DNA of 64,000 nt from an uncultured Pirellulales bacterium. Lineage in GTDB: Bacteria > Planctomycetota > Planctomycetia > Pirellulales > Thermoguttaceae. Below, piece after piece: positions 1 to 64,000 of the stretch. The position numbers and the translations under genes were made by a program. Under the pieces are notes generated by a model, which had not been told where the DNA came from, searched no databases, and worked only from the letters and a program-made list of their open reading frames with translations. How positions within the stretch are numbered: position 1 is the stretch's first letter; each line of letters begins with the position of its first letter. Location: the NCBI GenBank assembly GCA_938015445.1, contig CALLPE010000008.1, forward strand, positions 62,001 through 126,000, in the 5' to 3' direction.

Positions 1-2
1 CC

Positions 3-371
3 GGCGTGGAAGGCTTTGGACTTTTCGTCCAAGGCGTGCATTTGCCCGCCGAGGGGCTTGTCCACGTCGATTCACTCTCGGATGATTACTATCGACTCGA
101 CCGCACCACCCATACCCTGGAAGGCTATCGCAGCGGGAATCGTTTCCGATTGGGTGATGTGGTTCGGGTAGCCGTGGCCCACGTCGACCTGGAACGCCGT
201 GAGCTTGACTTCCGCCTGGTGCAACCCAAACAAATCATTAGGTCCCCACAACGGCGATCCACCGCGGGAAACGGCGCCGCCGAGCTGTACGCCGCGCGGT
301 CCAAAGCCGCCAAACAGGTAACTCGAAAGAAAACTGCCCGGCGCGCCGCCGCCCGCAAACGCAAACGCTGA
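3..371 (+). CDS. rnr: Ribonuclease R, C-terminal end (partial)
   Basis: The frame is open through the left window edge and ends at 371, so only the last ~122 residues are visible. They read as the S1 RNA-binding domain that closes RNase R/VacB exoribonucleases: a GFGLFVQ strand, then a GLVHVDSL segment, then a GDVVRVAVAHVDLERRELDF segment near the end. A basic Ala/Lys/Arg-rich tail follows, as is usual for RNase R. The family degrades structured RNA 3'-to-5' in the cytoplasm. The catalytic RNB domain lies outside the window, so identity rests on the S1 domain and tail. A different S1-domain protein is the main alternative. Confidence 0.75.
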   Translation, partial: GVEGFGLFVQGVHLPAEGLVHVDSLSDDYYRLDRTTHTLEGYRSGNRFRLGDVVRVAVAHVDLERRELDFRLVQPKQIIRSPQRRSTAGNGAAELYAARSKAAKQVTRKKTARRAAARKRKR

Positions 372-506
372 GCCGTACGGTGCCAAAACTGCCCAGGACG
401 CCCGTGGGGCGCGTGCGATTGCCCGCACAAATGCCGTGCTGGGAACCGCCCGGCGACTTGCCGCCGCAGTTCCCGCCCCGCAAATCAGACTGCTTAAGCA
501 TAGAGG

Positions 507-1088
507 ATGCCAACCAACATGATCTCCTGGCTCCGCAACGTGGTGTCCGCAGTCAGCACCACCGCCAGTGCGCTGGCGGCCAGTTTGCGTTGGTGGTTGA
601 GGACTTACGCTCCTCAGCGCGGAACGTTCACCGAGCAATACGAGTATCCAGAGCTTCCCTTGCGGGTCGCTTCGAGGTATCGCGGATTCCATCGCTACGA
701 TCTGACAAGCTGCATTGCTTGCGAACGCTGCGCCCGCGATTGCCCAGCCGAGTGCATCTACATCAGCAAGTACCGTCCGCCGGGCCAAAAGACCTTCCAG
801 GTCACCAGCTTTGTCATCGATTACAGCAAGTGCATGTTTTGCGGAATCTGCACCGAGTCGTGCCCGATGGACTGCATCTTCATGGGCGCCGCGTACAACC
901 TGAGCTGTTACAGTCGGGAAGGGTGCGTAGTAGATTTTGCTCGGCTTCCGCCGGAAATCGCCTGGGGCCGGGCATCGCTGAACCCCACAGCGGTGGCTTT
1001 ATCGAAACTTCTGACCGGCCCGGCGCATCCCGATCCCCGCTCCGCCAGCGCCGAACCGGCTGGCCCACCGCCCAGTGCCGCCGGCTGA
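507..1088 (+). CDS. nuoI: NADH-quinone oxidoreductase subunit I-like 2[4Fe-4S] ferredoxin protein
   Basis: A 193-residue protein with two complete [4Fe-4S] motifs: C69-x2-C72-x2-C75-x3-C79-P and C109-x2-C112-x2-C115-x3-C119-P. They sit in the CIACERCARDCP and CMFCGICTESCP contexts typical of NuoI, which carries clusters N6a/N6b of complex I on the cytoplasmic side. The N-terminal segment (RWWLRTYAPQRGTFTEQYEYPE) fits the membrane-apposed helix of NuoI. The C-terminus is Pro/Ala-rich and extended. No other nuo gene lies in the window, so this is an isolated copy. A non-Nuo ferredoxin is possible, but the spacing between motifs favours NuoI. Confidence 0.85.
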   Translation: MPTNMISWLRNVVSAVSTTASALAASLRWWLRTYAPQRGTFTEQYEYPELPLRVASRYRGFHRYDLTSCIACERCARDCPAECIYISKYRPPGQKTFQVTSFVIDYSKCMFCGICTESCPMDCIFMGAAYNLSCYSREGCVVDFARLPPEIAWGRASLNPTAVALSKLLTGPAHPDPRSASAEPAGPPPSAAG

Positions 1089-1739
1089 CGTGCCAAGGGG
1101 AGTTTTTGGGGCAGCCCATACTTGCCGGCAGGTTGCGCCGAGACTGCTATGGTCGCACACCATCTGCGGCGACAATGCTTATGGCAAAACGTGGCAGCGG
1201 CGCAGTTGAGCCAACATCTCAAGACGACCAGCACGCCATAAGATGGGATGTCTGGGCGCTATAGGAAATGCGAACAAAGCGTGCGTCGTCCGCGTAGATT
1301 CTGCGCAACCGGTAAAATCCACACAACCGGATTATATTCCACAATCGGAATCGCCGAATGATAGGAGAGCCGAGGTAGCAGCCGGGCAGCCATGCTGCGC
1401 CGGGCCAAGAGCACATCAGTCGTCTTGACGGCTGCTTCCGGCTGGGCACGACGGCGATGACGGGCGGTTATGACTTCGCCTTGCCCCGCAGCGGCGGCGG
1501 GCGAACTTGCCAGCACGGCGCCCCGTGCACCAGAGAACTGTCAGCTTTCGGGTTTAGAACGCTCCTTTCGGGTTTAAAACGGTCTTTTTGGGTTTAGAAC
1601 GCTCCACTGGTTGGGTTTGGAATACCCCACTGATTGGGTTTAGCAGACTCCCCTGGGCAGAGATCACTTCAGCCAAGCGACGTGTAAGCGCTGGATAGCA
1701 ATCGCGGGTGAACATGTGTCTGCCGAAAAAGGATTGGCC
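1089..1739. other. Non-coding gap with a degenerate tandem repeat
   Basis: About 650 bases without a convincing gene: the reading frames here have no family features and arginine/proline-rich composition. The only clear structure is the repeat cluster at 1547-1656 (listed separately), about 85 bases before the ATG of the next gene. Confidence 0.6.
1547..1656 (+). repeat. Five imperfect copies of a 20-23 bp T/G-rich repeat
   Basis: The core GGGTTTAGAACGCTCC recurs with changes, with units starting near 1547, 1567, 1588, 1611 and 1634. All units share TTSGGGTTTR; the later ones end CCCACTG or CCCCTGG. It lies in the upstream region of the thioredoxin-fold gene starting at 1740. No inverted symmetry is evident, so it looks like a slippage-type tandem array or a row of binding sites rather than a hairpin. 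Confidence 0.75.
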
Positions 1740-3641
1740 ATGACTGTCAACAGCAGACTTCTCGTGTGCGCGACACTATGGGCGATTGTCCTTGGATTGG
1801 CTGCCGAAAGTTGGGCCGCCGCGCCGTCGGCCGAACAGGCGTTGCGGCTGACGCCCACTCAGCCAAATGTCGATTACGCCAAGCCCACCCCGGAGCAAAC
1901 CGCAAAATGCACCATCTCGGCCAGGAAGTTCAACGGCAAGGTAGGCTGGGTAGTAGAGGATGAGCACGGTCTTACCTTGCGCATTTTCCTGGACACCAAC
2001 GGCGACAACGTGGTCGACCAGTGGAGCTACTTTCAGGACGGCGTGGAGGTGTACCGCGACATCGACTCGGATTTCAACGGCAAAGTCGATCAGTGCCGAT
2101 GGCTCCACAGTGCCGGAACGCGCTGGGCAGAGGTGAAGAACGAAGACGGGCGAATCACCGCTTGGCGGCAAATCTCGGCCGAAGAAGTCACCGCCGAGGT
2201 CGTCGCCGCCCTGGCTGCAAAGGATACCGAACGGTTCGCTCTGGTGGCGCTGAAACCGCAAGAGGTGCAGTTGCTCGGTCTAGGCCCGGAAAAATCCGAG
2301 GAACTGTCCCGGAAGGTCGCTGCCCTGGCCGAAGAGTTCGCCAAACTGGTGGCCCGGCAAGCGCCACTGGACCCCAAGACGCAGTGGCTGCATTTCAGTG
2401 CGTCGCAACCGGGCGTGGTGCCAGCGGGAACCAACGGTTCTACCCGCGATCTGCGCGTGTACGAAAACACGGTCGCTATTGTCGATAGCGGCGGAAAGCA
2501 TACCCAGGTTCACATCGGGACGTTGGTTCAGGTGGGCGAAGGCTGGCGGGTAATCGATATTCCCCATGTGCCCGGCGATGCACAAGCTTCGCCTGCCAAG
2601 AGCGGCTTTTTCTTCCATGCCTCGATGTCGGCTCGCCCGACCGGCCAAAGCGGCGCCCCCAGCGAAACCATGCTCAAGCTGCTAGATAAACTAGCGGCAC
2701 TAGACCAGGCCGGGGCGGAAGCGAAGACCGAAGCGCAGCGGGCCGAGTACATCAACCAGCGCGTGGCACTGCTGGAGCAGATCGCACAGCAGGTGGGCAA
2801 TCAACAGGAGCGAGCGGTTTGGCTGCGGCAACTTGCCGACATGATGATCACGGCCTGCCAGCAAGGTTTGTATCCCGACGGCCCGAAACGGCTGGAATCC
2901 TTGGCCGAGCAGTTGCTCAAAAAGGAAAAAGACAAGGAGTTGGCCGGTTACGTCAAGTACCACCAGATCATGGCCGAGTACGCTCAGGCCATGCAGGCTC
3001 CCAAGGCCGATTTCGCCAAGATTCACACCGAGTGGCTCAAGAAGCTCGAGCAGTATGTAGCCGACTATTCGCCTGCGGCGACCACCGGCGAGGCCATGCT
3101 GCAACTAGCGATGAACCAGGAGTATGCCGCCCAGGATGACGAAGCCCGCAAGTGGTACTCCCGCATCATCAAGGAGTTCCCCGGTTCCCCGGCCGCGCAG
3201 CGCGCAACCGGTGCTTTGACGCGCATGGACTGCGTGGGCAAGGCGATCAGGATATCGGGCAAGAGCACCACCGGGGGCACAGTGGACTCGGCGCAGCTTA
3301 AGGGCAAAGTGCTTGTCATCCACTATTGGTCCACGGTTGCCGACAGCGCCAAAAGCGATGTGGCAGTACTGAAAGAGTTGCAGCGTCGCTATGGCAACGC
3401 CCTGGCTATCATAGGGGTGAATCTGGACTTCGACGCCCGGGCGATGAACGCTTTCATCGCCGAACATAAGGTTCCGTGGCCGCAGATTTACGAGCCGGGC
3501 GGGATGGACAGTCGTCCGGCGGTGGACATGGGAATCCTCACTTTGCCCACCATCATTCTCGTCGATGCTCAAGGGAAAGTGGTCAGCAACTCGATCCAGG
3601 TTGCCGAGCTTGACACGGCGCTGAAAAAGCTCATCAGGTGA
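1740..3641 (+). CDS. Secreted thioredoxin-fold (TlpA/AhpC-like) protein without CXXC
   Basis: A 633-residue protein starting at ATG 1740, which has AAAAAGGA at 1726-1733 in front; an in-frame GTG at 1716 has no better site. Residues 1-27 form a signal peptide (SRLLVCATLWAIVLGLA, then AESWAA). Two EF-hand-like loops follow (LDTNGDNVVDQW and IDSDFNGKVDQCRW), then a long helical middle and a TPR-like stretch (EEFPGSPAAQRA-type, near residue 490). The last ~110 residues are a TlpA-like thioredoxin fold (GKVLVIHYWSTVADSAKSD, then AIIGVNLDFD). The usual WCxxC is replaced by STVADSAK, so thiol redox activity is unlikely. It probably acts in the periplasm. The function is not known. Confidence 0.8.
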   Translation: MTVNSRLLVCATLWAIVLGLAAESWAAAPSAEQALRLTPTQPNVDYAKPTPEQTAKCTISARKFNGKVGWVVEDEHGLTLRIFLDTNGDNVVDQWSYFQDGVEVYRDIDSDFNGKVDQCRWLHSAGTRWAEVKNEDGRITAWRQISAEEVTAEVVAALAAKDTERFALVALKPQEVQLLGLGPEKSEELSRKVAALAEEFAKLVARQAPLDPKTQWLHFSASQPGVVPAGTNGSTRDLRVYENTVAIVDSGGKHTQVHIGTLVQVGEGWRVIDIPHVPGDAQASPAKSGFFFHASMSARPTGQSGAPSETMLKLLDKLAALDQAGAEAKTEAQRAEYINQRVALLEQIAQQVGNQQERAVWLRQLADMMITACQQGLYPDGPKRLESLAEQLLKKEKDKELAGYVKYHQIMAEYAQAMQAPKADFAKIHTEWLKKLEQYVADYSPAATTGEAMLQLAMNQEYAAQDDEARKWYSRIIKEFPGSPAAQRATGALTRMDCVGKAIRISGKSTTGGTVDSAQLKGKVLVIHYWSTVADSAKSDVAVLKELQRRYGNALAIIGVNLDFDARAMNAFIAEHKVPWPQIYEPGGMDSRPAVDMGILTLPTIILVDAQGKVVSNSIQVAELDTALKKLIR

Positions 3642-4068
3642 TAGGCCTCCGCCCGCAGCGCAAGCGGTTGGCCGGCAAGCGGTTGTGATTGTTCCCGATT
3701 TCATCGGGAAAGGCGCTACTATCGCGCCGCGCAGCAAAATCGAAAAAAAGCTATCAATTGCCACAACCGTTAACCGAAACCTATAAAGCAGCAACCGTCG
3801 GACGCGGATGTTGTGCCAAGGGGGGTACATCGCGGACGTCCGACCGCCACGGGGCGCTCAGTCGCCTCGCTTGCCCTCCTTGTCGCCTTCTGCGCACCGC
3901 AAAAGCACGCTGCGACGATAGTATGGCAACCGGGGTAGTGGGCAGCTTTCCGCAAGTGCCGTGAGACTGGCTGGAGCTATGACCGCACCCAGTGCGGTAA
4001 ACGCTGCCGCAAACCCGCCTTTCCCGTTGCCGCGCAACAACCGCAAGGCACTGAACAGGAGGGACCAA
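3642..4068. other. Non-coding gap with one hairpin
   Basis: Holds an 8-bp perfect inverted repeat, TTCCCGAT at 3692-3699 and ATCGGGAA at 3703-3710, with a 3-nt loop. It lies ~50 bases after the previous stop. No U-run follows, so it is at most a weak terminator. Nothing else was recognised, and an in-frame upstream extension of the BON gene from 3961 lacks support. Confidence 0.5.
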
Positions 4069-4857
4069 ATGCGACGAGTCGTAATGGTGTGTGCAGTGGT
4101 GGCTCTGGCCATTCTGCCCAGCATGGCCTTGGCCGACAATCAACAGATCGCCGAGCAAATCGCCAAAAACCTGCGCAACAGTTCTCGGCTGAGCGATTAC
4201 CGGATCGAAGTAACTTTCCAAGAGGGCACCGCCTGGCTGACCGGCCGGGTACGCAACGAAGAACAAATGACCACCGCGCTTCGCATAGCGTTGAACACAC
4301 CGGGCGTGCAGCGCGTGGTCAACGACCTGGCTGTCGGCCCTCAGACCACGCAAACCCAAATGCGGATGCAAGCCCGAGGCAGCGATCAGCAAGATGCAAT
4401 CCAACCTGCCTCGGCGTTGGAATTGGGCTATCCGGCGGTACAAGAAGCGCCCAGACCGCTGCGGAGCCGTAACGCTTCCCAACCGCTGCCGATCGCCTAT
4501 CGGCAAACCGACGGCGAACCAGCGCCCTTGCCTGCCGGCAACGGTAATGTTCAGGGACCCGCTCCGCTGCCCATGTACGCTGGCGCCGCCGGCGGAGTAG
4601 CCCCCATGCGCTACGACCAACCGCACTTGCCCAATTACTCCTGGCCCAGCTACGCGGCCTATCCGAACTATGCCGCGCTAACGTATCCGAAGCAGTACTC
4701 GCCCACCGCGTGGCCGTACATCGGGCCGTTCTATCCTTATCCGCAAGTGCCTTTGGGATGGCGCAAAGTCTCCCTGGAATGGCACGACGGCTGGTGGTTC
4801 CTGAACTTCTACGACCGGCCTAGTTGCCGCGAGTCGCCGCTGGGCCGCTGGTTCTGA
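4069..4857 (+). CDS. Secreted BON-domain protein
   Basis: A 262-residue protein. The start at ATG 4069 is set by a strong Shine-Dalgarno (AGGAGGGA at 4057-4064), and the first 22 residues form a signal peptide ending ALA-D. Residues ~23-90 are one BON domain (LRNSSRLSDYRIEVTFQEGT, then LTGRVRNEEQM, then TPGVQRVVNDLAV), a small alpha/beta module associated with envelope or phospholipid contact. A Pro/Tyr/Gln/Ala-rich low-complexity linker leads to a distinct C-terminus, GWRKVSLEWHDGWWFLNFYD. The protein is probably an envelope component. Its precise role is unknown. Confidence 0.8.
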   Translation: MRRVVMVCAVVALAILPSMALADNQQIAEQIAKNLRNSSRLSDYRIEVTFQEGTAWLTGRVRNEEQMTTALRIALNTPGVQRVVNDLAVGPQTTQTQMRMQARGSDQQDAIQPASALELGYPAVQEAPRPLRSRNASQPLPIAYRQTDGEPAPLPAGNGNVQGPAPLPMYAGAAGGVAPMRYDQPHLPNYSWPSYAAYPNYAALTYPKQYSPTAWPYIGPFYPYPQVPLGWRKVSLEWHDGWWFLNFYDRPSCRESPLGRWF

Positions 4858-5767
4858 CGCTTGGTCCCGAAGCTGGCAACGCCAAGCAGGCACAGTCGGC
4901 CCAGGCAAATGGCTGCACCAGACAGCGTTCCCGCACGCCTTAAACAGCGCCGCAAAAAGCACAGCAGCCGACGTTTGCAAGTCAGCCGGTGCCGTGCGGC
5001 ACGCAGCGAATGCCCGCTGCAATAAAGGCAACGACCGCGGCAAGCACCGCAACACTCGGACCACAACTACTGCACGCCCTTGCGACGGCAAGCGCCGACG
5101 CAAGGGCGGCTGTGCTTTGCGATGGAGCGATTGTTGATTTAAAGGCTCTAACGAAACCAGGCTTGGGCGTCGGCAGTTTCACCACTTTTTTTCTTGCAAG
5201 CCGGCAGGTTGGCGCGTCTGGCTTGTCCAGCCCGTGAAGTAACAACATTTCACCACCAAGGCACCAACACACGAAGGCGAAAATGTGAAGTTTGGCACAA
5301 ATGGCACTGGTGTTTTCCTGACGTGTTTTGGCTTTTCGCCTCCGGCCAGGTGACACCGGTGGCCCGCCCAGCTCACCGGCGGCTTGCGGCGGCCAAACTG
5401 GAGTTTACCCAGTGTTGCCCTACCACGAATAAGTGTTACTGCTGAAGTGCTTCGACTCCGTGTACTTCGGTGGGCACTGCAAGCGTTGATAGCAGCGTTG
5501 GGTTTTGGCTATTAGCTTAAACACCTCGACCAGTCACTCGGTGCACCGTAAATTGCCGCAAATACAAAGCCACTGACAAATGCTGGCCGAATCGACACTG
5601 GGTAAACTCCAGGGCGGCCAAACGCTTGTCTTCCCCAGCGCAATACTCGATACTCTACGATAGCCAGTGCGAACCCTGTGGGTTTGGGGCGGTTGCGCGG
5701 CAGTAGCGCCGGCGCGGAATGCGGGCTTCGGCACAGCGTTCTTTCCCATGTCAACGGGAGGTGAAAC
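4858..5767. other. 910-bp gene-free gap containing a MITE-like element
   Basis: No reading frame here has family features. The gap carries a short copy of the CACCAAGG-type dispersed sequence near 5250-5275 and the inverted-repeat element at 5388-5622. A good ribosome binding site (GGGAGGTG at ~5757-5764) precedes the DUF362 gene. Confidence 0.6.
5388..5622. mobile_element. MITE-like element: 20-bp terminal inverted repeats with 10-bp target duplication
   Basis: The left end CTGGAGTTTACCCAGTGTTG (5398-5417) and the right end (5593-5612) are inverted copies matching at 19 of 20 positions, the first 18 without interruption. The sequence GGCGGCCAAA directly abuts both outer ends (5388-5397 and 5613-5622), as a target-site duplication would. 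The element is 215 bp and has no transposase-like reading frame, so it would need a transposase in trans. No second copy was seen in the window. A relict of a larger IS with an internal deletion is the alternative. Confidence 0.75.
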
Positions 5768-7123
5768 ATGAATTACGCTCTTACCCGGCGACGGTTCATC
5801 GAGCATTCGGCGATACTGGGCGGTGCTTTGGGCACCACCTCTCTGCTGGCGGCGCAGCCAGCGGCAGACGAACATAAACCGCTCAAACCCATCGGAAAAG
5901 CAAAGGGCATCAATCCGGGCCGGGTGGTGTGGGTACACGACCCGCAGGTGCTCGACTGGCAAGGCCCAAGCGACGGACGCTGGTATCAGGGCGGACGGAC
6001 AAAGCAGGGGCGGGTGGACGGGATGCTGCTGCGGGCGGTATGCGAACTGACTGGGCAGAGCAAGCTGGCCGACGCCTGGGACAAACTCTTCCGCCACTTC
6101 AACACCGCCCGCGGCAAAGACGCCGGTTACACGCCCGGCGAGAAGATCGCCATCAAGCCCAACTGGGTGGGGATGATCTGGCGGGAGGGAAACGTCGATC
6201 CGCAGACGTATCGGCTGATTCGTCGACAGGACTACATGAACACCGCCCCGCAGATGATCCTGGCCTTGTTGCGGCAGTTGACCAGTATCGGTGTCAAACA
6301 GGCCGACATTACCGTCTGCGACACGTTGGCTTACCTGGTACACGAGTATTACGAAATCTTGCACGGCGAGTTTCCCGACGTGCAATACGTCGATTACGCC
6401 GGCAAGTTCGGACGAATCCAGGTCAAGCCCTCGCAGACTCCGCTGTATTGGAGCTGCCGGCCGCAAGGCAAATTGCAGGATTACCTGCCGGAGTGTTTTG
6501 CCGAAGCCCGGTATCTGATCAACTTTGCGGCCCTGAAGGCCCACGGAGCCACGGGCGTTACGCTGTGCGGTAAGAACCATTTCGGTTCGCTGATCCGCTG
6601 GCCGGTGCAGCAAGGATATTACGACATGCACAGCCATTCGTTTTCGCAGAAGACCAGGCTTTACCGGGAACAGGTAGACCTTTTCGGACACGAGCATCTG
6701 GATGGCAAGACGGTGCTGTATTTGATCGACGGGCTGTTCAGCGGCAAGCATCCGATGGACCACTTGCCCCGGCGGTTCAACCTGCCGCCGTTTGGCGGCA
6801 ATTGGCCATGCAGCCTGCTGGCTTCGCAAGACCCGGTGGCTATCGATTCGGTGGGCTACGACTTCCTGCGGTCGGAGTTCGACGATTTTCCGCGTCGGCC
6901 TGGTGTGGACGACTACCTGCACGAAGCCGCCTTGGCCAACGATCCTCCCTCTGGCACGGCTTACGATCCCCATAATCCCACCGCCCAAAAGCGGCTAGCG
7001 AGCCTGGGCGTGCACGAGCATTGGAATAATCCCGCCGAGCGGAAGTATTCGCGCAACCTGGGCACGGGCGAAGGGATCGAGCTGGTGGCTGTGTCGATGG
7101 CTGCACGCGCTGGCAATGCTTGA
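5768..7123 (+). CDS. Tat-exported DUF362 domain protein
   Basis: A 451-residue protein with a twin-arginine signal (LTRRRFIEHSAILGGALG) at residues 5-30, so it is exported folded. The rest matches DUF362 proteins: KIAIKPNWVG, then a region on separate TDI/TVCDTLAYL strands, then LINFAALKAHGATGVTLCGKNHFG and ASQDPVAIDSVGYDFLRSEF near the C-terminus. The family is widespread and its members often bind Fe-S clusters, but no CxxCxxC motif is seen here. No enzymatic role can be assigned. It stands alone after a long gap. Confidence 0.85.
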   Translation: MNYALTRRRFIEHSAILGGALGTTSLLAAQPAADEHKPLKPIGKAKGINPGRVVWVHDPQVLDWQGPSDGRWYQGGRTKQGRVDGMLLRAVCELTGQSKLADAWDKLFRHFNTARGKDAGYTPGEKIAIKPNWVGMIWREGNVDPQTYRLIRRQDYMNTAPQMILALLRQLTSIGVKQADITVCDTLAYLVHEYYEILHGEFPDVQYVDYAGKFGRIQVKPSQTPLYWSCRPQGKLQDYLPECFAEARYLINFAALKAHGATGVTLCGKNHFGSLIRWPVQQGYYDMHSHSFSQKTRLYREQVDLFGHEHLDGKTVLYLIDGLFSGKHPMDHLPRRFNLPPFGGNWPCSLLASQDPVAIDSVGYDFLRSEFDDFPRRPGVDDYLHEAALANDPPSGTAYDPHNPTAQKRLASLGVHEHWNNPAERKYSRNLGTGEGIELVAVSMAARAGNA

Positions 7124-7153
7124 CGCTTTGGGGGTGGAGGAGTTGGTAAGCCG

Positions 7154-7197
7154 CCAATAATCGGCCAATAAGCATCCAATAATCAGCCAATAAGCAA
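7154..7197 (+). repeat. 22-bp tandem duplication
   Basis: CCAATAATCGGCCAATAAGC at 7154 is repeated at 7176 with a single G-to-A change, a period of 22. It lies between the convergent DUF362 gene and the small membrane-protein gene. Confidence 0.85.
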
Positions 7198-7218
7198 GCG
7201 GTGCCGCAATTCCCGGTG

Positions 7219-7506
7219 TTACATCTGCCCGCCGGCCGGTGGTTGGTGGAGCGCGTTTCCGCTGCTGGGTTGTACGGGCTTTTCGGCGATCTGCATGGAA
7301 AGAATTACCAGCACCAGCAGCACCACCGCCATGAAGCCGACAATCCACAACGCCACCCGTACCGCATGACGCAAAATCGGCACAATCTGCTCGTGCCTGG
7401 TGGCGGCGTACACCAAGCTGACAGCTATAACCAGCGGCACTGCGTACCACCAATCGTTGTCGAGCCAGTTGAGTGAAAAGATCACAGCGCGCATCGCGTA
7501 GTACAC
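7219..7506 (-). CDS. Small membrane protein, unknown function
   Basis: A 95-residue frame whose GTG start (7506) abuts the stop codon of the gene before it; an ATG four codons in (7494) is the alternative start. It has two hydrophobic segments (WWYAVPLVIAVSLVYA at ~19-34 and VALWIVGFMAVVLLVLVILSM at ~51-71) joined by a short loop (TRHEQIVPILRHAVR). Close coupling to the TM2-like gene suggests one operon. I do not recognise a family. The hydrophobic pattern and coupling argue that it is real. Confidence 0.6.
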   Translation of the reverse strand: MYYAMRAVIFSLNWLDNDWWYAVPLVIAVSLVYAATRHEQIVPILRHAVRVALWIVGFMAVVLLVLVILSMQIAEKPVQPSSGNALHQPPAGGQM

Positions 7507-8151
7507 TTATGGCTTAACGTCGGGTTGCTGGGCTTTCTGTTGATCGCCTTCTGTCGGTGGAGGGGCTTTGGAGTCGGCGTCCGCGCTGGAAGTGGTGCGT
7601 TTTTCTTCTTCCTTGCGGGCGGCGGGCGTCACCGGGCCGCTCAGCGCGTCGTAAATGGCCAGAATATTCAACAGTCCGGCGATCATCGTGTATACCTGGC
7701 CCAGCTCGAAGTAGCGTTTAAGCTCCAGGTGCAACCTGTGGGCGGTAGGCTGGTCGCCGTTGACCGCTTCGCGCGGCATGTTCATCGGTCGCGGGGGGGC
7801 CATAAAGCCGTTCCAGAGCACGGGCCGGTTGTTGTGCATTCTGTTGGCTTGAATCAGGGCCGGCAGGGCTGGCAAGCCGATTCCTATCTGACACAGATAG
7901 TGCAGGCGTTTGTCGCCTTCCTGCCAGGAGAAATACACTACCCTCCCCCAACCCAATTCCGAACTTCCCCCCAAGTACACCCCGCACACGAAAAGCCCCA
8001 TGATGCACAAGAAATACAACGCCGCCTTGGCATGGCGCCCCTGATAAAGGTGGCCCAAGCCGGGGATCAGCCAGGCGAGGAAGGCCGAGATTTCGGGGTC
8101 CTTAAGCCGGACGACCTGCTGGGATTCGGCTTGTTTGGGGATTTCCGGCAT
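7507..8151 (-). CDS. TM2-like / DUF6677-type membrane protein
   Basis: A 214-residue membrane protein. Near the N-terminus it has the pattern ISAFLAWLIPGLGHLYQGR followed by KAALYFLCIMGLFVCGVYLGG, which resembles the TM2/DUF6677 helix pair with a GxGHxYxGR turn. A middle soluble loop is followed by another hydrophobic helix (YTMIAGLLNILAIYDAL), then a charged Lys/Glu/Gln-rich tail. Such proteins are common in planctomycetes and have no known function. It is translated upstream of, and immediately adjacent to, the small membrane protein. Confidence 0.75.
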   Translation of the reverse strand: MPEIPKQAESQQVVRLKDPEISAFLAWLIPGLGHLYQGRHAKAALYFLCIMGLFVCGVYLGGSSELGWGRVVYFSWQEGDKRLHYLCQIGIGLPALPALIQANRMHNNRPVLWNGFMAPPRPMNMPREAVNGDQPTAHRLHLELKRYFELGQVYTMIAGLLNILAIYDALSGPVTPAARKEEEKRTTSSADADSKAPPPTEGDQQKAQQPDVKP

Positions 8152-8528
8152 TACAGTGGTTCCAAGCTGCCACGATCAGCGACAGGGAAAGCTGGTCGCT
8201 GGATGAGCTCTAAAGGCACACCACACTGCTATTAGTACCTCGGTTGAATGTATCTGACGGCACATCTGCTACCTGATTCCGGATTTCGCAGCACATCTGG
8301 TAGGCACCTGCCGGCACGTCTGTCGGCGGGTGGCAGTGCCGTGTATGTCATTCTACCTTGGCAGCGCGGCAGTGTCAGCGCCGCGCCAGCGGTTAGGCTT
8401 GTGCTGGGGGCGAGTAGATTTGTGCTGACGGCTACTCACAAGCGGATCCCGGTTGGACAGCTCATCCAGCCTTGGGCATCGCCTGCGACGCGACGTGAAA
8501 GGTGCGCAGGCTTTTGCAGTGTCTGAGG
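8152..8528. other. Gene-free spacer
   Basis: Lies between the start of the TM2-like gene (leftward) and the stop of ogt (leftward), so it should hold the promoter of the former. Loose repeats of GGCACATCTGNTACCTGAT type occur at ~8258-8320. No gene was recognised. Confidence 0.5.
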
Positions 8529-9140
8529 TTAAGGCGTCGCCAGCGGGCGTCGACGGGCCTCCATCGCTAGCAGCCGTCGCTTTAAGGCGGTGCCGCCTGG
8601 CGCCGAAAACTTGCCTAGGCTGCCATCGGCTGCCACTACGCGATGGCAGGGGACAACCAGCGGAAAGCGGTTGGAAGCCATACAGTTTCCCACCGCCCGC
8701 GCAGCACCCGGATAACCAGCCATCGCCGCCAGCCGTCCGTACGATACTGTGCAGCCGTAAGCAATTCGTTGGCAGCAGCGGAGCACACGTTGCTGGAAGC
8801 GGCTCAGGCCGTCGAAGTCAAGCGCCACGTCGGCAAAACTTTCTGGCTCGCCTTGAGTGTAGCCTAGCATACGGCGAACCAATTCGGGCTGGAGGTTACG
8901 CCGGGCGGCAGTAGCGGCCAGTTGCGGGCACAGGGCCGCCAGTGCTTTCTGCTGGCTGGCGTGGCCGAAACTCACCTGCCGCAGCTTCTGCCCGCACCAT
9001 AGCAAGGCGATCCAACCGAGCGAAGTTTCAAAACTCCAGTGCGCCGTTGTAACTGGGCACATCGCGCGTAGCTCCTGTAGCCGAGGGTGTGAAGCCATGG
9101 GCTTGGCGCAGCAATCCAGGCATCCAGGCCGTCGGTACAA
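8529..9140 (-). CDS. ogt: Methylated-DNA--protein-cysteine methyltransferase
   Basis: A protein of up to 203 residues, with in-frame ATGs at codons 15 and 28 that may be the true start. It carries the alkyl-acceptor motif PCHRVV with Cys at residue 165. Before it are the recognition-helix sequence TVSYGRLAAMAGYPGAARAVGNCMASN and the winged-helix region FQQRVLRCCQRIAYG; after it is GGTALKRRLLAMEARR. The protein transfers the alkyl group from O6-alkylguanine to its own cysteine, a suicide repair reaction. The N-terminal domain is poorly conserved, as usual. It is a single gene, not fused to an Ada domain. Confidence 0.92.
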   Translation of the reverse strand: MYRRPGCLDCCAKPMASHPRLQELRAMCPVTTAHWSFETSLGWIALLWCGQKLRQVSFGHASQQKALAALCPQLAATAARRNLQPELVRRMLGYTQGEPESFADVALDFDGLSRFQQRVLRCCQRIAYGCTVSYGRLAAMAGYPGAARAVGNCMASNRFPLVVPCHRVVAADGSLGKFSAPGGTALKRRLLAMEARRRPLATP

Positions 9141-9200
9141 GCCGCTGGACGTAGGGGTCGGCTACGGCTCCCCGTTTTGACAGCCGCTGCCGCATAACCA

Positions 9201-9240
9201 TATACTAGTGTAAACGCTGGCTACTAGTATATAAACGCCG
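9201..9240. repeat. Tandem/inverted ACTAGT repeat
   Basis: TATACTAGTGTAAACGCTGG is followed by CTACTAGTATATAAACGCCGG (two ~21-bp units). TATACTAGT (9201-9209) and ACTAGTATA (9223-9231) also form a dyad. It lies ~165-200 bases upstream of the gene at 9404 and behind ogt. It could be an operator or a simple duplication. Confidence 0.5.
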
Positions 9241-9403
9241 GTGGTTCGGGAGCCATCGCGAGATTTTATCGGCAAGAGCTTACTTCAGGCCGGTTCAACG
9301 CCACGGCGGCCCGCAGCGACAGCCTGCGGCAACGTTGGCCGCCGTCATTGGGTATGTGGCCAGAAGCGTCTAGCCGGTTGCATTTTCGCAAGGGAACAAG
9401 TTG

Positions 9404-10147
9404 ATGAATCGTTATGCTTCCTTGTGCGACGATTTCTTCTTGAACATGAACCTCAGCACGGAGATGGACCTGCCGACTAACCGCGAAACCGTGCTGCACT
9501 TCTTCGAAAGCGTACAGAAAAAATACCCTACTATGCGCAATTTCTATTCCCGCGATCGCGGGGATTTCGTCCTCGAAGAGGACAAAGACCACGGCCGCTA
9601 CCGGTGGTGCACGCTGGAAACCCGTCGGGTGTGCTCGGGGTACGTCAATCCAGAGTCGATCGAAGATGCCCTGCAACAGCACCGGCTGATATTGGAAATC
9701 GCCCCGTACACGCTGTCGGTCAGCCCGTTGGATTGCGAAGCTCTGGATGTACTGTTCGGTTTCGATTTCACGTACCGCGGCAACCACAACCAGCTTGTGG
9801 CCGAAGCGCTGGGCCTCAGCCCGTCGATGGAACGTATTCTCGACCAGCCGGGCGTAACGGTGCTGAACTACGAACCCTCGTTGACCGTGGCGTTGGATGA
9901 AGAATGTCGGCGGCAGTTTCGCGTAAGCGTAGAAACACGTACCAACGCTTATCAAGTGCGCACCGGCGACTATCCGGAAGAGCAGTTGAGCGTGTACGTC
10001 ACTGCCCGGCAGTACGGCAGCCTTTCGCCCGAGGACGATTTCTTGGCCACGCTGGACCGTTTGGCCGCCACTTGCCGTGAGATGATCGATTCTTACATCA
10101 GCGAGCATCTGTTGCAGCCGCTGGCGCGGGCAATATCCCTCAAGTAG
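9404..10147 (+). CDS. Conserved-looking cytoplasmic protein of unknown function
   Basis: A 247-residue protein. ATG 9404 follows AAGGGA at 9390-9395; a TTG one codon earlier is less likely. There is no signal peptide or membrane segment. The composition is that of a real soluble protein, acidic with many aromatic residues: FFESVQKKYPTMRNFYSR, VLEEDKDHGRYRW, and a central GFDFTYRGNHNQLVAEALG. I do not recognise the family. The gene runs in the same direction as maf, 130 bases upstream of it. Confidence 0.7.
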   Translation: MNRYASLCDDFFLNMNLSTEMDLPTNRETVLHFFESVQKKYPTMRNFYSRDRGDFVLEEDKDHGRYRWCTLETRRVCSGYVNPESIEDALQQHRLILEIAPYTLSVSPLDCEALDVLFGFDFTYRGNHNQLVAEALGLSPSMERILDQPGVTVLNYEPSLTVALDEECRRQFRVSVETRTNAYQVRTGDYPEEQLSVYVTARQYGSLSPEDDFLATLDRLAATCREMIDSYISEHLLQPLARAISLK

Positions 10148-10279
10148 CATCCGTCGGTTGGCCGAGTGTGCAAAGGCCGCGGTTGTTATCAACCGCCGAG
10201 ACACCCAAAGGTTGCGTGCTCGGGGGGTGCGGTCGGTGTACATGTCGTGCCGACGGATGGTGTTGAGCCGGAGGAAGCT

Positions 10280-10879
10280 ATGTCGCCTGAGGGGCGAAAA
10301 CTGATACTGGCCAGCCGTTCGCCCCGGCGCCGCCAGTTGCTGACTGCCGCCGGCTACCACTTCGAGGTACATCCGCCCAGCCCGGAGGCTGAGACCGACG
10401 AACTGCTGCCCGGCGAGACCCCAGCCCAGTTGGTCTGCCGACTGGCGCTTCAAAAGGCGGCTGATGTTGCCCGGCGAATCCCCGCCGGCCTGATCGTGGC
10501 CTGCGACACCGTGGTGCAATGCGATGGCCGCATCTTGGGAAAACCGCGCGATGCCGACGACGCCCGCCAGATGTTGCAACTACTCAGCGGTCGCGAGCAC
10601 CAAGTGTTAAGCGGCTTGTGCGTGTGGCCGATTCCGCACGGGACCCCGGAGCTCCGCCTGGCCGTCACCCGGCTGAGGATGGACCGGCTCGGCCGGGAAC
10701 AACTCGACGAGTACATCGCCAGCGGACAATGGGCCGGAAAGGCAGGGGCGTTCGGCTATCAAGACAGGTTGGGTTGGATACACGTGCTCGAAGGCAGCGA
10801 GTCGAACGTGGTCGGATTGCCCATGGAACTGCTAGTGGAGATGCTCGCCCGGCACGGCTTCGCCCAGCGTAATCCGTAG
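10280..10879 (+). CDS. maf: Maf-family nucleoside triphosphate pyrophosphatase
   Basis: A 199-residue protein starting at ATG 10280, preceded by GGAGGA (10270-10275). The N-terminal signature LILASRSPRRRQLL and the later ACDTVV (catalytic/metal Asp) are diagnostic of Maf/HAM1-like house-cleaning pyrophosphatases. The C-terminal half has EYIASGQWAGKAGAFGYQD and NVVGLPMELLVEML, as in Maf. The family hydrolyses non-canonical or methylated NTPs to NMP and PPi. The residues separating the dTTP/UTP from the m7GTP subfamily were not resolved, although the Q in GAFGYQ favours the dTTP/UTP type. Confidence 0.9.
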   Translation: MSPEGRKLILASRSPRRRQLLTAAGYHFEVHPPSPEAETDELLPGETPAQLVCRLALQKAADVARRIPAGLIVACDTVVQCDGRILGKPRDADDARQMLQLLSGREHQVLSGLCVWPIPHGTPELRLAVTRLRMDRLGREQLDEYIASGQWAGKAGAFGYQDRLGWIHVLEGSESNVVGLPMELLVEMLARHGFAQRNP

Positions 10880-11184
10880 ACCCAAACTTCCCGAAGCCTC
10901 TTCGCCTGGCAGAAGACGACTGGCAAGCAGGAGGGAAACGCGCCGCAGGGCATCGCCGCAGAAGCGCCGACAAGCTGATGAGCTGCGGCCCACGGGGCCG
11001 TGGCATCCGAGCAGCGGTTCGCCTACAATCAAGCGCTTCAGCTACAGTCAACCATCAAGCGCGACGCGCCGGGATATCGGCGCAGCGCGTTTCGGTGGCG
11101 ATGTATCGGGCGTTGGGATGCTGCGCAAGCGTTTGTGGGCAGGGGGCTGAAAACTAAGGTTTGCGGTTTGCCGAGGTTTTTGCC
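10880..11184. other. Gene-free spacer
   Basis: Between maf and the purine nucleoside phosphorylase gene. No gene, repeat or terminator was recognised. The downstream start is uncertain, so the spacer may be up to 24 bases shorter. Confidence 0.5.
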
Positions 11185-12006
11185 GTGTTGGAGATTCGCG
11201 CGCAGGTAGAACAGGCCGTCGAGCTGATCGGCCGCTATTGGTCCGAGCGGCCAAAGGTGGGCATCATCCTAGGTACCGGACTGGGAGCTTTGGCCACTGA
11301 GATACAGGCCGAAGCCCGGCTGGGCTACGAAGAGATTCCCCATTTTCCCCGCTCGACTTCCATCGGACACGCCGGGCAGTTGGTGTGCGGGCGTCTGGCG
11401 GGCGTGCCAGTGGTCGCCATGGAAGGCCGTTTCCACGCTTACGAGGGTTACACGTACAAGCAAATTACTTTTCCGGTGCGGGTGATGCGCGGGCTGGGGG
11501 CCGAAGTGCTGATTGCCTCCAACGCTTCCGGCGGTATGAATCCCCAGTACGCGCAAGGCGACATCGTGGTCATCGAAGACCATATCAATCTGATGAACGG
11601 CAACCCGCTGATCGGCGTCAACGACGACCGGCTCGGCCCACGCTTCCCCGATATGTCTGCCCCGTACGACCGGCGGTTGATCGACCGCGCGCTGGAGATC
11701 GCCCGCCGTGAGAACTTCGTGGCCCACAAGGGCGTTTACGTGGCCGTGACAGGACCGAACCTGGAGACACGCGCCGAATACCGGTTTTTGCGGGCGATTG
11801 GGGGCGATGTTGTCGGCATGTCCACCGTGCCGGAGGTGCTGGTGGCCGTTCACGCCGGCATGCGCGTGCTGGCGCTGTCGGTCGTAACCGACATGTGCCT
11901 GCCGGATGCGCTGAAGCCCATCAACATCGAGGAAATCCTGGCTACAGCGGCCGGCGCTGAGCCGAAGTTGCGGAAGATCGTCTTGGGTGTGCTGGAGCTG
12001 TGTTAA
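11185..12006 (+). CDS. punA: Purine nucleoside phosphorylase (trimeric PNP/MTAP family)
   Basis: About 273 residues. The start is a choice among GTG 11185, TTG 11188 and TTG 11161; GTG 11185 fits the usual N-terminus best. Family landmarks are GIILGTGLGALA, the phosphate-site SIGHAGQL, EGRFHAYEGY, LIASNASGGMNPQYAQGDIV and GPNLETRAEYRFLRAIGGDVVGMST. It cleaves purine nucleosides with phosphate for salvage. The base-recognition Asn of the VTN motif in 6-oxopurine-specific enzymes is Asp here (SVVTDMC), which may shift specificity towards 6-aminopurines. Confidence 0.88.
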   Translation: MLEIRAQVEQAVELIGRYWSERPKVGIILGTGLGALATEIQAEARLGYEEIPHFPRSTSIGHAGQLVCGRLAGVPVVAMEGRFHAYEGYTYKQITFPVRVMRGLGAEVLIASNASGGMNPQYAQGDIVVIEDHINLMNGNPLIGVNDDRLGPRFPDMSAPYDRRLIDRALEIARRENFVAHKGVYVAVTGPNLETRAEYRFLRAIGGDVVGMSTVPEVLVAVHAGMRVLALSVVTDMCLPDALKPINIEEILATAAGAEPKLRKIVLGVLELC

Positions 12007-12078
12007 CCGCACCCTGCCCAGCAGCGCAGCAATCAAGATCGACTCGCGCAGCCGCTTCCGCTAAAGAAAAGCGACTTT

Positions 12079-14253
12079 ATGAGGCTCCTGGCAGGCTGGT
12101 GTAACACTGTGATGCTGGCGGCAGTGTTGATCCACGCCGTAGCGTGCGCTTCCGAGCCAGGCAGGCCTCTTCGGGCGGCGGGCCATGCTTCTGGCTCGGC
12201 GGCAGCGAACAATTTCCCGGCTACTGCCGTGGCTGACACTGGCAGCGCAGGGAAGCAGTATTTCGCAATCGAGGTCGTAGACTCGCAGACCGGCCGCGGC
12301 GTGCCAATGGTCGAACTGGAAACCGTCAACGCCGTTCGCTACTACACCGACAGCAACGGCTTGGCGGCCTTCTACGAGCCGGGCCTGATGAACCAAAGGG
12401 TCTTTTTTCAGGTCCGCAGCCACGGATACCAGTTCCCCAAAGACGGCTTCGGGGCCGAGGGAACCACGCTTCATGTCGTGCCCGGCGGAAAAGCACAGCT
12501 CAAAGTGCATCGTGTGAACATCGCCGAGCGGCTGTACCGCGTAACCGGCGAAGGCATCTACCGCGACAGTGTGCTGTTGGGCCGCCCGACGCCCATCGCC
12601 CAACCGTTGCTCAACGGCCAAGTGATGGGACAAGACAGCGTGCTGACAGCCGTGTATCGCGGCAAGCTGTACTGGTTCTGGGGCGATACTCAGCAGCCGG
12701 CTCATCCGCTGGGAAACTTTCATGCATCAGGTGCGATGTCGGATTTGCCGGGCCGCGGCGGATTGGACCCCGAGCGCGGGGTCGAGCTGGAGTATTTCGT
12801 CGACCAGCAAGGCAAGTCGCGGGCGATGGCGCCGATGGCCGGGGAAGGCCCCACTTGGATCGAAGCCCTGGCCGTGCTGAGCGACGAAACCGGCCAAGAA
12901 CGGCTTTACGCGATCTACGTGAAAGTCCGTCCGGGGTCTTTACAAGCATATCGGCGCGGGATTGCCGTTTTCGATGACAAGCAGGGTCGTTTCCAGCACG
13001 TGGCCGACTGGCCGGCCCAGTTTCCCATCCAACCGGCCGGACATACCTTCAAACGCAGCGAAGATGGTGTGGAGTACTTGTACTTTGCCTTTCCGGTCCC
13101 GGTCGTTCGGGTGCGCGCCAACACGAGCGATTTCCGCCGTCCCGAGGCATACCAGGCTTACACCTGCCTTAAACCCGCAACAGCGCTGCCAGACCAAGAC
13201 GACGGCCACAACAGGTCCTCCCGGGACGGCCTAAAGCAGGCTGCCAGCCGTATCGACCGCTGCGACGACGGTCGGGTGCGCTGGGGCTGGAAGACCAACA
13301 CGGCGCCGCTCAGCCCGCAACAGCAAGCCGCGCTGGTCGATGCCGGCATACTCCAGCCGCACGAGGCGCTGCTGCACCTGCAAGACCCCGACAGCGGCAA
13401 ACCAGTGCTGGCCCATCGCGGCTCGGTCTATTGGAACGCGTACCGACAGCGGTGGACGATGATCTTCTGCGAACAGTTCGGCACTTCCGTGTTGGGCGAA
13501 ATCTGGTACGCCGAGGCCGACACGCCGCTAGGTCCCTGGGTGTATGCCCGCAAGATCGTCACCCACGATAAACAGAGTTTCTACAATCCCAAACAACATC
13601 CAGAGTTCGACAAGCACGCCGGTCGGATCATCTTTTTCGAGGGCACATATACGCACACTTTTTCGGGCAATCCGCAGCGCACGCCGCGGTATGATTACAA
13701 CCAGATGATGTACAAGCTCGACTTGGCCGACCAGCGCCTAGTGCTGCCCGTGGCAGTCTATCGTTTTGCTGGACGCGACGGCGCCGAAAGGCTAGAAACG
13801 GTAACCCGGATAGCAGGGACGAGAGGCGCAAAAGTGGCTTTTTTCGCCCTGGACCGGCCGCGGCCGGGTTGCGTGGCGGTCGTGCCCGACGGCAAAAATT
13901 CCGGCCAACTGCGAGTCGAGCTTGTCGCGGATTCAACAGTCCGCTCGTCCGGCGGGCCGCAAGTATCTTACAACCGGCCGCAAGTGTCGTCCGGCGCTGG
14001 CAGCACGGCAGCAGTGGAGCAAGCCCCGCAAGTTATCTTCTACGCCTTGCCAGCCGGGGAGGCCAATCCGCTTGCGAGCGCCCTGCCGCTGTATGAGTAT
14101 CGCAGCAAAGACGGCTCGCAGCGGGTGTATAGCACGCCGGAGGACGCTCCGCCAGGATACGTCCGCGCCGAAAAACCGTTGTGCCTGGTGTGGCGAAATC
14201 CGATCGGGTCGGGCGTGCTGCCGGACGCGGTGCGCGATTCATCGGCGGACTGA
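12079..14253 (+). CDS. Secreted beta-propeller-like protein (DUF4185/GH43-like), unknown substrate
   Basis: A 724-residue exported protein with a signal peptide at ~1-25 (GWCNTVMLAAVLIHAVACAS), possibly a lipoprotein. Residues ~60-150 look like a carboxypeptidase-regulatory-type beta sandwich (VVDSQTGRGVPMVELETVNA, TDSNGLAAFYEPGLM). Then come propeller-like blades: VYRGKLYWFWGDTQQP, LYAIYVKV, YLYFAFPVPVVRV, RGSVYWNAYRQRWTMIF and GEIWYAEADTPLGPWVYARKI. The last is the blade motif of GH43/DUF4185 proteins. The C-terminal ~170 residues have YRFAGRDGAER and LPLYEYRSKDGSQRVYSTPE, repeat-like motifs of unknown fold. A carbohydrate-related role is an inference. Confidence 0.75.
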   Translation: MRLLAGWCNTVMLAAVLIHAVACASEPGRPLRAAGHASGSAAANNFPATAVADTGSAGKQYFAIEVVDSQTGRGVPMVELETVNAVRYYTDSNGLAAFYEPGLMNQRVFFQVRSHGYQFPKDGFGAEGTTLHVVPGGKAQLKVHRVNIAERLYRVTGEGIYRDSVLLGRPTPIAQPLLNGQVMGQDSVLTAVYRGKLYWFWGDTQQPAHPLGNFHASGAMSDLPGRGGLDPERGVELEYFVDQQGKSRAMAPMAGEGPTWIEALAVLSDETGQERLYAIYVKVRPGSLQAYRRGIAVFDDKQGRFQHVADWPAQFPIQPAGHTFKRSEDGVEYLYFAFPVPVVRVRANTSDFRRPEAYQAYTCLKPATALPDQDDGHNRSSRDGLKQAASRIDRCDDGRVRWGWKTNTAPLSPQQQAALVDAGILQPHEALLHLQDPDSGKPVLAHRGSVYWNAYRQRWTMIFCEQFGTSVLGEIWYAEADTPLGPWVYARKIVTHDKQSFYNPKQHPEFDKHAGRIIFFEGTYTHTFSGNPQRTPRYDYNQMMYKLDLADQRLVLPVAVYRFAGRDGAERLETVTRIAGTRGAKVAFFALDRPRPGCVAVVPDGKNSGQLRVELVADSTVRSSGGPQVSYNRPQVSSGAGSTAAVEQAPQVIFYALPAGEANPLASALPLYEYRSKDGSQRVYSTPEDAPPGYVRAEKPLCLVWRNPIGSGVLPDAVRDSSAD

Positions 14254-14486
14254 CAGGTTTCGGTAAGGGCCGATTTTGGTATGGGCCGACGGGCAGCGCG
14301 TCGACAATCACGCGGTCACAAGCCGCCCTTATTGGTAAGAGCCAATCCGATCGCAGCCTCTACTTTACTTGGCTTTGAGGCGTTAACATCAAGGCTGTCC
14401 CTCCGGCCGTGGGGGTGTGGCGCGGGACATATCCGGGTACGATACAATAGTAGCGCTCCAGCAAGTCCGTGTGGCATTGATTTGGC

Positions 14487-16415
14487 ATGGCCATTGAAGT
14501 TGTCTGCCCGTGGTGTGCGGCGGAGTTCCTGACATCGGATGCCCGCGCCGGCGTCACCCAGTCTTGTCCGGCCTGCGGCAAACCGGTGGCCATCCCTTTG
14601 GCCGGAACGCTTCCGGAAGGGAAGCTCATTGGGCGTGGCTCGGGGTCGGCTTCCGAAGGCAGCAAACCGGTGATCGATCTTTCCGCACCGCCGGTGGCGC
14701 GCCGGACAGTGCCCGTCCCGCCTCCGCTGCCGGACGAAGTGCTCAAGGCCGAGCAGACCGGGCCGTCTCAGTGGCCGGTCGTGGGCGAGCCACCGGTCGT
14801 TGTTGGGCCGCCCGTAGTCGGGGATGGGCCGGTTGTGGGGGTCAGCAGGTCGGCCACGGCCGGCAAAGCTGCCTCCTCCCAGTCGAAGCCGGCCGAAAGC
14901 CGTTCGTCGGCCCGACGCCGGGCTGTAGTGCCCCAGTGGGCATGGGTTGGATTGGCGGGTGCGGGGCTGGTGGCGGTACTGCTGGCGGCGCTGTACCTGA
15001 CCAAACCATGGCGCGCCAGGCAAGCGACGCCCACACGCGAGTCGGCGGTGAAATGGGTTGCGGAAGAGCCGGACTTGCTGGCCGAGAATGTCGAGGAGCC
15101 ACCAGCCAAGCCGAAGCCCAGCACGCCCAGTGAAAAACCTTCCGTTGAGAAACCTAAGCCGTCAGGCCGGCCGCTGGTCAAGCTCCCGGTGGCCCGATCG
15201 CCCGACGATGTCGTTAAAGCCATCGTTAAAATCCGCATACCCGACCCAGGCGAAGGCGGTTCCGCTACCGGCACGGGATTCCTGATCAATGATTTCGGCT
15301 GGGTGGCCACCAACTACCATGTGGTGGCCAATGCGACCACGGCGGTGCAAGCCGAGTTCATCAACGGCCAACAATATCAGTTCGAGGGCCTGGTGGCCCA
15401 AGACCCCCAACGCGATCTGGCTATCCTGAAACTGGCCGATTTCCCGCTGGGCGCCATGGTGTTGGACATATCGTACGACCAGACGCCCCGGGTGGGCACG
15501 GAAGTGTTTGCGGTCGGGCATCCTTATAACGTCGATTTTTCGGTGTCCAAAGGGATCGTCAGTCGGGTGCTGAGCACCGATGAGCTGCTGCGGCAGGTCC
15601 GGGACGCTATCGGCCGTGAGATACGCGCCCCGGTCGATACTGTCTGGATCCAGCACGACGCCAAGACTGCCGTGGGCAACAGCGGCGGACCGTTGGTGGA
15701 CGGCTCCGGCCGCGTGTTGGGAGTGAACACCTTTTTGCACCTTAAAGCCGATTATGGCTACGCCAGCCACGTCCGATACCTACGAGCGTTGGCGGCCAAG
15801 GCCAGCGGGCAGGTGACGCCGTTGCCACCACCCGGCCAAACGCCGCCCAGACCGAAGCCCCCTTCCGGCCGGCCCGACCTAGAGCCGGATTTGGTCGTCC
15901 GACTCAACGACCTGCTGGTGCAAGCCAAAGCCATGGACTTCCTTCCGGCCGACAGTGCGCAGTACAACGTGCTGGCCGAGCTGGCTGTCTGGCTGACGCT
16001 GGCGCGGCACGCCAAGGAAAAAGGCCTGCCGGCTCACCCACGGGCGCAAATGCTGGCCGACGCCGCCGCGAAAGCCGACGAGATTTTCGCCCAAGTCGTC
16101 AAGGTCCGGTTCGACCACAAGCGAGCCGCGGCCATCAACCAGTTCGCCCAAGAGCGGTTGGCCAAGCAGGGCGAAGGCCTACTAGTGGTAGGCGAGCTTG
16201 CGGGCCGCGGCCCAGACGCCCTGCTGTTCCAAATCAAAGACACCGACCAGAAGCTGGTGGTCGAAGTGCCCCGCGAAGTGGCCGAACAAGCACAACAAGG
16301 GGACCGCTGGTTGGTGCTCGGAATATGTCAACACATGCAAGACATCGTGGATAAGCAAGGCAACACGATGCGGGTGCCAAAAGTGCTTTCGTACCATTAT
16401 CACCGGTTGGAGTAA
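14487..16415 (+). CDS. Membrane-anchored S1C (trypsin-like) protease with zinc ribbon
   Basis: A 642-residue protein. It begins with a zinc ribbon (CPWCAAEF and SCPACGKPV, residues ~6-33), followed by a Pro/Val-rich linker, one transmembrane helix (~150-172, WVGLAGAGLVAVLLAALYL) and a Pro/Lys-rich spacer. The trypsin-like domain at ~245-435 shows the full triad: His in TNYHVV, Asp in RDLAILKL and Ser in GNSGGPLV. A helical/OB-like C-terminal region replaces the PDZ domains of DegP. It probably cleaves envelope proteins, with the ribbon on the cytoplasmic side. It starts ~230 bases after the propeller gene. Confidence 0.85.
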   Translation: MAIEVVCPWCAAEFLTSDARAGVTQSCPACGKPVAIPLAGTLPEGKLIGRGSGSASEGSKPVIDLSAPPVARRTVPVPPPLPDEVLKAEQTGPSQWPVVGEPPVVVGPPVVGDGPVVGVSRSATAGKAASSQSKPAESRSSARRRAVVPQWAWVGLAGAGLVAVLLAALYLTKPWRARQATPTRESAVKWVAEEPDLLAENVEEPPAKPKPSTPSEKPSVEKPKPSGRPLVKLPVARSPDDVVKAIVKIRIPDPGEGGSATGTGFLINDFGWVATNYHVVANATTAVQAEFINGQQYQFEGLVAQDPQRDLAILKLADFPLGAMVLDISYDQTPRVGTEVFAVGHPYNVDFSVSKGIVSRVLSTDELLRQVRDAIGREIRAPVDTVWIQHDAKTAVGNSGGPLVDGSGRVLGVNTFLHLKADYGYASHVRYLRALAAKASGQVTPLPPPGQTPPRPKPPSGRPDLEPDLVVRLNDLLVQAKAMDFLPADSAQYNVLAELAVWLTLARHAKEKGLPAHPRAQMLADAAAKADEIFAQVVKVRFDHKRAAAINQFAQERLAKQGEGLLVVGELAGRGPDALLFQIKDTDQKLVVEVPREVAEQAQQGDRWLVLGICQHMQDIVDKQGNTMRVPKVLSYHYHRLE

Positions 16416-16466
16416 ATCGGCAGCGGCTTGGGCTTCTCGAAAAAAAGAAAAAAGAAGGACTGTTTT

Positions 16467-17033
16467 ATGCAGCTTGGCGTTGCCCAACAAATACTCGATA
16501 TTGGGCGCACCTGCGAAATCGAAAACAGGTACGAAGCCAAAAGCTGCAACTACCTGGGCCGCCAGTGGGAGGGGTTTAATGACTTTCTTAACAGGCGGCT
16601 GGGTGGCATGTTTCTTCCGTATCCGCCGGGCGCTTATTCGGGCATCTGCGACGTCGTTCTGACGGACGCTGACAACAAACGCTATTGGATCGAAGTGAAG
16701 TTTTGCTGGACTTACAGCAACGATGTCAACCGGCCGAACTCCGTATTCCACAAACACCTTTTTTCGGATGAAGAGTCCGCGCTGAAGGATGTACGCGACA
16801 AGCTCGCCACTTTGATCGGCCATCGGCAAGCGGGCGAGCTGGGGTTCCTCTTGGTGTGCTTGTTCACGGATTCGATTCCTCTGGATCGGTACCATATTGC
16901 TAAACTGGAGCAGTCCGCCGGATTAAATAAGGCGCCGTGGGTCAAGTACGAACTACCCCCATGGCGCAGCCGAGACCCTAACGTGCCCGGAGGGTGCGTG
17001 ACAGCTTACTACTGGCAACGGCCCGCGCGCTAA
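16467..17033 (+). CDS. PD-(D/E)XK nuclease-like protein
   Basis: A 188-residue protein. ATG 16467 follows AGAAGGA (16453-16459) in an A-rich leader; a TTG at 16428 would add 13 basic residues. The central sequence GICDVVLTDADNKRYWIEVKFCW has the D-(x)15-ExK arrangement of restriction-endonuclease-like folds, followed by a helix (SALKDVRDKLATLIGHR) and a strand (LGFLLVCLFTD). The charged core suggests a nuclease, but no partner methylase or other defence gene lies nearby. The function is inferred from the motif only. Confidence 0.6.
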   Translation: MQLGVAQQILDIGRTCEIENRYEAKSCNYLGRQWEGFNDFLNRRLGGMFLPYPPGAYSGICDVVLTDADNKRYWIEVKFCWTYSNDVNRPNSVFHKHLFSDEESALKDVRDKLATLIGHRQAGELGFLLVCLFTDSIPLDRYHIAKLEQSAGLNKAPWVKYELPPWRSRDPNVPGGCVTAYYWQRPAR

Positions 17034-17281
17034 ACACGTACAAGGTGCCTTTTACGAGTTTTGTGGGGATAGACGGCAGTTCCGCTTGCAAGTCGGCACA
17101 TCCCTGAGTGAGAATACCGACTGACTGGCGGTGGGCGGGGAATCTGTGTCGCGCAAGCGGGAATCGGATTTCTACAGCGACACGGTCGACCGTCGTGTGA
17201 GGGTTCTGTATCGCGCTGCTGCGTGGCAAGCAGGCGGAACTCTGTGCGTCAAGACGGGCATCGCTTCAGGAGCTTCGGGAT
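17034..17281. promoter_or_regulatory. Spacer expected to hold the acl operon promoter
   Basis: A 248-base gap in front of the two-gene citrate-lyase operon. AGGAG at 17267-17271 is the ribosome binding site for ATG 17282. No clear -35/-10 pair was identified. Confidence 0.35.
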
Positions 17282-18535
17282 ATGCCTCAGCAGTTAGGAG
17301 AGCTTACCTTCTTGCGCGAGCTTGCGCCGCGGTTTGCTATTCCAGTACCCGAGTTCCTGGAATGGCCCGCCGAACGCAAAGCCGTATCGGATTGTCTGGA
17401 CCGCTGGAAGACCGCGCTGGCCAAAGCGGACATTCTAGTAGGTGGCCGGGGAAAGGCGGGCTTGGTCGAACGGGTGGACTCCGCGGCCGATGCCATTCGG
17501 GCACTGAAGCGGCTGTCGGCCGCCGAGCTGAACGGACGCATGGCCCGTACCTCCTACCTGGTGCAGCACGTCCCCGCCAAGCACGAGGTTTATACGGCTA
17601 TCACCTACGATTCCCGTTGGCTCTCGCCGGCGATAACCTTATCGCTTAAAGGCGGGGTGGACGTGGAAACGATCGCCGAAAGCGACAAACGCACCTTCCC
17701 CGTAGACGTATATCAAGGTCTCGATGCCTACCAAGCCAGCGAGCTGTTGGAATCGCTGGGATGTCCGCGGCCGGTAATCAGTCCGTTGTCTCGGGCGCTG
17801 GTGAACTTGTGGGACATGTTCATCACCTCGGGGATGCGGATGTGCGAGGTCAACCCGTGGCGCATCACCCCCGATAACCGCCCGCTGGCCTGCGACTTCA
17901 AAGGCGTGCTGGACGAAGCCAACTTCAAGCACCGCAACATCGAGTTCGAGCTGCCCGAATACCCCGAAAGCGTTAGCGAGTTCCAACAAGAGATGGATCG
18001 CTGGAACGCGGCTTCGTATCAGGGGCAGGCGCACGTGAGCGATCTGGGGGGCAAGGGTGTGCTGCCGATACTGTTCGGGGGCGGGGCTTCGACGATCATC
18101 ATCGAGACTCTGCTTCAGTCGGGCGGAGACCCGATGTTCCTGTCCGACTTCGGCGGCAATCCACCCTACGACCGCATGCGCGGAACGGCCTCGATCTGCT
18201 TTCGGCACAAACTGGCCGATGCGGTGGTGCTGCTGATTCTGGGTGGCAAAGCGAACAATACCCGCATCGACGTGACCTTCCAGGCCATCGCCGACGCCCT
18301 GGCCGAGCACGCCCATCGTCGCAGCAGCGAATTGCCGGTGATCGTCGGCCGCGGTGGACCGCGGCTGGTACAAGGGCTGTTGGCCTTGCAGCGGTGTCTG
18401 GAGGAGTTGGGCTGGCCGTACACGATCTTCGGCCCCGATACGCCCATCACCATGGTGGCCCAGTATGCCGGCCGACTGTGCCAGTATCTGCGCAGCTCGA
18501 AAGAGGCGGAACCACAATCCCAGAAACAGCAATAA
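17282..18535 (+). CDS. aclB: ATP-citrate lyase beta-type subunit (ATP-grasp + citrate-binding domain)
   Basis: A 417-residue protein. The N-terminal half is a SucC-like ATP-grasp domain (ILVGGRGKAGLV, AITYDSRW, LSLKGGVDVETIAE, CEVNPWRIT, ACDFKGVLDE). The C-terminal half matches the ACL citrate-binding domain: LPILFGGGASTIIIETLLQ, LILGGKANNTRIDVTFQAIA, VIVGRGGPRLVQGLLAL and TIFGPDTPITMV. With the next gene it would form a two-subunit ATP-citrate lyase: citrate + ATP + CoA to acetyl-CoA + oxaloacetate + ADP + Pi. A related ATP-dependent citryl-CoA-type ligase is the alternative. The spacer to the partner gene is 33 bases. Confidence 0.8.
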   Translation: MPQQLGELTFLRELAPRFAIPVPEFLEWPAERKAVSDCLDRWKTALAKADILVGGRGKAGLVERVDSAADAIRALKRLSAAELNGRMARTSYLVQHVPAKHEVYTAITYDSRWLSPAITLSLKGGVDVETIAESDKRTFPVDVYQGLDAYQASELLESLGCPRPVISPLSRALVNLWDMFITSGMRMCEVNPWRITPDNRPLACDFKGVLDEANFKHRNIEFELPEYPESVSEFQQEMDRWNAASYQGQAHVSDLGGKGVLPILFGGGASTIIIETLLQSGGDPMFLSDFGGNPPYDRMRGTASICFRHKLADAVVLLILGGKANNTRIDVTFQAIADALAEHAHRRSSELPVIVGRGGPRLVQGLLALQRCLEELGWPYTIFGPDTPITMVAQYAGRLCQYLRSSKEAEPQSQKQQ

Positions 18536-18568
18536 CCGGAGCCAAGAGCACAACAGGAACACTCTGCC

Positions 18569-20641
18569 ATGCGCGCCACGAAGCTGACGGATATTTTGCG
18601 CCGGGGGGATCGGGTGGCGGTGTCCAACATCACCGGCCGCGAGGCCAGCAAAGTTACCGACATCAGCCAGCGGTACTGCGGGAATATTGTGGGCGGCTGG
18701 GCGCTGGGTAAAGGCGGCGACCAACTACCGGTTGGTCCAGATTCTTCCTTGCCGGTCTTCGCCGATTACGCCGACCTGCTCGAGCACCTGCCCCCGGAAC
18801 AGCATCCCAATAAGATCGTCATCTACTCGCCGCCGGAAGCCGTCTACGGCGAAGTAAAAAATGTGGTGAAGTTCTCGCGCGGCGCCGTGGAAACGATCTT
18901 CATCATCACCGAGAACGTCTCGATCGAAGTGTCGGCCAAGATTTACAAGCTGTGCCGGGCCGAGAATATCGACGTGCTGGGCTGCAACACGCTGGGAGTG
19001 ATAAATGCCACCGAGCACGTGCGCGTTGGCGCCGTGGGCGGCGACGCCCCCGAAGAAACCTTCCATCCCGGTAGCGCCACGATAATCTCCAACAGCGGAA
19101 ATATGGTCAACACCATGGCCTCGTACTTGTACGGGGCGGGCATCGGCACGCGCTTCGGCATTTCCACCGGCAAAGACCAGTTGATCCTCACGCCATTGCG
19201 CGATCTGCTGGAATTGGTGCTGGCCGACGAACTTACCCAGTTGCTCGTCCTGTACGTCGAACCAGGGGGACTGTACGAGCAGATCGCCATCCAATGGATG
19301 CGCGAGGTCAACTTCTCCAAACCGATGATCGTGTACGTGGGGGGCGAAGTGGCCGAACGCTGCAACGTATCGCTGGGCCATGCCGGGGCGGTGGTCGAAG
19401 GGGCAGGCACCAGCGCACGCGACAAGAAGGCCCTGTTCGACGACTACCTGCAAGCTCCGCCGTTTGCGCCGGGAATGACCTTCCCGCCAGATCGCCCGCC
19501 GCTACGCGGCCTCCGCCTGGAAGCCCTGCACGACCTGCCCGAAGCCGCCCGGGTGCTCTACGACATCCTGGGCCGCGAGCGCGACTACCGCCACTACCAC
19601 CCGCTGCGGCTCAATCCCTGGCTGAAGAACATGGGCCGGTTGGGTACGCGCTTGCCGCCGGCGCTGGTGTTGGGCGAAGGGGTGATCCCATCGCCCTACA
19701 AAGAGCAGATCGAAGAGTTCCACCGCACCCAGTTCGGCCGACTGCCTGCCCGCCGCGACATGCGCAACGCCAGCCACGCCTCGTCGAACGACGGAGCCAC
19801 GCCGCGGATTTACGGGCGCAGCGTGCTGCGGCTGATGGATACCCGCAGTTTCGCCTACTCGCTGATACTGGCCTGGACCGGTTATCCGCCCTCCAGGGAT
19901 TTCGAGCCGCAGTTGGTGGAAAAGACATTGGTGGCGGCGATGACCAACGGGCCGGGCACGATTTCGGCCCAAGCGGCCAAGCTATCGGCCTCGGCTGGCA
20001 ACAGTCCGCACGTGGCCATGATAGCCACGCTGGCGGCCATCGGCGAGGTTCACGGCGGCAATGGCAAGGAGGCCGTTTCGTTGATGGTCGATCGGTTCGC
20101 CAATTCCGAACTGACCAACCCTTACGATCCGGCCCGCCGCGAGCTGGTCGAGCAAAAGGCTCGCCAGGCGGCGACTGAAATACTGCGCCGCAAACGGGCC
20201 GCGGCCGAGCAGGATGTGCCGTTTCAGCGGGTACCGTGTCTGGGGCACCCGGTGTATCGGACCGAAGAGGTCAACTACGATCCGCGCGAACAAGTGATTG
20301 CCCGCTTTTTGGAACAGATCGGCGTGTATCACGCCTTCCTGGACTTTTACCACCGGTTGGCGTTTGCCATGCGTCAGGTGGGAGTGACGCGAAACGTGCT
20401 GGCCGTCAATGTCGATGCAGCAATAGCGTGCGTGTGGTTGGGAATATGTTGGCCGCTGTTGTGCGAGAAGAAACTTTCGGTCGAGCGGGCCAAGAACATC
20501 GCCGTGGCGGCCTTCGCCTTGGGCCGGGTGGCCGGGGGAGCCAGCGAATACTTCGATCATGCCGACTTCGGCGAACCGATGGATATGCGCATCCCGGTGG
20601 CGGAGTGCGTCGCGCTTACTCCCTACACCGAAGAAGCTTGA
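18569..20641 (+). CDS. aclA: ATP-citrate lyase alpha-type subunit (SucD + citrate-synthase-like domain)
   Basis: A 690-residue protein. Residues ~1-330 are a SucD-like CoA-binding/ligase domain, with the phospho-histidine loop SLGHAGAVVEGAG (His near 271) and IISNSGNMVNTMASYL. Residues ~400-680 are a citrate-synthase/citryl-CoA-lyase-like domain: GPGTISAQAAKLSASAGNSP, GEVHGGNGKEAV, LGHPVYR followed by YDPREQ, and VLAVNVDAAIACVW. This is the fused arrangement of AclA in Chlorobi-type ATP-citrate lyases. The reaction direction in the cell, and citrate against 2-methylcitrate as substrate, cannot be read from sequence. Confidence 0.8.
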   Translation: MRATKLTDILRRGDRVAVSNITGREASKVTDISQRYCGNIVGGWALGKGGDQLPVGPDSSLPVFADYADLLEHLPPEQHPNKIVIYSPPEAVYGEVKNVVKFSRGAVETIFIITENVSIEVSAKIYKLCRAENIDVLGCNTLGVINATEHVRVGAVGGDAPEETFHPGSATIISNSGNMVNTMASYLYGAGIGTRFGISTGKDQLILTPLRDLLELVLADELTQLLVLYVEPGGLYEQIAIQWMREVNFSKPMIVYVGGEVAERCNVSLGHAGAVVEGAGTSARDKKALFDDYLQAPPFAPGMTFPPDRPPLRGLRLEALHDLPEAARVLYDILGRERDYRHYHPLRLNPWLKNMGRLGTRLPPALVLGEGVIPSPYKEQIEEFHRTQFGRLPARRDMRNASHASSNDGATPRIYGRSVLRLMDTRSFAYSLILAWTGYPPSRDFEPQLVEKTLVAAMTNGPGTISAQAAKLSASAGNSPHVAMIATLAAIGEVHGGNGKEAVSLMVDRFANSELTNPYDPARRELVEQKARQAATEILRRKRAAAEQDVPFQRVPCLGHPVYRTEEVNYDPREQVIARFLEQIGVYHAFLDFYHRLAFAMRQVGVTRNVLAVNVDAAIACVWLGICWPLLCEKKLSVERAKNIAVAAFALGRVAGGASEYFDHADFGEPMDMRIPVAECVALTPYTEEA

Positions 20642-20742
20642 ACCGGGCTGGGCAAGAACGCTGTCCTTCGGCGAAATGCCGCTCGGCTTAGCCCTGGCCG
20701 CTCATCCCCGGCTAGGCAAGTCAGCCGGGGCATCCGGGCGGG

Positions 20743-21909
20743 TCACACGACCGACCAATGGGGATCGGGCTTATCGAGGACGACCGGCGAGGCTCCGGCC
20801 TGAAGAGACGCTACCTGTTGCTCGGCTGCGCTGACGGCCGCCGCATCGGCGTGCGCTTCGATTACCAGATCGAAGCTGCGCGACTGGCCCGGCGCTAGCA
20901 ACGCCACTCGGCCGCGCTGCTGCTCGAACGGCTTGGGATTGGGGAAATTGATTCCCGGCTCCAAGCCAGTCACATATCCATCTGGTACCGCCTGCCGGTT
21001 CTTCCACAGGGTAAAGTAGGGCAACTGCTGCTTGTTGAACCGCACGGTAACGCCCTGCGTCCCGGTGGCATTGCGGAGCGTGGCCTGGGTACGTCCCTCG
21101 GTATCGGCCCGCAGGTCGAGGAAGAATACCGCCTCCGGTGCAGCGGGAGTTTCCGGGCCGTAGCAGTCCCAGTGCGGCAAAGTGCTAGCGGCCGTGGCGT
21201 CGCGGGGTGCGACCTTCGCCGCCGGCGCCACCACGCGCGCCCCCGGCTCCAACAGCGGCGCGCCAAAGTTGATGTGATAGAGCAGCTCCATGTCGCCCGG
21301 CTCGGCGGAGATGTTGGTCACCGTATCGCGGATGGCGAACCACGGCTGGCCGACTTTGGTGGAAACGACCGTCTCCAACCGCAATTTAGCGCCGAACAGG
21401 CGTGCTTCGTCGACCACGCCGCGAACGGATATATCGCCGCTGGTGTCGTCGATGGCCACGCTGACGTGATGGGCCGGGATGTTGGCAATCTTGCCGTGCA
21501 GCGGATAGCGTACCGTGCCGTTGGGGTTGAATACCGGCGCCCCGTTGCTCTCCAGCCCGCAGCGAACCACTAGTTCGTCGAACCCGTCCAGCCAACCGAT
21601 GCCGCTCGGTTCCCAAAGGTTGACGAACGCCGGATGCACTGGGCCGCGGACGGGCGAATCCCATTTCAATTGCAGCCCGCCGAGACTTGCCCGCCAGATG
21701 CCCATTCCGCGCGTGGGCACGACGACCAGCCGCAGCAAGCCGTTGTGCACTTCGATCACGTCTACCCCTTGCCGCAGCCCGCCGCGCAAGGTGCGTTTTA
21801 CCACCGCGTAGCCTGCCGCCTTTCCGCCCAATTGATCGCAGCTCAGGCTGATCTGCTCGACGTAGATTTCTTGCTGCACGTCGGTAAGAACCCAGGTTCG
21901 TGCGGCCAT
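20743..21909 (-). CDS. DUF4432 galactose-mutarotase-like protein
   Basis: A 388-residue protein. ATG 21909 is supported by AAGGAG about 8 bases upstream; an in-frame extension to 21963 has no such site. The sequence has the beta-supersandwich pattern of aldose-1-epimerase-like DUF4432 proteins: LRLVVVPTRGMGIWRASLGG, WDSPVRGPVHPAFVNLWEPSG, LVVRCGLESNGAPVF, LHGKIANIPAH, and PYFTLWKNRQAV near the C-terminus. It probably binds or converts a sugar or sugar acid in the cytoplasm. It is convergent with the acl operon and stands alone. Confidence 0.85.
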   Translation of the reverse strand: MAARTWVLTDVQQEIYVEQISLSCDQLGGKAAGYAVVKRTLRGGLRQGVDVIEVHNGLLRLVVVPTRGMGIWRASLGGLQLKWDSPVRGPVHPAFVNLWEPSGIGWLDGFDELVVRCGLESNGAPVFNPNGTVRYPLHGKIANIPAHHVSVAIDDTSGDISVRGVVDEARLFGAKLRLETVVSTKVGQPWFAIRDTVTNISAEPGDMELLYHINFGAPLLEPGARVVAPAAKVAPRDATAASTLPHWDCYGPETPAAPEAVFFLDLRADTEGRTQATLRNATGTQGVTVRFNKQQLPYFTLWKNRQAVPDGYVTGLEPGINFPNPKPFEQQRGRVALLAPGQSRSFDLVIEAHADAAAVSAAEQQVASLQAGASPVVLDKPDPHWSVV

Positions 21910-22065
21910 TGTGGCATCTCCTTGTGTGAGGACGATCTGAATTAGAGCTTCTAACAAAACCACCTATTCTGGCACCGTGTCGCCGGCACATCGGCTAGTC
22001 AAGGCTTTTTGATGGTTCTGTTTTGTTACAGCCTCTTACCAAGCTGTATGGCTATCGTGGAAAGC

Positions 22066-24111
22066 TCACTGCCGCAATTGGGCACCGTGACGGGCATTGC
22101 AAGCGGCGACGATCTGCTCGCGCAGTTGGTCGGCCTGTTGGTTGGTCAGTGTTCCTTCGGCCCACCGGAGCACAATGCTCAGCAGCAGGCTCTTCTTGCC
22201 TTCGCCGAGTTTGCTGGGATCGCGGTAGGTGTCGCGGTATTCTAGCCGCTCCAGATACTGTCCGCACGTCTGGCGGACCGTGACCGCCACGTCGGCCCAA
22301 CGCACCTGCTCGTCGACCACCAAATTCAAATCGCGCGCCACAGCGGGATATGGCGATAGCGGTGTGTAAGTGGGCAGCAAATTGGCGTCGCGCAACAGCG
22401 GTTCCAGGCGGACTTCGGCGATACTGGTGCGGCCGCGAAGCTTGAACCGCTCGGCGCCTTCGGCAGTAATCGCGCCGATGTACGCCACCGGCTGGCCGCG
22501 GTACGTCATCGAGCACGATTGCAACGGGTCCAACAGCGGCACCGTGCAGGTTTCGGCGTATGCCGTCTCGGGCAAGCGCGACTCTGCCAGCATTGCTTCC
22601 ACTACGCCTTTCAGCGCCCAAAAATCCCGACCGCTCACTACCGCCAGCATCAGTTCTTCGCGCGGTAGGCCTACCCCTTGCGGCAAATAGACATGGGCGA
22701 TCTCGTACAAATCGGCTTCGGCGTTGCCCAGCGATTGGTTGAACTGGCGCGTCTGCAACAGGCTGGGAATCAAACTGCGGCGCAATACCTGACAGCCGCG
22801 CAACACTGGCAACAGCGTGCGCAGCGGCGGTTCGTCGCTCCACGGGCTGAACGCGGCCGAGCTGGCCTCGTCGATGATGCTTACGGTTATCGCTTCGTCG
22901 ATCCCTGCCGCCGCCAGCACCTGCCGCAGCTTGCCTAGCACGCGGTCTTGGCGAGTGCGGGCCGAAGGGGCGATAGGTATGGGCACATCGTCGGGAATCT
23001 TGTCGTAGCCGTGGATGCGCGCCACTTCTTCGACAAGGTCGATCTCTCGCTGCAAATCGCGCCGCCAACTGGGAGCGATCACCGTGACGGACTGCCCGCC
23101 CTTCTCCGCCACTGGCGAGGCTGTTAGTTCCGCCGGCTGCTCCTGACAACCCAAGGCCAGCAGTATCTGGCGGACTACCTGGGGCTCCACGTCGATCCCC
23201 AGAATTCGCTTGAGCTGACTGAACCGCAAAGTGATCGGTTTTCGTTCGGGCAGAGCTTCTATCACATCGACTGCCCCGGCCGCCAGTTCCCCGCCGGCGA
23301 TCTCCAGGATCAGTTCTGCGCAGCGGCGGCTGGCCCAGTCGATGCCTTCCGGGTCCACGCCGCGCTCGAAGCGGTAGGACGAATCGCTTTGCAGTCCCAG
23401 TTTGCGGCTGGTGCTGCGGATGGAAAGCGGGTCGAAACCTGCCGATTCAATGAGCACGTCGCGGGTAGAAGGTGAGATTTCTGTGGCCGCTCCGCCCATC
23501 ACGCCGGCGATCGCCACCGGGTCGGTTGCGTCGGCGATGACGCACATCTGCTCGTCAAGCTCGTAGAGTTTATGGTCGATTGCTTCGATCGTCTCGCCTG
23601 GCCGTGCGCGGCGAACGATGATCGTCGCTCCTTTCAGCCTGCCGTAATCGAAAGTGTGCAGCGGCTGTCCGCACTCCATCAGCACGTAGTTGGAAATATC
23701 GACCACGTTGTTGACCGGGGTCAGCCCCAGCGTTTCCAGCCGACGCACGAGCCACTGCGGGCTGGGGCCGACCTTTACTCCGCGTACAACCCGGGCGGAA
23801 TATCGCCAGCAGAGGTCCGGGCAGTCGATGCGAACCTTGATCAGCGACTCGACGGGCGTGCGGCCTTCCTTGGGCCGGGCCGGCGGCAAACGCAACGGTA
23901 CACCGAACACCGCAGCCGCCTCCCGCGCTATGCCTAGATGACACAGGCAGTCGGGCCGGTTGCTGGTGATCTCCAATTCGATGGCCAGGTCGTCGCCCAC
24001 TGACCTGCTGCCCTCGTGATTCAGCCCAGCCATCGTCAGGCGGCGCGCAACTTCCTCTGGGGATACATCCAGCGCGACGTAATCTTGCAGCCACTGCCAG
24101 GAAACGATCAT
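22066..24111 (-). CDS. pheT: Phenylalanine--tRNA ligase beta subunit, short form
   Basis: A 681-residue protein, against roughly 790-800 in most bacteria. It starts IVSWQWLQDYVALDVSPEEVA and passes directly from GLNHEGSRSVGD to LAIELEITSNRPDCLCHLGIAREAA, so the EMAP-II-like tRNA-binding domain normally inserted there is missing. The B3/B4 editing region (YVLMECGQPLHTFDYGRL), B5, the catalytic-like core and the C-terminal anticodon-binding FDX-ACB domain (LSPYPAVARDLNLVVDEQVRW, ending AEGTLTNQQADQL) are present. With PheS it forms the (alpha-beta)2 enzyme charging tRNA-Phe. It is separated from pheS by 462 bases, unusually far. Confidence 0.95.
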   Translation of the reverse strand: MIVSWQWLQDYVALDVSPEEVARRLTMAGLNHEGSRSVGDDLAIELEITSNRPDCLCHLGIAREAAAVFGVPLRLPPARPKEGRTPVESLIKVRIDCPDLCWRYSARVVRGVKVGPSPQWLVRRLETLGLTPVNNVVDISNYVLMECGQPLHTFDYGRLKGATIIVRRARPGETIEAIDHKLYELDEQMCVIADATDPVAIAGVMGGAATEISPSTRDVLIESAGFDPLSIRSTSRKLGLQSDSSYRFERGVDPEGIDWASRRCAELILEIAGGELAAGAVDVIEALPERKPITLRFSQLKRILGIDVEPQVVRQILLALGCQEQPAELTASPVAEKGGQSVTVIAPSWRRDLQREIDLVEEVARIHGYDKIPDDVPIPIAPSARTRQDRVLGKLRQVLAAAGIDEAITVSIIDEASSAAFSPWSDEPPLRTLLPVLRGCQVLRRSLIPSLLQTRQFNQSLGNAEADLYEIAHVYLPQGVGLPREELMLAVVSGRDFWALKGVVEAMLAESRLPETAYAETCTVPLLDPLQSCSMTYRGQPVAYIGAITAEGAERFKLRGRTSIAEVRLEPLLRDANLLPTYTPLSPYPAVARDLNLVVDEQVRWADVAVTVRQTCGQYLERLEYRDTYRDPSKLGEGKKSLLLSIVLRWAEGTLTNQQADQLREQIVAACNARHGAQLRQ

Positions 24112-24573
24112 GGTGTAAAGGAAAGAAAAGTAATTGCGCCTACTCGATGAAGCGCCAGGTATGAACCGCTGTTACCTAGCACCCCAAAATCGCTCATCGA
24201 TCGCCACTGCTATACGGGTTTGGGCCACCGCACTACTGAGGTGCTTCGGGCACCGCACTACTGAGCTGCTTTGCGCCGGGGAAGCACCGTGCGGGCTTAT
24301 GCCGCTTGATGTAAGCGACGCAGCCCCTGCCGCCGCCTCTGAAGCAACCTCGCTTGAGCGTCGGCCATTTGGCCTGGACACTCTTTGTGTCTTTGTGCCT
24401 TGGTGGCGTCTTTGTAACTGGAGTCACACTTTGTAACTGGAGTCACAAAGCCTTGGTGGTGCGACTGTGCTTTTGGAACGACAACTCCTTGATAGTGTGT
24501 GTGCAACTGCAATCACAAAGCCTTGGTATCACAAGGCCTTCGTGGTGTGTGCAACTGAAACCAGAAACTGGAC
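24112..24573. other. 462-bp repeat-bearing spacer between pheS and pheT
   Basis: Contains a 25-bp-period duplication (CACCGCACTACTGAG at 24226-24240 and again at 24251-24265). It also has a cluster of CTTTGTGTCTTTGTGCCTTGG-like sequences with ACTGGAGTCACA repeats at ~24375-24560. No gene was recognised. The ribosome binding site for pheT (AAAGGAAAG-type, ~24118-24128 on the minus strand) lies at its pheT-proximal end. Confidence 0.7.
24375..24560. repeat. CTTTGTG/CCTTGGTGG dispersed-type repeat cluster
   Basis: Reads CTCTTTGTGTCTTTGTGCCT then TGGTGGCGTC. After that, units of TTTGTAACTGGAGTCACA (twice), CAAAGCCTTGGTGGTGCGACTGT, GCAACTGCAATCACAAAGCC, TTGGTATCACAAGGCC and TTCGTGGTGTGTGCAACTG follow. 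Related fragments occur at ~5250 (CACCACCAAGGCACCAACACA) and at ~27862 (CTCTTTGCGTCTTTGTAG). Confidence 0.7.
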
Positions 24574-25656
24574 TCAGAACTGGTGCAAGAACCTCACGTC
24601 GTTGCGGAAGAACTGGCGGATGTCGGTCACGCCATGTCGGCGGGCGCAGATGCGTTCGATGCCCAGCCCGAAGGCGAACCCGCTGTACACCTCCGGATCG
24701 TAGCCGACGGCCCTGAGCACGTTGGGATCGACCATGCCTGCTCCACCCATCTCGATCCATCCGCTTTCCCAGGTCATGTCCACTTCCACACTCGGCTCGG
24801 TGAAGGGGAAGAAAGAGGGACGAAAGCGGATTTCCACGTCGGGAGCGAAGGCCATGCGGGCCAGCAAGCGCAGGGTGCTTTTCAGGTGGCCCATCGTCAC
24901 GTCGCGGTCCACCATCAAGCCTTCGATTTGATGGAACATGGGGAAATGGGTGTCGTCGGGGGTGTCGGGGCGATATACCCGACCACAGGAGATTACCCGC
25001 ACCGGCGGACGCATCTGCTCCATCACCCGAATCTGCACTGTACTGGTCTGGCTGCGCAGCAGTCGGGGCGGGGCCTCGGTCGGGTTGAGTGACGGTGCGC
25101 CGCCGTTAGGTATTTCGGTTGCACACCGGGCCGCCGTCGCCAGGTAGAAGTTATCCAGCGGATCGCGGGCCGGGTGCTCTGGCGGAATGTTCAACGCCTC
25201 GAAGTTGTGCCACTCGTCTTCCACTTCCGGCCCTTCAGCAACCGCAAAGCCCAGCCGACCCATGATGTCCTTCAGTTCCTCGATGGTCTGGGTGATCGGG
25301 TGCAAGCGTCCCAGCCGCAATGCAGTCCCAGGCACCGTAGGATCAAACGCCCGCTGCCGCTGCGCCTCGGCCTGCTGACGACTGCGCATGGCAATCCGCT
25401 CCGCGGCGCCGTCGAGGCCGGCCTCTACCTTCCGCTTCAACTCGTTGAACCGCTTGCCCGCCGCCGGGTTGGCAGTCGCCGGCACCGCGCCCAACGCCTT
25501 CTGGAGTTGCTTGATGCGTCCGCTGCGGGCGCCGAGGAACTCGATGCGGGCCGCTTCGAGCTGTTTGGAATCGCAGGCCGCCTCGGCCGCCGCAAAGGCA
25601 GCTAAGGCCTGCGCTTCCAGAATATCGCATTGCTGGAGGAACTCGTCGGGTGACAT
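24574..25656 (-). CDS. pheS: Phenylalanine--tRNA ligase alpha subunit
   Basis: 360 residues from ATG 25656; an in-frame GTG at 25710 would add 18 residues that do not look like PheS. The N-terminal coiled coil ([20 protein letters not shown]) is followed by the class II catalytic core: [87 protein letters not shown] and [15 protein letters not shown]. Between DNFYL and LLRSQTS lies an insertion of about 25 residues that is not usual. The gene is in a minus-strand series with rplT and rpmI upstream. Confidence 0.95.
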
Positions 25657-25852
25657 CAGTTCGCCCACTGCAAGCCGTTGCTGAACCGCCAAACGAAGCT
25701 CAGTCACCAAACAGGACCATCAGGCCGGGAGGGAAGAAAACGGCCCATACGGAGGCCAGCTCGCCGTGACTGGCTAATGGCCCAGCGCCGGTAGGCGCGG
25801 CACATCGGCAGCGCTTGGCGACCAGCCGATAAGCGGACCGGCGCGGCATAGC

Positions 25853-26224
25853 TCAAACAGCTCCCACCGGCGTTGGCAGCGCCGCCTTGACCAACCCTAC
25901 CACTGCGTCGAAGGCGGTCGGATCATTGACGGCCATCTCGGCCAGTGTCTTTCGATCCAGCATGATGTTGGCCCGCTTCAGACCCGCTATGAACTCGCTG
26001 TACCGTAGGCCGCGCTGCCGGGCAGCGGCGTTGATGCGGATGATCCACAGGCTGCGGAACTCGCGTTTGCGTACACGTCGGTCGCGGGTGGCGTATCTGC
26101 CGGCGCGCAACAGCGTCTCCTTGGCGGTCCGCAATAGCCTGCGCCGACCGCCCACGTAACCCTCGACTTTCTTCAGTAGTCGCCTTCTTCGCTTGGTCTT
26201 CGCCGGACCGTTGGTCGTCCTCAT
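25853..26224 (-). CDS. rplT: 50S ribosomal protein L20
   Basis: 123 residues starting at ATG 26224 ([20 protein letters not shown]). Upstream in-frame sequence to 26350 is not L20. The basic N-terminal extension, the [21 protein letters not shown] segment and the globular domain ([20 protein letters not shown], then [18 protein letters not shown]) are textbook L20. It binds 23S rRNA early in large-subunit assembly and in many bacteria represses its own operon. It lies 224 bases after rpmI, an unusually long spacer. Confidence 0.97.
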
Positions 26225-26385
26225 GGCAGAACCTCGTTGAATGCTGGGCTGTTTTGGTAGTCGCCGGTCATCGACCCGCCGACTGCCGGTACCAGGTCGA
26301 CGATGCACTGGGCAGCGATACCAGGCACTGCGCGACAACGCTGGGTACAATGGGCGGTGCCAGGGCGGCCGTGTATCGCCGGGGC

Positions 26386-26423
26386 GTCGAATTATCGTAT
26401 TCTGGTCGAATTATGATAGCTTA
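26386..26423. repeat. 19-bp-period GTCGAATTAT duplication between rpmI and rplT
   Basis: GTCGAATTATCGTATTCTG at 26386 is followed by GTCGAATTATGATAGCTTA at 26405. The first ten bases of the two units are identical. Confidence 0.6.
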
Positions 26424-26448
26424 TGAGCGGCTGCGAATTGCTTGCGAA

Positions 26449-26652
26449 TCAATAGCTGTTGCCGGCCAAGGACTCGCGAATGCGTTTGGCCTCCACGCCG
26501 TCGACGATTTTCGTGCCGCGCAGATTGCGCCGTCGTTTCTTGCTCTTACGGAAGGCCAAGTGGCTGGTGCCAGCGCACCGGTGCCGCGCCTTGCCGGTTG
26601 CAGTGAGCCGGAAGCGTTTCTTTGTCGCCTTGTGCGTTTTCATCTTCGGCAT
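26449..26652 (-). CDS. rpmI: 50S ribosomal protein L35
   Basis: 67 residues, MPKMKTHKATKKRFRLTATG followed by RHRCAGTSHLAFRKSKKRRRNL. This is the standard L35 pattern and length. GAGAGGG on the minus strand sits ~8 bases before the ATG. In most bacteria infC directly precedes rpmI, but here no infC is found within the ~470 bases upstream or elsewhere in the window. The order is rpmI-rplT-pheS-pheT on the minus strand. Confidence 0.95.
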   Translation of the reverse strand: MPKMKTHKATKKRFRLTATGKARHRCAGTSHLAFRKSKKRRRNLRGTKIVDGVEAKRIRESLAGNSY

Positions 26653-27121
26653 ATCAGTAGCCCTCTCAGCCCGGCCGGCGGACCAGAATCTTTACCGGCG
26701 GGCGACAGTTCGTAGGAACATCGCCCGGCTAGTACAGTAGCCGCGCAATCCGCCTCAGGCCGAAACGCGCATTATAGCTTGTTCCTGGCCGCCGGGGAAG
26801 GGTAGCATCGGGGCTGCTTGTACGGCAGACGCTTTTGGCGATGCATGGCGGAGTAGCATCACGTGGGAAATATGCCCGGACATATGCCCACACGTCGGCC
26901 CGCTGACTTGGCCAGCCGTTTCTTTAGGCCCACCCAGAGGCGGCCGGACCGCGTTTGGGTTCCTCCGCCCCGGTGCTGATCAGAGCGCATATCGTCACCG
27001 GGCCGAAAGTTACGGCTTTGCTGTGGCCTACCAGGGGCGATAGCTGCTGACGGCCTGAGTCAGAGCTTCGTCGACGGCTACAGCCAGCAAAGGCGGCTAT
27101 TACACTCCGCGAATAAGGCGG
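26653..27121. other. Gene-free spacer upstream of rpmI
   Basis: Between the rpmI start and the stop of the ACT protein gene (both leftward), so it should contain the promoter of the ribosomal-protein/pheST series. No infC frame is present. A 25-bp duplication (27090-27139) runs across its upper end into the ACT gene. Confidence 0.55.
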
Positions 27122-27139
27122 CTATTCCGCTCCGCGGAT
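27090..27139 (-). repeat. 25-bp tandem duplication spanning a stop codon
   Basis: Unit 1 (27090-27114) and unit 2 (27115-27139) match at 22 of 25 positions and begin AAGGCGGCTATT. Unit 2 contains the stop codon and last residues of the ACT protein gene (stop at 27122-27124). Confidence 0.85.
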
Positions 27140-27598
27140 AGCAGGTGCCGGACGCGGCCGAAGCTGCCTGACCGGCTTGCGCCGCGCTGATGTGCCGTTT
27201 ACGCCAAGCACGCGCCGGGCCTTGGCCAAGTCGTTGACTTTTATGACCGCCACCACCCCGGACTTGCCTTTAGTGCCAGGCCCGAACGAACAGTATGCAT
27301 AGTCGATGTTCAAATGCTCGGCTGCCAAGCGCTCGCAAATTTTGCGGAAAGCGCCGGGCTGATTTGGCACGTCGGCCAGCAGGACATCGGTCACTTCGTA
27401 CGAGATGTTCGATTTCTCCAGCACTTTGGTGGCTGCGTCGAGATCATCGGGCACGAAGCGTACCGTCCCCCTTTCGGCCGAGTTCATCACCGCCAGGGCG
27501 CGGAAGTTGACCTTCTCCTTGGCCATCGCCCCGAGCATTTCAGCCAACCGACCAGGCTTGTTCACCAGCCTGACAGACAGTTGCTTGGCCGTCTGCAT
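27122..27598 (-). CDS. Tandem ACT-domain protein
   Basis: 158 residues from ATG 27598, with AAAGGA ~9 bases upstream. It consists of two ACT modules. The first is residues ~5-65 (LSVRLVNKPGRLAEMLGAMA, then VNFRALAVMNSAERG, then VRFVPDDLDAA). The second is ~70-135 (DVLLADVPNQPGAFRKICER, then LNIDYAYCSFGPG, then GVVAVIKVNDLAKA). A basic Arg/Pro tail follows. ACT modules bind small ligands, usually amino acids, and stand-alone pairs of this kind are probably regulators. No partner gene indicates the ligand. Confidence 0.88.
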   Translation of the reverse strand: MQTAKQLSVRLVNKPGRLAEMLGAMAKEKVNFRALAVMNSAERGTVRFVPDDLDAATKVLEKSNISYEVTDVLLADVPNQPGAFRKICERLAAEHLNIDYAYCSFGPGTKGKSGVVAVIKVNDLAKARRVLGVNGTSARRKPVRQLRPRPAPAIRGAE

Positions 27599-27612
27599 CA
27601 ATTGAGTCCTTT

Positions 27613-27650
27613 CTGTGCTAGGGACTACGATCTGTGCTAGGGACTACGAT
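27613..27650. repeat. Perfect 19-bp tandem duplication in the ACT gene leader
   Basis: CTGTGCTAGGGACTACGAT occurs twice head-to-tail without a mismatch (27613-27631 and 27632-27650), directly upstream of the ribosome binding site of the ACT protein gene. On the gene strand it reads ATCGTAGTCCCTAGCACAG twice. Confidence 0.95.
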
Positions 27651-27864
27651 CAAACCCCACTACGAAAGGGTATACAGACGAGCGGCCGCACATCACCGGC
27701 CCATTTAGATAATATCAGCCCCAGCCGAATCGTCAAACCAAAGGTTTTCGCTGAGGGACGAAAAACCGTCTTTCGGCCAAAGCGGCGATATCGCCCTTAA
27801 GGAAAAAGCGATCGAAACGGCCCCGCGCCGGGCAGTGGCCGTGCGCATCGCCAGTGAATCTCTC

Positions 27865-27978
27865 TTTGCGTCTTTGTAGTAAACTCCTTGTTTGCGATAA
27901 ATATTCGTGTTTGTAGTAAATCTTCCTGTTTGCGGTAAATATTCGTGTTTGTAGTAAATGTCCGCGTTTGTGATAAAT
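27865..27978. repeat. Six-copy 19-bp tandem array
   Basis: Six head-to-tail units of exactly 19 bp start at 27865, 27884, 27903, 27922, 27941 and 27960. The consensus is NTTCGTGTTTGTAGTAAAT. Units 3 and 5 are identical; the others differ at 3-7 positions, mostly in the first half. There are no spacers between units, so it is not a CRISPR array. The first unit merges with a CTCTTTGCGTCTTTG sequence. Confidence 0.93.
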
Positions 27979-28111
27979 CCCGGTTTGGTTGTTCGTAGCA
28001 AAGTGCCGTTTCATTCTGTCGGGGCATAATAAGGCGTGTTTTGGGGAAACGGCTGAGCACGAGTTGCCGGCAGCAAGATCGAGCAGCAATATCGAAACGC
28101 CGGCGAGTCTG

Positions 28112-29446
28112 CTACAGTTTCAACTTGGTTACACCGGGTATGGCGAAGACCGGGTACTGCCCATCCGGGCCGAGTTTGACCGGTGGTTCCATGTCCAAGC
28201 GGACATCTTCCGGCTTGGGAGGATAATAGAACTCGGACTTCATCAACTGTTCCCAGGTCAATTGCTGGCCGGTGTAGCAGGCCAATTGGCCCATCACGGC
28301 CACCATGGTGCTGCGGGTCATGTAGTCGCCGGCGTTGACGGGCTTGCCGGAGCGGATGGCCTCGAACAGTACTTTGTGTTCGATGTCGTACGGATTGCCG
28401 CCCGGCCCGCTGTAGCGCCATTTGGTTTCGCCCTCGATGGTGCAGGCAGTCAGGTTGCAGCGTCCTTTGCTGCCCAGTAGCAGACTGGAGCTTTCGTTGT
28501 AGCAGCCGTTTTGGGTACGGCAGAAGGCGTACATCCGCACGCCGTTTGGGTACTGATAGACCACGCCATGATGATCGAAGACGTCGCCGTAGATTTCGCC
28601 GAACGAGGCTGCCCGGCCGCCCATGCCGCGCGCCCACACCGGCGTCTGTTCTTTCATGGCCCAAGTGGCCCGATCGACGTTATGCACCAGCGATTGCACT
28701 ACGTCATCGCCGCACAACCACACGAAGTGATACTGGTTGGCCAGTTGGTATTCCACTTCGGTCTTGTAAACCGGCAGGCGCGGATAGAGGCCATACGGCC
28801 CGCGGAGGAAGTTCTCTTCGATAGCCACGATTTCGCCGATAGCCCCGTCGTGGATGCGTTTGATGGTTTCCTGGAAACCGGGCGTATAGCGGCTTTGCAG
28901 CCCGGACATGATGCTCAGCCCTTTTTGCTTGGCCAGTTCGGCGGCCTCCGTGGCCTGGCGTACTCCCGCCGGGTCGATGGCGTGCGGTTTTTCCACGAAC
29001 ACGTGCTTTCCGGCCTTGACGGCCTCGAGCGTGTAGAAGGGATGGAATTTGGCCGCGCAGGCGATCAGCACTACATCCACGCTCTGAATAACGTGCTTGT
29101 AGCCGTCCAGTCCGGAGAAGCAGTGGTCGTCGTCAACCGTGACTTGTTGTGGTTTTTCGGCCTGTAGCCGTTTGCGCGCGCCTTGGACGCGCGAGAGGAA
29201 CACGTCGCTCAGGGCCACAAGGCGCACGCCCGGATCCACGTTCATGGCGTTTACCGCCGCGCCAGGCCCGCGGCCGCCACAGCCGATCACCCCAATGCGA
29301 ATGATGTCGCTGCCAGCCGCGTGGGCACTGCGGCTCAGCGGCAGCACGCCAACGGTAGCAGCCGATGCAGCGGCGGCGAAGAACTTGACGAACTGACGGC
29401 GCGAGGTACGGCGTTGCGACATGGCAGGTGCTGCTGTACGAGACAT
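28112..29446 (-). CDS. Tat-exported Gfo/Idh/MocA-family oxidoreductase
   Basis: About 444 residues. ATG 29446 has AGGAG 8 bases upstream; an ATG two codons earlier is too close to it. The twin-arginine signal RRTSRRQFVKFFAAAASAATVG is followed by the Rossmann motif IRIGVIGCGGRGPGAAV, then EKPHAIDPAGVRQATEAAEL with the catalytic-type Lys of EKP. The C-terminal Gfo/Idh domain (GDVFDHHGVVYQYPNGVRMYAFCR) ends with a planctomycete-type segment. Members oxidise or epimerise sugars with tightly bound NAD(P). Periplasmic members of this group are abundant in planctomycetes. Confidence 0.9.
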   Translation of the reverse strand: MSRTAAPAMSQRRTSRRQFVKFFAAAASAATVGVLPLSRSAHAAGSDIIRIGVIGCGGRGPGAAVNAMNVDPGVRLVALSDVFLSRVQGARKRLQAEKPQQVTVDDDHCFSGLDGYKHVIQSVDVVLIACAAKFHPFYTLEAVKAGKHVFVEKPHAIDPAGVRQATEAAELAKQKGLSIMSGLQSRYTPGFQETIKRIHDGAIGEIVAIEENFLRGPYGLYPRLPVYKTEVEYQLANQYHFVWLCGDDVVQSLVHNVDRATWAMKEQTPVWARGMGGRAASFGEIYGDVFDHHGVVYQYPNGVRMYAFCRTQNGCYNESSSLLLGSKGRCNLTACTIEGETKWRYSGPGGNPYDIEHKVLFEAIRSGKPVNAGDYMTRSTMVAVMGQLACYTGQQLTWEQLMKSEFYYPPKPEDVRLDMEPPVKLGPDGQYPVFAIPGVTKLKL

Positions 29447-29681
29447 GGCCATTGCTCCTGTGGAGGAAAAAACTGTATGTGGGGTCCGATTGCCTTGCTG
29501 GGGATCGGCCCGGTGCTGCTGATGAATATAGGCGCAAACGGGGCGCAGTCAATCTGTTCGCCCCTGAGGTGCTCTGCTACAATTTCCCCGCCCGAAGGCA
29601 GGCAGCGGTGGTTGCTTTCCTGTTGCAAAATGCGGGACGCTATTTTCTGGATTTCCTGGGTGTTGTTTGCGCGCCGAGCTG

Positions 29682-31151
29682 ATGAGCGAGCCCAAGCCGA
29701 AAAAACCTCGTTTGGCCCTTCACTGGCAAATCTTTTTCGGGCTGCTGGTCGGGGGATTGCTAGGGCTGTTGGCCAATTGGTTGGCTGCTCGGCGACCGCT
29801 GGAACTTCCCGCCGAAACGCAGCCGGCGGCTACAGCACCGGCTGAACATACCGACCCGTACGATTTGGATGGCAACGGCGTCCACGACCGGCTGGATTGG
29901 CTGGTGCAGAACGTCACCGCGCCGGTTGGCCGAGTGTTTTTGCGGCTGATCTTCATGGTCGTCATCCCGCTTGTCTTCTCCGCCTTGGCGCTGGCGGTGA
30001 TCGAAATTGGCGATCTGCGCTGGCTGGGGCGAATCGGGTTGCGAACCTTCGGGCTGACGTTGCTGCTATCGACGACCGCCGTGGTTGTGGGCATTGCACT
30101 GGTGAACATCATCCAGCCGGGCCAGGCCCTCTCGCCCCAACAGCGCGATGCACTAAAGGCCCAATATCAACCAGCCGCCAGCAAAGCGGTAGATGAGGCA
30201 CGGCACGCTAAGCCTTTGCGCGACGTGCTGGTGGACATCATCCCCGAAAATCCGCTCCAGGAAATGGTCGGGGCGATGGATGGCAGCAGCAAGGGCAACG
30301 GGATGCTGGCAGTGATGTTCTTCGCCCTGGTGTGCGGAATGGCCATCGCCGTCAACCCAGAGACGTGCCACACCCTGGTATTGTGCCTGCGCGGACTGAA
30401 CTGCCTGGCGATGACCGTGATCGGTTTTGCGATGCGTTTGGCGCCGCTGGGGGTGGCTTGCCTGGTATTCAGCGTGACCGCCAGGCTCGGGCTGGCCGTG
30501 TTTCTGCCGCTGGCAGGGTTCATCGCTGCGGTGATGCTGGGACTGCTGTTCCAAATGGCAGTTGTTTACAGCCTGTTGTTAAAAGTGGTCGCCGGGATGA
30601 ACCCGTGGAAGTTCTTCGTCGGCATCAGCGACGCGGTTCTGACGGCCTTCGGCACATCGTCGTCCAACGCCACTTTGCCCACCTCGCTGCGCGTGGCCGA
30701 AGAAAAGCTCGGTCTGCCACGCCAAACGGCTAACTTCGTGCTGACCATCGGGGCCACAGGCAACCAGAACGGGACCGCGCTTTACGAAGGAGTGTTGGTG
30801 CTATTCCTGGCTCAGGTTTTTGGCGTGGAACTGGACTTGACTCAGCAGGTCATGGTGGTGGTGATGTCGGTGCTGGCCGGCGTAGGAACCGCGGGAGCAC
30901 CAGGGGCCTCGCTACCGATGATCGTGGCCCTGTTGGGCTACTTGCGCGTGCCCCCTGAAGGAATCGGCATTATCTTGGGGATCGACCGTTTTCTGGACAT
31001 GTCGCGCACGGTGGTGAATGTGACTGGCGATCTGGCCATTGCGGTTTGCGTCTCCCGAGGGCACACTGCCTTCCGCGCGAGTGATCAACCGAATGCCTCG
31101 GCGCCGGCAGAGTCCGACGCCCGCTTCCGCGCCGACCATGCCCAGCCCTGA
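29682..31151 (+). CDS. Dicarboxylate/amino acid:cation symporter (SLC1/DAACS family)
   Basis: 489 residues from ATG 29682 (MSEPKPKKPRLALHWQIFFG). It has the full SLC1 pattern: TM1 followed by VFLRLIFMVVIPLVFSALAL, the serine-rich re-entrant loop FGTSSSNATLPTSLR, GATGNQNGTALYEG, the second loop GVGTAGAPGASLPMI, and DRFLDMSRTVVNVTGDLAIAV. It couples uptake of glutamate, aspartate or C4-dicarboxylates to Na+ or H+. The TM1-TM2 loop carries an acidic insert, DPYDLDGNGVHDRLDW, resembling an EF-hand loop. The gene is divergent from the Gfo/Idh/MocA gene. Confidence 0.92.
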   Translation: MSEPKPKKPRLALHWQIFFGLLVGGLLGLLANWLAARRPLELPAETQPAATAPAEHTDPYDLDGNGVHDRLDWLVQNVTAPVGRVFLRLIFMVVIPLVFSALALAVIEIGDLRWLGRIGLRTFGLTLLLSTTAVVVGIALVNIIQPGQALSPQQRDALKAQYQPAASKAVDEARHAKPLRDVLVDIIPENPLQEMVGAMDGSSKGNGMLAVMFFALVCGMAIAVNPETCHTLVLCLRGLNCLAMTVIGFAMRLAPLGVACLVFSVTARLGLAVFLPLAGFIAAVMLGLLFQMAVVYSLLLKVVAGMNPWKFFVGISDAVLTAFGTSSSNATLPTSLRVAEEKLGLPRQTANFVLTIGATGNQNGTALYEGVLVLFLAQVFGVELDLTQQVMVVVMSVLAGVGTAGAPGASLPMIVALLGYLRVPPEGIGIILGIDRFLDMSRTVVNVTGDLAIAVCVSRGHTAFRASDQPNASAPAESDARFRADHAQP

Positions 31152-31153
31152 AA

Positions 31154-31308
31154 CAGCGGCGACTGGCGGCCACTGGTAGCGGTGGCGGCGTCTGGCGCCT
31201 GCTGCTAATAGCTGGTGCCGTCTGGCGGCGTGTGGCGCCTGCCGGTGGCGGCTGCTAGCGTCTGGTAGCGGCTGGCGGCGGATTGCGGAGATGGGCAGTG
31301 GCCGGTGG
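31154..31308. repeat. Low-complexity GGCGNCTGG repeats
   Basis: About 150 bases made of variants of CTGGCGGC / GTCTGGCGCCTGC / GGTAGCGG, lying between the convergent symporter and nucleotide-sugar dehydrogenase genes. Embedded GGCGCC dyads could fold, but no defined terminator or protein was recognised. Confidence 0.6.
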
Positions 31309-32958
31309 TCAGGCTTTGCGGCTGGCGCGGACTTGCTCCTTGATGCGTTGGATGTGTCCGCGGCCCAGTCCTTTGACTTCGCAGCCCAGCTCGAAGTAGC
31401 GGCGGATGCGCTGGTCGTCCAGTATGCCGAAGCAGTCGATGACTGCCAGCGGCCCGCCCGCCCAACGCACCACGTCATCCGGGTTGAGCTTCAGATATGG
31501 TTCATGCGGCACAGCCAGGATCACCGCCTCGGCATGGTCCAGCGCCTTGGGAAGGTCTTTCTGCACGCGGATGTTCTTCAAGGCTTCCTGATTGCGGAAG
31601 AAACGCTTCCATGAGCGTCCCGGGGCGGGATACTCGTCCTGGTTCTCCAGTTCGTACCAGTGATCTACATACGGATCGTGGACGCGCATTTCGGCGCCCA
31701 TCTCGGCCAGCTTGCGGACCACCAGTTCCGAACCGCTGTAGCGCGTATCGCCCACGTCTTGTCGGTAGCTGGCGCCGCACAGCAGCACGTCGGCCCCGGC
31801 GATGTAACGGCCCATGTTCCGCAGGGCGTCGCGGGTCAGTTCGGCCACGTGCAAGGCGCGGGTATCGTTGATGTCTACGGCCAGCGGACTGATCTTGAAG
31901 ACGTTGTCGCCGTCCTCAAAGCCTAGGATATGTTTGTACGCCCAGTACCCCAAACCAGCGTCTTTCGGCAAGCAGTAACCGCCGATGCCTGGACCGGGAA
32001 AGATGATGTTGCTGTGCGTTGGCCGCACCTTGATGGCGTTGATGACCTTGATCAGATCTACCCCGTTGCGCTCGGCAAACAGACTCCACTCGTTCATGAA
32101 CGCTAGGATGGTTGCCCGGTACGAGTTCTCCACGATTTTGGTGGTCTCCGACTCGATGGGCCGGTCCATCACCGTCAAGGGATATTTTTCGGTGTTGATG
32201 ACTTCGCGCAGGAACTTTTCGGCGCGGCGGCAGGCTTCCTCGGTGCAGCCGGCGCACACTCGCCAAAAGTCGCGGATCGAAGCCACGTACTCGCGTCCGG
32301 GCATTACCCGCTCGAAGCTGTGCGCCAGCAGCGGCTCGCTAGTGATGCCGCGAGCGGCGAAGGCCTTTTTCATGATTGGCCAGGCGACGAACTCAGTGGT
32401 GCCGGGCGCGACAGTGGTCTCGATAAGCGTCAGACAATGAGGCTGCACTTTTTCGCCGATGATCCGCATGGTGGCTTCCAGGGCGGCCATTTCCGTCTCG
32501 CCGTCGCGCATGTTTCCTAGCCGGTTCTTCAGGTAGTCGCACTGCACGTCCACCACCACTACGTCGGCCAGCGCCAGGCAATCGCTGTTGAAAGTGGCAG
32601 TAAGCGTTTTTTTCTCCAGCACGCAACGAGCGATCATGGGATCGACTTCAGGGTCTTCGGCCTTGACGGGCGATTGGCCGCGATTGAGCAGCGGGATTTT
32701 CCAATAACTGCGGGTGCTGGGACGCTGACAGCCGATGACGAATTTGCTGGGCTTGCCGGTGGTGCGATCGACCGTGTCGGCGATGATCGCCGCCATCACC
32801 GCCCCAACGAAGCCCACCCCCATCACTACCACCACTTCTTTGCCCTCGCTGCGGGCTTGGGCAGCGAGCTTCTCTACCCGCGCCAACTCGGCCGGATACT
32901 CCTCAGCTTTGGGAATGGAAAACTTCTCGCCCGATGGACTTACCGACCACTGGCTCAT
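31309..32958 (-). CDS. Nucleotide-sugar (UDP-glucose/GDP-mannose type) dehydrogenase
   Basis: 549 residues, longer than the usual ~430-450. It has the N-terminal NAD-binding motif VVVVMGVGFVGAVMAAIIAD, a middle domain with LTLIETTVAPGTTEFVAWPI and SFERVMPGREYV, and the catalytic-cysteine motif FPGPGIGGYCLPKDAGLGYW. The C-terminal domain has DVLLCGASYRQDVGDTRYSGS. It oxidises the C6 hydroxyl of a nucleotide sugar to the uronate. The substrate cannot be told from sequence. About 100 extra residues are spread as insertions, including FFRNQEALKNIRV near the end. It stands alone. Confidence 0.9.
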   Translation of the reverse strand: MSQWSVSPSGEKFSIPKAEEYPAELARVEKLAAQARSEGKEVVVVMGVGFVGAVMAAIIADTVDRTTGKPSKFVIGCQRPSTRSYWKIPLLNRGQSPVKAEDPEVDPMIARCVLEKKTLTATFNSDCLALADVVVVDVQCDYLKNRLGNMRDGETEMAALEATMRIIGEKVQPHCLTLIETTVAPGTTEFVAWPIMKKAFAARGITSEPLLAHSFERVMPGREYVASIRDFWRVCAGCTEEACRRAEKFLREVINTEKYPLTVMDRPIESETTKIVENSYRATILAFMNEWSLFAERNGVDLIKVINAIKVRPTHSNIIFPGPGIGGYCLPKDAGLGYWAYKHILGFEDGDNVFKISPLAVDINDTRALHVAELTRDALRNMGRYIAGADVLLCGASYRQDVGDTRYSGSELVVRKLAEMGAEMRVHDPYVDHWYELENQDEYPAPGRSWKRFFRNQEALKNIRVQKDLPKALDHAEAVILAVPHEPYLKLNPDDVVRWAGGPLAVIDCFGILDDQRIRRYFELGCEVKGLGRGHIQRIKEQVRASRKA

Positions 32959-33250
32959 GTTACAGCTCCCACGGTGTTCAATGGACCGTTAGTACAGGTG
33001 CAACTCAAACGGCGGCCGACCGAAGAGGGCAAGCCGCTGGCAGCCACACACCACTGCGCCGCAGCAAGCGCAACACTCCGCCGCCGGCCATTGCAAGCAT
33101 ACCTCACAAATCACGCCCCTTGCTGCCACAGCAAGACCCGTCGCCCAGCGGCCGGAGCGGGCCAACGCAGCGCTGAAAGAACCCCGGCGACGCTGCCACC
33201 TTGTTTTTCGGACGGGGACGCCGGCGGCGAAATCAAGAGTCTTTCTCGTC

Positions 33251-33829
33251 TTATTCGTAATCGTCAGCGTCGTCTTCATTCCCATCCGGGTACTGGGGAG
33301 GACTTTGCCCCACTCGCTCCACGACTCGAGGATACCGTCCCTTTGGATAATCTTTCTCGATCGACACCACCTTGATCTTGTGCCACCACTCGTCGCCGAA
33401 ATCGAACCAGTACCAGAAGGTCGACCGGGGCTTTAGCGGCAGCGAGCCGATGATGGTCCGTGAAGCGTCTTCGTCAGACTCGCCTTCGTCCGTGTCGTCG
33501 CCCAGGCCTGCCCCGTCGAGAAAAGAAGAGAAGAAGCCGACGTCGGTCTGCTCTAACGCCTCGGGAATCACGTACCTTTTCGCCTTGCGATCGTGAGGTT
33601 TCTTGCCGAACTGGAACTCGTACATATGTTCTTCCTCGCGGTCGAAGGCTTCGTAGATCGCCCAGTGCAGGTCTTCCAGCGTTTGATCGCCGCGAATGGC
33701 GATAGTCCGCGACACCTCCGGATTGAGACTCACGAACTTCTGGGTGACCGGCCCATCAATTAGTATCACCTGCAACTTGTATAGCGCCGGCGCGCCGACT
33801 TCCTCTTGTTTCTTGTGCTTCTTGCCCAC
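33251..33829 (-). CDS. Plasmid pRiA4b ORF-3-like protein
   Basis: 192 residues with a GTG start preceded by GGGAGGAT. The pattern LYKLQVILIDGPVTQKFVSLNPEVSRTI, QTLEDLHWAIYEAFDREEEHMYEF and FWYWFDFGDEWWHKIKV is that of the pRiA4b ORF-3-like family (sometimes called the IS1096 passenger TnpR-like family). An acidic insert (DDTDEGESDEDAS) and an acidic C-terminus (NEDDADDYE) are seen. The function of the family is unknown and no transposase accompanies it, so it need not mark a mobile element. Confidence 0.88.
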   Translation of the reverse strand: MGKKHKKQEEVGAPALYKLQVILIDGPVTQKFVSLNPEVSRTIAIRGDQTLEDLHWAIYEAFDREEEHMYEFQFGKKPHDRKAKRYVIPEALEQTDVGFFSSFLDGAGLGDDTDEGESDEDASRTIIGSLPLKPRSTFWYWFDFGDEWWHKIKVVSIEKDYPKGRYPRVVERVGQSPPQYPDGNEDDADDYE

Positions 33830-34417
33830 GATAAAATCCTCCCTTTTTCACAGTCACGCATCGCTTTGCATCTGCCCGCCTGGTGGCCTGGACACCGGAG
33901 AATACCTATAGCACGATTTGCGGCTGTTCGACAGTAGCCCATAGATTCTTATGGCTGCGGTGCCGCTTGAAGTCTCGCCGGTCGGCGGAACCATCTGCGC
34001 CTGAGTTCTACAAGGCTGACCGCGCCTGAGTTGTGCAAGGCTGAGTCTTGCCACACCGCCATCAGGCGGGTTGCCGGAATCTCCGCATTCTGGAAATGCG
34101 CCTTCGGGAAAGTCGTAAGCTGGCCGCGGAGGGACATCCGTCTTCAAGCAGAACCGATCGACTGCAATGTTGCCGCCAAACCCTGCGCGGACTATAAGAA
34201 CGGGCGGTAAAGCCGCTGTCATTGCTGGCAAGCCTGGCGGCCGAAAATGGCCGTCGGTAAGCTGTGATGACGCCAAGGCTTGCTCCGCTGGCTACGCGAT
34301 GATCGTGCCGGGCAGGACTGCGACGCGCACGGTCTTTGGGGCGGCAAGGGCAGGGGCATCGCACCAGGCGAACAAGCCAGTGAAAGCGTTTTTCTGCTTC
34401 AACAAGGGAGACGAGTT
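33830..34417. other. 588-bp spacer with a 25-bp duplication
   Basis: Divergent spacer between the pRiA4b-like gene (leftward) and the glycosidase-like gene (rightward), so promoters for both are expected. It contains the tandem duplication at 33997-34045. The AAGGGAG at ~34404-34410 is the ribosome binding site for ATG 34418. No gene was recognised. Confidence 0.6.
33997..34045. repeat. 25-bp tandem duplication
   Basis: GCGCCTGAGTTCTACAAGGC (unit at 33997) recurs at 34022 as GCGCCTGAGTTGTGCAAGGC, with TGA following both copies. The period is 25. Confidence 0.85.
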
Positions 34418-36856
34418 ATGCGAGGCATTGCTTTGTTGCTGGTGGCGATACTGTGGGCGGCGCTTGGGCATTTCGTCGTTGGCGCAGATACCGTGCAGCG
34501 CTGGGGCTGTTTTGAACTTGCCTTGACCGGCCCTGCCACCGGCAACCCGTATCTGGACGTTCAATGGTGGGCCGTTTTCCGCCAGGGCGATGTGAAGATT
34601 CGCGTGCCCGGCTTCTGGGACGGCGGCGACACGTACAAGCTGCGTTTCAGTCCGCCGACGCTCGGTCAGTGGCGATACCAGACGCACAGCACCACGCCCG
34701 AGCTGGATGGCAAGACCGGTGTGCTGGAAGTGGTGGCCCCGACGGGGAACAATCACGGCCCGGTGGAGGTTTTCAACACTTATTATTTTCGCTATGCCGA
34801 TGGTACGCCGTATCACCAATTCGGCACCACCTGTTACGCCTGGATACACCAGCCGCGTGCTTTGCAGGAGCAGACGCTGCGGACGCTGGCCAGCGCGCCG
34901 TTCAACAAGATTCGGTTCTGCGTTTTCCCTAAGAGTTACGCCTATAACCAAAACGAGCCGGAGCTGTTCGCCTTCCAGCGTAGGCCGGACGGGAAGTTCG
35001 ATTTCGCCCGGCCCGACGTCCGCTTCTGGCGGCATCTGGAGCAGCGCATCTTGGACTTGCAGCGGTTAGGCGTGGAGGCTGATCTGATACTTTGGCATCC
35101 GTACGACCGGTGGGGCTTTTCCGAGATGGGAGCGGCCAACGATGACCGCTATCTGCGGTATTGCATCGCCCGGCTTAGCGCGCTGCGTAACGTCTGGTGG
35201 TCGCTGGCCAACGAGTACGACCTGATGGCGCCCGGCGCGATGCGCGGACACCGTGGCGACAAGCAAATGGCCGATTGGGACCGCTTCTTCCAGATACTGC
35301 AAAAAGAAGATCCCCACCAGCGACTGCGCAGCATTCACAACTGCCGGCAGTTCTACGACCACAAGAAACCCTGGGTGACGCACGCTAGCATTCAATCGCA
35401 CGATTTGCCGCGGGTGTTTCGGTGGCGGGGGGAATACGCGCGGCCGATCATCGTCGATGAATGCGGCTACGAGGGAAACATTCCGCAAGGTTGGGGAAAC
35501 CTCAGCCCGCAAGAAATGGTCCGCCGCTTCTGGCTCGGCACCATGTGCGGTGGTTACGTCGGCCACGGGGAAACCTACAAGCACCCAGAAGATATTCTTT
35601 GGTGGTCCAAAGGCGGCGTGCTTCACGGCCAAAGCCCAGCGCGCATCGCCTGGCTGCGGCAATTTATGGCTCAGTTGCCGCCTTTCGATCAGCTACAGCC
35701 TGCTGAACCCGCTCAAGGACGGTTTATGTTGGCCAAGTCGGGTCAGTTCTACTTGGTGTATTGCACGGTTGCGGGAACGCACACAGTAGAGCTGGCCGGC
35801 GACAAGCCGTACAAATTGGACTTGATAGACCCTTGGGAGATGACCATTGCGGCCATCGGCAACGCACAGCCCGGCCAGGCGAAGTTGCACGCCCCTAAAG
35901 CGAACGTGGCGTTCCGCTTGCAAGTTTATCAGCCTGGCGAGCCGCTGCGGCCCGAGCCGAAGATCGAGGCGTCGGTGACCGAGGGTGTAGCCCCGTTGAG
36001 CGTGAAGTTCTCTGGCTCCGGCGGAGAGAAGCTGCACTGGGACTTCGGCGACGGCACGAGCGCCACAGGGCCATCAGCCGCCCACGTGTACAGTAAACCG
36101 GGCGTGTACACCGTCACCTTGACTGCCCACAGCGCTGAACGCCAGGGGCGCAGCTTCGTCGACATTGTCGTGGATCGCAGCGTCATGGAGCCGCTGGTTC
36201 GTGCAGGTTTTCTCCAAAACGAATCGCCGGCGCTAAAATTGCAAGGGACTGCGCGGCGCGGTCAAGGCGGCGCGTTCCATTTGCCCGATGGCCCACCGTG
36301 GGGCTGGGTAGAAGTAGCCGAATCGCCAATCGAAGACATCCGCGGTCTGCAATCCTTCACCATCCTTGGATGGCTCAAGCCCGAAAGCCTCAAGACCGGG
36401 GCAGGCGGAAATCGCATCCTCTTCTGCCTGAACAAAGACCACTCCGGAATAGACCTGGTGTGCCATGCCGATGGACGGTTGCGGCTGGCGGTGAATCAAT
36501 GGCCTGACAATGTCAAGTGCGACAGCTCGCCGGGAAAACTTCAGGTAGGCAAATGGACGTTCTTTGCCGTCACTTACCACGCCAAACGCAGCAGCGATAA
36601 CGTAAGCTGGTATTTCAGCTCGCCTTTGGATGCGCCCGGCCAAGCGGAAGTAAAGCTCGATCGCCACAGCACCTACAGCGCCGGGGCGGTGGGAGTGGAC
36701 GTTGGCCCGCTGTGCATCGGCAACTTCAATCCCACTATGCGCAGCTACGGAATGGACCGCCAGTTCCGTGGACAGATTCGCGGCTTGCAAGTGTTCGGCA
36801 GCCGATTGGCCGACCGCGGCGCGCTGGATTTGCAAACCATTGTCAAACACATGTGA
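34418..36856 (+). CDS. Secreted glycosidase-like protein: DUF5060 + DUF4038-like barrel + PKD + LamG
   Basis: 812 residues from ATG 34418, with AGGGAG just upstream; residues 1-23 are a signal peptide (GIALLLVAILWAALGHFVVG-A). An N-terminal beta sandwich of DUF5060 type (WAVFRQGDVKIRVPGFWDGG, then LRFSPPTLGQWRYQTHST) comes first. A TIM-barrel follows (GTTCYAWIHQ, NKIRFCVFPKSYAYN, DLILWHPYDRWGF, NVWWSLANEYDLM with a candidate acid/base Glu, IIVDECGYEG with a candidate nucleophile Glu). Then come a PKD domain (LHWDFGDGTSATGPSAAHVY) at ~540 and a LamG/concanavalin-like domain to the end. It is probably a polysaccharide-degrading enzyme acting outside the cytoplasm. The substrate is unknown. Confidence 0.82.
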   Translation: MRGIALLLVAILWAALGHFVVGADTVQRWGCFELALTGPATGNPYLDVQWWAVFRQGDVKIRVPGFWDGGDTYKLRFSPPTLGQWRYQTHSTTPELDGKTGVLEVVAPTGNNHGPVEVFNTYYFRYADGTPYHQFGTTCYAWIHQPRALQEQTLRTLASAPFNKIRFCVFPKSYAYNQNEPELFAFQRRPDGKFDFARPDVRFWRHLEQRILDLQRLGVEADLILWHPYDRWGFSEMGAANDDRYLRYCIARLSALRNVWWSLANEYDLMAPGAMRGHRGDKQMADWDRFFQILQKEDPHQRLRSIHNCRQFYDHKKPWVTHASIQSHDLPRVFRWRGEYARPIIVDECGYEGNIPQGWGNLSPQEMVRRFWLGTMCGGYVGHGETYKHPEDILWWSKGGVLHGQSPARIAWLRQFMAQLPPFDQLQPAEPAQGRFMLAKSGQFYLVYCTVAGTHTVELAGDKPYKLDLIDPWEMTIAAIGNAQPGQAKLHAPKANVAFRLQVYQPGEPLRPEPKIEASVTEGVAPLSVKFSGSGGEKLHWDFGDGTSATGPSAAHVYSKPGVYTVTLTAHSAERQGRSFVDIVVDRSVMEPLVRAGFLQNESPALKLQGTARRGQGGAFHLPDGPPWGWVEVAESPIEDIRGLQSFTILGWLKPESLKTGAGGNRILFCLNKDHSGIDLVCHADGRLRLAVNQWPDNVKCDSSPGKLQVGKWTFFAVTYHAKRSSDNVSWYFSSPLDAPGQAEVKLDRHSTYSAGAVGVDVGPLCIGNFNPTMRSYGMDRQFRGQIRGLQVFGSRLADRGALDLQTIVKHM

Positions 36857-36971
36857 CGACCGAACGCTGCGCTGCCGAAAACAATCGCTGTCGCACCGCC
36901 AAACATGGCACGCCGTTCTGAAACCCCAACTGGCCATGCGCCTGATGGAAGCGGCGAGTTGATGCGGTGCG

Positions 36972-37105
36972 AGCGTTTGTTATCGGGCCATTCCGTTATC
37001 GGGCCATTCGGGGTTGATAGGCGGTAGGGAAACGGGCCATTCGGAATTGATAGGCCGCAAGGAAAATCGCCGCATTTATAGCCGGCAAGGAAAAGCGCCG
37101 CAACG
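36972..37105. repeat. Nested tandem repeats (16-, 33- and ~29-bp periods)
   Basis: GTTATCGGGCCATTC occurs at 36979 and 36995. GGGCCATTCGGGGTTGATAGG at 37001 recurs as GGGCCATTCGGAATTGATAGG at 37034. ATAGGCCGCAAGGAAAATCG then recurs as ATAGCCGGCAAGGAAAAGCG near 37078. They fill the gap between the convergent glycosidase-like and histidine kinase genes. Confidence 0.75.
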
Positions 37106-38860
37106 TCAGACGGCTGGGGATATTGACGCGGGCGCATCGACCGCACGCAGATCGCAGGGGAGTTCGAAACGGATGGCCGCGCCGCCGCCGGGGCGATTCT
37201 CGGCCCAGATGCGTCCCCGGTGGGCGGCGATGATCTCGCGGCAGATTGCCAACCCCAGCCCGGTGCCCCCAGCCGAACTGCGCGTCTTGCTGGACTGAAT
37301 GAACTTGTCGAAGATCGCTTCCAGCTCGTCTTCGGGAACGCCCACCCCTTGATCGCAAACGGCCGCTTGTATCTTGTCGCCATCGCGCTGGAAAACCACC
37401 TCCACGGTGCTGCCCTGGGGCGAGAACTTGATGGCGTTGTCCAGCAGATTGCGGAACACTTGCAGCAACTTCATCTGATCGCCGATGACCTTCGTATCGA
37501 ACTGGCACTTGGCCACCAGCAGTGTGATCCCTTTTTCCGCAGACCGCGAGCTTTGCTCGTCGGCTGCGCTGAGCGCCAGCATGCGCAAGTCGGTGGGCGC
37601 AAAATCGTAGGTGGCCTTGCCCGACTCGAGTTTCGCCAAGTCCAGCAGGTCGTTGATCAGCGCCAGCAGACTCTTCCCGCAGCGGTCGATTTTTTCAAAG
37701 TACGTGCGCAGTTTCTCCGGCGGCGCAACCAGCGACTCTTTCAGTCCGAAAGCCGCAAAACTCAAAATGCCATGCAACGGGGTGCGCAGCTCGTGCGACA
37801 TGTTGGCCAAGAAACGGGTCTTGGCCTCGTTGGCTTGCTCGGCCGCCTTGCACATCTCGACAAGAGCTTCATTGGCCCGTTGCAGTTCCTCGGTCCGCTC
37901 GGCCACCAGTTCTTCCAGGTGCGCTTGGTAGTGGGCAAGCTCTTCTTCCCTGCGTTTTTGTTCTGTGATGTCGCGGGCGATAATCGTCGCCAGCGGTCGC
38001 TCGTCCACCTCGACAGTGCGCACCGAAACCATTAGCGGTACCCGGCTGCCGTCTTTTCTGTGGCCTACGACTTCCCGCGTGAAGTCGAACTGTCGCCGGT
38101 GCCCGGATAAATCGCCGAAGAACTGTTGATGCTGTTCCTGTTGCTCCGGCGGCATAAGAATCCGCAGCGGCTTGCCGATGATCTCCGCGGCGCTATAGCC
38201 GAAAATCCTTTCGGCTGTGATGTTGAACATTTCCACTCGTCCGTGCTCGTCGGCAGTGATTATGGCGTCGCCGGCGGTCTGCATCACTGCGCTGATGCGC
38301 GCGTAGTACGCCTGCTGTTCGCAAAGCCGGCGTTCGTGCTCTTCGATGGCGGCAGCCACCGCCTGTTGATAAGACTCGGCAAGCGTTTCCTGCTGGGCCT
38401 TCAGATGCGCTACTTTGACGCGGAGATGTTTGAGCGTTTGCTCGGCTTGGACGGCCAACAGCGCCAGCCCGGTGCAGGCTTCCAGCGCTACGTGCAGCGG
38501 CGCGATCTCCCAGTCGGAAACTGCCCTTTCCAGCAAGCCACACAGCAGGCCGGTCTGTTGGCCGATACGCGCCTTTACGGCAAATGCGGTGCTTTCCGCA
38601 GCGTCGCCGGACTGCCAGCGAGCAATACTGGCGGCGCCCAACTGTTCGAGGGCTTCTGCGGCCAGCGATTTGGCTTCCTGTATTGCAAACGGCCGGCTGG
38701 CTTGAGTGGCCACCGGGCGTCCGAATTGGTCAACCAACATCAATAGCGACGGATCGTAATCCCGAAGCAGCCTATGCACTATCGCCAGCGCACCGGTTTC
38801 GTCGGCCGGCACGTGGGGCTGATCGAGCATCTCGGCCAAATCGCAAAGCGGTTGACTCAT
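37106..38860 (-). CDS. PAS-domain sensor histidine kinase
   Basis: 584 residues, with no predicted transmembrane helix. The N-terminal ~170 residues form a possible sensor region. They are followed by a coiled coil (~150-190), a PAS domain (~195-310: ISAVMQTAGDAIITADEHGR, FGYSAAEIIGKPLRILMP, then IIARDITEQKRREEE), a second coiled coil, a HisKA domain with phospho-acceptor His in FLANMSHELRTPLHGIL (~356), and HATPase_c (FRNLLDNAIKFSP, VCDQGVGVPEDE, GTGLGLAICREII). It is cytoplasmic and has no receiver domain. Its start lies inside the 3' end of the GT87-like gene, overlapping by 89 bases, which implies co-transcription. No cognate regulator is adjacent. Confidence 0.92.
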   Translation of the reverse strand: MSQPLCDLAEMLDQPHVPADETGALAIVHRLLRDYDPSLLMLVDQFGRPVATQASRPFAIQEAKSLAAEALEQLGAASIARWQSGDAAESTAFAVKARIGQQTGLLCGLLERAVSDWEIAPLHVALEACTGLALLAVQAEQTLKHLRVKVAHLKAQQETLAESYQQAVAAAIEEHERRLCEQQAYYARISAVMQTAGDAIITADEHGRVEMFNITAERIFGYSAAEIIGKPLRILMPPEQQEQHQQFFGDLSGHRRQFDFTREVVGHRKDGSRVPLMVSVRTVEVDERPLATIIARDITEQKRREEELAHYQAHLEELVAERTEELQRANEALVEMCKAAEQANEAKTRFLANMSHELRTPLHGILSFAAFGLKESLVAPPEKLRTYFEKIDRCGKSLLALINDLLDLAKLESGKATYDFAPTDLRMLALSAADEQSSRSAEKGITLLVAKCQFDTKVIGDQMKLLQVFRNLLDNAIKFSPQGSTVEVVFQRDGDKIQAAVCDQGVGVPEDELEAIFDKFIQSSKTRSSAGGTGLGLAICREIIAAHRGRIWAENRPGGGAAIRFELPCDLRAVDAPASISPAV

Positions 38861-40379
38861 CGCTACTGCCCTGGGCGGCCTGGTGCCGATAAGACGGCGG
38901 AGTCTGCGGCAGGCAATCGGCTCGTGGACCGTTGCCGCCCGTGTGTGTTACGACCCTTGGTTCAGTAATTTCCCCAGAAGAAGTACCCTGTAGATACGAT
39001 AGCTTCGCAGGAACGGCGCGGCGCTGAGATGTGGCGTTGAGCGAGTGCGATGCGCCGCTTTGCACCGATCTTGCCGGTCGTGCCGCCCAAAACGCGACCA
39101 ACCACACTGCGAACCCGAGCACTGCCAACGGATGTACTGCCATTACCACCGGATAATCCGGCAGCCGGCGCTCGAATTCGCCGCTGTTGGCCATCGTCAT
39201 AAGCAGCGAGGCGGGTACCATCAGCCACGGGGCGCACGGTTGGGAAACCGATGTCATAAAGGCCCAAACGTTCAGCGGAGCGATCAGCCCAAAGGTAGCC
39301 CGTTCGGTGCCGGGACCGAAGGTAAGCTGCCAGGCTGCCCACATCGATAGCACGAACGTGAGCAGCTTGGCTTTGAAGACGGCGGCCGCTTTTGGCGGGG
39401 TTGCGTCCGCAGGAAATGCGAGGTTGCGGTCGAATCGGAGCTGCGCCGCAGTTTGAGCGCTGCCCGGTGAGCCGTGAGAAGGCTCTGGCAGACCCGGGTC
39501 ATTGTCGCCCGGAAGGATTTCTCGTCTCCATTGCCAGCCTTTCAGCAGGCACAAGCCAAGGACTGCCAAGGCTGAAGCGAGCTGCAACACTGCGTAAACT
39601 CGTGCGTTCACCGGCGGCCAGAACACCTCCCAAATCGTCCATGCGTCGCGGTATATGTGGCGTTCCAGCGCTGGACCTGTCAGCAGCGCGTACCAGTTGC
39701 GGTACTGATCGCACACGTACTGCCAGTCGGCGACTAGTAACGGCGCGGCACCGACGGCTAGCAGGCAAACGATGTAGCGTACGCTCAACTGCCGCGGCCA
39801 ACAGGCGCACATCAGCAGTCCTGCCGCCACCGGCCATACCTTTATTTGCACCGGTGCCGCAAGCAGCAGGGCCGCTAGCCACCATCGATTGTTGACCACC
39901 GCAGCCGCTGCGCAAGCCACCAAAGCGAAGACTAGGGCGTTGCTTTGTGCGGTCCAAAGCGTGCGCACCGCCGCCGGCAGCAACAGGAGGACGAACACCG
40001 CTCGCCGCCGTGGTGTGTCCAAGCCGGGCAACACCCAACGCCACAGCGCCCACGCTCCGATCAGCAGCGCCGCCACATTTAGCCACGACCACAACAGGCT
40101 GCCCAGCCACTGCGGCAGTACAGCCAGCGGGATCATCGACACGGCAAACGCCGGCCCGTAGCGGAATCCGGTGACGCGGTGCTTGGGCTGATACAGGTTG
40201 TCGCGGGCCAACCATGCTTCAGCGCCGCCAACGAACGCGGGAAAGGTCGAGCGGTCAGCGGGTTGCGCAGCGGCCTTCCAGCCCAGGACAGCCAAGAAAA
40301 CCAACCACACCCCGACCGCCGCCCAATTCAACCACCGGTCGAGAATGCTTTGCCTACCACCCTCAGCAAGCTGATTCAT
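38772..40379 (-). CDS. GT87-like (DUF2029) polyprenol-phosphate-dependent mannosyltransferase-type membrane protein
   Basis: 535 residues with about ten membrane segments in residues ~15-440 (e.g. WAAVGVWLVFLAVLGW, SLLWSWLNVAALLIGAWALW, VFALVACAAAAVV). The early loop TFPAFVGGAEAWLARDNLYQP and FRYGPAFAVSMIPLAVLP fit the DUF2029/GT87 family, which transfers sugars from polyprenyl-phosphate donors on the outer face of the membrane. The last ~95 residues are low-complexity and polar, and overlap the histidine kinase gene in another frame. This may reflect a lost stop or an old frameshift. Its 5' end overlaps the deacetylase gene by 17 bases. Confidence 0.78.
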   Translation of the reverse strand: MNQLAEGGRQSILDRWLNWAAVGVWLVFLAVLGWKAAAQPADRSTFPAFVGGAEAWLARDNLYQPKHRVTGFRYGPAFAVSMIPLAVLPQWLGSLLWSWLNVAALLIGAWALWRWVLPGLDTPRRRAVFVLLLLPAAVRTLWTAQSNALVFALVACAAAAVVNNRWWLAALLLAAPVQIKVWPVAAGLLMCACWPRQLSVRYIVCLLAVGAAPLLVADWQYVCDQYRNWYALLTGPALERHIYRDAWTIWEVFWPPVNARVYAVLQLASALAVLGLCLLKGWQWRREILPGDNDPGLPEPSHGSPGSAQTAAQLRFDRNLAFPADATPPKAAAVFKAKLLTFVLSMWAAWQLTFGPGTERATFGLIAPLNVWAFMTSVSQPCAPWLMVPASLLMTMANSGEFERRLPDYPVVMAVHPLAVLGFAVWLVAFWAARPARSVQSGASHSLNATSQRRAVPAKLSYLQGTSSGEITEPRVVTHTGGNGPRADCLPQTPPSYRHQAAQGSSDESTALRFGRDARSAPRAGRRNRCAGDSA

Positions 40380-41424
40380 TAGGCTTGTCCTTCGTGTGTG
40401 CCCCCGCCGCCAACTGTTGCAAACGCCCTAGCGTTCGGCCAGAGGCAGCGATGCATCGGGCCAACTCGGCGGACGTTAACAGCCGAGTTTCCTTGGGCCG
40501 TTTTCCTTCCAACGGATCGTGCCATCCGTCACATCTGCCGCTAGATGGCTCCCAAGGCTCCACTGCCGGATGAATGACTATTTCCACGTACTGCGCTGCG
40601 GTGCATTGCTGCAAGTATTGTTCGACCATCCTTGCGCTGGTGATGCGTGCGGCGTGGACGGTTCCACACACCGCGTCGGGAAAGGCAAGGCCGCGTGCTT
40701 GCAGTCGGAGCCGTTGCCTGGTTGCGAAGTAGCGCTTCACTTGTCCGAGCAACCATATCCACGGTCCGAAGCCTGACAACACTGTGCTGCGCAGCAGACC
40801 TGGTTCGACGGCCGAGCGCACCACGGCAATGCCAAAACGTTCGAGCAGTTCGGGCATCAATTGGCCGATTGCCGGGATTAGTTCGATGTATTGGTGGCCG
40901 TTCAAGTGCGTCGGTCTGACGCCGTGATCTAGCACCAGCTCGACTTGTCCGACAAGCTCCCGTCTGATCGCGGCCAACGCCGCTGGCGACGGACGGCGCA
41001 GTCGGAAAAACAGTTTCCACACGCCAGGAAACCGGCCTTCGGCGTCGAGCAGTTTGGCCGGGTATCGCTCGCCGGTTAGCGGTCGGCCTTGCGTGAGGTT
41101 CAGATGCACGCCCATGTCAGGCGGCAAGGGCGGGTCGCCAAGCGTCCGTCTGACGGCGGCTGAGGGCCACGACCGCTGGTGCCACTCGGCCAGCAGATGC
41201 TTCCAAGCCGAAAGCGCCTCGGAGGCGTGCGGCGCGTTGGCGATCACGGCGGTGCTGGTCAGCAACCCGTGCCGAAAACCGCGCACCACTCCTTCGGTCG
41301 TCGCCCGGTTCAGGCCGTAATCGTCGGCGTGGAGGATCAATCGGCGGATGGGCGGCCGAGCCATCGCCGGTCCAGCGAGCCAGTCGACCTGCACATCGGT
41401 GGTGTTTTTCGCATGAGTAGCCAT
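40363..41424 (-). CDS. ChbG/HpnK (YdjC-type) carbohydrate deacetylase
   Basis: 353 residues. It shows LILHADDYGLNRATTEGVVRGF, with the metal-binding DD near the N-terminus, then STAVIANAPHASEAL, MGVHLNLTQGRPL (metal His) and GVRPTHLNGHQYIEL (second metal His). These are the landmarks of ChbG/HpnK deacetylases, which remove N-acetyl groups from glycans, diacetylchitobiose or hopanoid glucosamine. It lies between two glycosyltransferases, so a glycolipid or lipid-linked sugar is the likely target. The start is at ATG 41424; an internal ATG at codon 21 is the alternative. Confidence 0.88.
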   Translation of the reverse strand: MATHAKNTTDVQVDWLAGPAMARPPIRRLILHADDYGLNRATTEGVVRGFRHGLLTSTAVIANAPHASEALSAWKHLLAEWHQRSWPSAAVRRTLGDPPLPPDMGVHLNLTQGRPLTGERYPAKLLDAEGRFPGVWKLFFRLRRPSPAALAAIRRELVGQVELVLDHGVRPTHLNGHQYIELIPAIGQLMPELLERFGIAVVRSAVEPGLLRSTVLSGFGPWIWLLGQVKRYFATRQRLRLQARGLAFPDAVCGTVHAARITSARMVEQYLQQCTAAQYVEIVIHPAVEPWEPSSGRCDGWHDPLEGKRPKETRLLTSAELARCIAASGRTLGRLQQLAAGAHTKDKPNESAC

Positions 41425-41562
41425 CGTCTAGTTCGCTACAAGGGGCTTCGCCCTCATCGGACACATTCCGCATGCCGACGATACGCTCCGAAAAGTCTTG
41501 CCGATACACTCCGAGAAATCGTCGCACCGGCTTGGTCCTTGCAACCGAAACCAGTACGACTA
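41425..41562. repeat. Short spacer with ~22-bp GCCGATACNCTCCGA duplication
   Basis: ATGCCGACGATACGCTCCGA is followed by CTTGCCGATACACTCCGAGA (units near 41473 and 41496), in the 138-base spacer between the GT2 and deacetylase genes. Confidence 0.6.
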
Positions 41563-42432
41563 TCAGGCTGCTTCTTTCCGCTGCTGTGTCGCCGCTTCCG
41601 ACTGGTGCTGCCAGACCGCCGGATACGGCACAACCGGTATCGGCAGACGAAGTTTCCTCGCAGCAAGCCAGATGCGCACCAAATCCACCAGCATCGGCAG
41701 CGCATGACGCCGGATCGATAACGTCGAGCCGTAGTCGTTCACCAGCGTTACCGGCACGCGCTGGAATCGCAGGCGCAAACGCTCAGTGAGCATCACCACT
41801 TCGGCGTCGAAGGCGAAGCCGTCGATTGTCGCACGGGAAAAGACATCGACGGCTGCGCGCCGGCTGAACAACTTCAGGCCGCATTGCGTGTCTGTGACCT
41901 GCCGGGAAATCAACAGCCGGGCTAATTGGCGGAAGACGATGGTGGCCAGTTGCCGGGCCGGACGCCGGGAAGCCAGGTGTTTCGACTCCGGCAGGTCGCG
42001 GGCGCCAAACACCACGTCGCAACGTCCGGAAACTATCAAATCATATCCCTGCCTCAGCGCCGTCAGATCGAAGGGCAGATCGGCATCAGTAAAGGCTACA
42101 ACCCGACCGGTAGCTGCCAACATCCCTGTCCGCACTGCCCGGCCTTTCCCGCCGCACCGCTCCAGCCGGATGGTAGAAAACCGCGCCCCGTAGCGGCAAG
42201 CAATGGCACCGGTTTGGTCGGTGCTGCCGTCGTCTATCACCAACAGGCGGTAATCGATGTCCCAACCGGCAAAGTAATCGGCCGCCTGCTGCAACGTCCA
42301 CGGAAGACGCCGCTCCTCGTTGTGTGCAGGGATGACCAGCGTCAGGTCGTGATCGCACGGACTAGCTGCCGCCGCCGTTAGAGGGCAGCAATGCTGGGAT
42401 GCCGCGGCGCAACGCGTCAGATGGCCTTCCAT
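41563..42432 (-). CDS. GT2 family glycosyltransferase (dolichyl/undecaprenyl-phosphate glucosyltransferase-like)
   Basis: 289 residues, GT-A fold. It shows LTLVIPAHNEERRLPWTLQQ, VIDDGSTDQTGAIA, then GGKGRAVRTGMLAATGRVVAFTDADLPFDL with the DAD metal site, then DTQCGLKLFSRRAAVDVF and DGFAFDAEVVML. This combination is that of polyprenyl-phosphate glucosyl/mannosyltransferases of the DPM1/ALG5 type. It would make the lipid-linked sugar donor that the GT87-like protein downstream could use. It is the first gene of the overlapping minus-strand cluster. Confidence 0.9.
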   Translation of the reverse strand: MEGHLTRCAAASQHCCPLTAAAASPCDHDLTLVIPAHNEERRLPWTLQQAADYFAGWDIDYRLLVIDDGSTDQTGAIACRYGARFSTIRLERCGGKGRAVRTGMLAATGRVVAFTDADLPFDLTALRQGYDLIVSGRCDVVFGARDLPESKHLASRRPARQLATIVFRQLARLLISRQVTDTQCGLKLFSRRAAVDVFSRATIDGFAFDAEVVMLTERLRLRFQRVPVTLVNDYGSTLSIRRHALPMLVDLVRIWLAARKLRLPIPVVPYPAVWQHQSEAATQQRKEAA

Positions 42433-42906
42433 GGCTGAACTTTGGGAATCCTTTCCGCCGCCGGGCGCCTATGATGTGGGACTTGCCCTTGTCGTCGCTG
42501 CCCAGCAGGCCGAGAACATGGAGCCTATCAGCTCAAATACGGGAGTTGCCAGGTCAAATGCAAAAAAAGTTTTAAGCTCCCAGGCCAAATATCGAATCGA
42601 CCAGGCCAAAGAGGGAATCTACCGCGGCAGCTACAGCACCGACTGGGCCGACGACCGAGGCCCGCCCCGGTTGGGAATTCTTCGCGTTAAGTCGAGTGCG
42701 AGTTTTTAATCTTTTGGCGGACTTTTGTAAAGGTCAATTATATAAGTAACAAGCACAAGATGGCGAGAATGGGCACTTTCGGCATCCAGTACGCGTACCG
42801 ATGCGACACATTCAATATGCAGACCCACGCAGCACCCGGCGCCGCAGTTGCCCACAACGGCGGTGCCGCTAGTACTGGCGGAAAAGGCCGATCAACACGG
42901 TCCGAA
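42433..42906. other. 474-bp gene-free spacer, partly AT-rich
   Basis: Expected to hold the promoter of the glycosyltransferase cluster. Contains imperfect units AGGTCAAATGCAAA, AGGCCAAATATCGA and AGGCCAAAGAGGGA (~42559-42620) and an A/T-rich stretch at ~42700-42770. A small rightward frame starting at 42431 has no ribosome binding site or family features. Confidence 0.55.
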
Positions 42907-44190
42907 CTACGGCTGGCTACGGCTAGTTCGACTTTTGTTGGGGTTGGCCGACGCAGCCAGCACGCGATCCACCAGCGCCAACGCCTCTGCTTTGGTGCGG
43001 ATCCGGCCGTCGAGTTGCTCGGCGCGCACACGATGCAGTAGCTCCTTAAAGATCGGTCCGGGTTTCACGCCGTAGTCCAGCAAGTCTTGGCCGCTCAGCA
43101 GCGGCGGCGGATCAAGACGCTCTGCCGGCTGCTGTAACAACTGCCGGCAATACTGGCTTGCTTGTCTTTCTTGCTCACCGGAGGCTTCTAACAGTCCGAG
43201 CAGCTCTTCGATCCCCGGCGCAATTAGCAGCGGTTGCAGCGCAGACCACGGCATACTGCGGGCGTTGCGCACCGCCTGAAAATGGGTGATCAGCCAGCAA
43301 CAGCGGTCGGTCTCGGCGTTCGACAGTCGCCAGCGGCGCCCCACCGCCGCAGCAGCCTGCGCATCGACCAGCTTGTGCAACAATGCGGCCAAGGCCAAGG
43401 GGAACGAAGGTTGCTGTAGCCGTCCTAGCGTTTCCAGTGACTGCTCGAGACGTTGCTGGGCGGACGGCTCAGCGACGACGATCTCCGGCAGGATGGCGGC
43501 CGCCAGATTGCTTTCCAGCAGCAGATTGACGGCCCGTACCCGGTCTGGCCCGGTCAGCATGCGGCGCATTTCCTCGGCGATCCGCTCGGCGCTAACGACG
43601 GTGATCTGATGAGCCATTTGTCGAATCGCCGCAAAGGTGGCAGGCTCGATGGCGAATTGGAACGCTGCCGCAAACCGCACTGCCCGAAGCATTCGTAGCT
43701 TATCTTCGGCGAAGCGTTGTTGCGGCTCGCCGATTGCTCGGATCAGTCTGGCACGCAGGTCCTCTTGTCCGCCGACGAAGTCCAACACCTGCTGGGCCAG
43801 CGGATCATAAAACAGTCCGTTTATCGTGAAATCGCGTCTGCGTGCATCTTCGACGGCCGAGCTAAACACAACGGCGTCGGGATGCCGCCCGTCGCTATAG
43901 GCGATGTCTTGGCGGAAGGTGGCCACCTCCACGTTCCCGGCGGCTTTGGGACCGCGCACCGCGATCACTCCGAATGCTGCCCCGATGGCCAGCGTCCGCC
44001 TGTAGCCGAACAACTTGCGGATCTCCGACGGTTTGGCGTCGGTGGCGACGTCGTAATCTTGCGGCGTGCGCCCAAGCAACAGATCCCGGACGCATCCGCC
44101 GGCCCAGTACGCCTGGTAGCCGGCCTGCTTTAGCCGCCGCACCACCTCGGTGGCGAATCGTCTCTGTGCTTCGGGATCGGTTTGCGGCAT
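42907..44190 (-). CDS. CCA tRNA nucleotidyltransferase / poly(A)-polymerase family
   Basis: About 427 residues from ATG 44190, with ATG 44199 and GTG 44229 also possible. The N-terminal catalytic domain shows AYWAGGCVRDLLLGRTPQDYDVATDAKP with the two catalytic Asp of DYDVAT, followed by RRDFTINGLFYDP and DLRARLIRAIGEPQQRFAEDKLRMLRAVRFAA. The remaining ~200 residues are helical, including AALLHKLVDA. Members add CCA to tRNA 3' ends. Poly(A) polymerases share these motifs, so tRNA specificity is likely but not certain. Confidence 0.88.
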   Translation of the reverse strand: MPQTDPEAQRRFATEVVRRLKQAGYQAYWAGGCVRDLLLGRTPQDYDVATDAKPSEIRKLFGYRRTLAIGAAFGVIAVRGPKAAGNVEVATFRQDIAYSDGRHPDAVVFSSAVEDARRRDFTINGLFYDPLAQQVLDFVGGQEDLRARLIRAIGEPQQRFAEDKLRMLRAVRFAAAFQFAIEPATFAAIRQMAHQITVVSAERIAEEMRRMLTGPDRVRAVNLLLESNLAAAILPEIVVAEPSAQQRLEQSLETLGRLQQPSFPLALAALLHKLVDAQAAAAVGRRWRLSNAETDRCCWLITHFQAVRNARSMPWSALQPLLIAPGIEELLGLLEASGEQERQASQYCRQLLQQPAERLDPPPLLSGQDLLDYGVKPGPIFKELLHRVRAEQLDGRIRTKAEALALVDRVLAASANPNKSRTSRSQP

Positions 44191-44597
44191 CGCGTGCATT
44201 CCGACGACGTTTCTGGGGTGTTTGGTCACCCCAGTTTAGCACCTGCTGTCGATTACCACAGCGGCTATATCTCGGTTACCTCAGCGGCTGTGGCGGACTG
44301 AAACATGGTGACAGTGACATCGAAAATGGTTTCCGCCGGCCAAAGGCGCACGGAGCTGACGCCTCGGTGGCAAAGCTCGTCAGCGGGCTACCACTAGAGG
44401 GGCCGCGAGGATGACACCAGGTTCGCCTGCATAACGTGCCTAGCAAGTGTACGGGTGCAAGATGTCAAGCCTAGGGCGGCATTACGCGGAGTAACGTGTT
44501 GCGTTCAGCCGGCCTGGCAATAGCGGATTTTGGCTGAGTTGCTGGAAGAATGCGCTCGGAATATGGTCGAAAGTGTTCACAATAATGCACAAAATGC
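44191..44597. other. Spacer with duplicated TTACC-CAGCGGCT units
   Basis: GATTACCACAGCGGCTAT (~44251) recurs as GGTTACCTCAGCGGCTGT (~44274), a 23-bp period. Nothing else was recognised until the promoter of the microcompartment operon. Confidence 0.6.
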
Positions 44598-44651
44598 TTG
44601 ATAGCGAGTCAAAAATCTGTCATAATATGAAAGGTATCAATCACTCGCTAT
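44598..44651 (+). promoter_or_regulatory. Sigma-70 promoter and candidate operator of the microcompartment operon
   Basis: TTGATA (44598-44603) and CATAAT (44621-44626) are separated by exactly 17 bases, a near-consensus -35/-10 pair. The next 38 bases lead to the ATG of the DeoR-type regulator (44665). A perfect 9-bp inverted repeat, ATAGCGAGT (44601-44609) and ACTCGCTAT (44643-44651), overlaps the -35 box on one side and the early transcribed region on the other. That position suits autoregulation by the DeoR protein. The local sequence is strikingly AT-rich for this genome. Inference from sequence only. Confidence 0.7.
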
Positions 44652-44664
44652 AAAAACGGGAAAA

Positions 44665-45432
44665 ATGCGCACCGAGCAGCGGCGTAAGCAATTGTTGGAG
44701 TTTGTTCGTTTGCGCCGCTTCGCGTCGCTGCCGGAGTTGGTGCAGGAACTGGGGGTTTCGGAATCGACTATCCGGCGTGACCTAGACTATCTGGAGGAAG
44801 TTGGTTCGGCTCGGCGGACTCACGGCGGCGTGCTTTATGCAGGCGACCTGCCGAAGTTCCCACACTTCGAGATGCGCCAACCGGCCGACTGGCCCAAAAA
44901 GCGCGCCATTGCCCAACGCACTGCCGAGCTTATCGCCGACGGCGAAAGCATTTTGCTCGACGGAGGAAGCACCACCTACGAAGTGGCCCGGCTGCTGGTC
45001 GGCCGGCCCATACACGTGGTGACCAACTCGCTGCCGGTGGCCAACTTGCTGGCGGCCGACGCGCGAGCCGATCTGGTGATGATCGGCGGCAATGTCTGCC
45101 CGCGAACCGGAGTAGTGTTAGGCCCTTACGCCGACAAGATGCTGGCTTCCATTCGGGTCCGCAAAGCCATACTCAGCGTGGCAGCGATAAACGAAGAAGG
45201 GTTTTTCAACAACAACCTGCTGCTAGTCGAGACCGAGCGCGCCATGATGCACGCCGCCACCGAGGTGATCGTCGTGGCCGACAGTACCAAGTTCGGTCAT
45301 CAAAGCCTGGCGCACTTGTGCCCGCTGGGCGAAGTTGACTGCTTGGTAGTCGACGACCAGGTCGATCCCCAGTGGCGCGACAAGGTGCTGGCCGCAGGCG
45401 TGAAACTGCTAGTGGCGCAAAACAGCGTGTGA
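44665..45432 (+). CDS. DeoR/GlpR-type transcriptional regulator
   Basis: 255 residues. The N-terminal winged helix-turn-helix ([20 protein letters not shown], then [16 protein letters not shown]) and the DeoR C-terminal effector domain ([19 protein letters not shown], then [16 protein letters not shown], then [17 protein letters not shown]) are clear. DeoR-type repressors usually sense a phosphorylated sugar. As the first gene of the microcompartment operon, it probably represses it until a deoxysugar intermediate such as fuculose- or rhamnulose-phosphate appears. pduL starts 13 bases after its stop. Confidence 0.93.
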
Positions 45433-45445
45433 GTACGGGCAACGT

Positions 45446-46123
45446 ATGAGCACAGCCTCAACAATCGGCCGCAAAGCGGTCGACCGCAAGTTGGTCGAGC
45501 AGATCGTCCGCGAGATTGTATTGCGGCAGATCGGCGGGCCGCCGGGCAAGCCGCACCTGGTGGTCAGCGTCTCGGCCCGGCATGTGCATCTGAGCCAACA
45601 GGATCTGGAGACGCTTTTCGGCCCAGGCGCCAAGCTCACGGTGATGAAAGAGCTGTATCAGGAGGGTTTTTTCGCTGCCGAGGAGACGGTGATGGTCGTC
45701 GGGCCGCGACGGCGAATGCTACCGACGGTCCGCGTGCTCGGCCCGGTGCGGCCGGAAACCCAGGTGGAGATGGCCTTCACGGATTTGATTTCGCTGGGGA
45801 TCGACGCGCCGGTGCGGGCCAGCGGCGACATCGAAGGCACGCCCGGCTGCGTGCTGGTCGGCCCAAAAGGCGTGGTGGAACTGAAAAAAGGCGTCATTCG
45901 GGCCGAGCGACACGTGCACATGGGCCCGACCGATGCCGAGTATTTCGGCGTGAAGGATGGCGACCGGATGCGGTTGCGGGTAGTGTCGCGGTGCACTACT
46001 GTTTTCGAGGACTTACTGGTTCGGGTGGGCAAGAAGATCAAGTTGGAAGTACACCTCGATACCGACGAGGGCAACGCCTGCGATATCGACCACGCCCAAA
46101 CCGTAGAGTTGCTTAAATCGTGA
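45446..46123 (+). CDS. pduL: Phosphate propanoyltransferase PduL (microcompartment phosphotransacylase)
   Basis: 225 residues. Residues ~12-30 ([19 protein letters not shown]) form an amphipathic helix of the encapsulation-peptide type, followed by a Gly/Pro linker. The two PduL barrels carry the zinc-site sequences [20 protein letters not shown] and [20 protein letters not shown]. The enzyme converts acyl-CoA and phosphate to acyl-phosphate and CoA, recycling CoA inside the shell. Its product would be the substrate of the acetate kinase encoded three genes downstream. Confidence 0.95.
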
Positions 46124-46173
46124 TGACCCAAAGGAGCCGCGAACCCAAAGCCGTTCTGAACCAACCGACAAAC

Positions 46174-46189
46174 CTGGGCTAAGGCCCAG
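46174..46189 (+). other. CTGGGC/GCCCAG hairpin in the pduL-BMC-H spacer
   Basis: CTGGGC (46174-46179), loop TAAG, GCCCAG (46184-46189): a perfect 6-bp stem about 50 bases after the pduL stop. No U-run follows, so it is more likely an mRNA processing or stability element than a terminator. Confidence 0.5.
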
Positions 46190-46238
46190 AAGTGGTGCTC
46201 GCGACGATACCGACCGAGAAAGCGTGGAGAAATAGCAA

Positions 46239-46280
46239 GTAGTTGTCGTTATCGAATCCGTAGTGGTCGTTACAAAATCC
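46239..46280 (+). repeat. 21-bp tandem duplication upstream of the first BMC-H gene
   Basis: GTAGTTGTCGTTATCGAATC at 46239 and GTAGTGGTCGTTACAAAATC at 46260, each followed by C. The units match at 17 of 21 positions. They lie about 95 bases before the shell gene ATG. Confidence 0.85.
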
Positions 46281-46374
46281 CAGGTCACTGATCGTGGCAA
46301 TATGTATTTCCATCCCGACCCGGTTGTAGCGGGAAGTTGCTCTAAAACTTAGCAGGTGAGGGGAGATGAACACC

Positions 46375-46683
46375 ATGGCAAAGTCCAAATCGATGGAAGC
46401 GTTGGGGATGATCGAGACCAAGGGGTTTGTGACCCTGGTCGAGGCCACCGACGCGATGCTCAAAGCGGCCAATGTGGAGTTCCTTGGGTGGGACAAGGTT
46501 GGCAGCGGTCTGGTCAGTGCGTTTGTGACCGGCGATGTGGCGGCTGTCAAAGCGGCCACCGACGCTGGCGCGGCTGCCGGAGGCCGCATCGGCGAGATCG
46601 TCAGCGTGCAGGTCATTCCCCGGCCGCATGACGACCTGAACGTGGTACTGCCCACGCCGATCAAGAAAGGTGCTACCGACTAG
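46375..46683 (+). CDS. BMC-H shell protein (hexameric), first copy
   Basis: 102 residues from ATG 46375, which sits 9 bases after GAGGGGAG; an ATG at 46366 is too close to that site. It is a single BMC domain: [57 protein letters not shown] and VSVQVIPRPHDDLNVVLP. The pore-loop position reads KVGSG. Hexamers tile the facets of the polyhedral shell and their pores pass substrates. It is followed by a second, different BMC-H, as in Planctomycetes-Verrucomicrobia type loci. Confidence 0.96.
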   Translation: MAKSKSMEALGMIETKGFVTLVEATDAMLKAANVEFLGWDKVGSGLVSAFVTGDVAAVKAATDAGAAAGGRIGEIVSVQVIPRPHDDLNVVLPTPIKKGATD

Positions 46684-46867
46684 GATAACCTGGCCGCCCT
46701 GCCGACCGGCGGGCCGCAGCGCGTGCTGGGCGATTCGGGGGCCATAGCTACGCCATGCCTGTGGTGTGCCCTTGGGCCGCCTGGCGGGCAGCGTCCGAGC
46801 AGCCAGCACACCATCGCACCGTTACAGTTCAAAACCTGATAGGTCAACTACAGAGGGGTTAACAGCA

Positions 46868-47137
46868 ATGCAAGACGCCATCGGACTACTGGAAACCAGA
46901 GGTTTAGTGGCATTGGTCGAGGCTACCGACGCCATGGCCAAGGCAGCCAACGTGCAGATCGTCAAGCGCGTGCAGATAGGCGGCGGGTTGGTGACGACCA
47001 TCGTGCGCGGGGACGTAGGCAGCGTGCGGGCGGCAGTCGAGGCTGGGGCCAACGCCGCTTCGCAGGTGGGCGAGCTGGTGGCCAGCCACATCATCCCCCG
47101 ACCGGCCGAAGGCGTGATCGCCGCGTACCTGACGTGA
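46868..47137 (+). CDS. BMC-H shell protein (hexameric), second copy
   Basis: 89 residues from ATG 46868, with AGAGGGG ~10 bases before. It is a single BMC domain ([60 protein letters not shown]). The pore loop reads QIGGG, unlike KVGSG in the first copy, so the two hexamers probably differ in permeability. It has the minimal length of the fold with no C-terminal extension. It is 184 bases downstream of the first copy. Confidence 0.96.
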
Positions 47138-47188
47138 TCGACTCCGCGGTGCGCCGGAGCACGCTAAGTTTGCGCAAGCGCGGCTGGC

Positions 47189-47220
47189 GCCGGGTTTTCG
47201 GCCCGCGGGGGCAACCCGGC
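47189..47220 (+). other. Hairpin between the second BMC-H gene and ackA
   Basis: GCCGGGTT (47189-47196) pairs with AACCCGGC (47213-47220), an 8-bp perfect stem around a 16-base G/C-rich loop. A partial terminator or an mRNA-stabilising element that raises shell-protein transcript level is plausible. No U-run is present. Confidence 0.55.
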
Positions 47221-47337
47221 CATAGCGCAACTAGCCGCCTGGTGTTCGCCGTCGCTGGGACAGTGCACCAACTGGTGTCGGTGCAGGTACTGAGTGGTCG
47301 AGGCCGCTGACGCACCGTTACCGCATGGAGGTAAGCA

Positions 47338-48534
47338 ATGAAAATCTTGGTGGCCAACATCGGTTCAACCAGTTTCAAGTACCGGCTGTTCGATATGGCG
47401 GCGGGCATGCAGCTTGCCCGCGGCGGCATCGAACGCATCGGCTCGCCCGAGAGCCGCTGCACGGTGGAGATCGGGCCGCACAAACAGGAACTGCTGCTGC
47501 GCGTGCCCGATCACGGCGAGGCAGTGCGCCAATGCCTGGCTCAGCTTACCGACGAGAAGACCGGCTGCTTGAAGGATGCCGGCGAGGTATCGGCCATCGC
47601 CTTCAAGGCGGTACACGGGGGGCGAATCAGCGGCGTGCAGCGGGTGACGCCCGAGGTGCTCGCCTCCATGGAGGAAATGAATTGCGTCGCTCCGGCGCAC
47701 AACCCGCCGTACATTGCGGCTATGCGTCTGCTGGGCGAACGATTCCCGCATATCCCCTTGGTAGCGGCATTCGAGACCGACTTCCACCGTACCATCCCGC
47801 CGGCCAACCGCTATTACGCCATTCCCTGGGAGTGGGCCGAGCAGGGCCTGGTCAAGCGTTACGGTTTCCACGGGGCCAGCCATCGTTACATCGCCACGCG
47901 CACCGCCGAGTTGTTGGGGCGCAACGACCTGCGGTTGATTTCGATCCACCTGGGCGGCTCCAGTTCGCTGTGCGCCATCCGCAACGGCCAGAGCGTGGCC
48001 GCCAGCATGGGCTTCAGCGCGCAGAGCGGCTTGCCGCAAAACAATCGCGTGGGCGACTTCGACCCGTTCGCCCTACCGATCATCATGAAACACACCGGCA
48101 AGACGCTGGAAGAAGTGCTCCAGGTGCTGGCCTCCGGCAGCGGCCTGCTGGGCCTGAGCGGCGTCAGCGGCGATCTGCGCGACATCGAGCAGGCGGCCAA
48201 GGCCGGCAACCAGCGGGCACAGTTGGCCATCGACGTGTTCGCCAGTTACGTGCGGCACTATTTGGGGGCGTACCTGGTGGAGTTGGGCGGGGCCGATGTG
48301 ATTGTCTTCACCGGCGGCATCGGCGAGAACCGGGCTGAGTTCCGCGCGCTGGTCTGCCGCGACCTGGAGGAACTGGGCATCGTGCTCGACGCCGAGCTGA
48401 ACCGCACAGCCAAGGGCGAGGCTCGTATCAGCGCCGCCCACAGCCGCGTACAAATCTGGATCATGCCCACCAACGAAGAATTGATCGTCGCCCGGCTGGC
48501 CGCCGATTTGTTGCAAGCGCAAGCGAAAAACTGA
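47338..48534 (+). CDS. ackA: Acetate/propionate kinase
   Basis: 398 residues, the usual length, starting at ATG 47338 after GGAGGTAAG. Motifs are [16 protein letters not shown] (N-terminal ATPase signature), [67 protein letters not shown] and [16 protein letters not shown]-type at the C-terminus. It transfers phosphate from acyl-phosphate to ADP. In this operon it would recover ATP from PduL-derived acyl-phosphate, probably in the cytoplasm, since no targeting helix is visible. Confidence 0.96.
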
Positions 48535-48754
48535 CGTGAAGACGCGAAAACCCAGAAACGCGAAAACCCGCAAATACGCGAAAAACACACAGACATGCCA
48601 ACGACTGGGAAATACGCGAAACAGATAAATACGTCAAAAAACGCCCAAAAGATGGCCAGAAAGATGAACGAAACACATTCGGCAAGCGAATTGGCAGGCG
48701 AGCTGGTCGGCACCGACTGCCATGCCCACGCCGGCGCTGCCCGAGGTTGATGTC
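48535..48754 (+). repeat. Purine-rich spacer with four ACGCGAAAA units
   Basis: ACGCGAAA occurs at 48542, 48558, 48576 and 48614 on the coding strand, within an A-rich, U-poor leader of the BMC-P gene. Related AACGCGAGG / GAGCGAAAAAAC fragments precede the second BMC-P gene (~50826) and the aldolase gene (~52468). Confidence 0.75.
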
Positions 48755-49078
48755 ATGCTGCTAGCCAAGGTCACCGGATCGCTGGTATCCACACAGAAGA
48801 TCAGCACCATGGTCGGCCGCAAGCTGCTGCTGGTCGAGTTGTATCGGGTAGATCCGCAGTCGCGCGACCGGCTGGCAAGCACCGGGCGAACAATGGTGGC
48901 GGTCGATACAGTCGGGGCCGGAGAGGAAGAGGTGGTCCTGATCACGCAAGGCTCCAGCGCGCGGCTGACTCCCGAGACACGCAACCTGCCGGTCGATACG
49001 GTGATCATCGGCATTGTCGATAAGGTTCACGTGGGCAACGTGTGCGTGTACGACAAGGAGAAAGCTAGAGTGGTGTAA
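48755..49078 (+). CDS. BMC-P (EutN/CcmL-type) pentameric shell protein, first copy
   Basis: 107 residues from ATG 48755; an ATG at 48722 would add 11 residues not typical of the family. Pattern: MLLAKVTGSLVSTQKISTMV, GRKLLLVELYRVDP, VAVDTVGAGEEEVVLITQGS, then VDTVIIGIVDKVHVGN. BMC-P pentamers cap the vertices of the shell. This copy is the longest of the three, with a Lys/Arg-rich end (YDKEKARVV). Confidence 0.94.
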   Translation: MLLAKVTGSLVSTQKISTMVGRKLLLVELYRVDPQSRDRLASTGRTMVAVDTVGAGEEEVVLITQGSSARLTPETRNLPVDTVIIGIVDKVHVGNVCVYDKEKARVV

Positions 49079-49181
49079 CAAGCGCCGACGCCGCCGGACG
49101 GAAAAAAACAGCGCGCCCGTGGCTGTAGCGGCGCCTGGGCCGTGTGCCGCGGCAGCCAACAGGGCCGGTAGCCGCCGGGGA

Positions 49182-49238
49182 GAATCGTTTTCGGAAGGAG
49201 GAATCGTTTTCCGAAGGAGGAATCATTTTCGGAAACCG
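49182..49238 (+). repeat. Three 19-bp repeats carrying Shine-Dalgarno-like AAGGAGG
   Basis: GAATCGTTTTCGGAAGGAG at 49182, GAATCGTTTTCCGAAGGAG at 49201 and GAATCATTTTCGGAAACCG at 49220, with a period of 19. Units 1 and 2 end with AAGGAGG across the unit junction, at ~49195 and ~49214. They lie 75-130 bases before the aldehyde dehydrogenase ATG, too far to be its ribosome binding site. Confidence 0.93.
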
Positions 49239-49313
49239 AATAGTTGCAGCAAACCAACCGACGAGTCATCCGCTGGACAGCATATCGACAGCACGCATTA
49301 CAAGTATTAGGAC

Positions 49314-50759
49314 ATGGCCATGCAGATCGACGAAACCCTTATCCGCAGCGTCGTCGAACAGGTTTTGCACCGTCTGGGGACGAACGGGAACGTATTGGGT
49401 CCGGTCGGCCGCAGCTATCACGGCCGTTTCGGCATGTTTACCGACGTTAACGAGGCGGTGGCCGCTGCCCGAGATGCCTTCGAACAGCTCTCCCGCCGTA
49501 CCTTGGAGGACCGCAAACGGATCATCGACCATATCCGGCGGCTGGCCATCGAGCACAGTGTCGAGCTGGGCACGATGGAGATGAACGAAACGAAGATCGG
49601 CCGGCTGAAGCACAAGATCGAAAAGCTGCGTACCCTGGGCGAACGTTCGCCGGGGGTGGAGTTCCTCCGCAGCGAAGTGTATAGCGGCGATCACGGGCTG
49701 GCGGTGATCGAGCACGCTCCGTTCGGGGTCATCGGGGCGGTCACGCCAGTTACACACTCGCTGCCGACGATCACCGGCAACGCCATCAGCATGATCGCCG
49801 CCGGCAACACGGTGGTCTTCAATCCGCACCCCAGCGGCAAGCGCGTGGCTGCCGAGGGCGTGCGCCGCTACAACGAGGCCATATACCGCGACCTGGGCAT
49901 CGACAACCTGATGTGCGTGATCACCGAGCCGACGCTCGACACCGCCGAAGCCCTGTTCAAACATCCCGACGTGGCCTTGCTGTGCGTCACCGGTGGCCCG
50001 GGAGTCGCTCGCGCAGCCATGCAGCAAGCCAAACGCGCGATCGTGGCGGGTCCGGGCAATCCGCCAGTGGTGGTCGATGAGACTGCCGATCTGGACAGGG
50101 CGGCCCGATGCATCATCCAAGGCGGTGCCTACGACAACAATTTGCTGTGCATCGCCGAAAAACAGGTGTTCGTGGTCGATCAGGTGTTCGACAAGATGCT
50201 GGCCGCCATGGAACGCGCAGGCGCAGTGCGGCTGAACACCAGGGAGATCGAAGCCTTGACCAAGGCTGCCATTCGCACCGTCGGCGAAGGCGAGCACAAG
50301 CACGATGTGCCGGCCAAGGAGTTCATCGGGCAGGACGCCGCCGTGTTGGCCCAGGCCGCCGGCAAGAAAATACCGCCCGAGTGCGAACTGATCTTCGGCG
50401 AAACCGAGGAAATGCACCCCTTTGTGCAAGTCGAGCAGATGATGCCCTTTTTGCCATTCGTGCGGGCCAGGAACATCGATCATGCCATCGAAATGGCCGT
50501 CCGCAGCGAGCACGGCTTCAAGCACACCGCCATTATCCATTCCAACAACGTGCGCAACATGACCCGGATGGGAAAAGCGGTAGATACGACGCTGTTCATC
50601 AAGAACGGGCCGTGCATGGCAGGGCTGGGACTGGGCGGCGAAGGTTATCTGTCGTTTTCGATCGCAGGCCCGACCGGGGAAGGCATCACTACCCCGCTGA
50701 CCTTTACCCGCGAACGACGCTGCTCGATGATCGACGACCTGCGCATCTTGGGCAAATAA
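49314..50759 (+). CDS. CoA-acylating aldehyde dehydrogenase (PduP-like), microcompartment core enzyme
   Basis: 481 residues. Residues 4-22 (IDETLIRSVVEQVLHRLG) form an N-terminal amphipathic encapsulation-peptide helix, followed by a short Gly/Asn linker. The ALDH fold has APFGVIGAVTPVTHSLPTI, NTVVFNPHPSGKRVA, LCVTGGPGVARAAMQQAKRA and the catalytic cysteine in AYDNNLLCIAEKQVFVV, as in PduP/EutE. It oxidises an aldehyde (lactaldehyde or propionaldehyde) to the acyl-CoA with NAD+. Its product would be the PduL substrate. Confidence 0.95.
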   Translation: MAMQIDETLIRSVVEQVLHRLGTNGNVLGPVGRSYHGRFGMFTDVNEAVAAARDAFEQLSRRTLEDRKRIIDHIRRLAIEHSVELGTMEMNETKIGRLKHKIEKLRTLGERSPGVEFLRSEVYSGDHGLAVIEHAPFGVIGAVTPVTHSLPTITGNAISMIAAGNTVVFNPHPSGKRVAAEGVRRYNEAIYRDLGIDNLMCVITEPTLDTAEALFKHPDVALLCVTGGPGVARAAMQQAKRAIVAGPGNPPVVVDETADLDRAARCIIQGGAYDNNLLCIAEKQVFVVDQVFDKMLAAMERAGAVRLNTREIEALTKAAIRTVGEGEHKHDVPAKEFIGQDAAVLAQAAGKKIPPECELIFGETEEMHPFVQVEQMMPFLPFVRARNIDHAIEMAVRSEHGFKHTAIIHSNNVRNMTRMGKAVDTTLFIKNGPCMAGLGLGGEGYLSFSIAGPTGEGITTPLTFTRERRCSMIDDLRILGK

Positions 50760-50781
50760 CACCTAGCGGCGATTGCCACGC

Positions 50782-50813
50782 TTAAACCCGGTGAAAGTTA
50801 AACCCAGTGGCAG
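50782..50813 (+). repeat. 16-bp TTAAACCCRGTG duplication
   Basis: TTAAACCCGGTGAAAG at 50782 and TTAAACCCAGTGGCAG at 50798, in the spacer between the aldehyde dehydrogenase gene and the second BMC-P gene. Confidence 0.8.
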
Positions 50814-50902
50814 GGCAGGGCTGAAAACGCGAGGAACAAAACGAAACATCGGAAAACACTGGATGCGGCCTGCCACGGCCGCGAGGAGCATGGCGAAAGG
50901 CG

Positions 50903-51163
50903 ATGTACTTTGGGCGGGTTGTGGGGACGGCCACGGCGACCGTTAAGCATCCCTCGATGCAGGGCTGCAAGTTACTGCTGGTCATGGCATTGCAGGCGGA
51001 TCGAAAAAGCATCGAAGGTGACCCTGTGCTGGTCATCGACACGCTGGGAGCAGGCATCGGCGACATGGTGATGATCACCAGCGACGGCATCGGCGCGCGC
51101 GAGTTGGTACGCGACGAACGCTCGCCGGTGCGCTGGTCGGTGCTGGGCATAATCGACCAATGA
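50903..51163 (+). CDS. BMC-P (EutN/CcmL-type) pentameric shell protein, second copy
   Basis: 86 residues: MYFGRVVGTATATVKHPSMQ, GCKLLLVMALQADRK, VLVIDTLGAGIGDMVMITSD, then SPVRWSVLGIIDQ. This is the canonical minimal EutN/CcmL fold capping shell vertices. Its stop overlaps the start of the RpiB-like gene (ATGA at 51160), so the two are translationally coupled. Confidence 0.95.
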   Translation: MYFGRVVGTATATVKHPSMQGCKLLLVMALQADRKSIEGDPVLVIDTLGAGIGDMVMITSDGIGARELVRDERSPVRWSVLGIIDQ

Positions 51164-51957
51164 ATCAGTCGGCTTTGGATATGGAACGGGTGGTGACCGA
51201 AGTGCTGGCCGAGCTGCGCCGGCTGGCCGGCGGCGCGGTCGGATGCCCATCGCACGGTTCAGCCGTCCAAGACGGGCCTGGCTCTGAAACTCCAGCCCCG
51301 GCACCCCTTGCGTCCGATGGGCAGGCAAGCAACTCCCTTGCATCGACTGCCCGGGACGTACAGGCGGAAGACGGGCGGCTGGTGTTCGAGGGCCGAGTTT
51401 TGACACTCGAAGCGCTATTCGGCCGATGGAGCAGCCTGCGTCGGGTGGTGATTCAGCCGCGCACCATCGTCACCCCGGCGGTCCGCGACGAATTGCAGCG
51501 CCGCGGCATCGCCCTGGAATATGCGTCTGCGGCGCGACTCCGTACCGAAGGGGCCATACGCCTGCTGGTGGTCAACGCCCAGCGGGAATTTCAGGTCGCA
51601 GAGCTGACAGCGGCCCTCCGCGCGGATGGAGTGCCGGTGGAAGTGCTGGAGTTGAATTGTCTGATCGCTGCTACCGACCGGCTGGCCGCCGAACTGCGCC
51701 GGGGCGACACACTGGGATTGGTACTGACGCGCCATGTTCCGGCTGCGCTATGCCTGGCCAATCGGCACGGGGGCGTCCGCGCGGTGGAGGCCGCCGATTT
51801 GCCGGGCATGGCCGCTGCTGTCGAAGCGGTGGGGGCGAATCTGTTGGTGTTGGACCCCGCAGCACTTACTGCCTTCCAACTGAAACAGATGGCAGTGCAG
51901 TTCTCCCGTGGGGGCGTGCGGCCATGTCCGGAACCGCTCCGCCTCCGATTGCAGTAA
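51160..51957 (+). CDS. Microcompartment-associated RpiB-fold-like protein with N-terminal encapsulation-type helix
   Basis: 265 residues. Residues ~6-24 (LDMERVVTEVLAELRRLAG) are an amphipathic helix like the targeting helices of PduL and the aldehyde dehydrogenase. A low-complexity linker (~25-70) follows, then a motif seen in other microcompartment proteins (IVTPAVRDELQRRGIALEY, ~103-121). Residues ~130-245 resemble the RpiB/LacAB sugar-phosphate isomerase fold: LGLVLTRHVPAALCLANR aligns with the CGTGIG...AANK region, followed by GGVRAV and GANLLVLDP. The catalytic Cys position is Thr190 and GTG is lost, so isomerase activity is doubtful. The assignment is by eye and its role is unknown. 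Confidence 0.7.
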   Translation: MNQSALDMERVVTEVLAELRRLAGGAVGCPSHGSAVQDGPGSETPAPAPLASDGQASNSLASTARDVQAEDGRLVFEGRVLTLEALFGRWSSLRRVVIQPRTIVTPAVRDELQRRGIALEYASAARLRTEGAIRLLVVNAQREFQVAELTAALRADGVPVEVLELNCLIAATDRLAAELRRGDTLGLVLTRHVPAALCLANRHGGVRAVEAADLPGMAAAVEAVGANLLVLDPAALTAFQLKQMAVQFSRGGVRPCPEPLRLRLQ

Positions 51958-51990
51958 GCGGCAGAACGAACCAGGAAAGAACAAACGGTC

Positions 51991-52296
51991 ATGCGAATCG
52001 GAGAAGTAATCGGCACGGTGACGCTCTCGCGCGTGCATCCTACGCTGATGGGGAAGACTTTCAAACTGGTCGTCCCGGTGTTGTGGGACCAGTTGCTGGC
52101 AGCTACAGCCGAGCCGGCCGAGGAGACAGTTGTGCTCGATGAACTGGGTGCCGGCATTGGTGTACAGATCGCCATGAGCGAAGGGCGCGAAGCAGCCATG
52201 CCTTTTCACCCGGATATAAAGCCGGTGGATGCATACAACGCCGCTCTGCTGGACCGGCTTGTTATAGAGCGATCGCTGTTGCCCGACGGCGCCTAA
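51991..52296 (+). CDS. BMC-P (EutN/CcmL-type) pentameric shell protein, third copy
   Basis: 101 residues; an AGGAAAG-type site lies ~12 bases before ATG 51991. Pattern: MRIGEVIGTVTLSRVHPTLM, GKTFKLVVPVLWDQL, VVLDELGAGIGVQIAMSEG, and then, instead of the short canonical end, PVDAYNAALLDRLVIERSLLP. It differs clearly from the other two copies (e.g. DELGAGIG against DTLGAGIG and DTVGAGEE), so the shell may use distinct vertex types. Confidence 0.93.
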   Translation: MRIGEVIGTVTLSRVHPTLMGKTFKLVVPVLWDQLLAATAEPAEETVVLDELGAGIGVQIAMSEGREAAMPFHPDIKPVDAYNAALLDRLVIERSLLPDGA

Positions 52297-52494
52297 CTAC
52301 GGCACCTGACTGCAAAGTGCGGCCCTGCCCGGTTATCCAGTAGTGCAGCTCCGAGCGGCCCTGCTGGTTTGTCGGGCAGGGCGGCAGTGCCGGTCAGTAA
52401 GGCACGGTGGCACTGTCGGCTTGTCCAGCAGTGCGATACGCAGGAAACCCGGCGCAGGAAAAAACCGAGCGAAAAAACACTGCGAGGTTGACTG
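52297..52494. other. Spacer before the aldolase gene
   Basis: Contains GCGGCCCTGC twice (52320 and ~52357), GGGCAGGGCGGCAGTGCCGG and a purine-rich CGAGCGAAAAAACACTGCGAGG leader. The last resembles the ACGCGAAAA units upstream of BMC-P. No gene was recognised. Confidence 0.5.
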
Positions 52495-53481
52495 ATGCTC
52501 AACGTACACAAGATCAAGCAAGAGATATGCGAGATCGGCCGGCGGATATACCAGCGCGGCTTCGCCGCTGCCAACGACGGCAATATCAGCTTTCGGCTTG
52601 GCCCCAACGAGGTGCTGTGCACTCCCACGATGATTTCCAAGGGCTTCATGAAGCCCGAGGACCTGTGCGTGGTCGATATGGAGGGGAAGCAGCTTTCGGG
52701 CCATCGGAAGCGGACCAGCGAGATCATGCTGCACCTGGAGATCATGAAGGCCCGGCCCGATGTGAAGGCGGTGGTTCATTGCCATCCGCCTCATGCCACC
52801 GCTTTTGGCATCGCTCGTGAGCCTATCCCGCAATGCGTGCTTCCGGAAGTGGAGATTTTTTTGGGCGACGTGCCGATTGCGCGCTACGAAACGCCAGGCG
52901 GCCCGGAGTTCGCGAAGACCGTATTGCCGTTTGTGGAGAAGACGAACATCATCATCTTGGCCAACCACGGGACGGTCAGCTACGGAGAAACGGTAGAGCG
53001 GGCTTACTGGTGGGCCGAGATACTCGACGCCTACTGCCGCATTCTGATGTTGGCTCGCGGCCTAGGACGAATCCATTACTTCAGCGAGCCGGAAGCGCAG
53101 GCCCTGCTGCAACTTAAGCAAAAATGGGGGTTTAAAGATCCGCGCTTCGAGCTGACCAACTGCGACATCTGCGCCAACGACGTGTTCCGCGACAGTTGGA
53201 AGGAAACCGGCGTTCAACACCAGGCGTTTCAACCGCCGCGGTACTGTAAGCCCGCCGACGGCGCGGGCCAGCCGGCCGCGAAATCAGCCGGCCAGTTGGC
53301 CAACACCGACGGCCAGCCCGCTGCGCCGGGAGCGGCAACGGCCAATCCACATTCCGCCAGCGCTGGGCAGCCGACCGAAACGGTGCAGCAACCGTCCGTG
53401 GCCCAGCTTGGTGCCGCCGAGCAGGAAGCGCTGATTCAGACTATTACCGACCGGGTAATGGAAATGCTGGCCAAGATGTAG
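52495..53481 (+). CDS. Class II aldolase (fuculose/rhamnulose-phosphate type) with C-terminal encapsulation peptide
   Basis: 328 residues. Residues ~1-220 are the class II aldolase fold: RGFAAANDGNISFRLGPNEVL, LCTPTMISKGFMKPEDLCVV, KRTSEIMLHLEIMKARPDVKA, the Zn-binding VVHCHPPHATAFGIA, and IIILANHGTVSYGETVERAY with the third Zn His. A Pro/Ala/Gln-rich linker (~245-300) leads to a terminal amphipathic helix (EQEALIQTITDRVMEMLAKM) that probably targets it into the shell. It splits fuculose- or rhamnulose-1-phosphate to lactaldehyde and dihydroxyacetone phosphate. This supplies the aldehyde used by the dehydrogenase. Last gene of the operon. Confidence 0.93.
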   Translation: MLNVHKIKQEICEIGRRIYQRGFAAANDGNISFRLGPNEVLCTPTMISKGFMKPEDLCVVDMEGKQLSGHRKRTSEIMLHLEIMKARPDVKAVVHCHPPHATAFGIAREPIPQCVLPEVEIFLGDVPIARYETPGGPEFAKTVLPFVEKTNIIILANHGTVSYGETVERAYWWAEILDAYCRILMLARGLGRIHYFSEPEAQALLQLKQKWGFKDPRFELTNCDICANDVFRDSWKETGVQHQAFQPPRYCKPADGAGQPAAKSAGQLANTDGQPAAPGAATANPHSASAGQPTETVQQPSVAQLGAAEQEALIQTITDRVMEMLAKM

Positions 53482-53547
53482 GGCCGCCATGCAGTGGCAA
53501 CATGTAACGTCACCAAGCAAAGGGCAACACTGAGCGGCGACGTGCAG

Positions 53548-53576
53548 GGGCAGTGTGTAGGGGCAGTGTGTAAGGT
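53548..53576. repeat. 13-bp AGGGGCAGTGTGT duplication
   Basis: The unit AGGGGCAGTGTGT occurs twice head-to-tail in the spacer after the aldolase gene. Nearby GACGTGTAG and GACATGTAG variants are also seen. No clear terminator was found for the operon here. Confidence 0.6.
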
Positions 53577-53663
53577 CGACGTGTAGGCCCGACATGTAGC
53601 GGCTTGTGCACCCGCGTTGCCCAGCGGCAGCGCATCGAACATTATTCGGCCGGCCAGACTGGC

Positions 53664-54599
53664 TCAGCGGAATCTGTAGTTGGGGTTGCGGATGTCGAAA
53701 TCGGCGTCGGTGAACCCGTTGTTGAGCTTCAGGTTCAAGTAGGTGTACTCTTCCATCAGCTCAGGTTCGCCGCCGGGCTGCTTGGGCCAGTCCCAGGCCT
53801 CGTAGCGGATGGGCACGTTCAGCTCGTCGTCCACGTAGATGCGCGCGATGTGGAACAGGAACACCCGCCGCGGCACAGGATGTACCACCTGAATGCAGGT
53901 GCAGGTGCGGTCGTTGATCTTTGCGCCTTTGAGGAACTTGACCTCGCATTCGCCGAAGCGGGCATCCTTCTCAGCCACTTCTACCAATCGGCGCGTGAGG
54001 TTCAGAATCCCGATCTCGGTCAGCGGATAGCGCTGGCCCTTCATGGCGATGGCGCTGGTGGGCGACAGCGACACCGTGCCGACCAGTGTGTCTTTGATGC
54101 CTACGGTATGCGCCCACATGTTGCCGTTGTTCTGGCCTTCGACGTAAATGACCTCTTGCCCCTTGATCGACGGCGGGGAGAGGAAGTATATGTACACGCT
54201 GAACGGCTTGTGACGGACTTTAATGAACATGTACTCGTAGTCGTTCAGCTTGCCGTCGTGCCGCTCGCGCTTGCACAGCGTGGCCGAGTAATCGCTGATC
54301 TTCTCCATGTTGGCGATTCCCTCGTAAGCCCAACGGATGGCAGGCATCAGTGGGTGCTCGTCGGGCTGTTGAGGGTCGGCAATTGCTGGCACCGGCCGGC
54401 TGCTCAGCTCGGTGCGTTCGGCCACCAGCTCTGGCTGCCTGCCGTCGCTTTTCGGCTGCTCTTGGGCGGCCGATTCCGGCTTTTTAGGCGACTCGTGTTT
54501 CTTGCGCGGCAATATCTGCCCTGTGCTTTGAGCGCTAATAGCCGCCGCAATCCATAGTGCCGCAATCAGCCTCCAGAACGCAAACCATTTCGACTGCAT
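53664..54599 (-). CDS. DUF1571 secreted protein
   Basis: 311 residues with a signal peptide at ~1-27 (WFAFWRLIAALWIAAAISAQ) and a Lys/Pro/Glu-rich linker. The DUF1571 domain then runs to the end: RWAYEGIANMEKISDYSATL, KRERHDGKLNDYEYMFIKVR, PFSVYIYFLSPPSIKGQEVIY, CIQVVHPVPRRVFLFHIARIYVDDELNVPIRYEAWDWP, ending DADFDIRNPNYRFR. The family is typical of planctomycetes and resembles LolA-like lipoprotein-carrier folds. Its role is unknown. It is convergent with the microcompartment operon. Confidence 0.88.
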   Translation of the reverse strand: MQSKWFAFWRLIAALWIAAAISAQSTGQILPRKKHESPKKPESAAQEQPKSDGRQPELVAERTELSSRPVPAIADPQQPDEHPLMPAIRWAYEGIANMEKISDYSATLCKRERHDGKLNDYEYMFIKVRHKPFSVYIYFLSPPSIKGQEVIYVEGQNNGNMWAHTVGIKDTLVGTVSLSPTSAIAMKGQRYPLTEIGILNLTRRLVEVAEKDARFGECEVKFLKGAKINDRTCTCIQVVHPVPRRVFLFHIARIYVDDELNVPIRYEAWDWPKQPGGEPELMEEYTYLNLKLNNGFTDADFDIRNPNYRFR

Positions 54600-55000
54600 G
54601 AAACGAACCTCCTTGTGCCAACCGCCACGCTCATCCGCTGCTTTCGGCGTGATTTGTCGGCGTGTTATGCTTGTGGGCTGGGGTCACACTCGATACCTAA
54701 CGAAGCCAGATTTACACAAGCGCCAAGCTCTGGTCGCGCGGCCGCCGGTTGCTTTCCGCCTGTGTTGGGTCGCTGCTGGCTTGACCGCAACGGCGACAAA
54801 GTTGGACGGGCACCTGTAGCGCGCATGCCGCCAAGCGCTGGCAACCCTTTATCCAGCATATCGCCGCTTAGGGCTGGCACAATTACAATGTTTGCTCCCG
54901 CAGGCTGCTTTTACGCAATCGTCACGGTTAAGGTGGCGAGCTGAAGCGTTTTTAGTCGGTAAAGTTTACCCAAACTTGCGCTGTCGTGGGAGATCAATCT
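54600..55000. other. Divergent spacer, no gene recognised
   Basis: About 400 bases between the DUF1571 and MBL-fold genes, transcribed apart, so two promoters are expected. A TACAAT hexamer near 54885 could be a -10 element for the rightward gene, but no good -35 stands 16-18 bases before it. Confidence 0.4.
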
Positions 55001-55654
55001 GTGAGTACTGGCAATATCGAGATTTCTTGCGTGCTATCTGTCCCGTTCGAGGAGAACTGCTACGTGGTGCGGCGGGCCGACCGCAACGAGTGCGTCTTGG
55101 TAGACCCAGGTCTGGAGCCGGAGAAAATCGTCGCTTTTCTGGAAAGCCACAACCTCCAGCCGGCGGCGATACTTAACACGCATGGGCACGCCGACCACAT
55201 CGGGGGGAACGCCGCCATCAAAGCCCGCTGGCCCGATTGCCGCCTGGCTATCGGTGCCGACGAGTGTTCTAAGCTGTCCAATCCGGCGGAGAACCTTTCG
55301 GAGCTGTTCGCGGCGGGGCTGACCTCCCCACCGGCCGATGTGCTGCTATCCGACGGGGAGGTGTTCGCGGCGGCTGGCCTGGAGTTTCGGGTCATAGGCC
55401 TTCCCGGCCATTCGTGCGGACACGTAGTGTACCTGCTCGAAGGGCATAATCCGCCGGTGGCGTTCGTTGGCGACGTGATTTTCGCCGGAAGCGTCGGCCG
55501 CACCGACTTCCCCGACGGCGATATGCGCCAACTGGCCGCCGGAATCCGCGAGCGGCTATATACCCTGTCGGACGACACACTGCTTTTGCCCGGTCACGGC
55601 CCGGCAACCACCGTCGCGCGGGAGAAACGCACCAATCCCTTCGTGCGCCCGTGA
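55001..55654 (+). CDS. MBL-fold metallo-hydrolase (glyoxalase II-like)
   Basis: 217 residues from GTG 55001, with GGGAG ~9 bases ahead; GTG 54986 is the alternative start. Metal sites: THGHADHIGGN (HxHxDH), LPGHSCGHVVYLLEG (third His), FVGDVIFAGSVGRTDFPDG (bridging Asp) and LLLPGHGPATTVAREKRTNPF (last His). The combination GSVGRTDFPDGD with the TNPF terminus is that of YcbL/glyoxalase-II-like hydrolases rather than beta-lactamases or RNase Z. It probably hydrolyses a thioester such as a lactoylglutathione analogue; the substrate is unknown. Confidence 0.9.
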   Translation: MSTGNIEISCVLSVPFEENCYVVRRADRNECVLVDPGLEPEKIVAFLESHNLQPAAILNTHGHADHIGGNAAIKARWPDCRLAIGADECSKLSNPAENLSELFAAGLTSPPADVLLSDGEVFAAAGLEFRVIGLPGHSCGHVVYLLEGHNPPVAFVGDVIFAGSVGRTDFPDGDMRQLAAGIRERLYTLSDDTLLLPGHGPATTVAREKRTNPFVRP

Positions 55655-55753
55655 TCCATGCTGGCGCAGTTGCCAGTATGGCAGCGCCGCAGGGCTGCCC
55701 TTGGCGGCTGGCCTGACGTGTGCGATGATGGCGCTTGTGTTGTGGGGCGCGAA

Positions 55754-56419
55754 ATGTGGCAAGACGTAAGGATATTCTTCGGCGAGTTCTGCCGCCGGCA
55801 CTATACCACCGGGGCGATTGTTCCTAGCGGGCGTTTTTTGGCGGCTGCGCTGGCGCGCTATGTGGCCGAACCTGGTTCCCAGGGGCGGCGGATACTGGAA
55901 GTCGGCCCCGGCACCGGCGCGGTTACCCGGCGGATCATCGCCGTCATGCGTCCCGAAGACCAGCTCGACCTGGTCGAACTGAACGAGCGGTTCGTCGCCC
56001 GGCTGCAAGTGCTTTTCCAGACCGACCCGCTGTTCCGCCGCGCAGCAGCACGCAGCCGAATACTGCACTGCCCAGTGGAAACGGTGGACGCCGAGGGCCA
56101 GTACGATCTGATCGTTTCGGGTTTGCCGCTGAACAACTTTTCGCCGCAAACCGTGGAAAATATCCTCGGTGTGCTCAGCCGTGTACTCAAGCCAGGGGGT
56201 ACGCTTTCGTTCTTCGAGTACATAGCGTTGCGGGCGATGCGGATGGCCGTTAGCGGGCGAGCGCAGCGACAGCGGCTGCGGGGGGTGCGCGATGCCATCG
56301 CCAAGCTGCTCGACGGCGCCGAAATCCGCCGCGACTGGGTCTGGCTCAATGTGCCGCCGGCATGGGTCCATCATGTGCGCCTTGCTCAGCCGTCGCCGCG
56401 GCATTATACTTGCCATTGA
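55754..56419 (+). CDS. SAM-dependent methyltransferase (phospholipid N-methyltransferase-like)
   Basis: 221 residues from ATG 55754 (MWQDVRIFFGEFCRRHYTTG); an in-frame ATG at 55658 would add 32 residues lacking homology. The segment TTGAIVPSGRFLAAALARYV followed by the SAM motif RRILEVGPGTGAVTRRII, LDLVELNERFVARL, and DLIVSGLPLNNFSPQTVENIL matches PmtA-type phosphatidylethanolamine N-methyltransferases and RsmA-like enzymes. Most likely it methylates a membrane lipid headgroup. It starts 100 bases after the MBL gene and may be co-transcribed. Confidence 0.8.
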   Translation: MWQDVRIFFGEFCRRHYTTGAIVPSGRFLAAALARYVAEPGSQGRRILEVGPGTGAVTRRIIAVMRPEDQLDLVELNERFVARLQVLFQTDPLFRRAAARSRILHCPVETVDAEGQYDLIVSGLPLNNFSPQTVENILGVLSRVLKPGGTLSFFEYIALRAMRMAVSGRAQRQRLRGVRDAIAKLLDGAEIRRDWVWLNVPPAWVHHVRLAQPSPRHYTCH

Positions 56420-56563
56420 AGGGTTTGATTGTGGCCCTTGAATGGTTTGTGGCGCCGACAGTTGCGCAGCGGCACGCCGTTGGCTCGTCGCCGAAGCTTC
56501 TTGGCTGAGCTAATCGCGTTGTACTGCTGGCCCGTGGCGGTTTGGTGCAAGGGAGCCTTCTGA

Positions 56564-58039
56564 ATGGCCCGATGGTTGTTGGCGGCGGCTTGCGTACTTG
56601 TGAGCCTGCCGGTGGGGGATGTTTTCCCCGCCGAGGCGAAACCGCCTGTCAAGGACGATTACTACGAGCTGTACAAGCTGCTGGTCGATACCATCGACCA
56701 GGTAGAGCGGAACTACATCAAGGATGTTGACCGCCGGGAGCTGGTCGAGGCGGCCATCCGCGGCGTGCTCAGCAAGCTGGACGGATATTCGACGTACATT
56801 TCGCCTGAAGACATCGAGCGGTTTCGCACCTCGGTGGAAAGCGAGTTCGGCGGCATCGGCATCCAGATCGCCGTGGAGGAAGGCCAGTTGAAGGTGCTCA
56901 GCCCGCTGGTGGGTACTCCGGCCTATCGGGCAGGGATCATCGCCGGAGACCGAATTGTGGAAATCGACGGCAAGAGCACCGAGGGGCTGACGCTCGACGA
57001 GGCTGTCCGCCGGCTGAAAGGCAAGGAGGGCACCCAGGTGACGCTTACCGTTGTTCATCCGGGCCGCAAAACTAAGGAGACGATCACCCTTACCCGCGAG
57101 CGCATCCACGTCGATACCGTCTTAGGCGACTGCCGCAAGGCAGACGACACGTGGGACTACATGCTAGACGCCCAGCGGCGCATCGGCTACGTGCGCATCA
57201 CTGCTTTCAGCTCCGACACCGCCCGAGAACTCCGTAAAGCGCTCGACGAGCTGAGGGCCGCCAACATGCGGGCGCTGGTGCTGGACTTGCGTTTCAACTC
57301 GGGTGGGCTGCTCAGCGAGGCGATCGAAGTGGCCGACCTGTTCATCGCCCAGGGGCGAATCGTCAGCACCAAGGGGCGCAACAGCCCGGAGCGAGTATGG
57401 AACGCGCGCAAGGACGGCACTTACGAAGGTTTCCCCATGGCGGTGCTCGTCAACCGCTATAGCGCCAGCGCCAGCGAGATCGTGGCGGCCTGTTTGCAGG
57501 ATCACAAGCGGGCGGTGATCGTCGGCGAGCGCACGTGGGGCAAAGGAAGCGTGCAGAACGTGATCGACCTGGAAGACGGCCGCAGCGCACTGAAGCTGAC
57601 CACCGCCATTTATTGCCGTCCTAGTGGGAAGAACATCCATCGCTTCGACGACGCCAAAGAAAGCGACCAATGGGGCGTGCAGCCCGACGAGGGACTGGAG
57701 CTGAAACTGCCCGACGGCGAGTTGCTGGCCCTAATGGAGGACCGCCGCCGGCGGGACATCGTGCTGCCGAAGCCCGAAAAACTGGCACCCCAAAATCCCA
57801 GCCTCGGCCAGCCGACTGCCACCGGACAATCGGCGCCAGCAAGCCAAGCAGTGGGGGCCAAGCCTGGGAACTCCCCGGACGATACCACCGCTCAGTCCTC
57901 CGAGAGCCCCCCGTTGAAGTCTAACGCTGGGTCCTTCGTCGATCGCCAACTACAATTGGCCCTCAAGTACCTGAGCACGGAACTGGCTAAGGCGGACACT
58001 AACTCGCAACCGGATATGCAACGGTCGAAGCAAGATTGA
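56564..58039 (+). CDS. S41 carboxy-terminal processing peptidase (CtpA-like)
   Basis: 491 residues. A signal peptide lies at ~1-23 (RWLLAAACVLVSLPVGDVFPAEA). A helical cap (YYELYKLLVDTIDQVERNYI) is followed by a PDZ domain (~92-180: GGIGIQIAVEEGQLKVLSPL, AYRAGIIAGDRIVEIDGK). The S41 core holds GYVRITAFSSDTARELRKAL, RALVLDLRFNSGGLLSEAIEV, catalytic Ser in NRYSASASEIVAACL (~304) and the Lys in GERTWGKGSVQNVI (~328). It cleaves C-terminal tails of envelope proteins. The last ~100 residues are a low-complexity Pro/Ser/Gln linker plus a terminal helix (RQLQLALKYLSTELAKA). Confidence 0.93.
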   Translation: MARWLLAAACVLVSLPVGDVFPAEAKPPVKDDYYELYKLLVDTIDQVERNYIKDVDRRELVEAAIRGVLSKLDGYSTYISPEDIERFRTSVESEFGGIGIQIAVEEGQLKVLSPLVGTPAYRAGIIAGDRIVEIDGKSTEGLTLDEAVRRLKGKEGTQVTLTVVHPGRKTKETITLTRERIHVDTVLGDCRKADDTWDYMLDAQRRIGYVRITAFSSDTARELRKALDELRAANMRALVLDLRFNSGGLLSEAIEVADLFIAQGRIVSTKGRNSPERVWNARKDGTYEGFPMAVLVNRYSASASEIVAACLQDHKRAVIVGERTWGKGSVQNVIDLEDGRSALKLTTAIYCRPSGKNIHRFDDAKESDQWGVQPDEGLELKLPDGELLALMEDRRRRDIVLPKPEKLAPQNPSLGQPTATGQSAPASQAVGAKPGNSPDDTTAQSSESPPLKSNAGSFVDRQLQLALKYLSTELAKADTNSQPDMQRSKQD

Positions 58040-58124
58040 TACTCGCTGACCGACGGCGCGGCGGGAAGTCGCGCGGATTTGTGTGGCCTTGAGGCTACGC
58101 CCACTGTCTGTCTGGTCCCAGCGG

Positions 58125-59144
58125 ATGAACATCCTGACGATCGAAACCACTTGCGACGAGACTGCCGCTGCCGTAGTGACCGACCAGCTCCAAGTGCTCT
58201 CGTCGGTGGTGGCTTCGCAGGATGAGTTGCACCGGCGGTTCGGCGGGGTGGTGCCGGAAATCGCATCTCGGGCTCATCTGGAACGCATCCTACCGGTCAT
58301 CCACGAAGCGCTCACGCGGGCCGGACTAAGCTTGGCCGACATCGGCGCCGTGGCAGTGGCCAACACGCCGGGACTGGCAGGCTCGTTGCTGGTGGGGTTG
58401 GTGGCGGCGAAGACTTTGTGCGTGGCACTGGATGTGCCTCTGGTGGCCGTAAACCATCTTCAGGCACACGTGTACGCTTGCCGGCTGGCCGCGGGTCGGG
58501 AAGTGTTCCCTTGCGTGGGACTGGTGGTAAGCGGCGGACACACCAGTTTGTATCGGTGTCCGGATGCGATTCGTTTCGAGCTGCTCGGTTCCACCATCGA
58601 CGACGCCGCCGGCGAAGCGTTCGACAAAGTGGCCAGCATGTTGGGCTTGCCGTTTCCTGGTGGCCCGGCCATCCAACGCGCCGCCGAAAAAGGAAATCCC
58701 CACGCCTTCGCTTTCCCGCGCTCGATGCTGGATGACCAGCGGCTGGATTTCAGCTTCAGTGGGCTGAAGACGGCGGTTCGCTACAAGCTGGTCGGTCCGG
58801 GACGCGCCGACTTCTCCCGGCTGGAGTTGCCCTCGCAGCTTGTGGCCGACTTGGCAGCCAGTTTTCAGGAAGCGGTGGTGGATTGCTTGGTGGGCAAGGC
58901 CGTGCAAGCGCTGGAGCGCACCGGACTGGACACGCTGTGCGTGGGCGGCGGAGTGGCGGCCAACACCCGACTCCGCGCCCGGTTGGAAGAACAAGCCCGC
59001 ATAAAAGGCTTCCGACTTTTCATCGCCCCTTTGCGATTGTGCACCGACAACGCCGTCATGGGGGCGATCGCCGTGGAGCGGCTTCGGGCGGGCTTGACCG
59101 AAGAGCTGACGCTCGACGTTCATCCCGGCCCGCTGCGCCGCTGA
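58125..59144 (+). CDS. tsaD: tRNA threonylcarbamoyladenosine synthase component TsaD
   Basis: 339 residues from ATG 58125. The ASKHA fold shows ILTIETTCDETAAAVV, HRRFGGVVPEIASRAHLERI, VANTPGLAGSLLVGL, the metal-site HxxxH in VAVNHLQAHVYA, and VVSGGHTSLYR. It continues with GSTIDDAAGEAFDKVASMLGL, FSFSGLKTAVRY, GGGVAANTRLRARLEE and CTDNAVMGAI. With TsaB/C/E it installs t6A at position 37 of ANN-decoding tRNAs. The GTG at 58083 is in frame but adds an unrelated N-terminus. Confidence 0.96.
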   Translation: MNILTIETTCDETAAAVVTDQLQVLSSVVASQDELHRRFGGVVPEIASRAHLERILPVIHEALTRAGLSLADIGAVAVANTPGLAGSLLVGLVAAKTLCVALDVPLVAVNHLQAHVYACRLAAGREVFPCVGLVVSGGHTSLYRCPDAIRFELLGSTIDDAAGEAFDKVASMLGLPFPGGPAIQRAAEKGNPHAFAFPRSMLDDQRLDFSFSGLKTAVRYKLVGPGRADFSRLELPSQLVADLAASFQEAVVDCLVGKAVQALERTGLDTLCVGGGVAANTRLRARLEEQARIKGFRLFIAPLRLCTDNAVMGAIAVERLRAGLTEELTLDVHPGPLRR

Positions 59145-59374
59145 CCGGCTACTGCTTCGAGAGCTGCCCTCGCGCTGGCCGCAGCCAGCGACAAGATGCC
59201 GATTCTGGCGTTGCCTTTTCGTCGAGGCCGTTAGCGCCGCGCGGTGGTTGGTGCAGCGGAACTGCCAAGCCAACCCTTGCCGGGCCGTGTGGGGCGGAGA
59301 TAATGAGCAACACCGAATGGCCGGCCCAGTGGCCGCCTGCCAAGAAGCGTTGTTGCTGTCGAGGATTTGTCGTC

Positions 59375-60277
59375 ATGTCACTGGTTGTCGTCGGCTCTGC
59401 CGCCCTGGATACCGTAGAAACGCCTTGCGAAAAGCGGGAAAACCTGTTGGGCGGATCGGCAGTGTACTTTTCTGTCGCGGCAAGTTTCTTCACCAGCGTG
59501 CATCTGGCGGCGGTGGTCGGTGAGGACTGGCCCGAAGAACATACCCGACTGCTTAAGACCCGGGGCATCGACACCGCCGGACTACAGGTGGTTCCCGGCG
59601 GCAAGACCTTCCGCTGGCACGGGCGGTACGAGCCGAATTTGAACGATCGGGAAACGATCGACGTGCATCTGAACGTGTTGACCCAGCACGACCCGGTGCT
59701 GCCGGAGCACTATCGCCGCTGCCAGTTCCTGTTTCTGGCCAACGGTGCCACCGGCTTGCAGCTACGCATGTTGGAACAATGCCCGGGCACGGTGCTGACA
59801 GTCGCCGATACCATGGACCTGTGGATCCGTACCGAACCGGACCAACTGGCCGAGCTACTACGCCGCGTAGATGGCCTGGTTCTCAACGACAGCGAAGCCA
59901 AACTGCTGAGCGGCGAGCAGAATGTGGTTCGGGCAGGCCGGCGCGTCCGCCAGATGGGGCCGCGCTTCGTGATCATCAAGAAAGGCGAGCACGGGGCGAT
60001 GTTCTTCGGACAGCACGAGACCTATGTCCTGCCGGCCTATCCCACGGCCGACGTCGTCGATCCGACCGGCGCCGGCGACGCTTTTGCCGGCGGCATGATG
60101 GGCTATTTGGCCGAGCAAGGGCAGTTCGACCCGCTGTCGCTCAAACAGGCCATCGCTTACGGAACCATCACGGCCAGCTTCACCGTGGAAGGATTCAGCC
60201 TGGAGGGGCTGCTGCGTGCTACCCGCGATGATCTGGACGCCCGACTGGAACAGTACAAACGCATGGTGAGCTTTTAG
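59375..60277 (+). CDS. PfkB-family carbohydrate/nucleoside kinase
   Basis: 300 residues from ATG 59375, which has GAGGA 9 bases upstream; the longer frame reaching back into tsaD is not coding. PfkB signatures are VVVGSAALDTVETP with LGGSAVYFSVAASFFTSV at the start and VDPTGAGDAFAGGMMGYLAEQ with the catalytic Asp near the end. Also present are VLNDSEAKLLSGEQN and FVIIKKGEHGAMFF. Substrate-lid residues (FRWHGRYEPNLNDRETIDVHL) do not match ribokinase or adenosine kinase strictly, so the substrate is open. It follows tsaD at 230 bases. Confidence 0.88.
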   Translation: MSLVVVGSAALDTVETPCEKRENLLGGSAVYFSVAASFFTSVHLAAVVGEDWPEEHTRLLKTRGIDTAGLQVVPGGKTFRWHGRYEPNLNDRETIDVHLNVLTQHDPVLPEHYRRCQFLFLANGATGLQLRMLEQCPGTVLTVADTMDLWIRTEPDQLAELLRRVDGLVLNDSEAKLLSGEQNVVRAGRRVRQMGPRFVIIKKGEHGAMFFGQHETYVLPAYPTADVVDPTGAGDAFAGGMMGYLAEQGQFDPLSLKQAIAYGTITASFTVEGFSLEGLLRATRDDLDARLEQYKRMVSF

Positions 60278-60332
60278 CGCTGCTGGGACCACGCGCCGCA
60301 GGCCGGCTTACTCGCCGCCAGGCAGCCGGCGC

Positions 60333-60968
60333 TCATTGGCTGGTAGGTGTGTCGTCGGAAGACAGGGTCGGTGGCTGCTGCCGCACCAATTGGCTGATCT
60401 GCCTGAACTGCTCGGTACCGGCAACCTGACACCACTCGAACAGCGCCGCTTCGGTGGTTGTCAGTGTCGCTCCGCAGCACTCCATGCGGCGCAAGGCCGT
60501 CTGGTGATCTATCCGGAAGCGTGAGCCGACCGCGTCCACCGCCACGTAAATCCGCCAGCCGTCGGCCAGCAGGTCCAATACCGTCTGCTGCACGCAGACA
60601 TGAGTCTCCATACCGCACACCAAGATTTTGCTGCGCCCAAGCTGGCGGAGGTTATCAAAAAGTTCCGGGCAGCCGCCGCAACTGAACGTGAGCTTCGACG
60701 GGAGACCCCCAACCGGCCGGAGCCGGCTGAGCCGCTGGGCAAGTTCCGCCACAGTGGGCCCCAGTCCCTTGGGATACTGCTCGGTAGCGCACACCGGCAG
60801 GCCGAGTATCCCGGCCCCGTCGAGCAGCCGACCGCAGTTCCACACCACCAGTTGGCGGTCTGAAATAGCCGGCACAAGCCGTTCCTGTACGTCCACGACC
60901 AGCAGCGCGGTGTCGTGGGCCGACATCAACTCGGGACTGCGCGGCAAGCAATTGCTCATGGATGTCAT
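60333..60968 (-). CDS. Isochorismatase-like cysteine hydrolase
   Basis: 211 residues from ATG 60968, with ATG 60959 and ATG 60926 as alternatives. The triad of the family is visible: Asp in TALLVVDVQERL, Lys in LPSKLTFSC and Cys in VCGMETHVCVQQTVLDLL. A cis-peptide-type GxExHVC context and the C-terminal VDAVGSRFRIDHQTALRRM also fit. Such enzymes hydrolyse amides or vinyl ethers (e.g. nicotinamide, N-carbamoyl compounds). There is no neighbouring pathway gene to fix the substrate. It is convergent with the PfkB kinase gene. Confidence 0.88.
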   Translation of the reverse strand: MTSMSNCLPRSPELMSAHDTALLVVDVQERLVPAISDRQLVVWNCGRLLDGAGILGLPVCATEQYPKGLGPTVAELAQRLSRLRPVGGLPSKLTFSCGGCPELFDNLRQLGRSKILVCGMETHVCVQQTVLDLLADGWRIYVAVDAVGSRFRIDHQTALRRMECCGATLTTTEAALFEWCQVAGTEQFRQISQLVRQQPPTLSSDDTPTSQ

Positions 60969-61014
60969 ATCACAGGGGCCGATAGAACTGCCAAAACTAC
61001 AACAACGTGGGCGG

Positions 61015-61482
61015 CTAGAACCAGTTACGCCGCTCGATTGCATAGCTGCGGTAGAACTCTTCGTCGCTTTTGGTTAGATAGATGATCCCTTCGACCAGCC
61101 CAATGGTGCCCATAAGCATCGTCGGCAAAGCGTACAGGCACACACCGAACACCGAGACCAGCAGCATGAGAATGCCTGTGCCCACAAACCCCAGAATGAA
61201 CTTGTGAACCCCCAGCGCCCCTAAGACGATGCCGCACACCCCGGCGGGAATCTTCTTGCTGGCGAACTCGCGCACCAGAGGGTCTTGCTCGGCATAGTGC
61301 GGCGCGCCCAGCGGCGATCGGGCCATCGGCAGCGGGGCCTGAAACTTGCCGCGGCACAGCGGACAGATGGTTGCCGCCCCGGCGTGGCTCGGCGAGATGC
61401 TCAACCGCGCTTGGCAGTAGGGACAGTTCAGCTCTAGCGAGCTGGGACGAACGCGCGGCGGAGGTTCATCGTAGGAGGCCAT
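61015..61482 (-). CDS. TM2-domain membrane protein with zinc ribbon
   Basis: 155 residues. The N-terminus has two CxxC knuckles (LNCPYCQARLSISPSHAGAATICPLCRGKF), a zinc ribbon. Residues ~76-150 form the TM2 domain: KKIPAGVCGIVLGALGVHKFILG with the TM2 signature GxxGxHKFxLG, LMLLVSVFGVCLYALPTMLMGTIGLVEGI, and the acidic-aromatic end YLTKSDEEFYRSYAIERRNWF. Its function is unknown. Together with the S1C protease here it shows the same N-terminal ribbon plus membrane-domain design. The start lies just upstream of, and diverges from, no other gene. Confidence 0.88.
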   Translation of the reverse strand: MASYDEPPPRVRPSSLELNCPYCQARLSISPSHAGAATICPLCRGKFQAPLPMARSPLGAPHYAEQDPLVREFASKKIPAGVCGIVLGALGVHKFILGFVGTGILMLLVSVFGVCLYALPTMLMGTIGLVEGIIYLTKSDEEFYRSYAIERRNWF

Positions 61483-61774
61483 TACAAGGCCTTTTCAACA
61501 GTCGCCTGTGTTCCTGCCCGAGTGGCAACGGCGCAGGCAATCTCGCACCCTTATGATGGGGACATTATAGTTCGGGCGCGGCCCGGCCGACAACCCACCG
61601 CCAGACAATCGCCTTTCTGCATTCGCCGCCGATAGCCTGCCACGTCCCCGCGTATTGTACGCTCTTCGGCATCCCCGGCGATAAATTACACGGCCCGCGC
61701 TGCCACATTTCGGCCCTGGGCGTTGTCAGGACACACAGCACCGCAGCCCGAAGCCACGCGGCACATTGGATGGG
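61483..61774. other. Spacer, no gene recognised
   Basis: About 290 bases between the TM2 gene start and the kelch-like gene stop, both leftward. It should hold the TM2 gene promoter. No repeat or hairpin stands out. Confidence 0.45.
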
Positions 61775-63121
61775 TCATTTTTCTCGGCGATACCGAAATA
61801 CCCACATGGTGCTGTTGTCGTCGCTGTCGCCGGCAGAATGGATGAAAACCGCGTTGAGCTGCGGATCGTAGAAGCCGTTCTTGGCCTGGCGGTTGCGTCC
61901 CAACTCGTCGGGGACGGGCAGCGGGTCGTCCAACCATTGATTGGCGTCGGGATCGTACACGTACACGCCGAGCCTTTCGGGCGTGTCGTCGTGGTGCGAG
62001 TGGAAGACCAGCAACACCTTGTCGTTGGCCGAGTCGTACACCAGCATCGCATTCTTGGTGGGGTAGCTGTTGGAGCCTTTACAGGGCTTTCCTTTCGGTT
62101 GGGGGTCGAGCCAGCGCTCGGCCTTTAGGTCGTAGACCCAAAATGCGTGCGTGCTGGGCGGTGCCACCGGATAGCTGCCCCCTCCGATGTAGATCCGCTG
62201 GCGTTTCGGGTCGTAGCAGCTTACAGCGTCGATGCCCCACGGCGGCGGCGGTCCGGCCGGTTTGACCTGGCTCCAGCGATTGCCCGGAACGTCGTAATAC
62301 CACACCTCTTGGTTTCGGTGCAGGAAGAAGGCTGCTTTGCGCTGGGGCAAGTAGATGAGCGTATCGCCGTGTCCAGTAGGCGGTCCGACTGTGCCGGTCC
62401 GCAGCCGCTCCCAGCGGCCGGTAAGCGTGTCGAACATCCACGGGCTAGCGTCCGACGGCGGCGGTTTCAGCCATGTTTGCCGCTGAGGTATCGCCCGCTG
62501 CCAATACGGATGCGTGTTGGGCATGCTCATCAGCCGCCGGTTGTCGGTGTCGTAGGCGTTCATCGAGTAGCCGTGCACCTGGGAGGCGACGGGAATGCGC
62601 TGGCCGGAAGCATCGGCCTCGAAGCCCTCGGAGTCGATCTGCAAGGCCAGCCGTTTGCAGTCCGCGCCGGGGTAGCAGCAGATCCAGCGATGGGCGTTGA
62701 TGTCGTACAGCCACAAGTCGTCCATGTAGTGGCCGTCCGGCTTCACGTAACCGTGAACTCCTTCGCCGAACAGGAACGCCCCGCGCAACTCCGGCGCCAA
62801 AGGCATCACTGCCGTCCATGAACGGCCCCGCGCCCGACCCCACTTCGGATCAGGAGCCGGCGCGCCCAGCTTCAACCACTTGCCGTCTTCCAGCGATTTG
62901 ATTTTCGCTATGTGCTGACCTTCCGGGCTGGGCAGTCCTTTGAGCGGCCTAGCCATCGCCGGGGGCGTGCCACTGGCGGCAGGGGCGCTTTGTGGCTGCC
63001 CGGCGGAAGCGTTTTCCATGTCAACCGGGCTGATGGCCGAGCGCAAAAACAAGCTGGCAGCAATGAGTCCCAAATAGCACCAGCTACAGCGTGGGCGACG
63101 GAAACAGCATCGCTTCCACAT
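61775..63121 (-). CDS. Secreted kelch-like beta-propeller protein
   Basis: 448 residues from ATG 63121, with GGGGAGGG ~8 bases upstream. An N-terminal signal anchor (CSWCYLGLIAASLFLRSAIS) and a Pro/Ala/Ser linker precede a series of kelch-like blades: MDDLWLYDINAHRWICCYPG, SMNAYDTDNRRLMSMPN, PWMFDTLTGRWERLRTG, EVWYYDVPGNRWSQVKPAG, ISCYDPKRQRIYIGGGS-type, HAFWVYDLKAERWLDPQP and GVYVYDPDANQWLDDPLP. It has at least six such units. It is likely exported and protein- or sugar-binding. No catalytic copper-site (galactose oxidase) residues could be identified. Confidence 0.85.
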   Translation of the reverse strand: MWKRCCFRRPRCSWCYLGLIAASLFLRSAISPVDMENASAGQPQSAPAASGTPPAMARPLKGLPSPEGQHIAKIKSLEDGKWLKLGAPAPDPKWGRARGRSWTAVMPLAPELRGAFLFGEGVHGYVKPDGHYMDDLWLYDINAHRWICCYPGADCKRLALQIDSEGFEADASGQRIPVASQVHGYSMNAYDTDNRRLMSMPNTHPYWQRAIPQRQTWLKPPPSDASPWMFDTLTGRWERLRTGTVGPPTGHGDTLIYLPQRKAAFFLHRNQEVWYYDVPGNRWSQVKPAGPPPPWGIDAVSCYDPKRQRIYIGGGSYPVAPPSTHAFWVYDLKAERWLDPQPKGKPCKGSNSYPTKNAMLVYDSANDKVLLVFHSHHDDTPERLGVYVYDPDANQWLDDPLPVPDELGRNRQAKNGFYDPQLNAVFIHSAGDSDDNSTMWVFRYRREK

Positions 63122-63257
63122 ATAACACCCTCCCCTGTGCGATTGGTAAAGCTGCACTTTGAGTGCCGCCACTGCGCGGCCGAGATGCGGAACTAAGCCA
63201 CTACGCGGTCGCGGTGAGGAACCAACTGGCCTAACAGCCTTCCACGACCGCCGTGGT

Positions 63258-64000
63258 TCAACTGCGCCGGTATTTTATCCTTCCGCCGACGATCACCATC
63301 TCGGCCCGGCCCGTCAGCTCCATGCCTGCAAACGGCGTGTTGCAGCTCTTGGAACGGAACTGCGCGGGGTCGACTTTCCAGCGAGCGGCCGGGTCGATGA
63401 TCGTCACGTCGGCGTCGGCGCCGATTTTCAACGTTCCTTTAGGAATGCCGAGTATTCTGGCGGGATTGATAGTCATTTTGGCCAGGGCGGCGGGCCAGTC
63501 CAGATGCCCCGGCTCGATCAACCGCCTGATGACCAGCCCCAGCGTAGTTTCCAGTCCCACGCAACCGAACGGTGCCTGGTCGAGTTCACGCATTTTCTTT
63601 TCTTTGGCGTGCGGGGCGTGGTCGCTGGCGATGACATCGATCGTGCCGTCGGCCAGGCCGGTGATCAGCGCATCGACATGTTCCTGTCCGCGCAGGGGCG
63701 GATTGATCTTGAAATTGGAGTCGAAGCTGCGCAGGCATTCGTCGGTAAGGGTGAAATGGTGTGGGGTGGCCTCGGCGGTCACGCGCACGCCGCGGCTCTT
63801 GGCCCGACGCAACGCATCGACGCTGTTGGAAGTCGATACGTGGCAGATGTGCAACCGGCCGCCGGTGGCCTCGGCCAGGGCGATGTCGCGGCTGACCATT
63901 ACGTCTTCGGCGGCGGCCGGGATGCCCGGCAGGCCCAGGATCATGGAAATCAGCCCCTCGTGCATCACGCCCGACTGCGTCAGCTCGCGGATTTCTGCAT
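63258..64000 (-). CDS. pyrC: Dihydroorotase, C-terminal part (partial)
   Basis: The frame is open to the right window edge; the last ~247 residues are visible, reading AEIRELTQSGVMHEGLISMI onward. Landmarks are the Zn-ligand His in LHICHVSTSNSVDALRRAK, RVTAEATPHHFTLTDECL, FKINPPLRGQEHVDAL, the catalytic Asp in IDVIASDHAPHAKEKK, NPARILGIPKGTLKIGADAD and the closing NTPFAGMELTGRAEMVIVGG. It cyclises carbamoyl-aspartate to dihydroorotate in pyrimidine synthesis. This is the class I (PyrC2-type) form. The N-terminal metal site lies outside the window. Confidence 0.93.
   Translation of the reverse strand, partial: AEIRELTQSGVMHEGLISMILGLPGIPAAAEDVMVSRDIALAEATGGRLHICHVSTSNSVDALRRAKSRGVRVTAEATPHHFTLTDECLRSFDSNFKINPPLRGQEHVDALITGLADGTIDVIASDHAPHAKEKKMRELDQAPFGCVGLETTLGLVIRRLIEPGHLDWPAALAKMTINPARILGIPKGTLKIGADADVTIIDPAARWKVDPAQFRSKSCNTPFAGMELTGRAEMVIVGGRIKYRRS

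Follow-up and report, generated by a model that had tools for sequence, protein, structure and literature searches.

Thiel et al. (2017; PMC5459899) reported ccsB and ccl as one fused gene in planctomycetes, described a planctomycete CCS/CCL (OTU-14) and the fused 'aclA' of Planctomycetes bacterium DG20, and mentioned hypothetical-protein relatives with 52-54% identity in Spirochaetes, Phycisphaerae, and Planctomycetes. In that report, the planctomycete citrate-cleaving genes were placed between Ccs-Ccl and type II ATP-citrate lyase (ACL), the fusion was known from metagenome sequence, and the genes were taken as key genes of the reductive TCA cycle. Another divergent bacterial ACL-like enzyme is the 'type II ACL' of a tubeworm symbiont (PMC3522073). 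Through literature searches, we found no biochemical study of a fusion of citryl-CoA synthetase (Ccs) and citryl-CoA lyase (Ccl). ACL-type genes are commonly taken as a sign of reductive-TCA autotrophy.

We analyzed a 64,000-nucleotide stretch of DNA from an uncultured Pirellulales bacterium (the window) carrying a gene pair, here called LIG-FUS. An earlier note had labeled the pair a Chlorobi-type ACL and offered three options: cytosolic acetyl-CoA from citrate, partial reductive TCA flux, or a divergent citryl-CoA-type ligase, of which the last proved the best. Because of the domain architecture, the pocket motifs, the affinity with Ccs, and the linkage to aconitase and isocitrate dehydrogenase (IDH) genes, an enzyme acting on citrate via citryl-CoA is the best reading, and the idea of ATP-linked cleavage or formation of citrate holds. 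Judged from its sequence, LIG-FUS is probably a two-subunit ATP/ADP-linked citrate enzyme of the fused citryl-CoA synthetase-citryl-CoA lyase type. Very probably, it splits citrate with ATP or forms it with a gain of ATP, and is a rare, little-studied enzyme that resembles ACL but appears to lie on a branch of its own.

The LIG-FUS gene pair and its distribution

Both open reading frames have the positions and lengths given earlier. LIG (17282..18535, + strand; 417 aa) is a SucC-like ATP-grasp subunit with a citrate-binding domain, resembling the Ccs large subunit, and FUS (18569..20641, + strand; 690 aa) joins a SucD-like CoA-binding/phospho-His domain to one that resembles citryl-CoA lyase and citrate synthase; 33 bases separate them on the same strand. 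Pfam searches detected ATP-grasp_2 (9.4e-24) and Citrate_bind PF16114 (5.1e-14; 52.7 bits against a cut-off of 26.8) in LIG, and Citrate_synt PF00285 (6.2e-14) and Succ_CoA_lig (7.1e-10) in FUS, where Ligase_CoA (2e-4) was under its cut-off. In the NCBIfam scan, both proteins were under every cut-off, the best models being those of succinyl-CoA synthetase (SCS) and citryl-CoA lyase, far beneath threshold; the SCS models gave 104 bits against 370 and 121 against 336. The AlphaFold2 model of FUS had a mean pLDDT of 82 and a pTM of 0.53, at which the domain orientation is unreliable. By Foldseek, ACL chains were matched over the whole length of this model (Chlorobium ACL 6hxj_D, 1.6e-26), and the top single chain by Z was the small subunit of Hydrogenobacter citryl-CoA synthetase (Z 37.9, rmsd 3.1, 328 residues). 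The Pfam domains and the matches to ACL chains bear out the proposed architecture of SucC plus Citrate_bind and SucD plus a citrate-synthase-like domain.

The phospho-His loop GHAGA (FUS 270-274; 19376..19390, + strand) and the GHPVYR...DPRE motif (FUS 559-574; 20243..20290, + strand) are located in FUS as the earlier note had claimed. In the proposed mechanism, LIG and the N-terminal half of FUS would use ATP to phosphorylate His271 of this loop, and the phosphate would then be moved from His271 to citrate held by LIG, leading to citryl-CoA. The net reaction would be citrate + ATP + CoA <=> acetyl-CoA + oxaloacetate + ADP + Pi.

A search of 296 genomes from the order turned up full-length relatives (53-56%) in four others (G126, G173, G064, and G250), which belong to the same family and to different genera, so the planctomycete setting fits. 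A profile built on the five copies detected 60 loci in other genomes, and the family alignment of these loci with the window (61 rows) has 121 invariant FUS columns, which argues that the gene pair is not a product of chance. All but one of the FUS relatives have 50-58% identity in the best segment, the remaining one (L093) being a short edge match (76% over 45 residues). Eleven phylum labels, taken from submitters' titles, are spread across 55 of the 58 non-window tree rows, with Planctomycetota the most frequent (20), followed by Spirochaetota (9), Verrucomicrobiota (6), and Kiritimatiellota (5), and by title nearly all hosts are MAGs. The PF16114 cut-off was passed in 11 of 392 Planctomycetota genomes; two of these score as strongly as ACL (166-168 bits) and have a FUS-like partner containing ADHGP, whereas the others score 48-63 bits, which is the range of the LIG-FUS family. 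One planctomycete genome with the pair, G825 (4.25 Mb), is closed.

Vertical inheritance within the family was also considered and rejected: a clade uniting the window copy with eight others (six from Pirellulales, one from another planctomycete, and L047) gave a p-AU of 6e-5. Since the window copy thus stands apart from the other copies of its family, the trees suggest lateral transfer, that is, a separate acquisition, or hidden paralogy.

Neighboring genes, host metabolism, and direction of the reaction

By clustering of flank ORFs, an aconitase- or IDH-family gene was found in the flanks of 15 of the 61 loci, many of the others lying on short contigs. Aconitase-family genes occur at 8 loci and IDH-family genes of two types at 7 loci each. 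A Spirochaetales MAG (L036), for instance, has the order aconitase-IDH-LIG-FUS, a Syntrophaceae MAG (L049) has LIG-FUS-aconitase-IDH, and Lentisphaerae (L082 and L091) have LIG-FUS-IDH. NCBIfam equivalog cut-offs were passed by the aconitases of L036, L037, and L049 and by the NADP-IDHs of L034, L036, L046, L049, L069, and L091, and the linked aconitase shares 57-58% identity with the aconitase within a Nitrospirota Ccs-Ccl operon. Homologs lying beside aconitase and NADP-isocitrate dehydrogenase point to citrate as the substrate. In the window itself, no aconitase or IDH gene adjoins LIG-FUS.

Several other features were seen in the flanks. The P5C dehydrogenase of L090 passed its equivalog cut-off. 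A GntR cluster combines genuine regulators with reading frames that lie antisense to IDH; no count was therefore drawn from it, and the one member tested (L036) was under curated cut-offs. Conserved antisense ORFs, present at up to 55 loci, were taken as shadows of the coding strand.

The window genome (87.86% complete) encodes a citrate synthase and an AcnA aconitase, both over cut-offs. We found no IDH in it, monomeric type included, and its sole PF00180 protein is 3-isopropylmalate dehydrogenase; citrate is thus not obviously headed to 2-oxoglutarate in this host. No SCS was found except LIG, the search for 2-oxoglutarate:ferredoxin oxidoreductase (OGOR) gave at best an E value of 4e-4 (2-oxoacid:ferredoxin oxidoreductase alpha, TIGR03710), and the E1 component of 2-oxoglutarate dehydrogenase scored 23.9 bits, the cut-off being 770. 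With these enzymes not found at 88% completeness, no reductive TCA cycle is visible in the host, and the suggested reductive TCA flux finds no support in this genome.

We also surveyed 50 of the 60 host loci, using MAGs of unstated completeness. The results showed SCS above 140 bits in 14 of the 50 hosts, TIGR03710 over its cut-off in 11, and both in 7; since split or short 2-oxoacid oxidoreductases fall under the cut-off in many hosts, the absence of OGOR is firm for the window genome only. A canonical citrate synthase above 100 bits was present in 35 hosts, and all 15 hosts without one have PF00330 and PF00180 members, some of which may be leucine-pathway enzymes. In three of these 15 (L037, L049, and L057) the pair lies beside aconitase and IDH, and five planctomycete MAGs (L038, L041, L044, L088, and L092), a group picked after seeing the table, all lack the canonical enzyme.

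Citrate cleavage or formation by this reaction is near equilibrium, so the direction may vary between hosts. In the window host, the coexisting citrate synthase makes cleavage slightly more likely, whereas in hosts that have no citrate synthase and carry LIG-FUS next to aconitase and IDH, the setting speaks for ATP-gaining formation of citrate. The 15 hosts without canonical citrate synthase make it possible that the same enzyme works mainly toward citrate, conserving ATP and feeding aconitase and IDH for glutamate in energy-limited anaerobes. The ACL of Desulfobacter postgatei is said to run in the ATP-forming direction (reportedly Moller, 1987), which offers a precedent. However, a citrate synthase is present in most surveyed hosts and in the window genome, the absences could reflect MAG incompleteness or a Re-citrate synthase, and no IDH was found in the window genome; on balance, we regard ATP-forming citrate synthesis as the main role as possible, with the chances leaning against it. 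Simple replacement of citrate synthase as a general rule was not accepted, given the 35 hosts that have the enzyme. We put forward only tentatively, as a rather unlikely generalization, that in many anaerobic bacteria a fused citryl-CoA synthetase-lyase with Asn for an active-site His makes citrate with a gain of ATP, either in place of the classical citrate synthase or alongside it.

Residues of the ligase and lyase domains

His271 of the phospho-His loop is present in 60 of the 61 rows of the family alignment, with one gap. In the lyase domain, Asn460 in TNGPGTISAQ (FUS 459-468; 19943..19972, + strand) is aligned with the His of the 'DH' motif of ACL, Ccl, and citrate synthase. This residue is Asn in every row with a letter (59 of 61, two gaps), and the same column holds His in ACL, some Ccl, and citrate synthase. 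His560 of GHPVYR...DPRE is aligned with the second lyase His, and Asp616 of NVDAA (20414..20416, + strand) with Asp1026 of human ACLY. His495, His560, and Asp616 are found in 58, 58, and 57 of the 61 rows, the remainder being gaps; the His495 column also has His in citrate synthase and Ccl, and His is absent there in ACL. We take the Asn460 position to be that of His900 in human ACLY, and His560 and Asp616 to be the equivalents of its His975 and Asp1026. Residues H900 and D1026 of the human enzyme are mentioned in PMC10115795.

Among six Nitrospirota Ccl proteins of Ccs operons, the Asn460 position is Asn in three (L134, L135, and L140) and His in three (L136, L138, and L143). Asn by itself therefore does not mean a dead lyase, and we did not accept that Asn460 abolishes the activity. 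The ligase pocket of LIG carries GGGAS, GGxANNT, and GRGGP, which follow the ACL/Ccs pattern rather than that of SCS, and its ANNT resembles the Ccs motif (ASNT in Nitrospirota and ANNT in 6hxq) more than the ANFT of ACL.

The invariant Asn460 and TNGPG motif might mark a change of substrate to a related acid such as 2-methylcitrate or homocitrate, and L035, one of the 15 loci counted above, has leuC-like and homoisocitrate-dehydrogenase-like neighbors, the latter under cut-offs. The linked aconitases and IDHs, however, pass cut-offs of citrate-cycle equivalogs, and Asn also occurs in three of the six Ccl proteins of Ccs operons, so that another acid is an improbable substrate. The lost His900-equivalent would likewise suit a FUS that acts only as a ligase forming citryl-CoA, with an inactive or structural lyase-like domain. 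For human ACLY, it has been argued that cleavage may be carried out by the ASH (ligase) part, with the CSH domain being allosteric (PMC10115795). A ligase without a working lyase is very improbable here, because the three other lyase residues are invariant and the whole domain is strongly conserved. Returning to a citryl-CoA synthetase-lyase acting on citrate, we infer the substrate, lyase activity despite Asn460, and the direction.

Relationship to known citrate enzymes

The closest solved relative of both proteins is Hydrogenobacter citryl-CoA synthetase 6hxq (1.8e-36 for LIG and 3.1e-30 for the N-terminal half of FUS), and the FUS lyase domain is nearest to citryl-CoA lyase 6hxp (3.4e-12). 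FUS thus has the appearance of a Ccs small subunit and Ccl joined in one protein. With the family LIG profile, the highest scores came from Ccs references (185-198 bits), ahead of an independent planctomycete fusion ('type B'; 133-139 bits), ACL (71-107 bits), and SCS together with other unassigned SucC-like proteins (44-105 bits). The family joined with Ccs in the best LIG tree (SH-aLRT 96) and in the tree of the FUS N-terminal half (86), both with long branches, and placement in the lyase-domain tree was weak. Forcing the family into a clade with ACL cost 12.7 log units at a p-AU of 0.2, which does not formally reject that clade, and the long branches leave the placement between Ccs and ACL unsure; an affinity with Ccs is favored by these results, not proven.

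Of the Chlorobi-type ACL label, the domain layout therefore stands and the label itself is weak. A canonical two-subunit ACL serving reductive TCA flux, for which the architecture, the whole-length match to Chlorobium 6hxj, the PF16114 score, and the p-AU of the ACL clade speak, is hardly tenable and was rejected as the main reading, given the best trees with Ccs, the Asn at the His900 position, the window genome without SCS, OGOR, and IDH, and the few hosts with both SCS and TIGR03710. The observations running against the fused citryl-CoA synthetase-lyase are the Asn at the position of a catalytic His, the lack of aconitase and IDH neighbors in the window, the IDH missing from the host, and the long branches.

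Because the pair has ACL-like domains, yet most tested hosts are without the rest of the cycle, automatic annotation would mislead. For the study of citrate-enzyme evolution, the LIG-FUS family provides a naturally occurring and widespread form that is intermediate between ACL and separate Ccs/Ccl, and energy-conserving citrate synthesis could be tested in it.

Compared with AclBA (Chlorobium 6hxj; Nitrospirota L124-L133), LIG-FUS has the same two subunits, SucC plus citrate-binding and SucD plus citrate-synthase-like domains, the phospho-His, AN-x-T, and RGGP; AclBA differs in ANFT, ADHGP, the lack of His at the His495 position, and in forming a group of its own. Type II ACL was compared through its published primers, and the seven-residue peptides they encode had no match with fewer than two mismatches in the sets searched. 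The best sequence match and tree neighbor is Ccs plus Ccl (Hydrogenobacter 6hxq/6hxp; Nitrospirota operons among L134-L140 and L143), which has in common with LIG-FUS the N-T ligase motif, the aconitase type in some operons, and Asn in some Ccl; in Hydrogenobacter and Nitrospirota, the Ccs small subunit and Ccl each have a gene of their own, whereas in FUS they are fused with a linker. The planctomycete fusion of Thiel et al. (2017) and LIG-FUS have in common the ccsB-ccl fusion, a separate large subunit, and a spread over Planctomycetes, Phycisphaerae, and Spirochaetes. Set beside DG20 and OTU-14 by their description, the LIG-FUS family is very probably this same fusion. That report read the genes as part of the reductive TCA cycle, whereas the partners of that cycle are missing in the window genome and, to the extent covered by the survey, in the majority of hosts. 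The fusion itself was thus already known, and what is new here is its context, its distribution, and the residue findings.

Genes around the pair

Downstream of the pair formed by LIG (SucC-like, with a citrate-binding domain) and FUS (SucD-like, fused to a citryl-CoA-lyase-like half), the minus strand of the window encodes a DUF4432 protein identified by Pfam (20743-21963) and, at 22066-24111, a protein that by visual inspection resembles the beta subunit of phenylalanyl-tRNA synthetase; no metabolic link of either to LIG-FUS was seen. The plus strand encodes a 724-aa protein at 12079-14253, for which the Pfam search gave no match at 1e-3.

The pair and split genes in other planctomycetes

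The pair was also found in a closed planctomycete genome of 4.25 Mb (G825, locus L166, 8096-11412). Genes close to it there may, judging from the sequence start, encode a glycyl-radical enzyme with its activase. At planctomycete locus L167 (3674-7727), a more divergent FUS relative of 909 aa, carrying LTNGPGTLSAKGAK, is accompanied by its own LIG. Separate, adjoining SucC, SucD and citryl-CoA-lyase genes were found at L033 (9222-12082), where the lyase exceeded two PRK06224 citryl-CoA lyase cut-offs, and were also observed at L013; both hosts belong to planctomycete families other than that of the window.

Asn-type lyases and a second fusion

In three Nitrospirota citryl-CoA synthetase operons (L134, L135 and L140), Asn replaces His in the IDHG motif of the citryl-CoA lyase, and close relatives of these lyases keep the His. 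Within the window's family, genera g9 and g10 carry a SucD-citryl-CoA-lyase-like fusion of 716-745 aa with a SucC-like partner at L029 (5790-9344) and L030 (7534-10938), and likewise at L031 and L032. This fusion is a second type, independent of FUS. It retains the DH motif (as CVDHTPATPS), and the ANFT motif is present as well.

Follow-up and report, generated by a model that had tools for sequence, protein, structure and literature searches.

A degenerate RpiB-fold protein as a candidate shell-cargo adaptor of PVM-type microcompartments in planctomycetes

What does a protein that belongs to no readily recognizable family do among the shell genes of a bacterial microcompartment? This question is raised by an open reading frame of 265 amino acids (51160..51957; forward strand, as are all features of its operon below) in a stretch of 64,000 nucleotides from an uncultured Pirellulales bacterium, here called the window, for which orthologues were identified. 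An earlier note on this DNA, made from the letters alone, had read it as a pseudoenzyme with the RpiB fold that is packed inside the compartment. The ATG of the gene lies over the stop codon of the upstream BMC-P gene (50903..51163; PF03319, E 2.3e-24), giving the 4-base overlap that had been pointed out (ATGA, 51160..51163), and a further BMC-P gene follows directly downstream (51991..52296). Besides these two shell genes, a Pfam scan of the locus identified a DeoR-family regulator (44665..45432), a PduL-type phosphotransacylase (45446..46123), two BMC-H shell proteins (46366..46683 and 46766..47137), an acetate kinase (47338..48534), another BMC-P shell protein (48722..49078), an aldehyde dehydrogenase (AldDH; 49314..50759) and a class II aldolase (52495..53481), the signature enzyme of the PVM compartment (PMC4207490). 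With this combination of class II aldolase, AldDH, PduL, acetate kinase, DeoR, BMC-H and several BMC-P genes the locus is of the PVM type, which in Planctomycetes and Verrucomicrobia encodes a compartment for fucose and rhamnose (PMC4207490).

For the lactate/malate dehydrogenase expected of PVM loci, no LDH match is present on the contig and two are found elsewhere in the genome; in the place after the aldolase where a lactate dehydrogenase might be expected, a DUF1571 protein is encoded on the reverse strand (53664-54599). A DeoC-type aldolase is absent from the locus, the sole DeoC match of the genome being located on another contig, and two canonical RpiBs are encoded elsewhere in the same genome. 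Outside the window, the same genome (G000) has two more pairs of BMC domains (contig C8:11899-12474 and C5:44338-44853), and the two domains of a pair apparently share an open frame. These candidates for tandem BMC-T proteins are distant from the PVM operon and may be satellite shell genes.

Homologues of the pseudoenzyme occur in 47 of 60 relatives, and 48 loci, all of them planctomycete by title, were identified in the named genome collection. No match was found among plasmids. The comparison loci were limited to Planctomycetota and E. coli, with Verrucomicrobia, Haliangium-type and acidobacterial loci outside their scope. From the 48 loci, 42 orthologues were combined with the window protein in an alignment of 43 rows. 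As far as the contigs reach, the gene lies in a PVM operon beside BMC-P genes at every one of the 42 loci, as anticipated for a gene conserved together with the shell, and complete PVM loci share the gene order of the window. At the same time it encodes the fastest-evolving protein of the operon, with a median identity to the window protein of 42% versus 62-87% for the other proteins. Pairwise dN/dS values of 0.21-0.43 for the RpiB domain indicate that this domain is under purifying selection.

The window protein alone matches nothing in Pfam or NCBIfam, PF02502 included, even at an E-value of 10, and phmmer against the PDB gave chance matches only. Because the single sequence matched no family, orthologue profiles were needed. 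In the PDB, a profile of 20 sequences retrieved one coherent family and no other, with LacB at the top (best E 0.0018) and several RpiBs behind it, and 14 of the 20 orthologues match PF02502 (best 1.5e-8). The segments on which the RpiB assignment had originally been based, TLGLVLTRHVPAALCLANR (residues 184-202), GGVRAV and GANLLVL, are indeed present, and structure prediction had been set beforehand as the test of the fold. AlphaFold2, run on the 43-row alignment, returned a model with a mean pLDDT of 84.8, in which the two domains comprising residues 67-121 and 130-265 are mostly above 90. All top 43 rows of the Foldseek search are members of the RpiB family, including LacAB and one annotated hexosulose-uronate isomerase, and VIA-align superimposes the model on Thermotoga RpiB (1o1x) with a Z-score of 16.9 and an rmsd of 2.1 Å over 130 residues, compared to 8.5 for the next unrelated fold. 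The predicted structure thus passes that test, and it shows residues 130-265 (51547..51954) to have the RpiB fold.

The protein has this fold in common with canonical RpiB and LacAB proteins (E. coli RpiB, Thermotoga 1o1x), but its catalytic residues are replaced and an N-terminal helix and a small module have been added. In an alignment that includes E. coli RpiB and the two RpiBs of the genome itself, the PVM proteins are without the RpiB residues D9, H10, D42/Y43/P44, C66, H99, N100 and R133 and without the GTG loop; D9 survives in three divergent members only. What is retained is the structural core AN(R/K)..G(V/I)RA together with N103. The position of the catalytic Cys66 is occupied by Thr in 37 rows, Ser in five and Ala in one, and by Cys in none of the 43. 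In the window protein it corresponds to Thr190 (codon 51727..51729) and the GTG loop reads RHV, in agreement with the original reading by eye; orthologues with the Cys and the GTG loop, which would have spoken against that reading, were not encountered. As judged from the alignment, the residues of the isomerase active site have been lost from the PVM protein. Three other cysteines are frequent: Cys167 at the position of RpiB D42/Y43 (51658..51660; 32 of 43 rows), Cys198 of the CLANR motif (51751..51753; 41 of 43) and Cys256 next to the position of R133 (51925..51927; 38 of 43). All three are invariant in the 20 near orthologues, and only Cys198 is deeply conserved in the wider set of 43 rows.

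The N-terminus is formed by a helix of the encapsulation-peptide type (residues 3-24; 51166..51231), as supported by the AlphaFold2 model, conservation and amphipathicity. Its hydrophobic moment of 0.60, versus 0.27 in permutations (p about 0.014), bears out the amphipathic character ascribed to it by the earlier note, and V12 and V15 are kept in all 42 alignment rows that have letters there. The helix profile also matches the N-termini of EutC (E 0.0012) and of the PduL encoded in the operon (E 0.0075). The conservation of this helix and of the operon position speaks for packing of the protein inside the compartment, as originally proposed, in the absence of experimental data. By eye, encapsulation-type helices can also be discerned at the N-terminus of the AldDH (DETLIRSVVEQVLHRLG) and at the C-terminus of the aldolase (EQEALIQTITDRVMEMLAKM). 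The helix is followed by a linker (residues 25-66; 51232..51357) of variable length in the alignment and low confidence in the model. In PVM loci of another class (L105:8019-8870, L106:7771-8655, L108:8053-8862) a linker motif PP(V/I/A)G(T/V)CTGDYSKF is conserved, which the window protein does not have.

When the whole phylum was searched with the PVM profile, proteins in other classes were also found. Many of these are RpiBs that have the N-terminal helix and the module as well, and in eight of nine genomes tested a DeoC-type aldolase is encoded close to such an RpiB. The combination of DeoC and RpiB (PF02502) defines the SPU compartment (PMC8217296, PMC4207490), to which these RpiBs belong. 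A second search yielded 30 full-length SPU members, some of them the same genes as in the first, and BMC-P genes flank nearly all of these 30 RpiBs within the short stretch examined. In SPU RpiBs (L119-L148; also L107, L109-L113, L115 and L116) Cys66 is changed to Asp in 30 out of 30, D9, H10, D42, N77, H99, N100, R133 and R137 are kept in 30 out of 30, and Thr68 is replaced by Ala, Met, Val, Ser or Ile. Isomerization of R5P by SPU RpiBs is an assumption in the literature. The PVM protein and the SPU RpiBs are thus alike in their architecture of helix, module and RpiB domain and in the BMC-P genes on their flanks. They differ in that the SPU proteins keep nearly all tested substrate-site residues, with C66 changed to D, whereas the PVM protein is without the site, and in their partner enzyme, a DeoC aldolase in SPU and a class II aldolase in PVM. 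An RpiB-domain profile gives scores of at most 37 bits for SPU RpiBs and of 9-19 bits for canonical RpiBs; since these ranges overlap, architecture and locus position are the main grounds for descent from SPU proteins. At the level of aligned residues there are three grades: canonical RpiBs, SPU RpiBs with the substrate site kept and the Cys changed to Asp, and PVM proteins in which the site is gone. For the PVM protein, descent by degeneration from an SPU-like encapsulated RpiB is the best reading, the evolutionary direction being inferred.

Between linker and RpiB domain lies a microcompartment module of about 55 amino acids (residues 67-121, RVLTLEAL...RRVVIQPRTIVTPAVRDELQRRGIALEY; 51358..51522), in which T105 and P106 are present in all 43 alignment rows. 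A module profile was built from SPU proteins and searched against 2865 natural ORFs of DNA from Planctomycetota and the E. coli comparison loci. It matches an ACT-like protein of another planctomycete compartment locus (E 2e-8), the N-termini of E. coli EutQ (E 1.4e-7) and EutT (E 1.8e-5), the window protein (E 9.7e-5) and, as the last match above noise, the C-terminus of PduM (E 0.0074; next match 0.046). Compared to shuffled sequences, EutQ and EutT are clear of noise, whereas PduM (0.013) is outscored by one shuffle (0.0045). SPU and PVM modules align in hhalign with a probability of 97.9 (E 4.6e-13). With a profile from PVM modules only, EutT and PduM are not distinguished from shuffled sequences, and the link between the PVM module and EutQ/EutT therefore runs through the SPU proteins. 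These profile matches show the module to share homology with the EutQ and EutT N-termini, where Pfam has no model over this stretch, and homology to PduM is borderline. The TPAVRDELQRRGI motif, in which a resemblance to other microcompartment proteins had been noticed, lies within this very module. When modeled by itself, the module reaches a pLDDT of 84.7; the best fold matches of the lone module (Foldseek E 0.041; VIA Z 6.7, to Cas1 N-domains) are in the chance range and were not trusted. A protein at L114:7920-8528 (contig C1 of genome G228) combines a module of the EutQ/EutT type with, by eye, an ACT-like domain and is encoded near BMC-P, AldDH and BMC-H genes.

The function of this module has been mapped in EutQ of Salmonella. 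Shell-cargo association depends on the N-terminal 99 residues of EutQ, which suffice for targeting; without residues 9-41 EutQ stays with the cargo, apart from the shell, and without residues 62-99, which bind cargo peptides, it stays with the shell, while its C-terminal cupin domain dimerizes (PMC12487888). The stretch homologous to module 67-121 is EutQ 9-41. Both proteins thus have a homologous module, a helical region of the cargo type and a globular C-terminal domain, yet in EutQ the module comes first and the cargo-binding helices after it, whereas the PVM protein has its helix first, and EutQ ends in a cupin where the PVM protein has an RpiB fold. Neither the Pfam scan nor the AlphaFold2 model revealed the cupin domain PF06249 in the window protein. 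PduM reaches the core by means of an N-terminal signal helix (residues 1-23) and helps to hold core and shell together, which come partly apart upon its loss (PMC9132943, PMC12108088). PduM resembles the PVM protein in this helix, in its probable C-terminal module and in the position of its gene beside the BMC-P gene pduN, but no RpiB domain is recognized in it, and the window protein does not match the PduM family PF15953 (PDU_like).

We propose that the pseudoenzyme is probably the shell-cargo adaptor of the PVM microcompartment, although considerable doubt remains and no binding, localization or activity data were found. By homology and analogy, residues 3-24 would join the encapsulation-peptide bundle of the core enzymes, and module 67-121 would dock on the shell from the inside, in the manner of the N-terminal residues 9-41 of EutQ. 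The RpiB-fold domain would no longer isomerize sugars. RpiBs are dimers, and if the PVM protein has remained one, the adaptor would be multivalent, bivalent at both ends, comparable to EutQ with its cupin. The ancestor of such an adaptor would have been an encapsulated RpiB similar to those of the SPU (deoxyribose-phosphate) compartments; these RpiBs are likewise made up of all three parts, and their genes have a comparable place among BMC-P genes. Shell binding, cargo binding and dimerization, for which there is no dimer model, are all inferred. A broader hypothesis, which we consider possible but would not yet bet on, is that the module is a general metabolosome shell-docking domain common to EutQ, EutT, SPU RpiB, the PVM pseudo-RpiB, the ACT-like protein and PduM, carried each time by a different body and in some cases by a dead enzyme.

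The earlier note had left the choice between a non-catalytic scaffold, a ligand sensor and an enzyme of new chemistry. This interpretation is supported, and the presence of an EutQ-type module favors the scaffold or adaptor among the three. The main rivals to the adaptor are a core-only organizer and new chemistry at a Cys-lined pocket. A protein without any contact to the shell could cross-link cargo into a condensate merely by presenting an encapsulation helix on a dimeric body, as the conservation of the helix and the established dimeric state of RpiBs would allow. Trimeric bundles of encapsulation peptides are moreover known to drive condensation (PMC12339742). Yet such an organizer leaves no role for the conserved module with its invariant T105 and P106 and its homology to EutQ, and we regard it as unlikely. 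The cysteines raise a different prospect, i.e., that the sugar-phosphate pocket has been rebuilt around C167, C198 and C256 to act on lactaldehyde, DHAP or a similar intermediate. Their invariance in the near orthologues, the location of two of them beside former active-site positions and the presence of C198 in all but two rows are what this explanation would lead one to expect. It is weakened because divergent members that keep the operon position have lost C167 and C256 and because none of the enzymes encoded in the operon evolves nearly as fast as this protein; in addition, the lost residues have not been replaced by any conserved acid/base pair. A new catalytic function is thus a minor possibility.

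The retained fold and AN(R/K)..G(V/I)RA core could also serve a sensor that still binds a phosphosugar and reports to core or shell, but precisely the phosphate- and sugar-binding residues of RpiB (D9, H10, H99, N100, R133) are not conserved, which makes sensing quite improbable. Fast evolution and a lost active site would equally befit a decaying relic of an SPU-type RpiB that is merely carried along in the operon; its unvarying slot at all 42 loci, the purifying selection on the RpiB domain and the near invariance of the module residues are so hard to reconcile with decay that we give this explanation hardly any credence. The adaptor reading itself has weak points. The module also occurs in EutT, for which no adaptor role is known, and may thus serve encapsulation in general. 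In the PVM compartment shell and core may be connected by other proteins, and the conserved Cys198 could signal a leftover chemical or redox role.

In summary, the shell-cargo adaptor is the reading we prefer for a protein that accompanies the shell genes at all 42 PVM loci compared, as far as the contigs reach. A literature search found nothing on a shell-core connector of PVM compartments; the founding description of PVM (Erbilgin 2014) was outside this search, and an earlier mention of the protein is not excluded. In the Eut system the tie between shell and core was worked out only in 2025, with EutQ (PMC12487888), and the role of PduM in the Pdu system is disputed. PduM has been described as lacking known sequence homologues outside Pdu (PMC12108088), and a general docking domain, if true, would give it its first relatives there. 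The conserved module links these systems and its role at the shell has been mapped in EutQ, making the proposed adaptor directly testable in a genetically tractable planctomycete. An isomerase appears to have been made into a structural part in a stepwise manner, from canonical RpiB via the Cys-to-Asp exchange of the SPU proteins to the PVM protein in which the site is gone.
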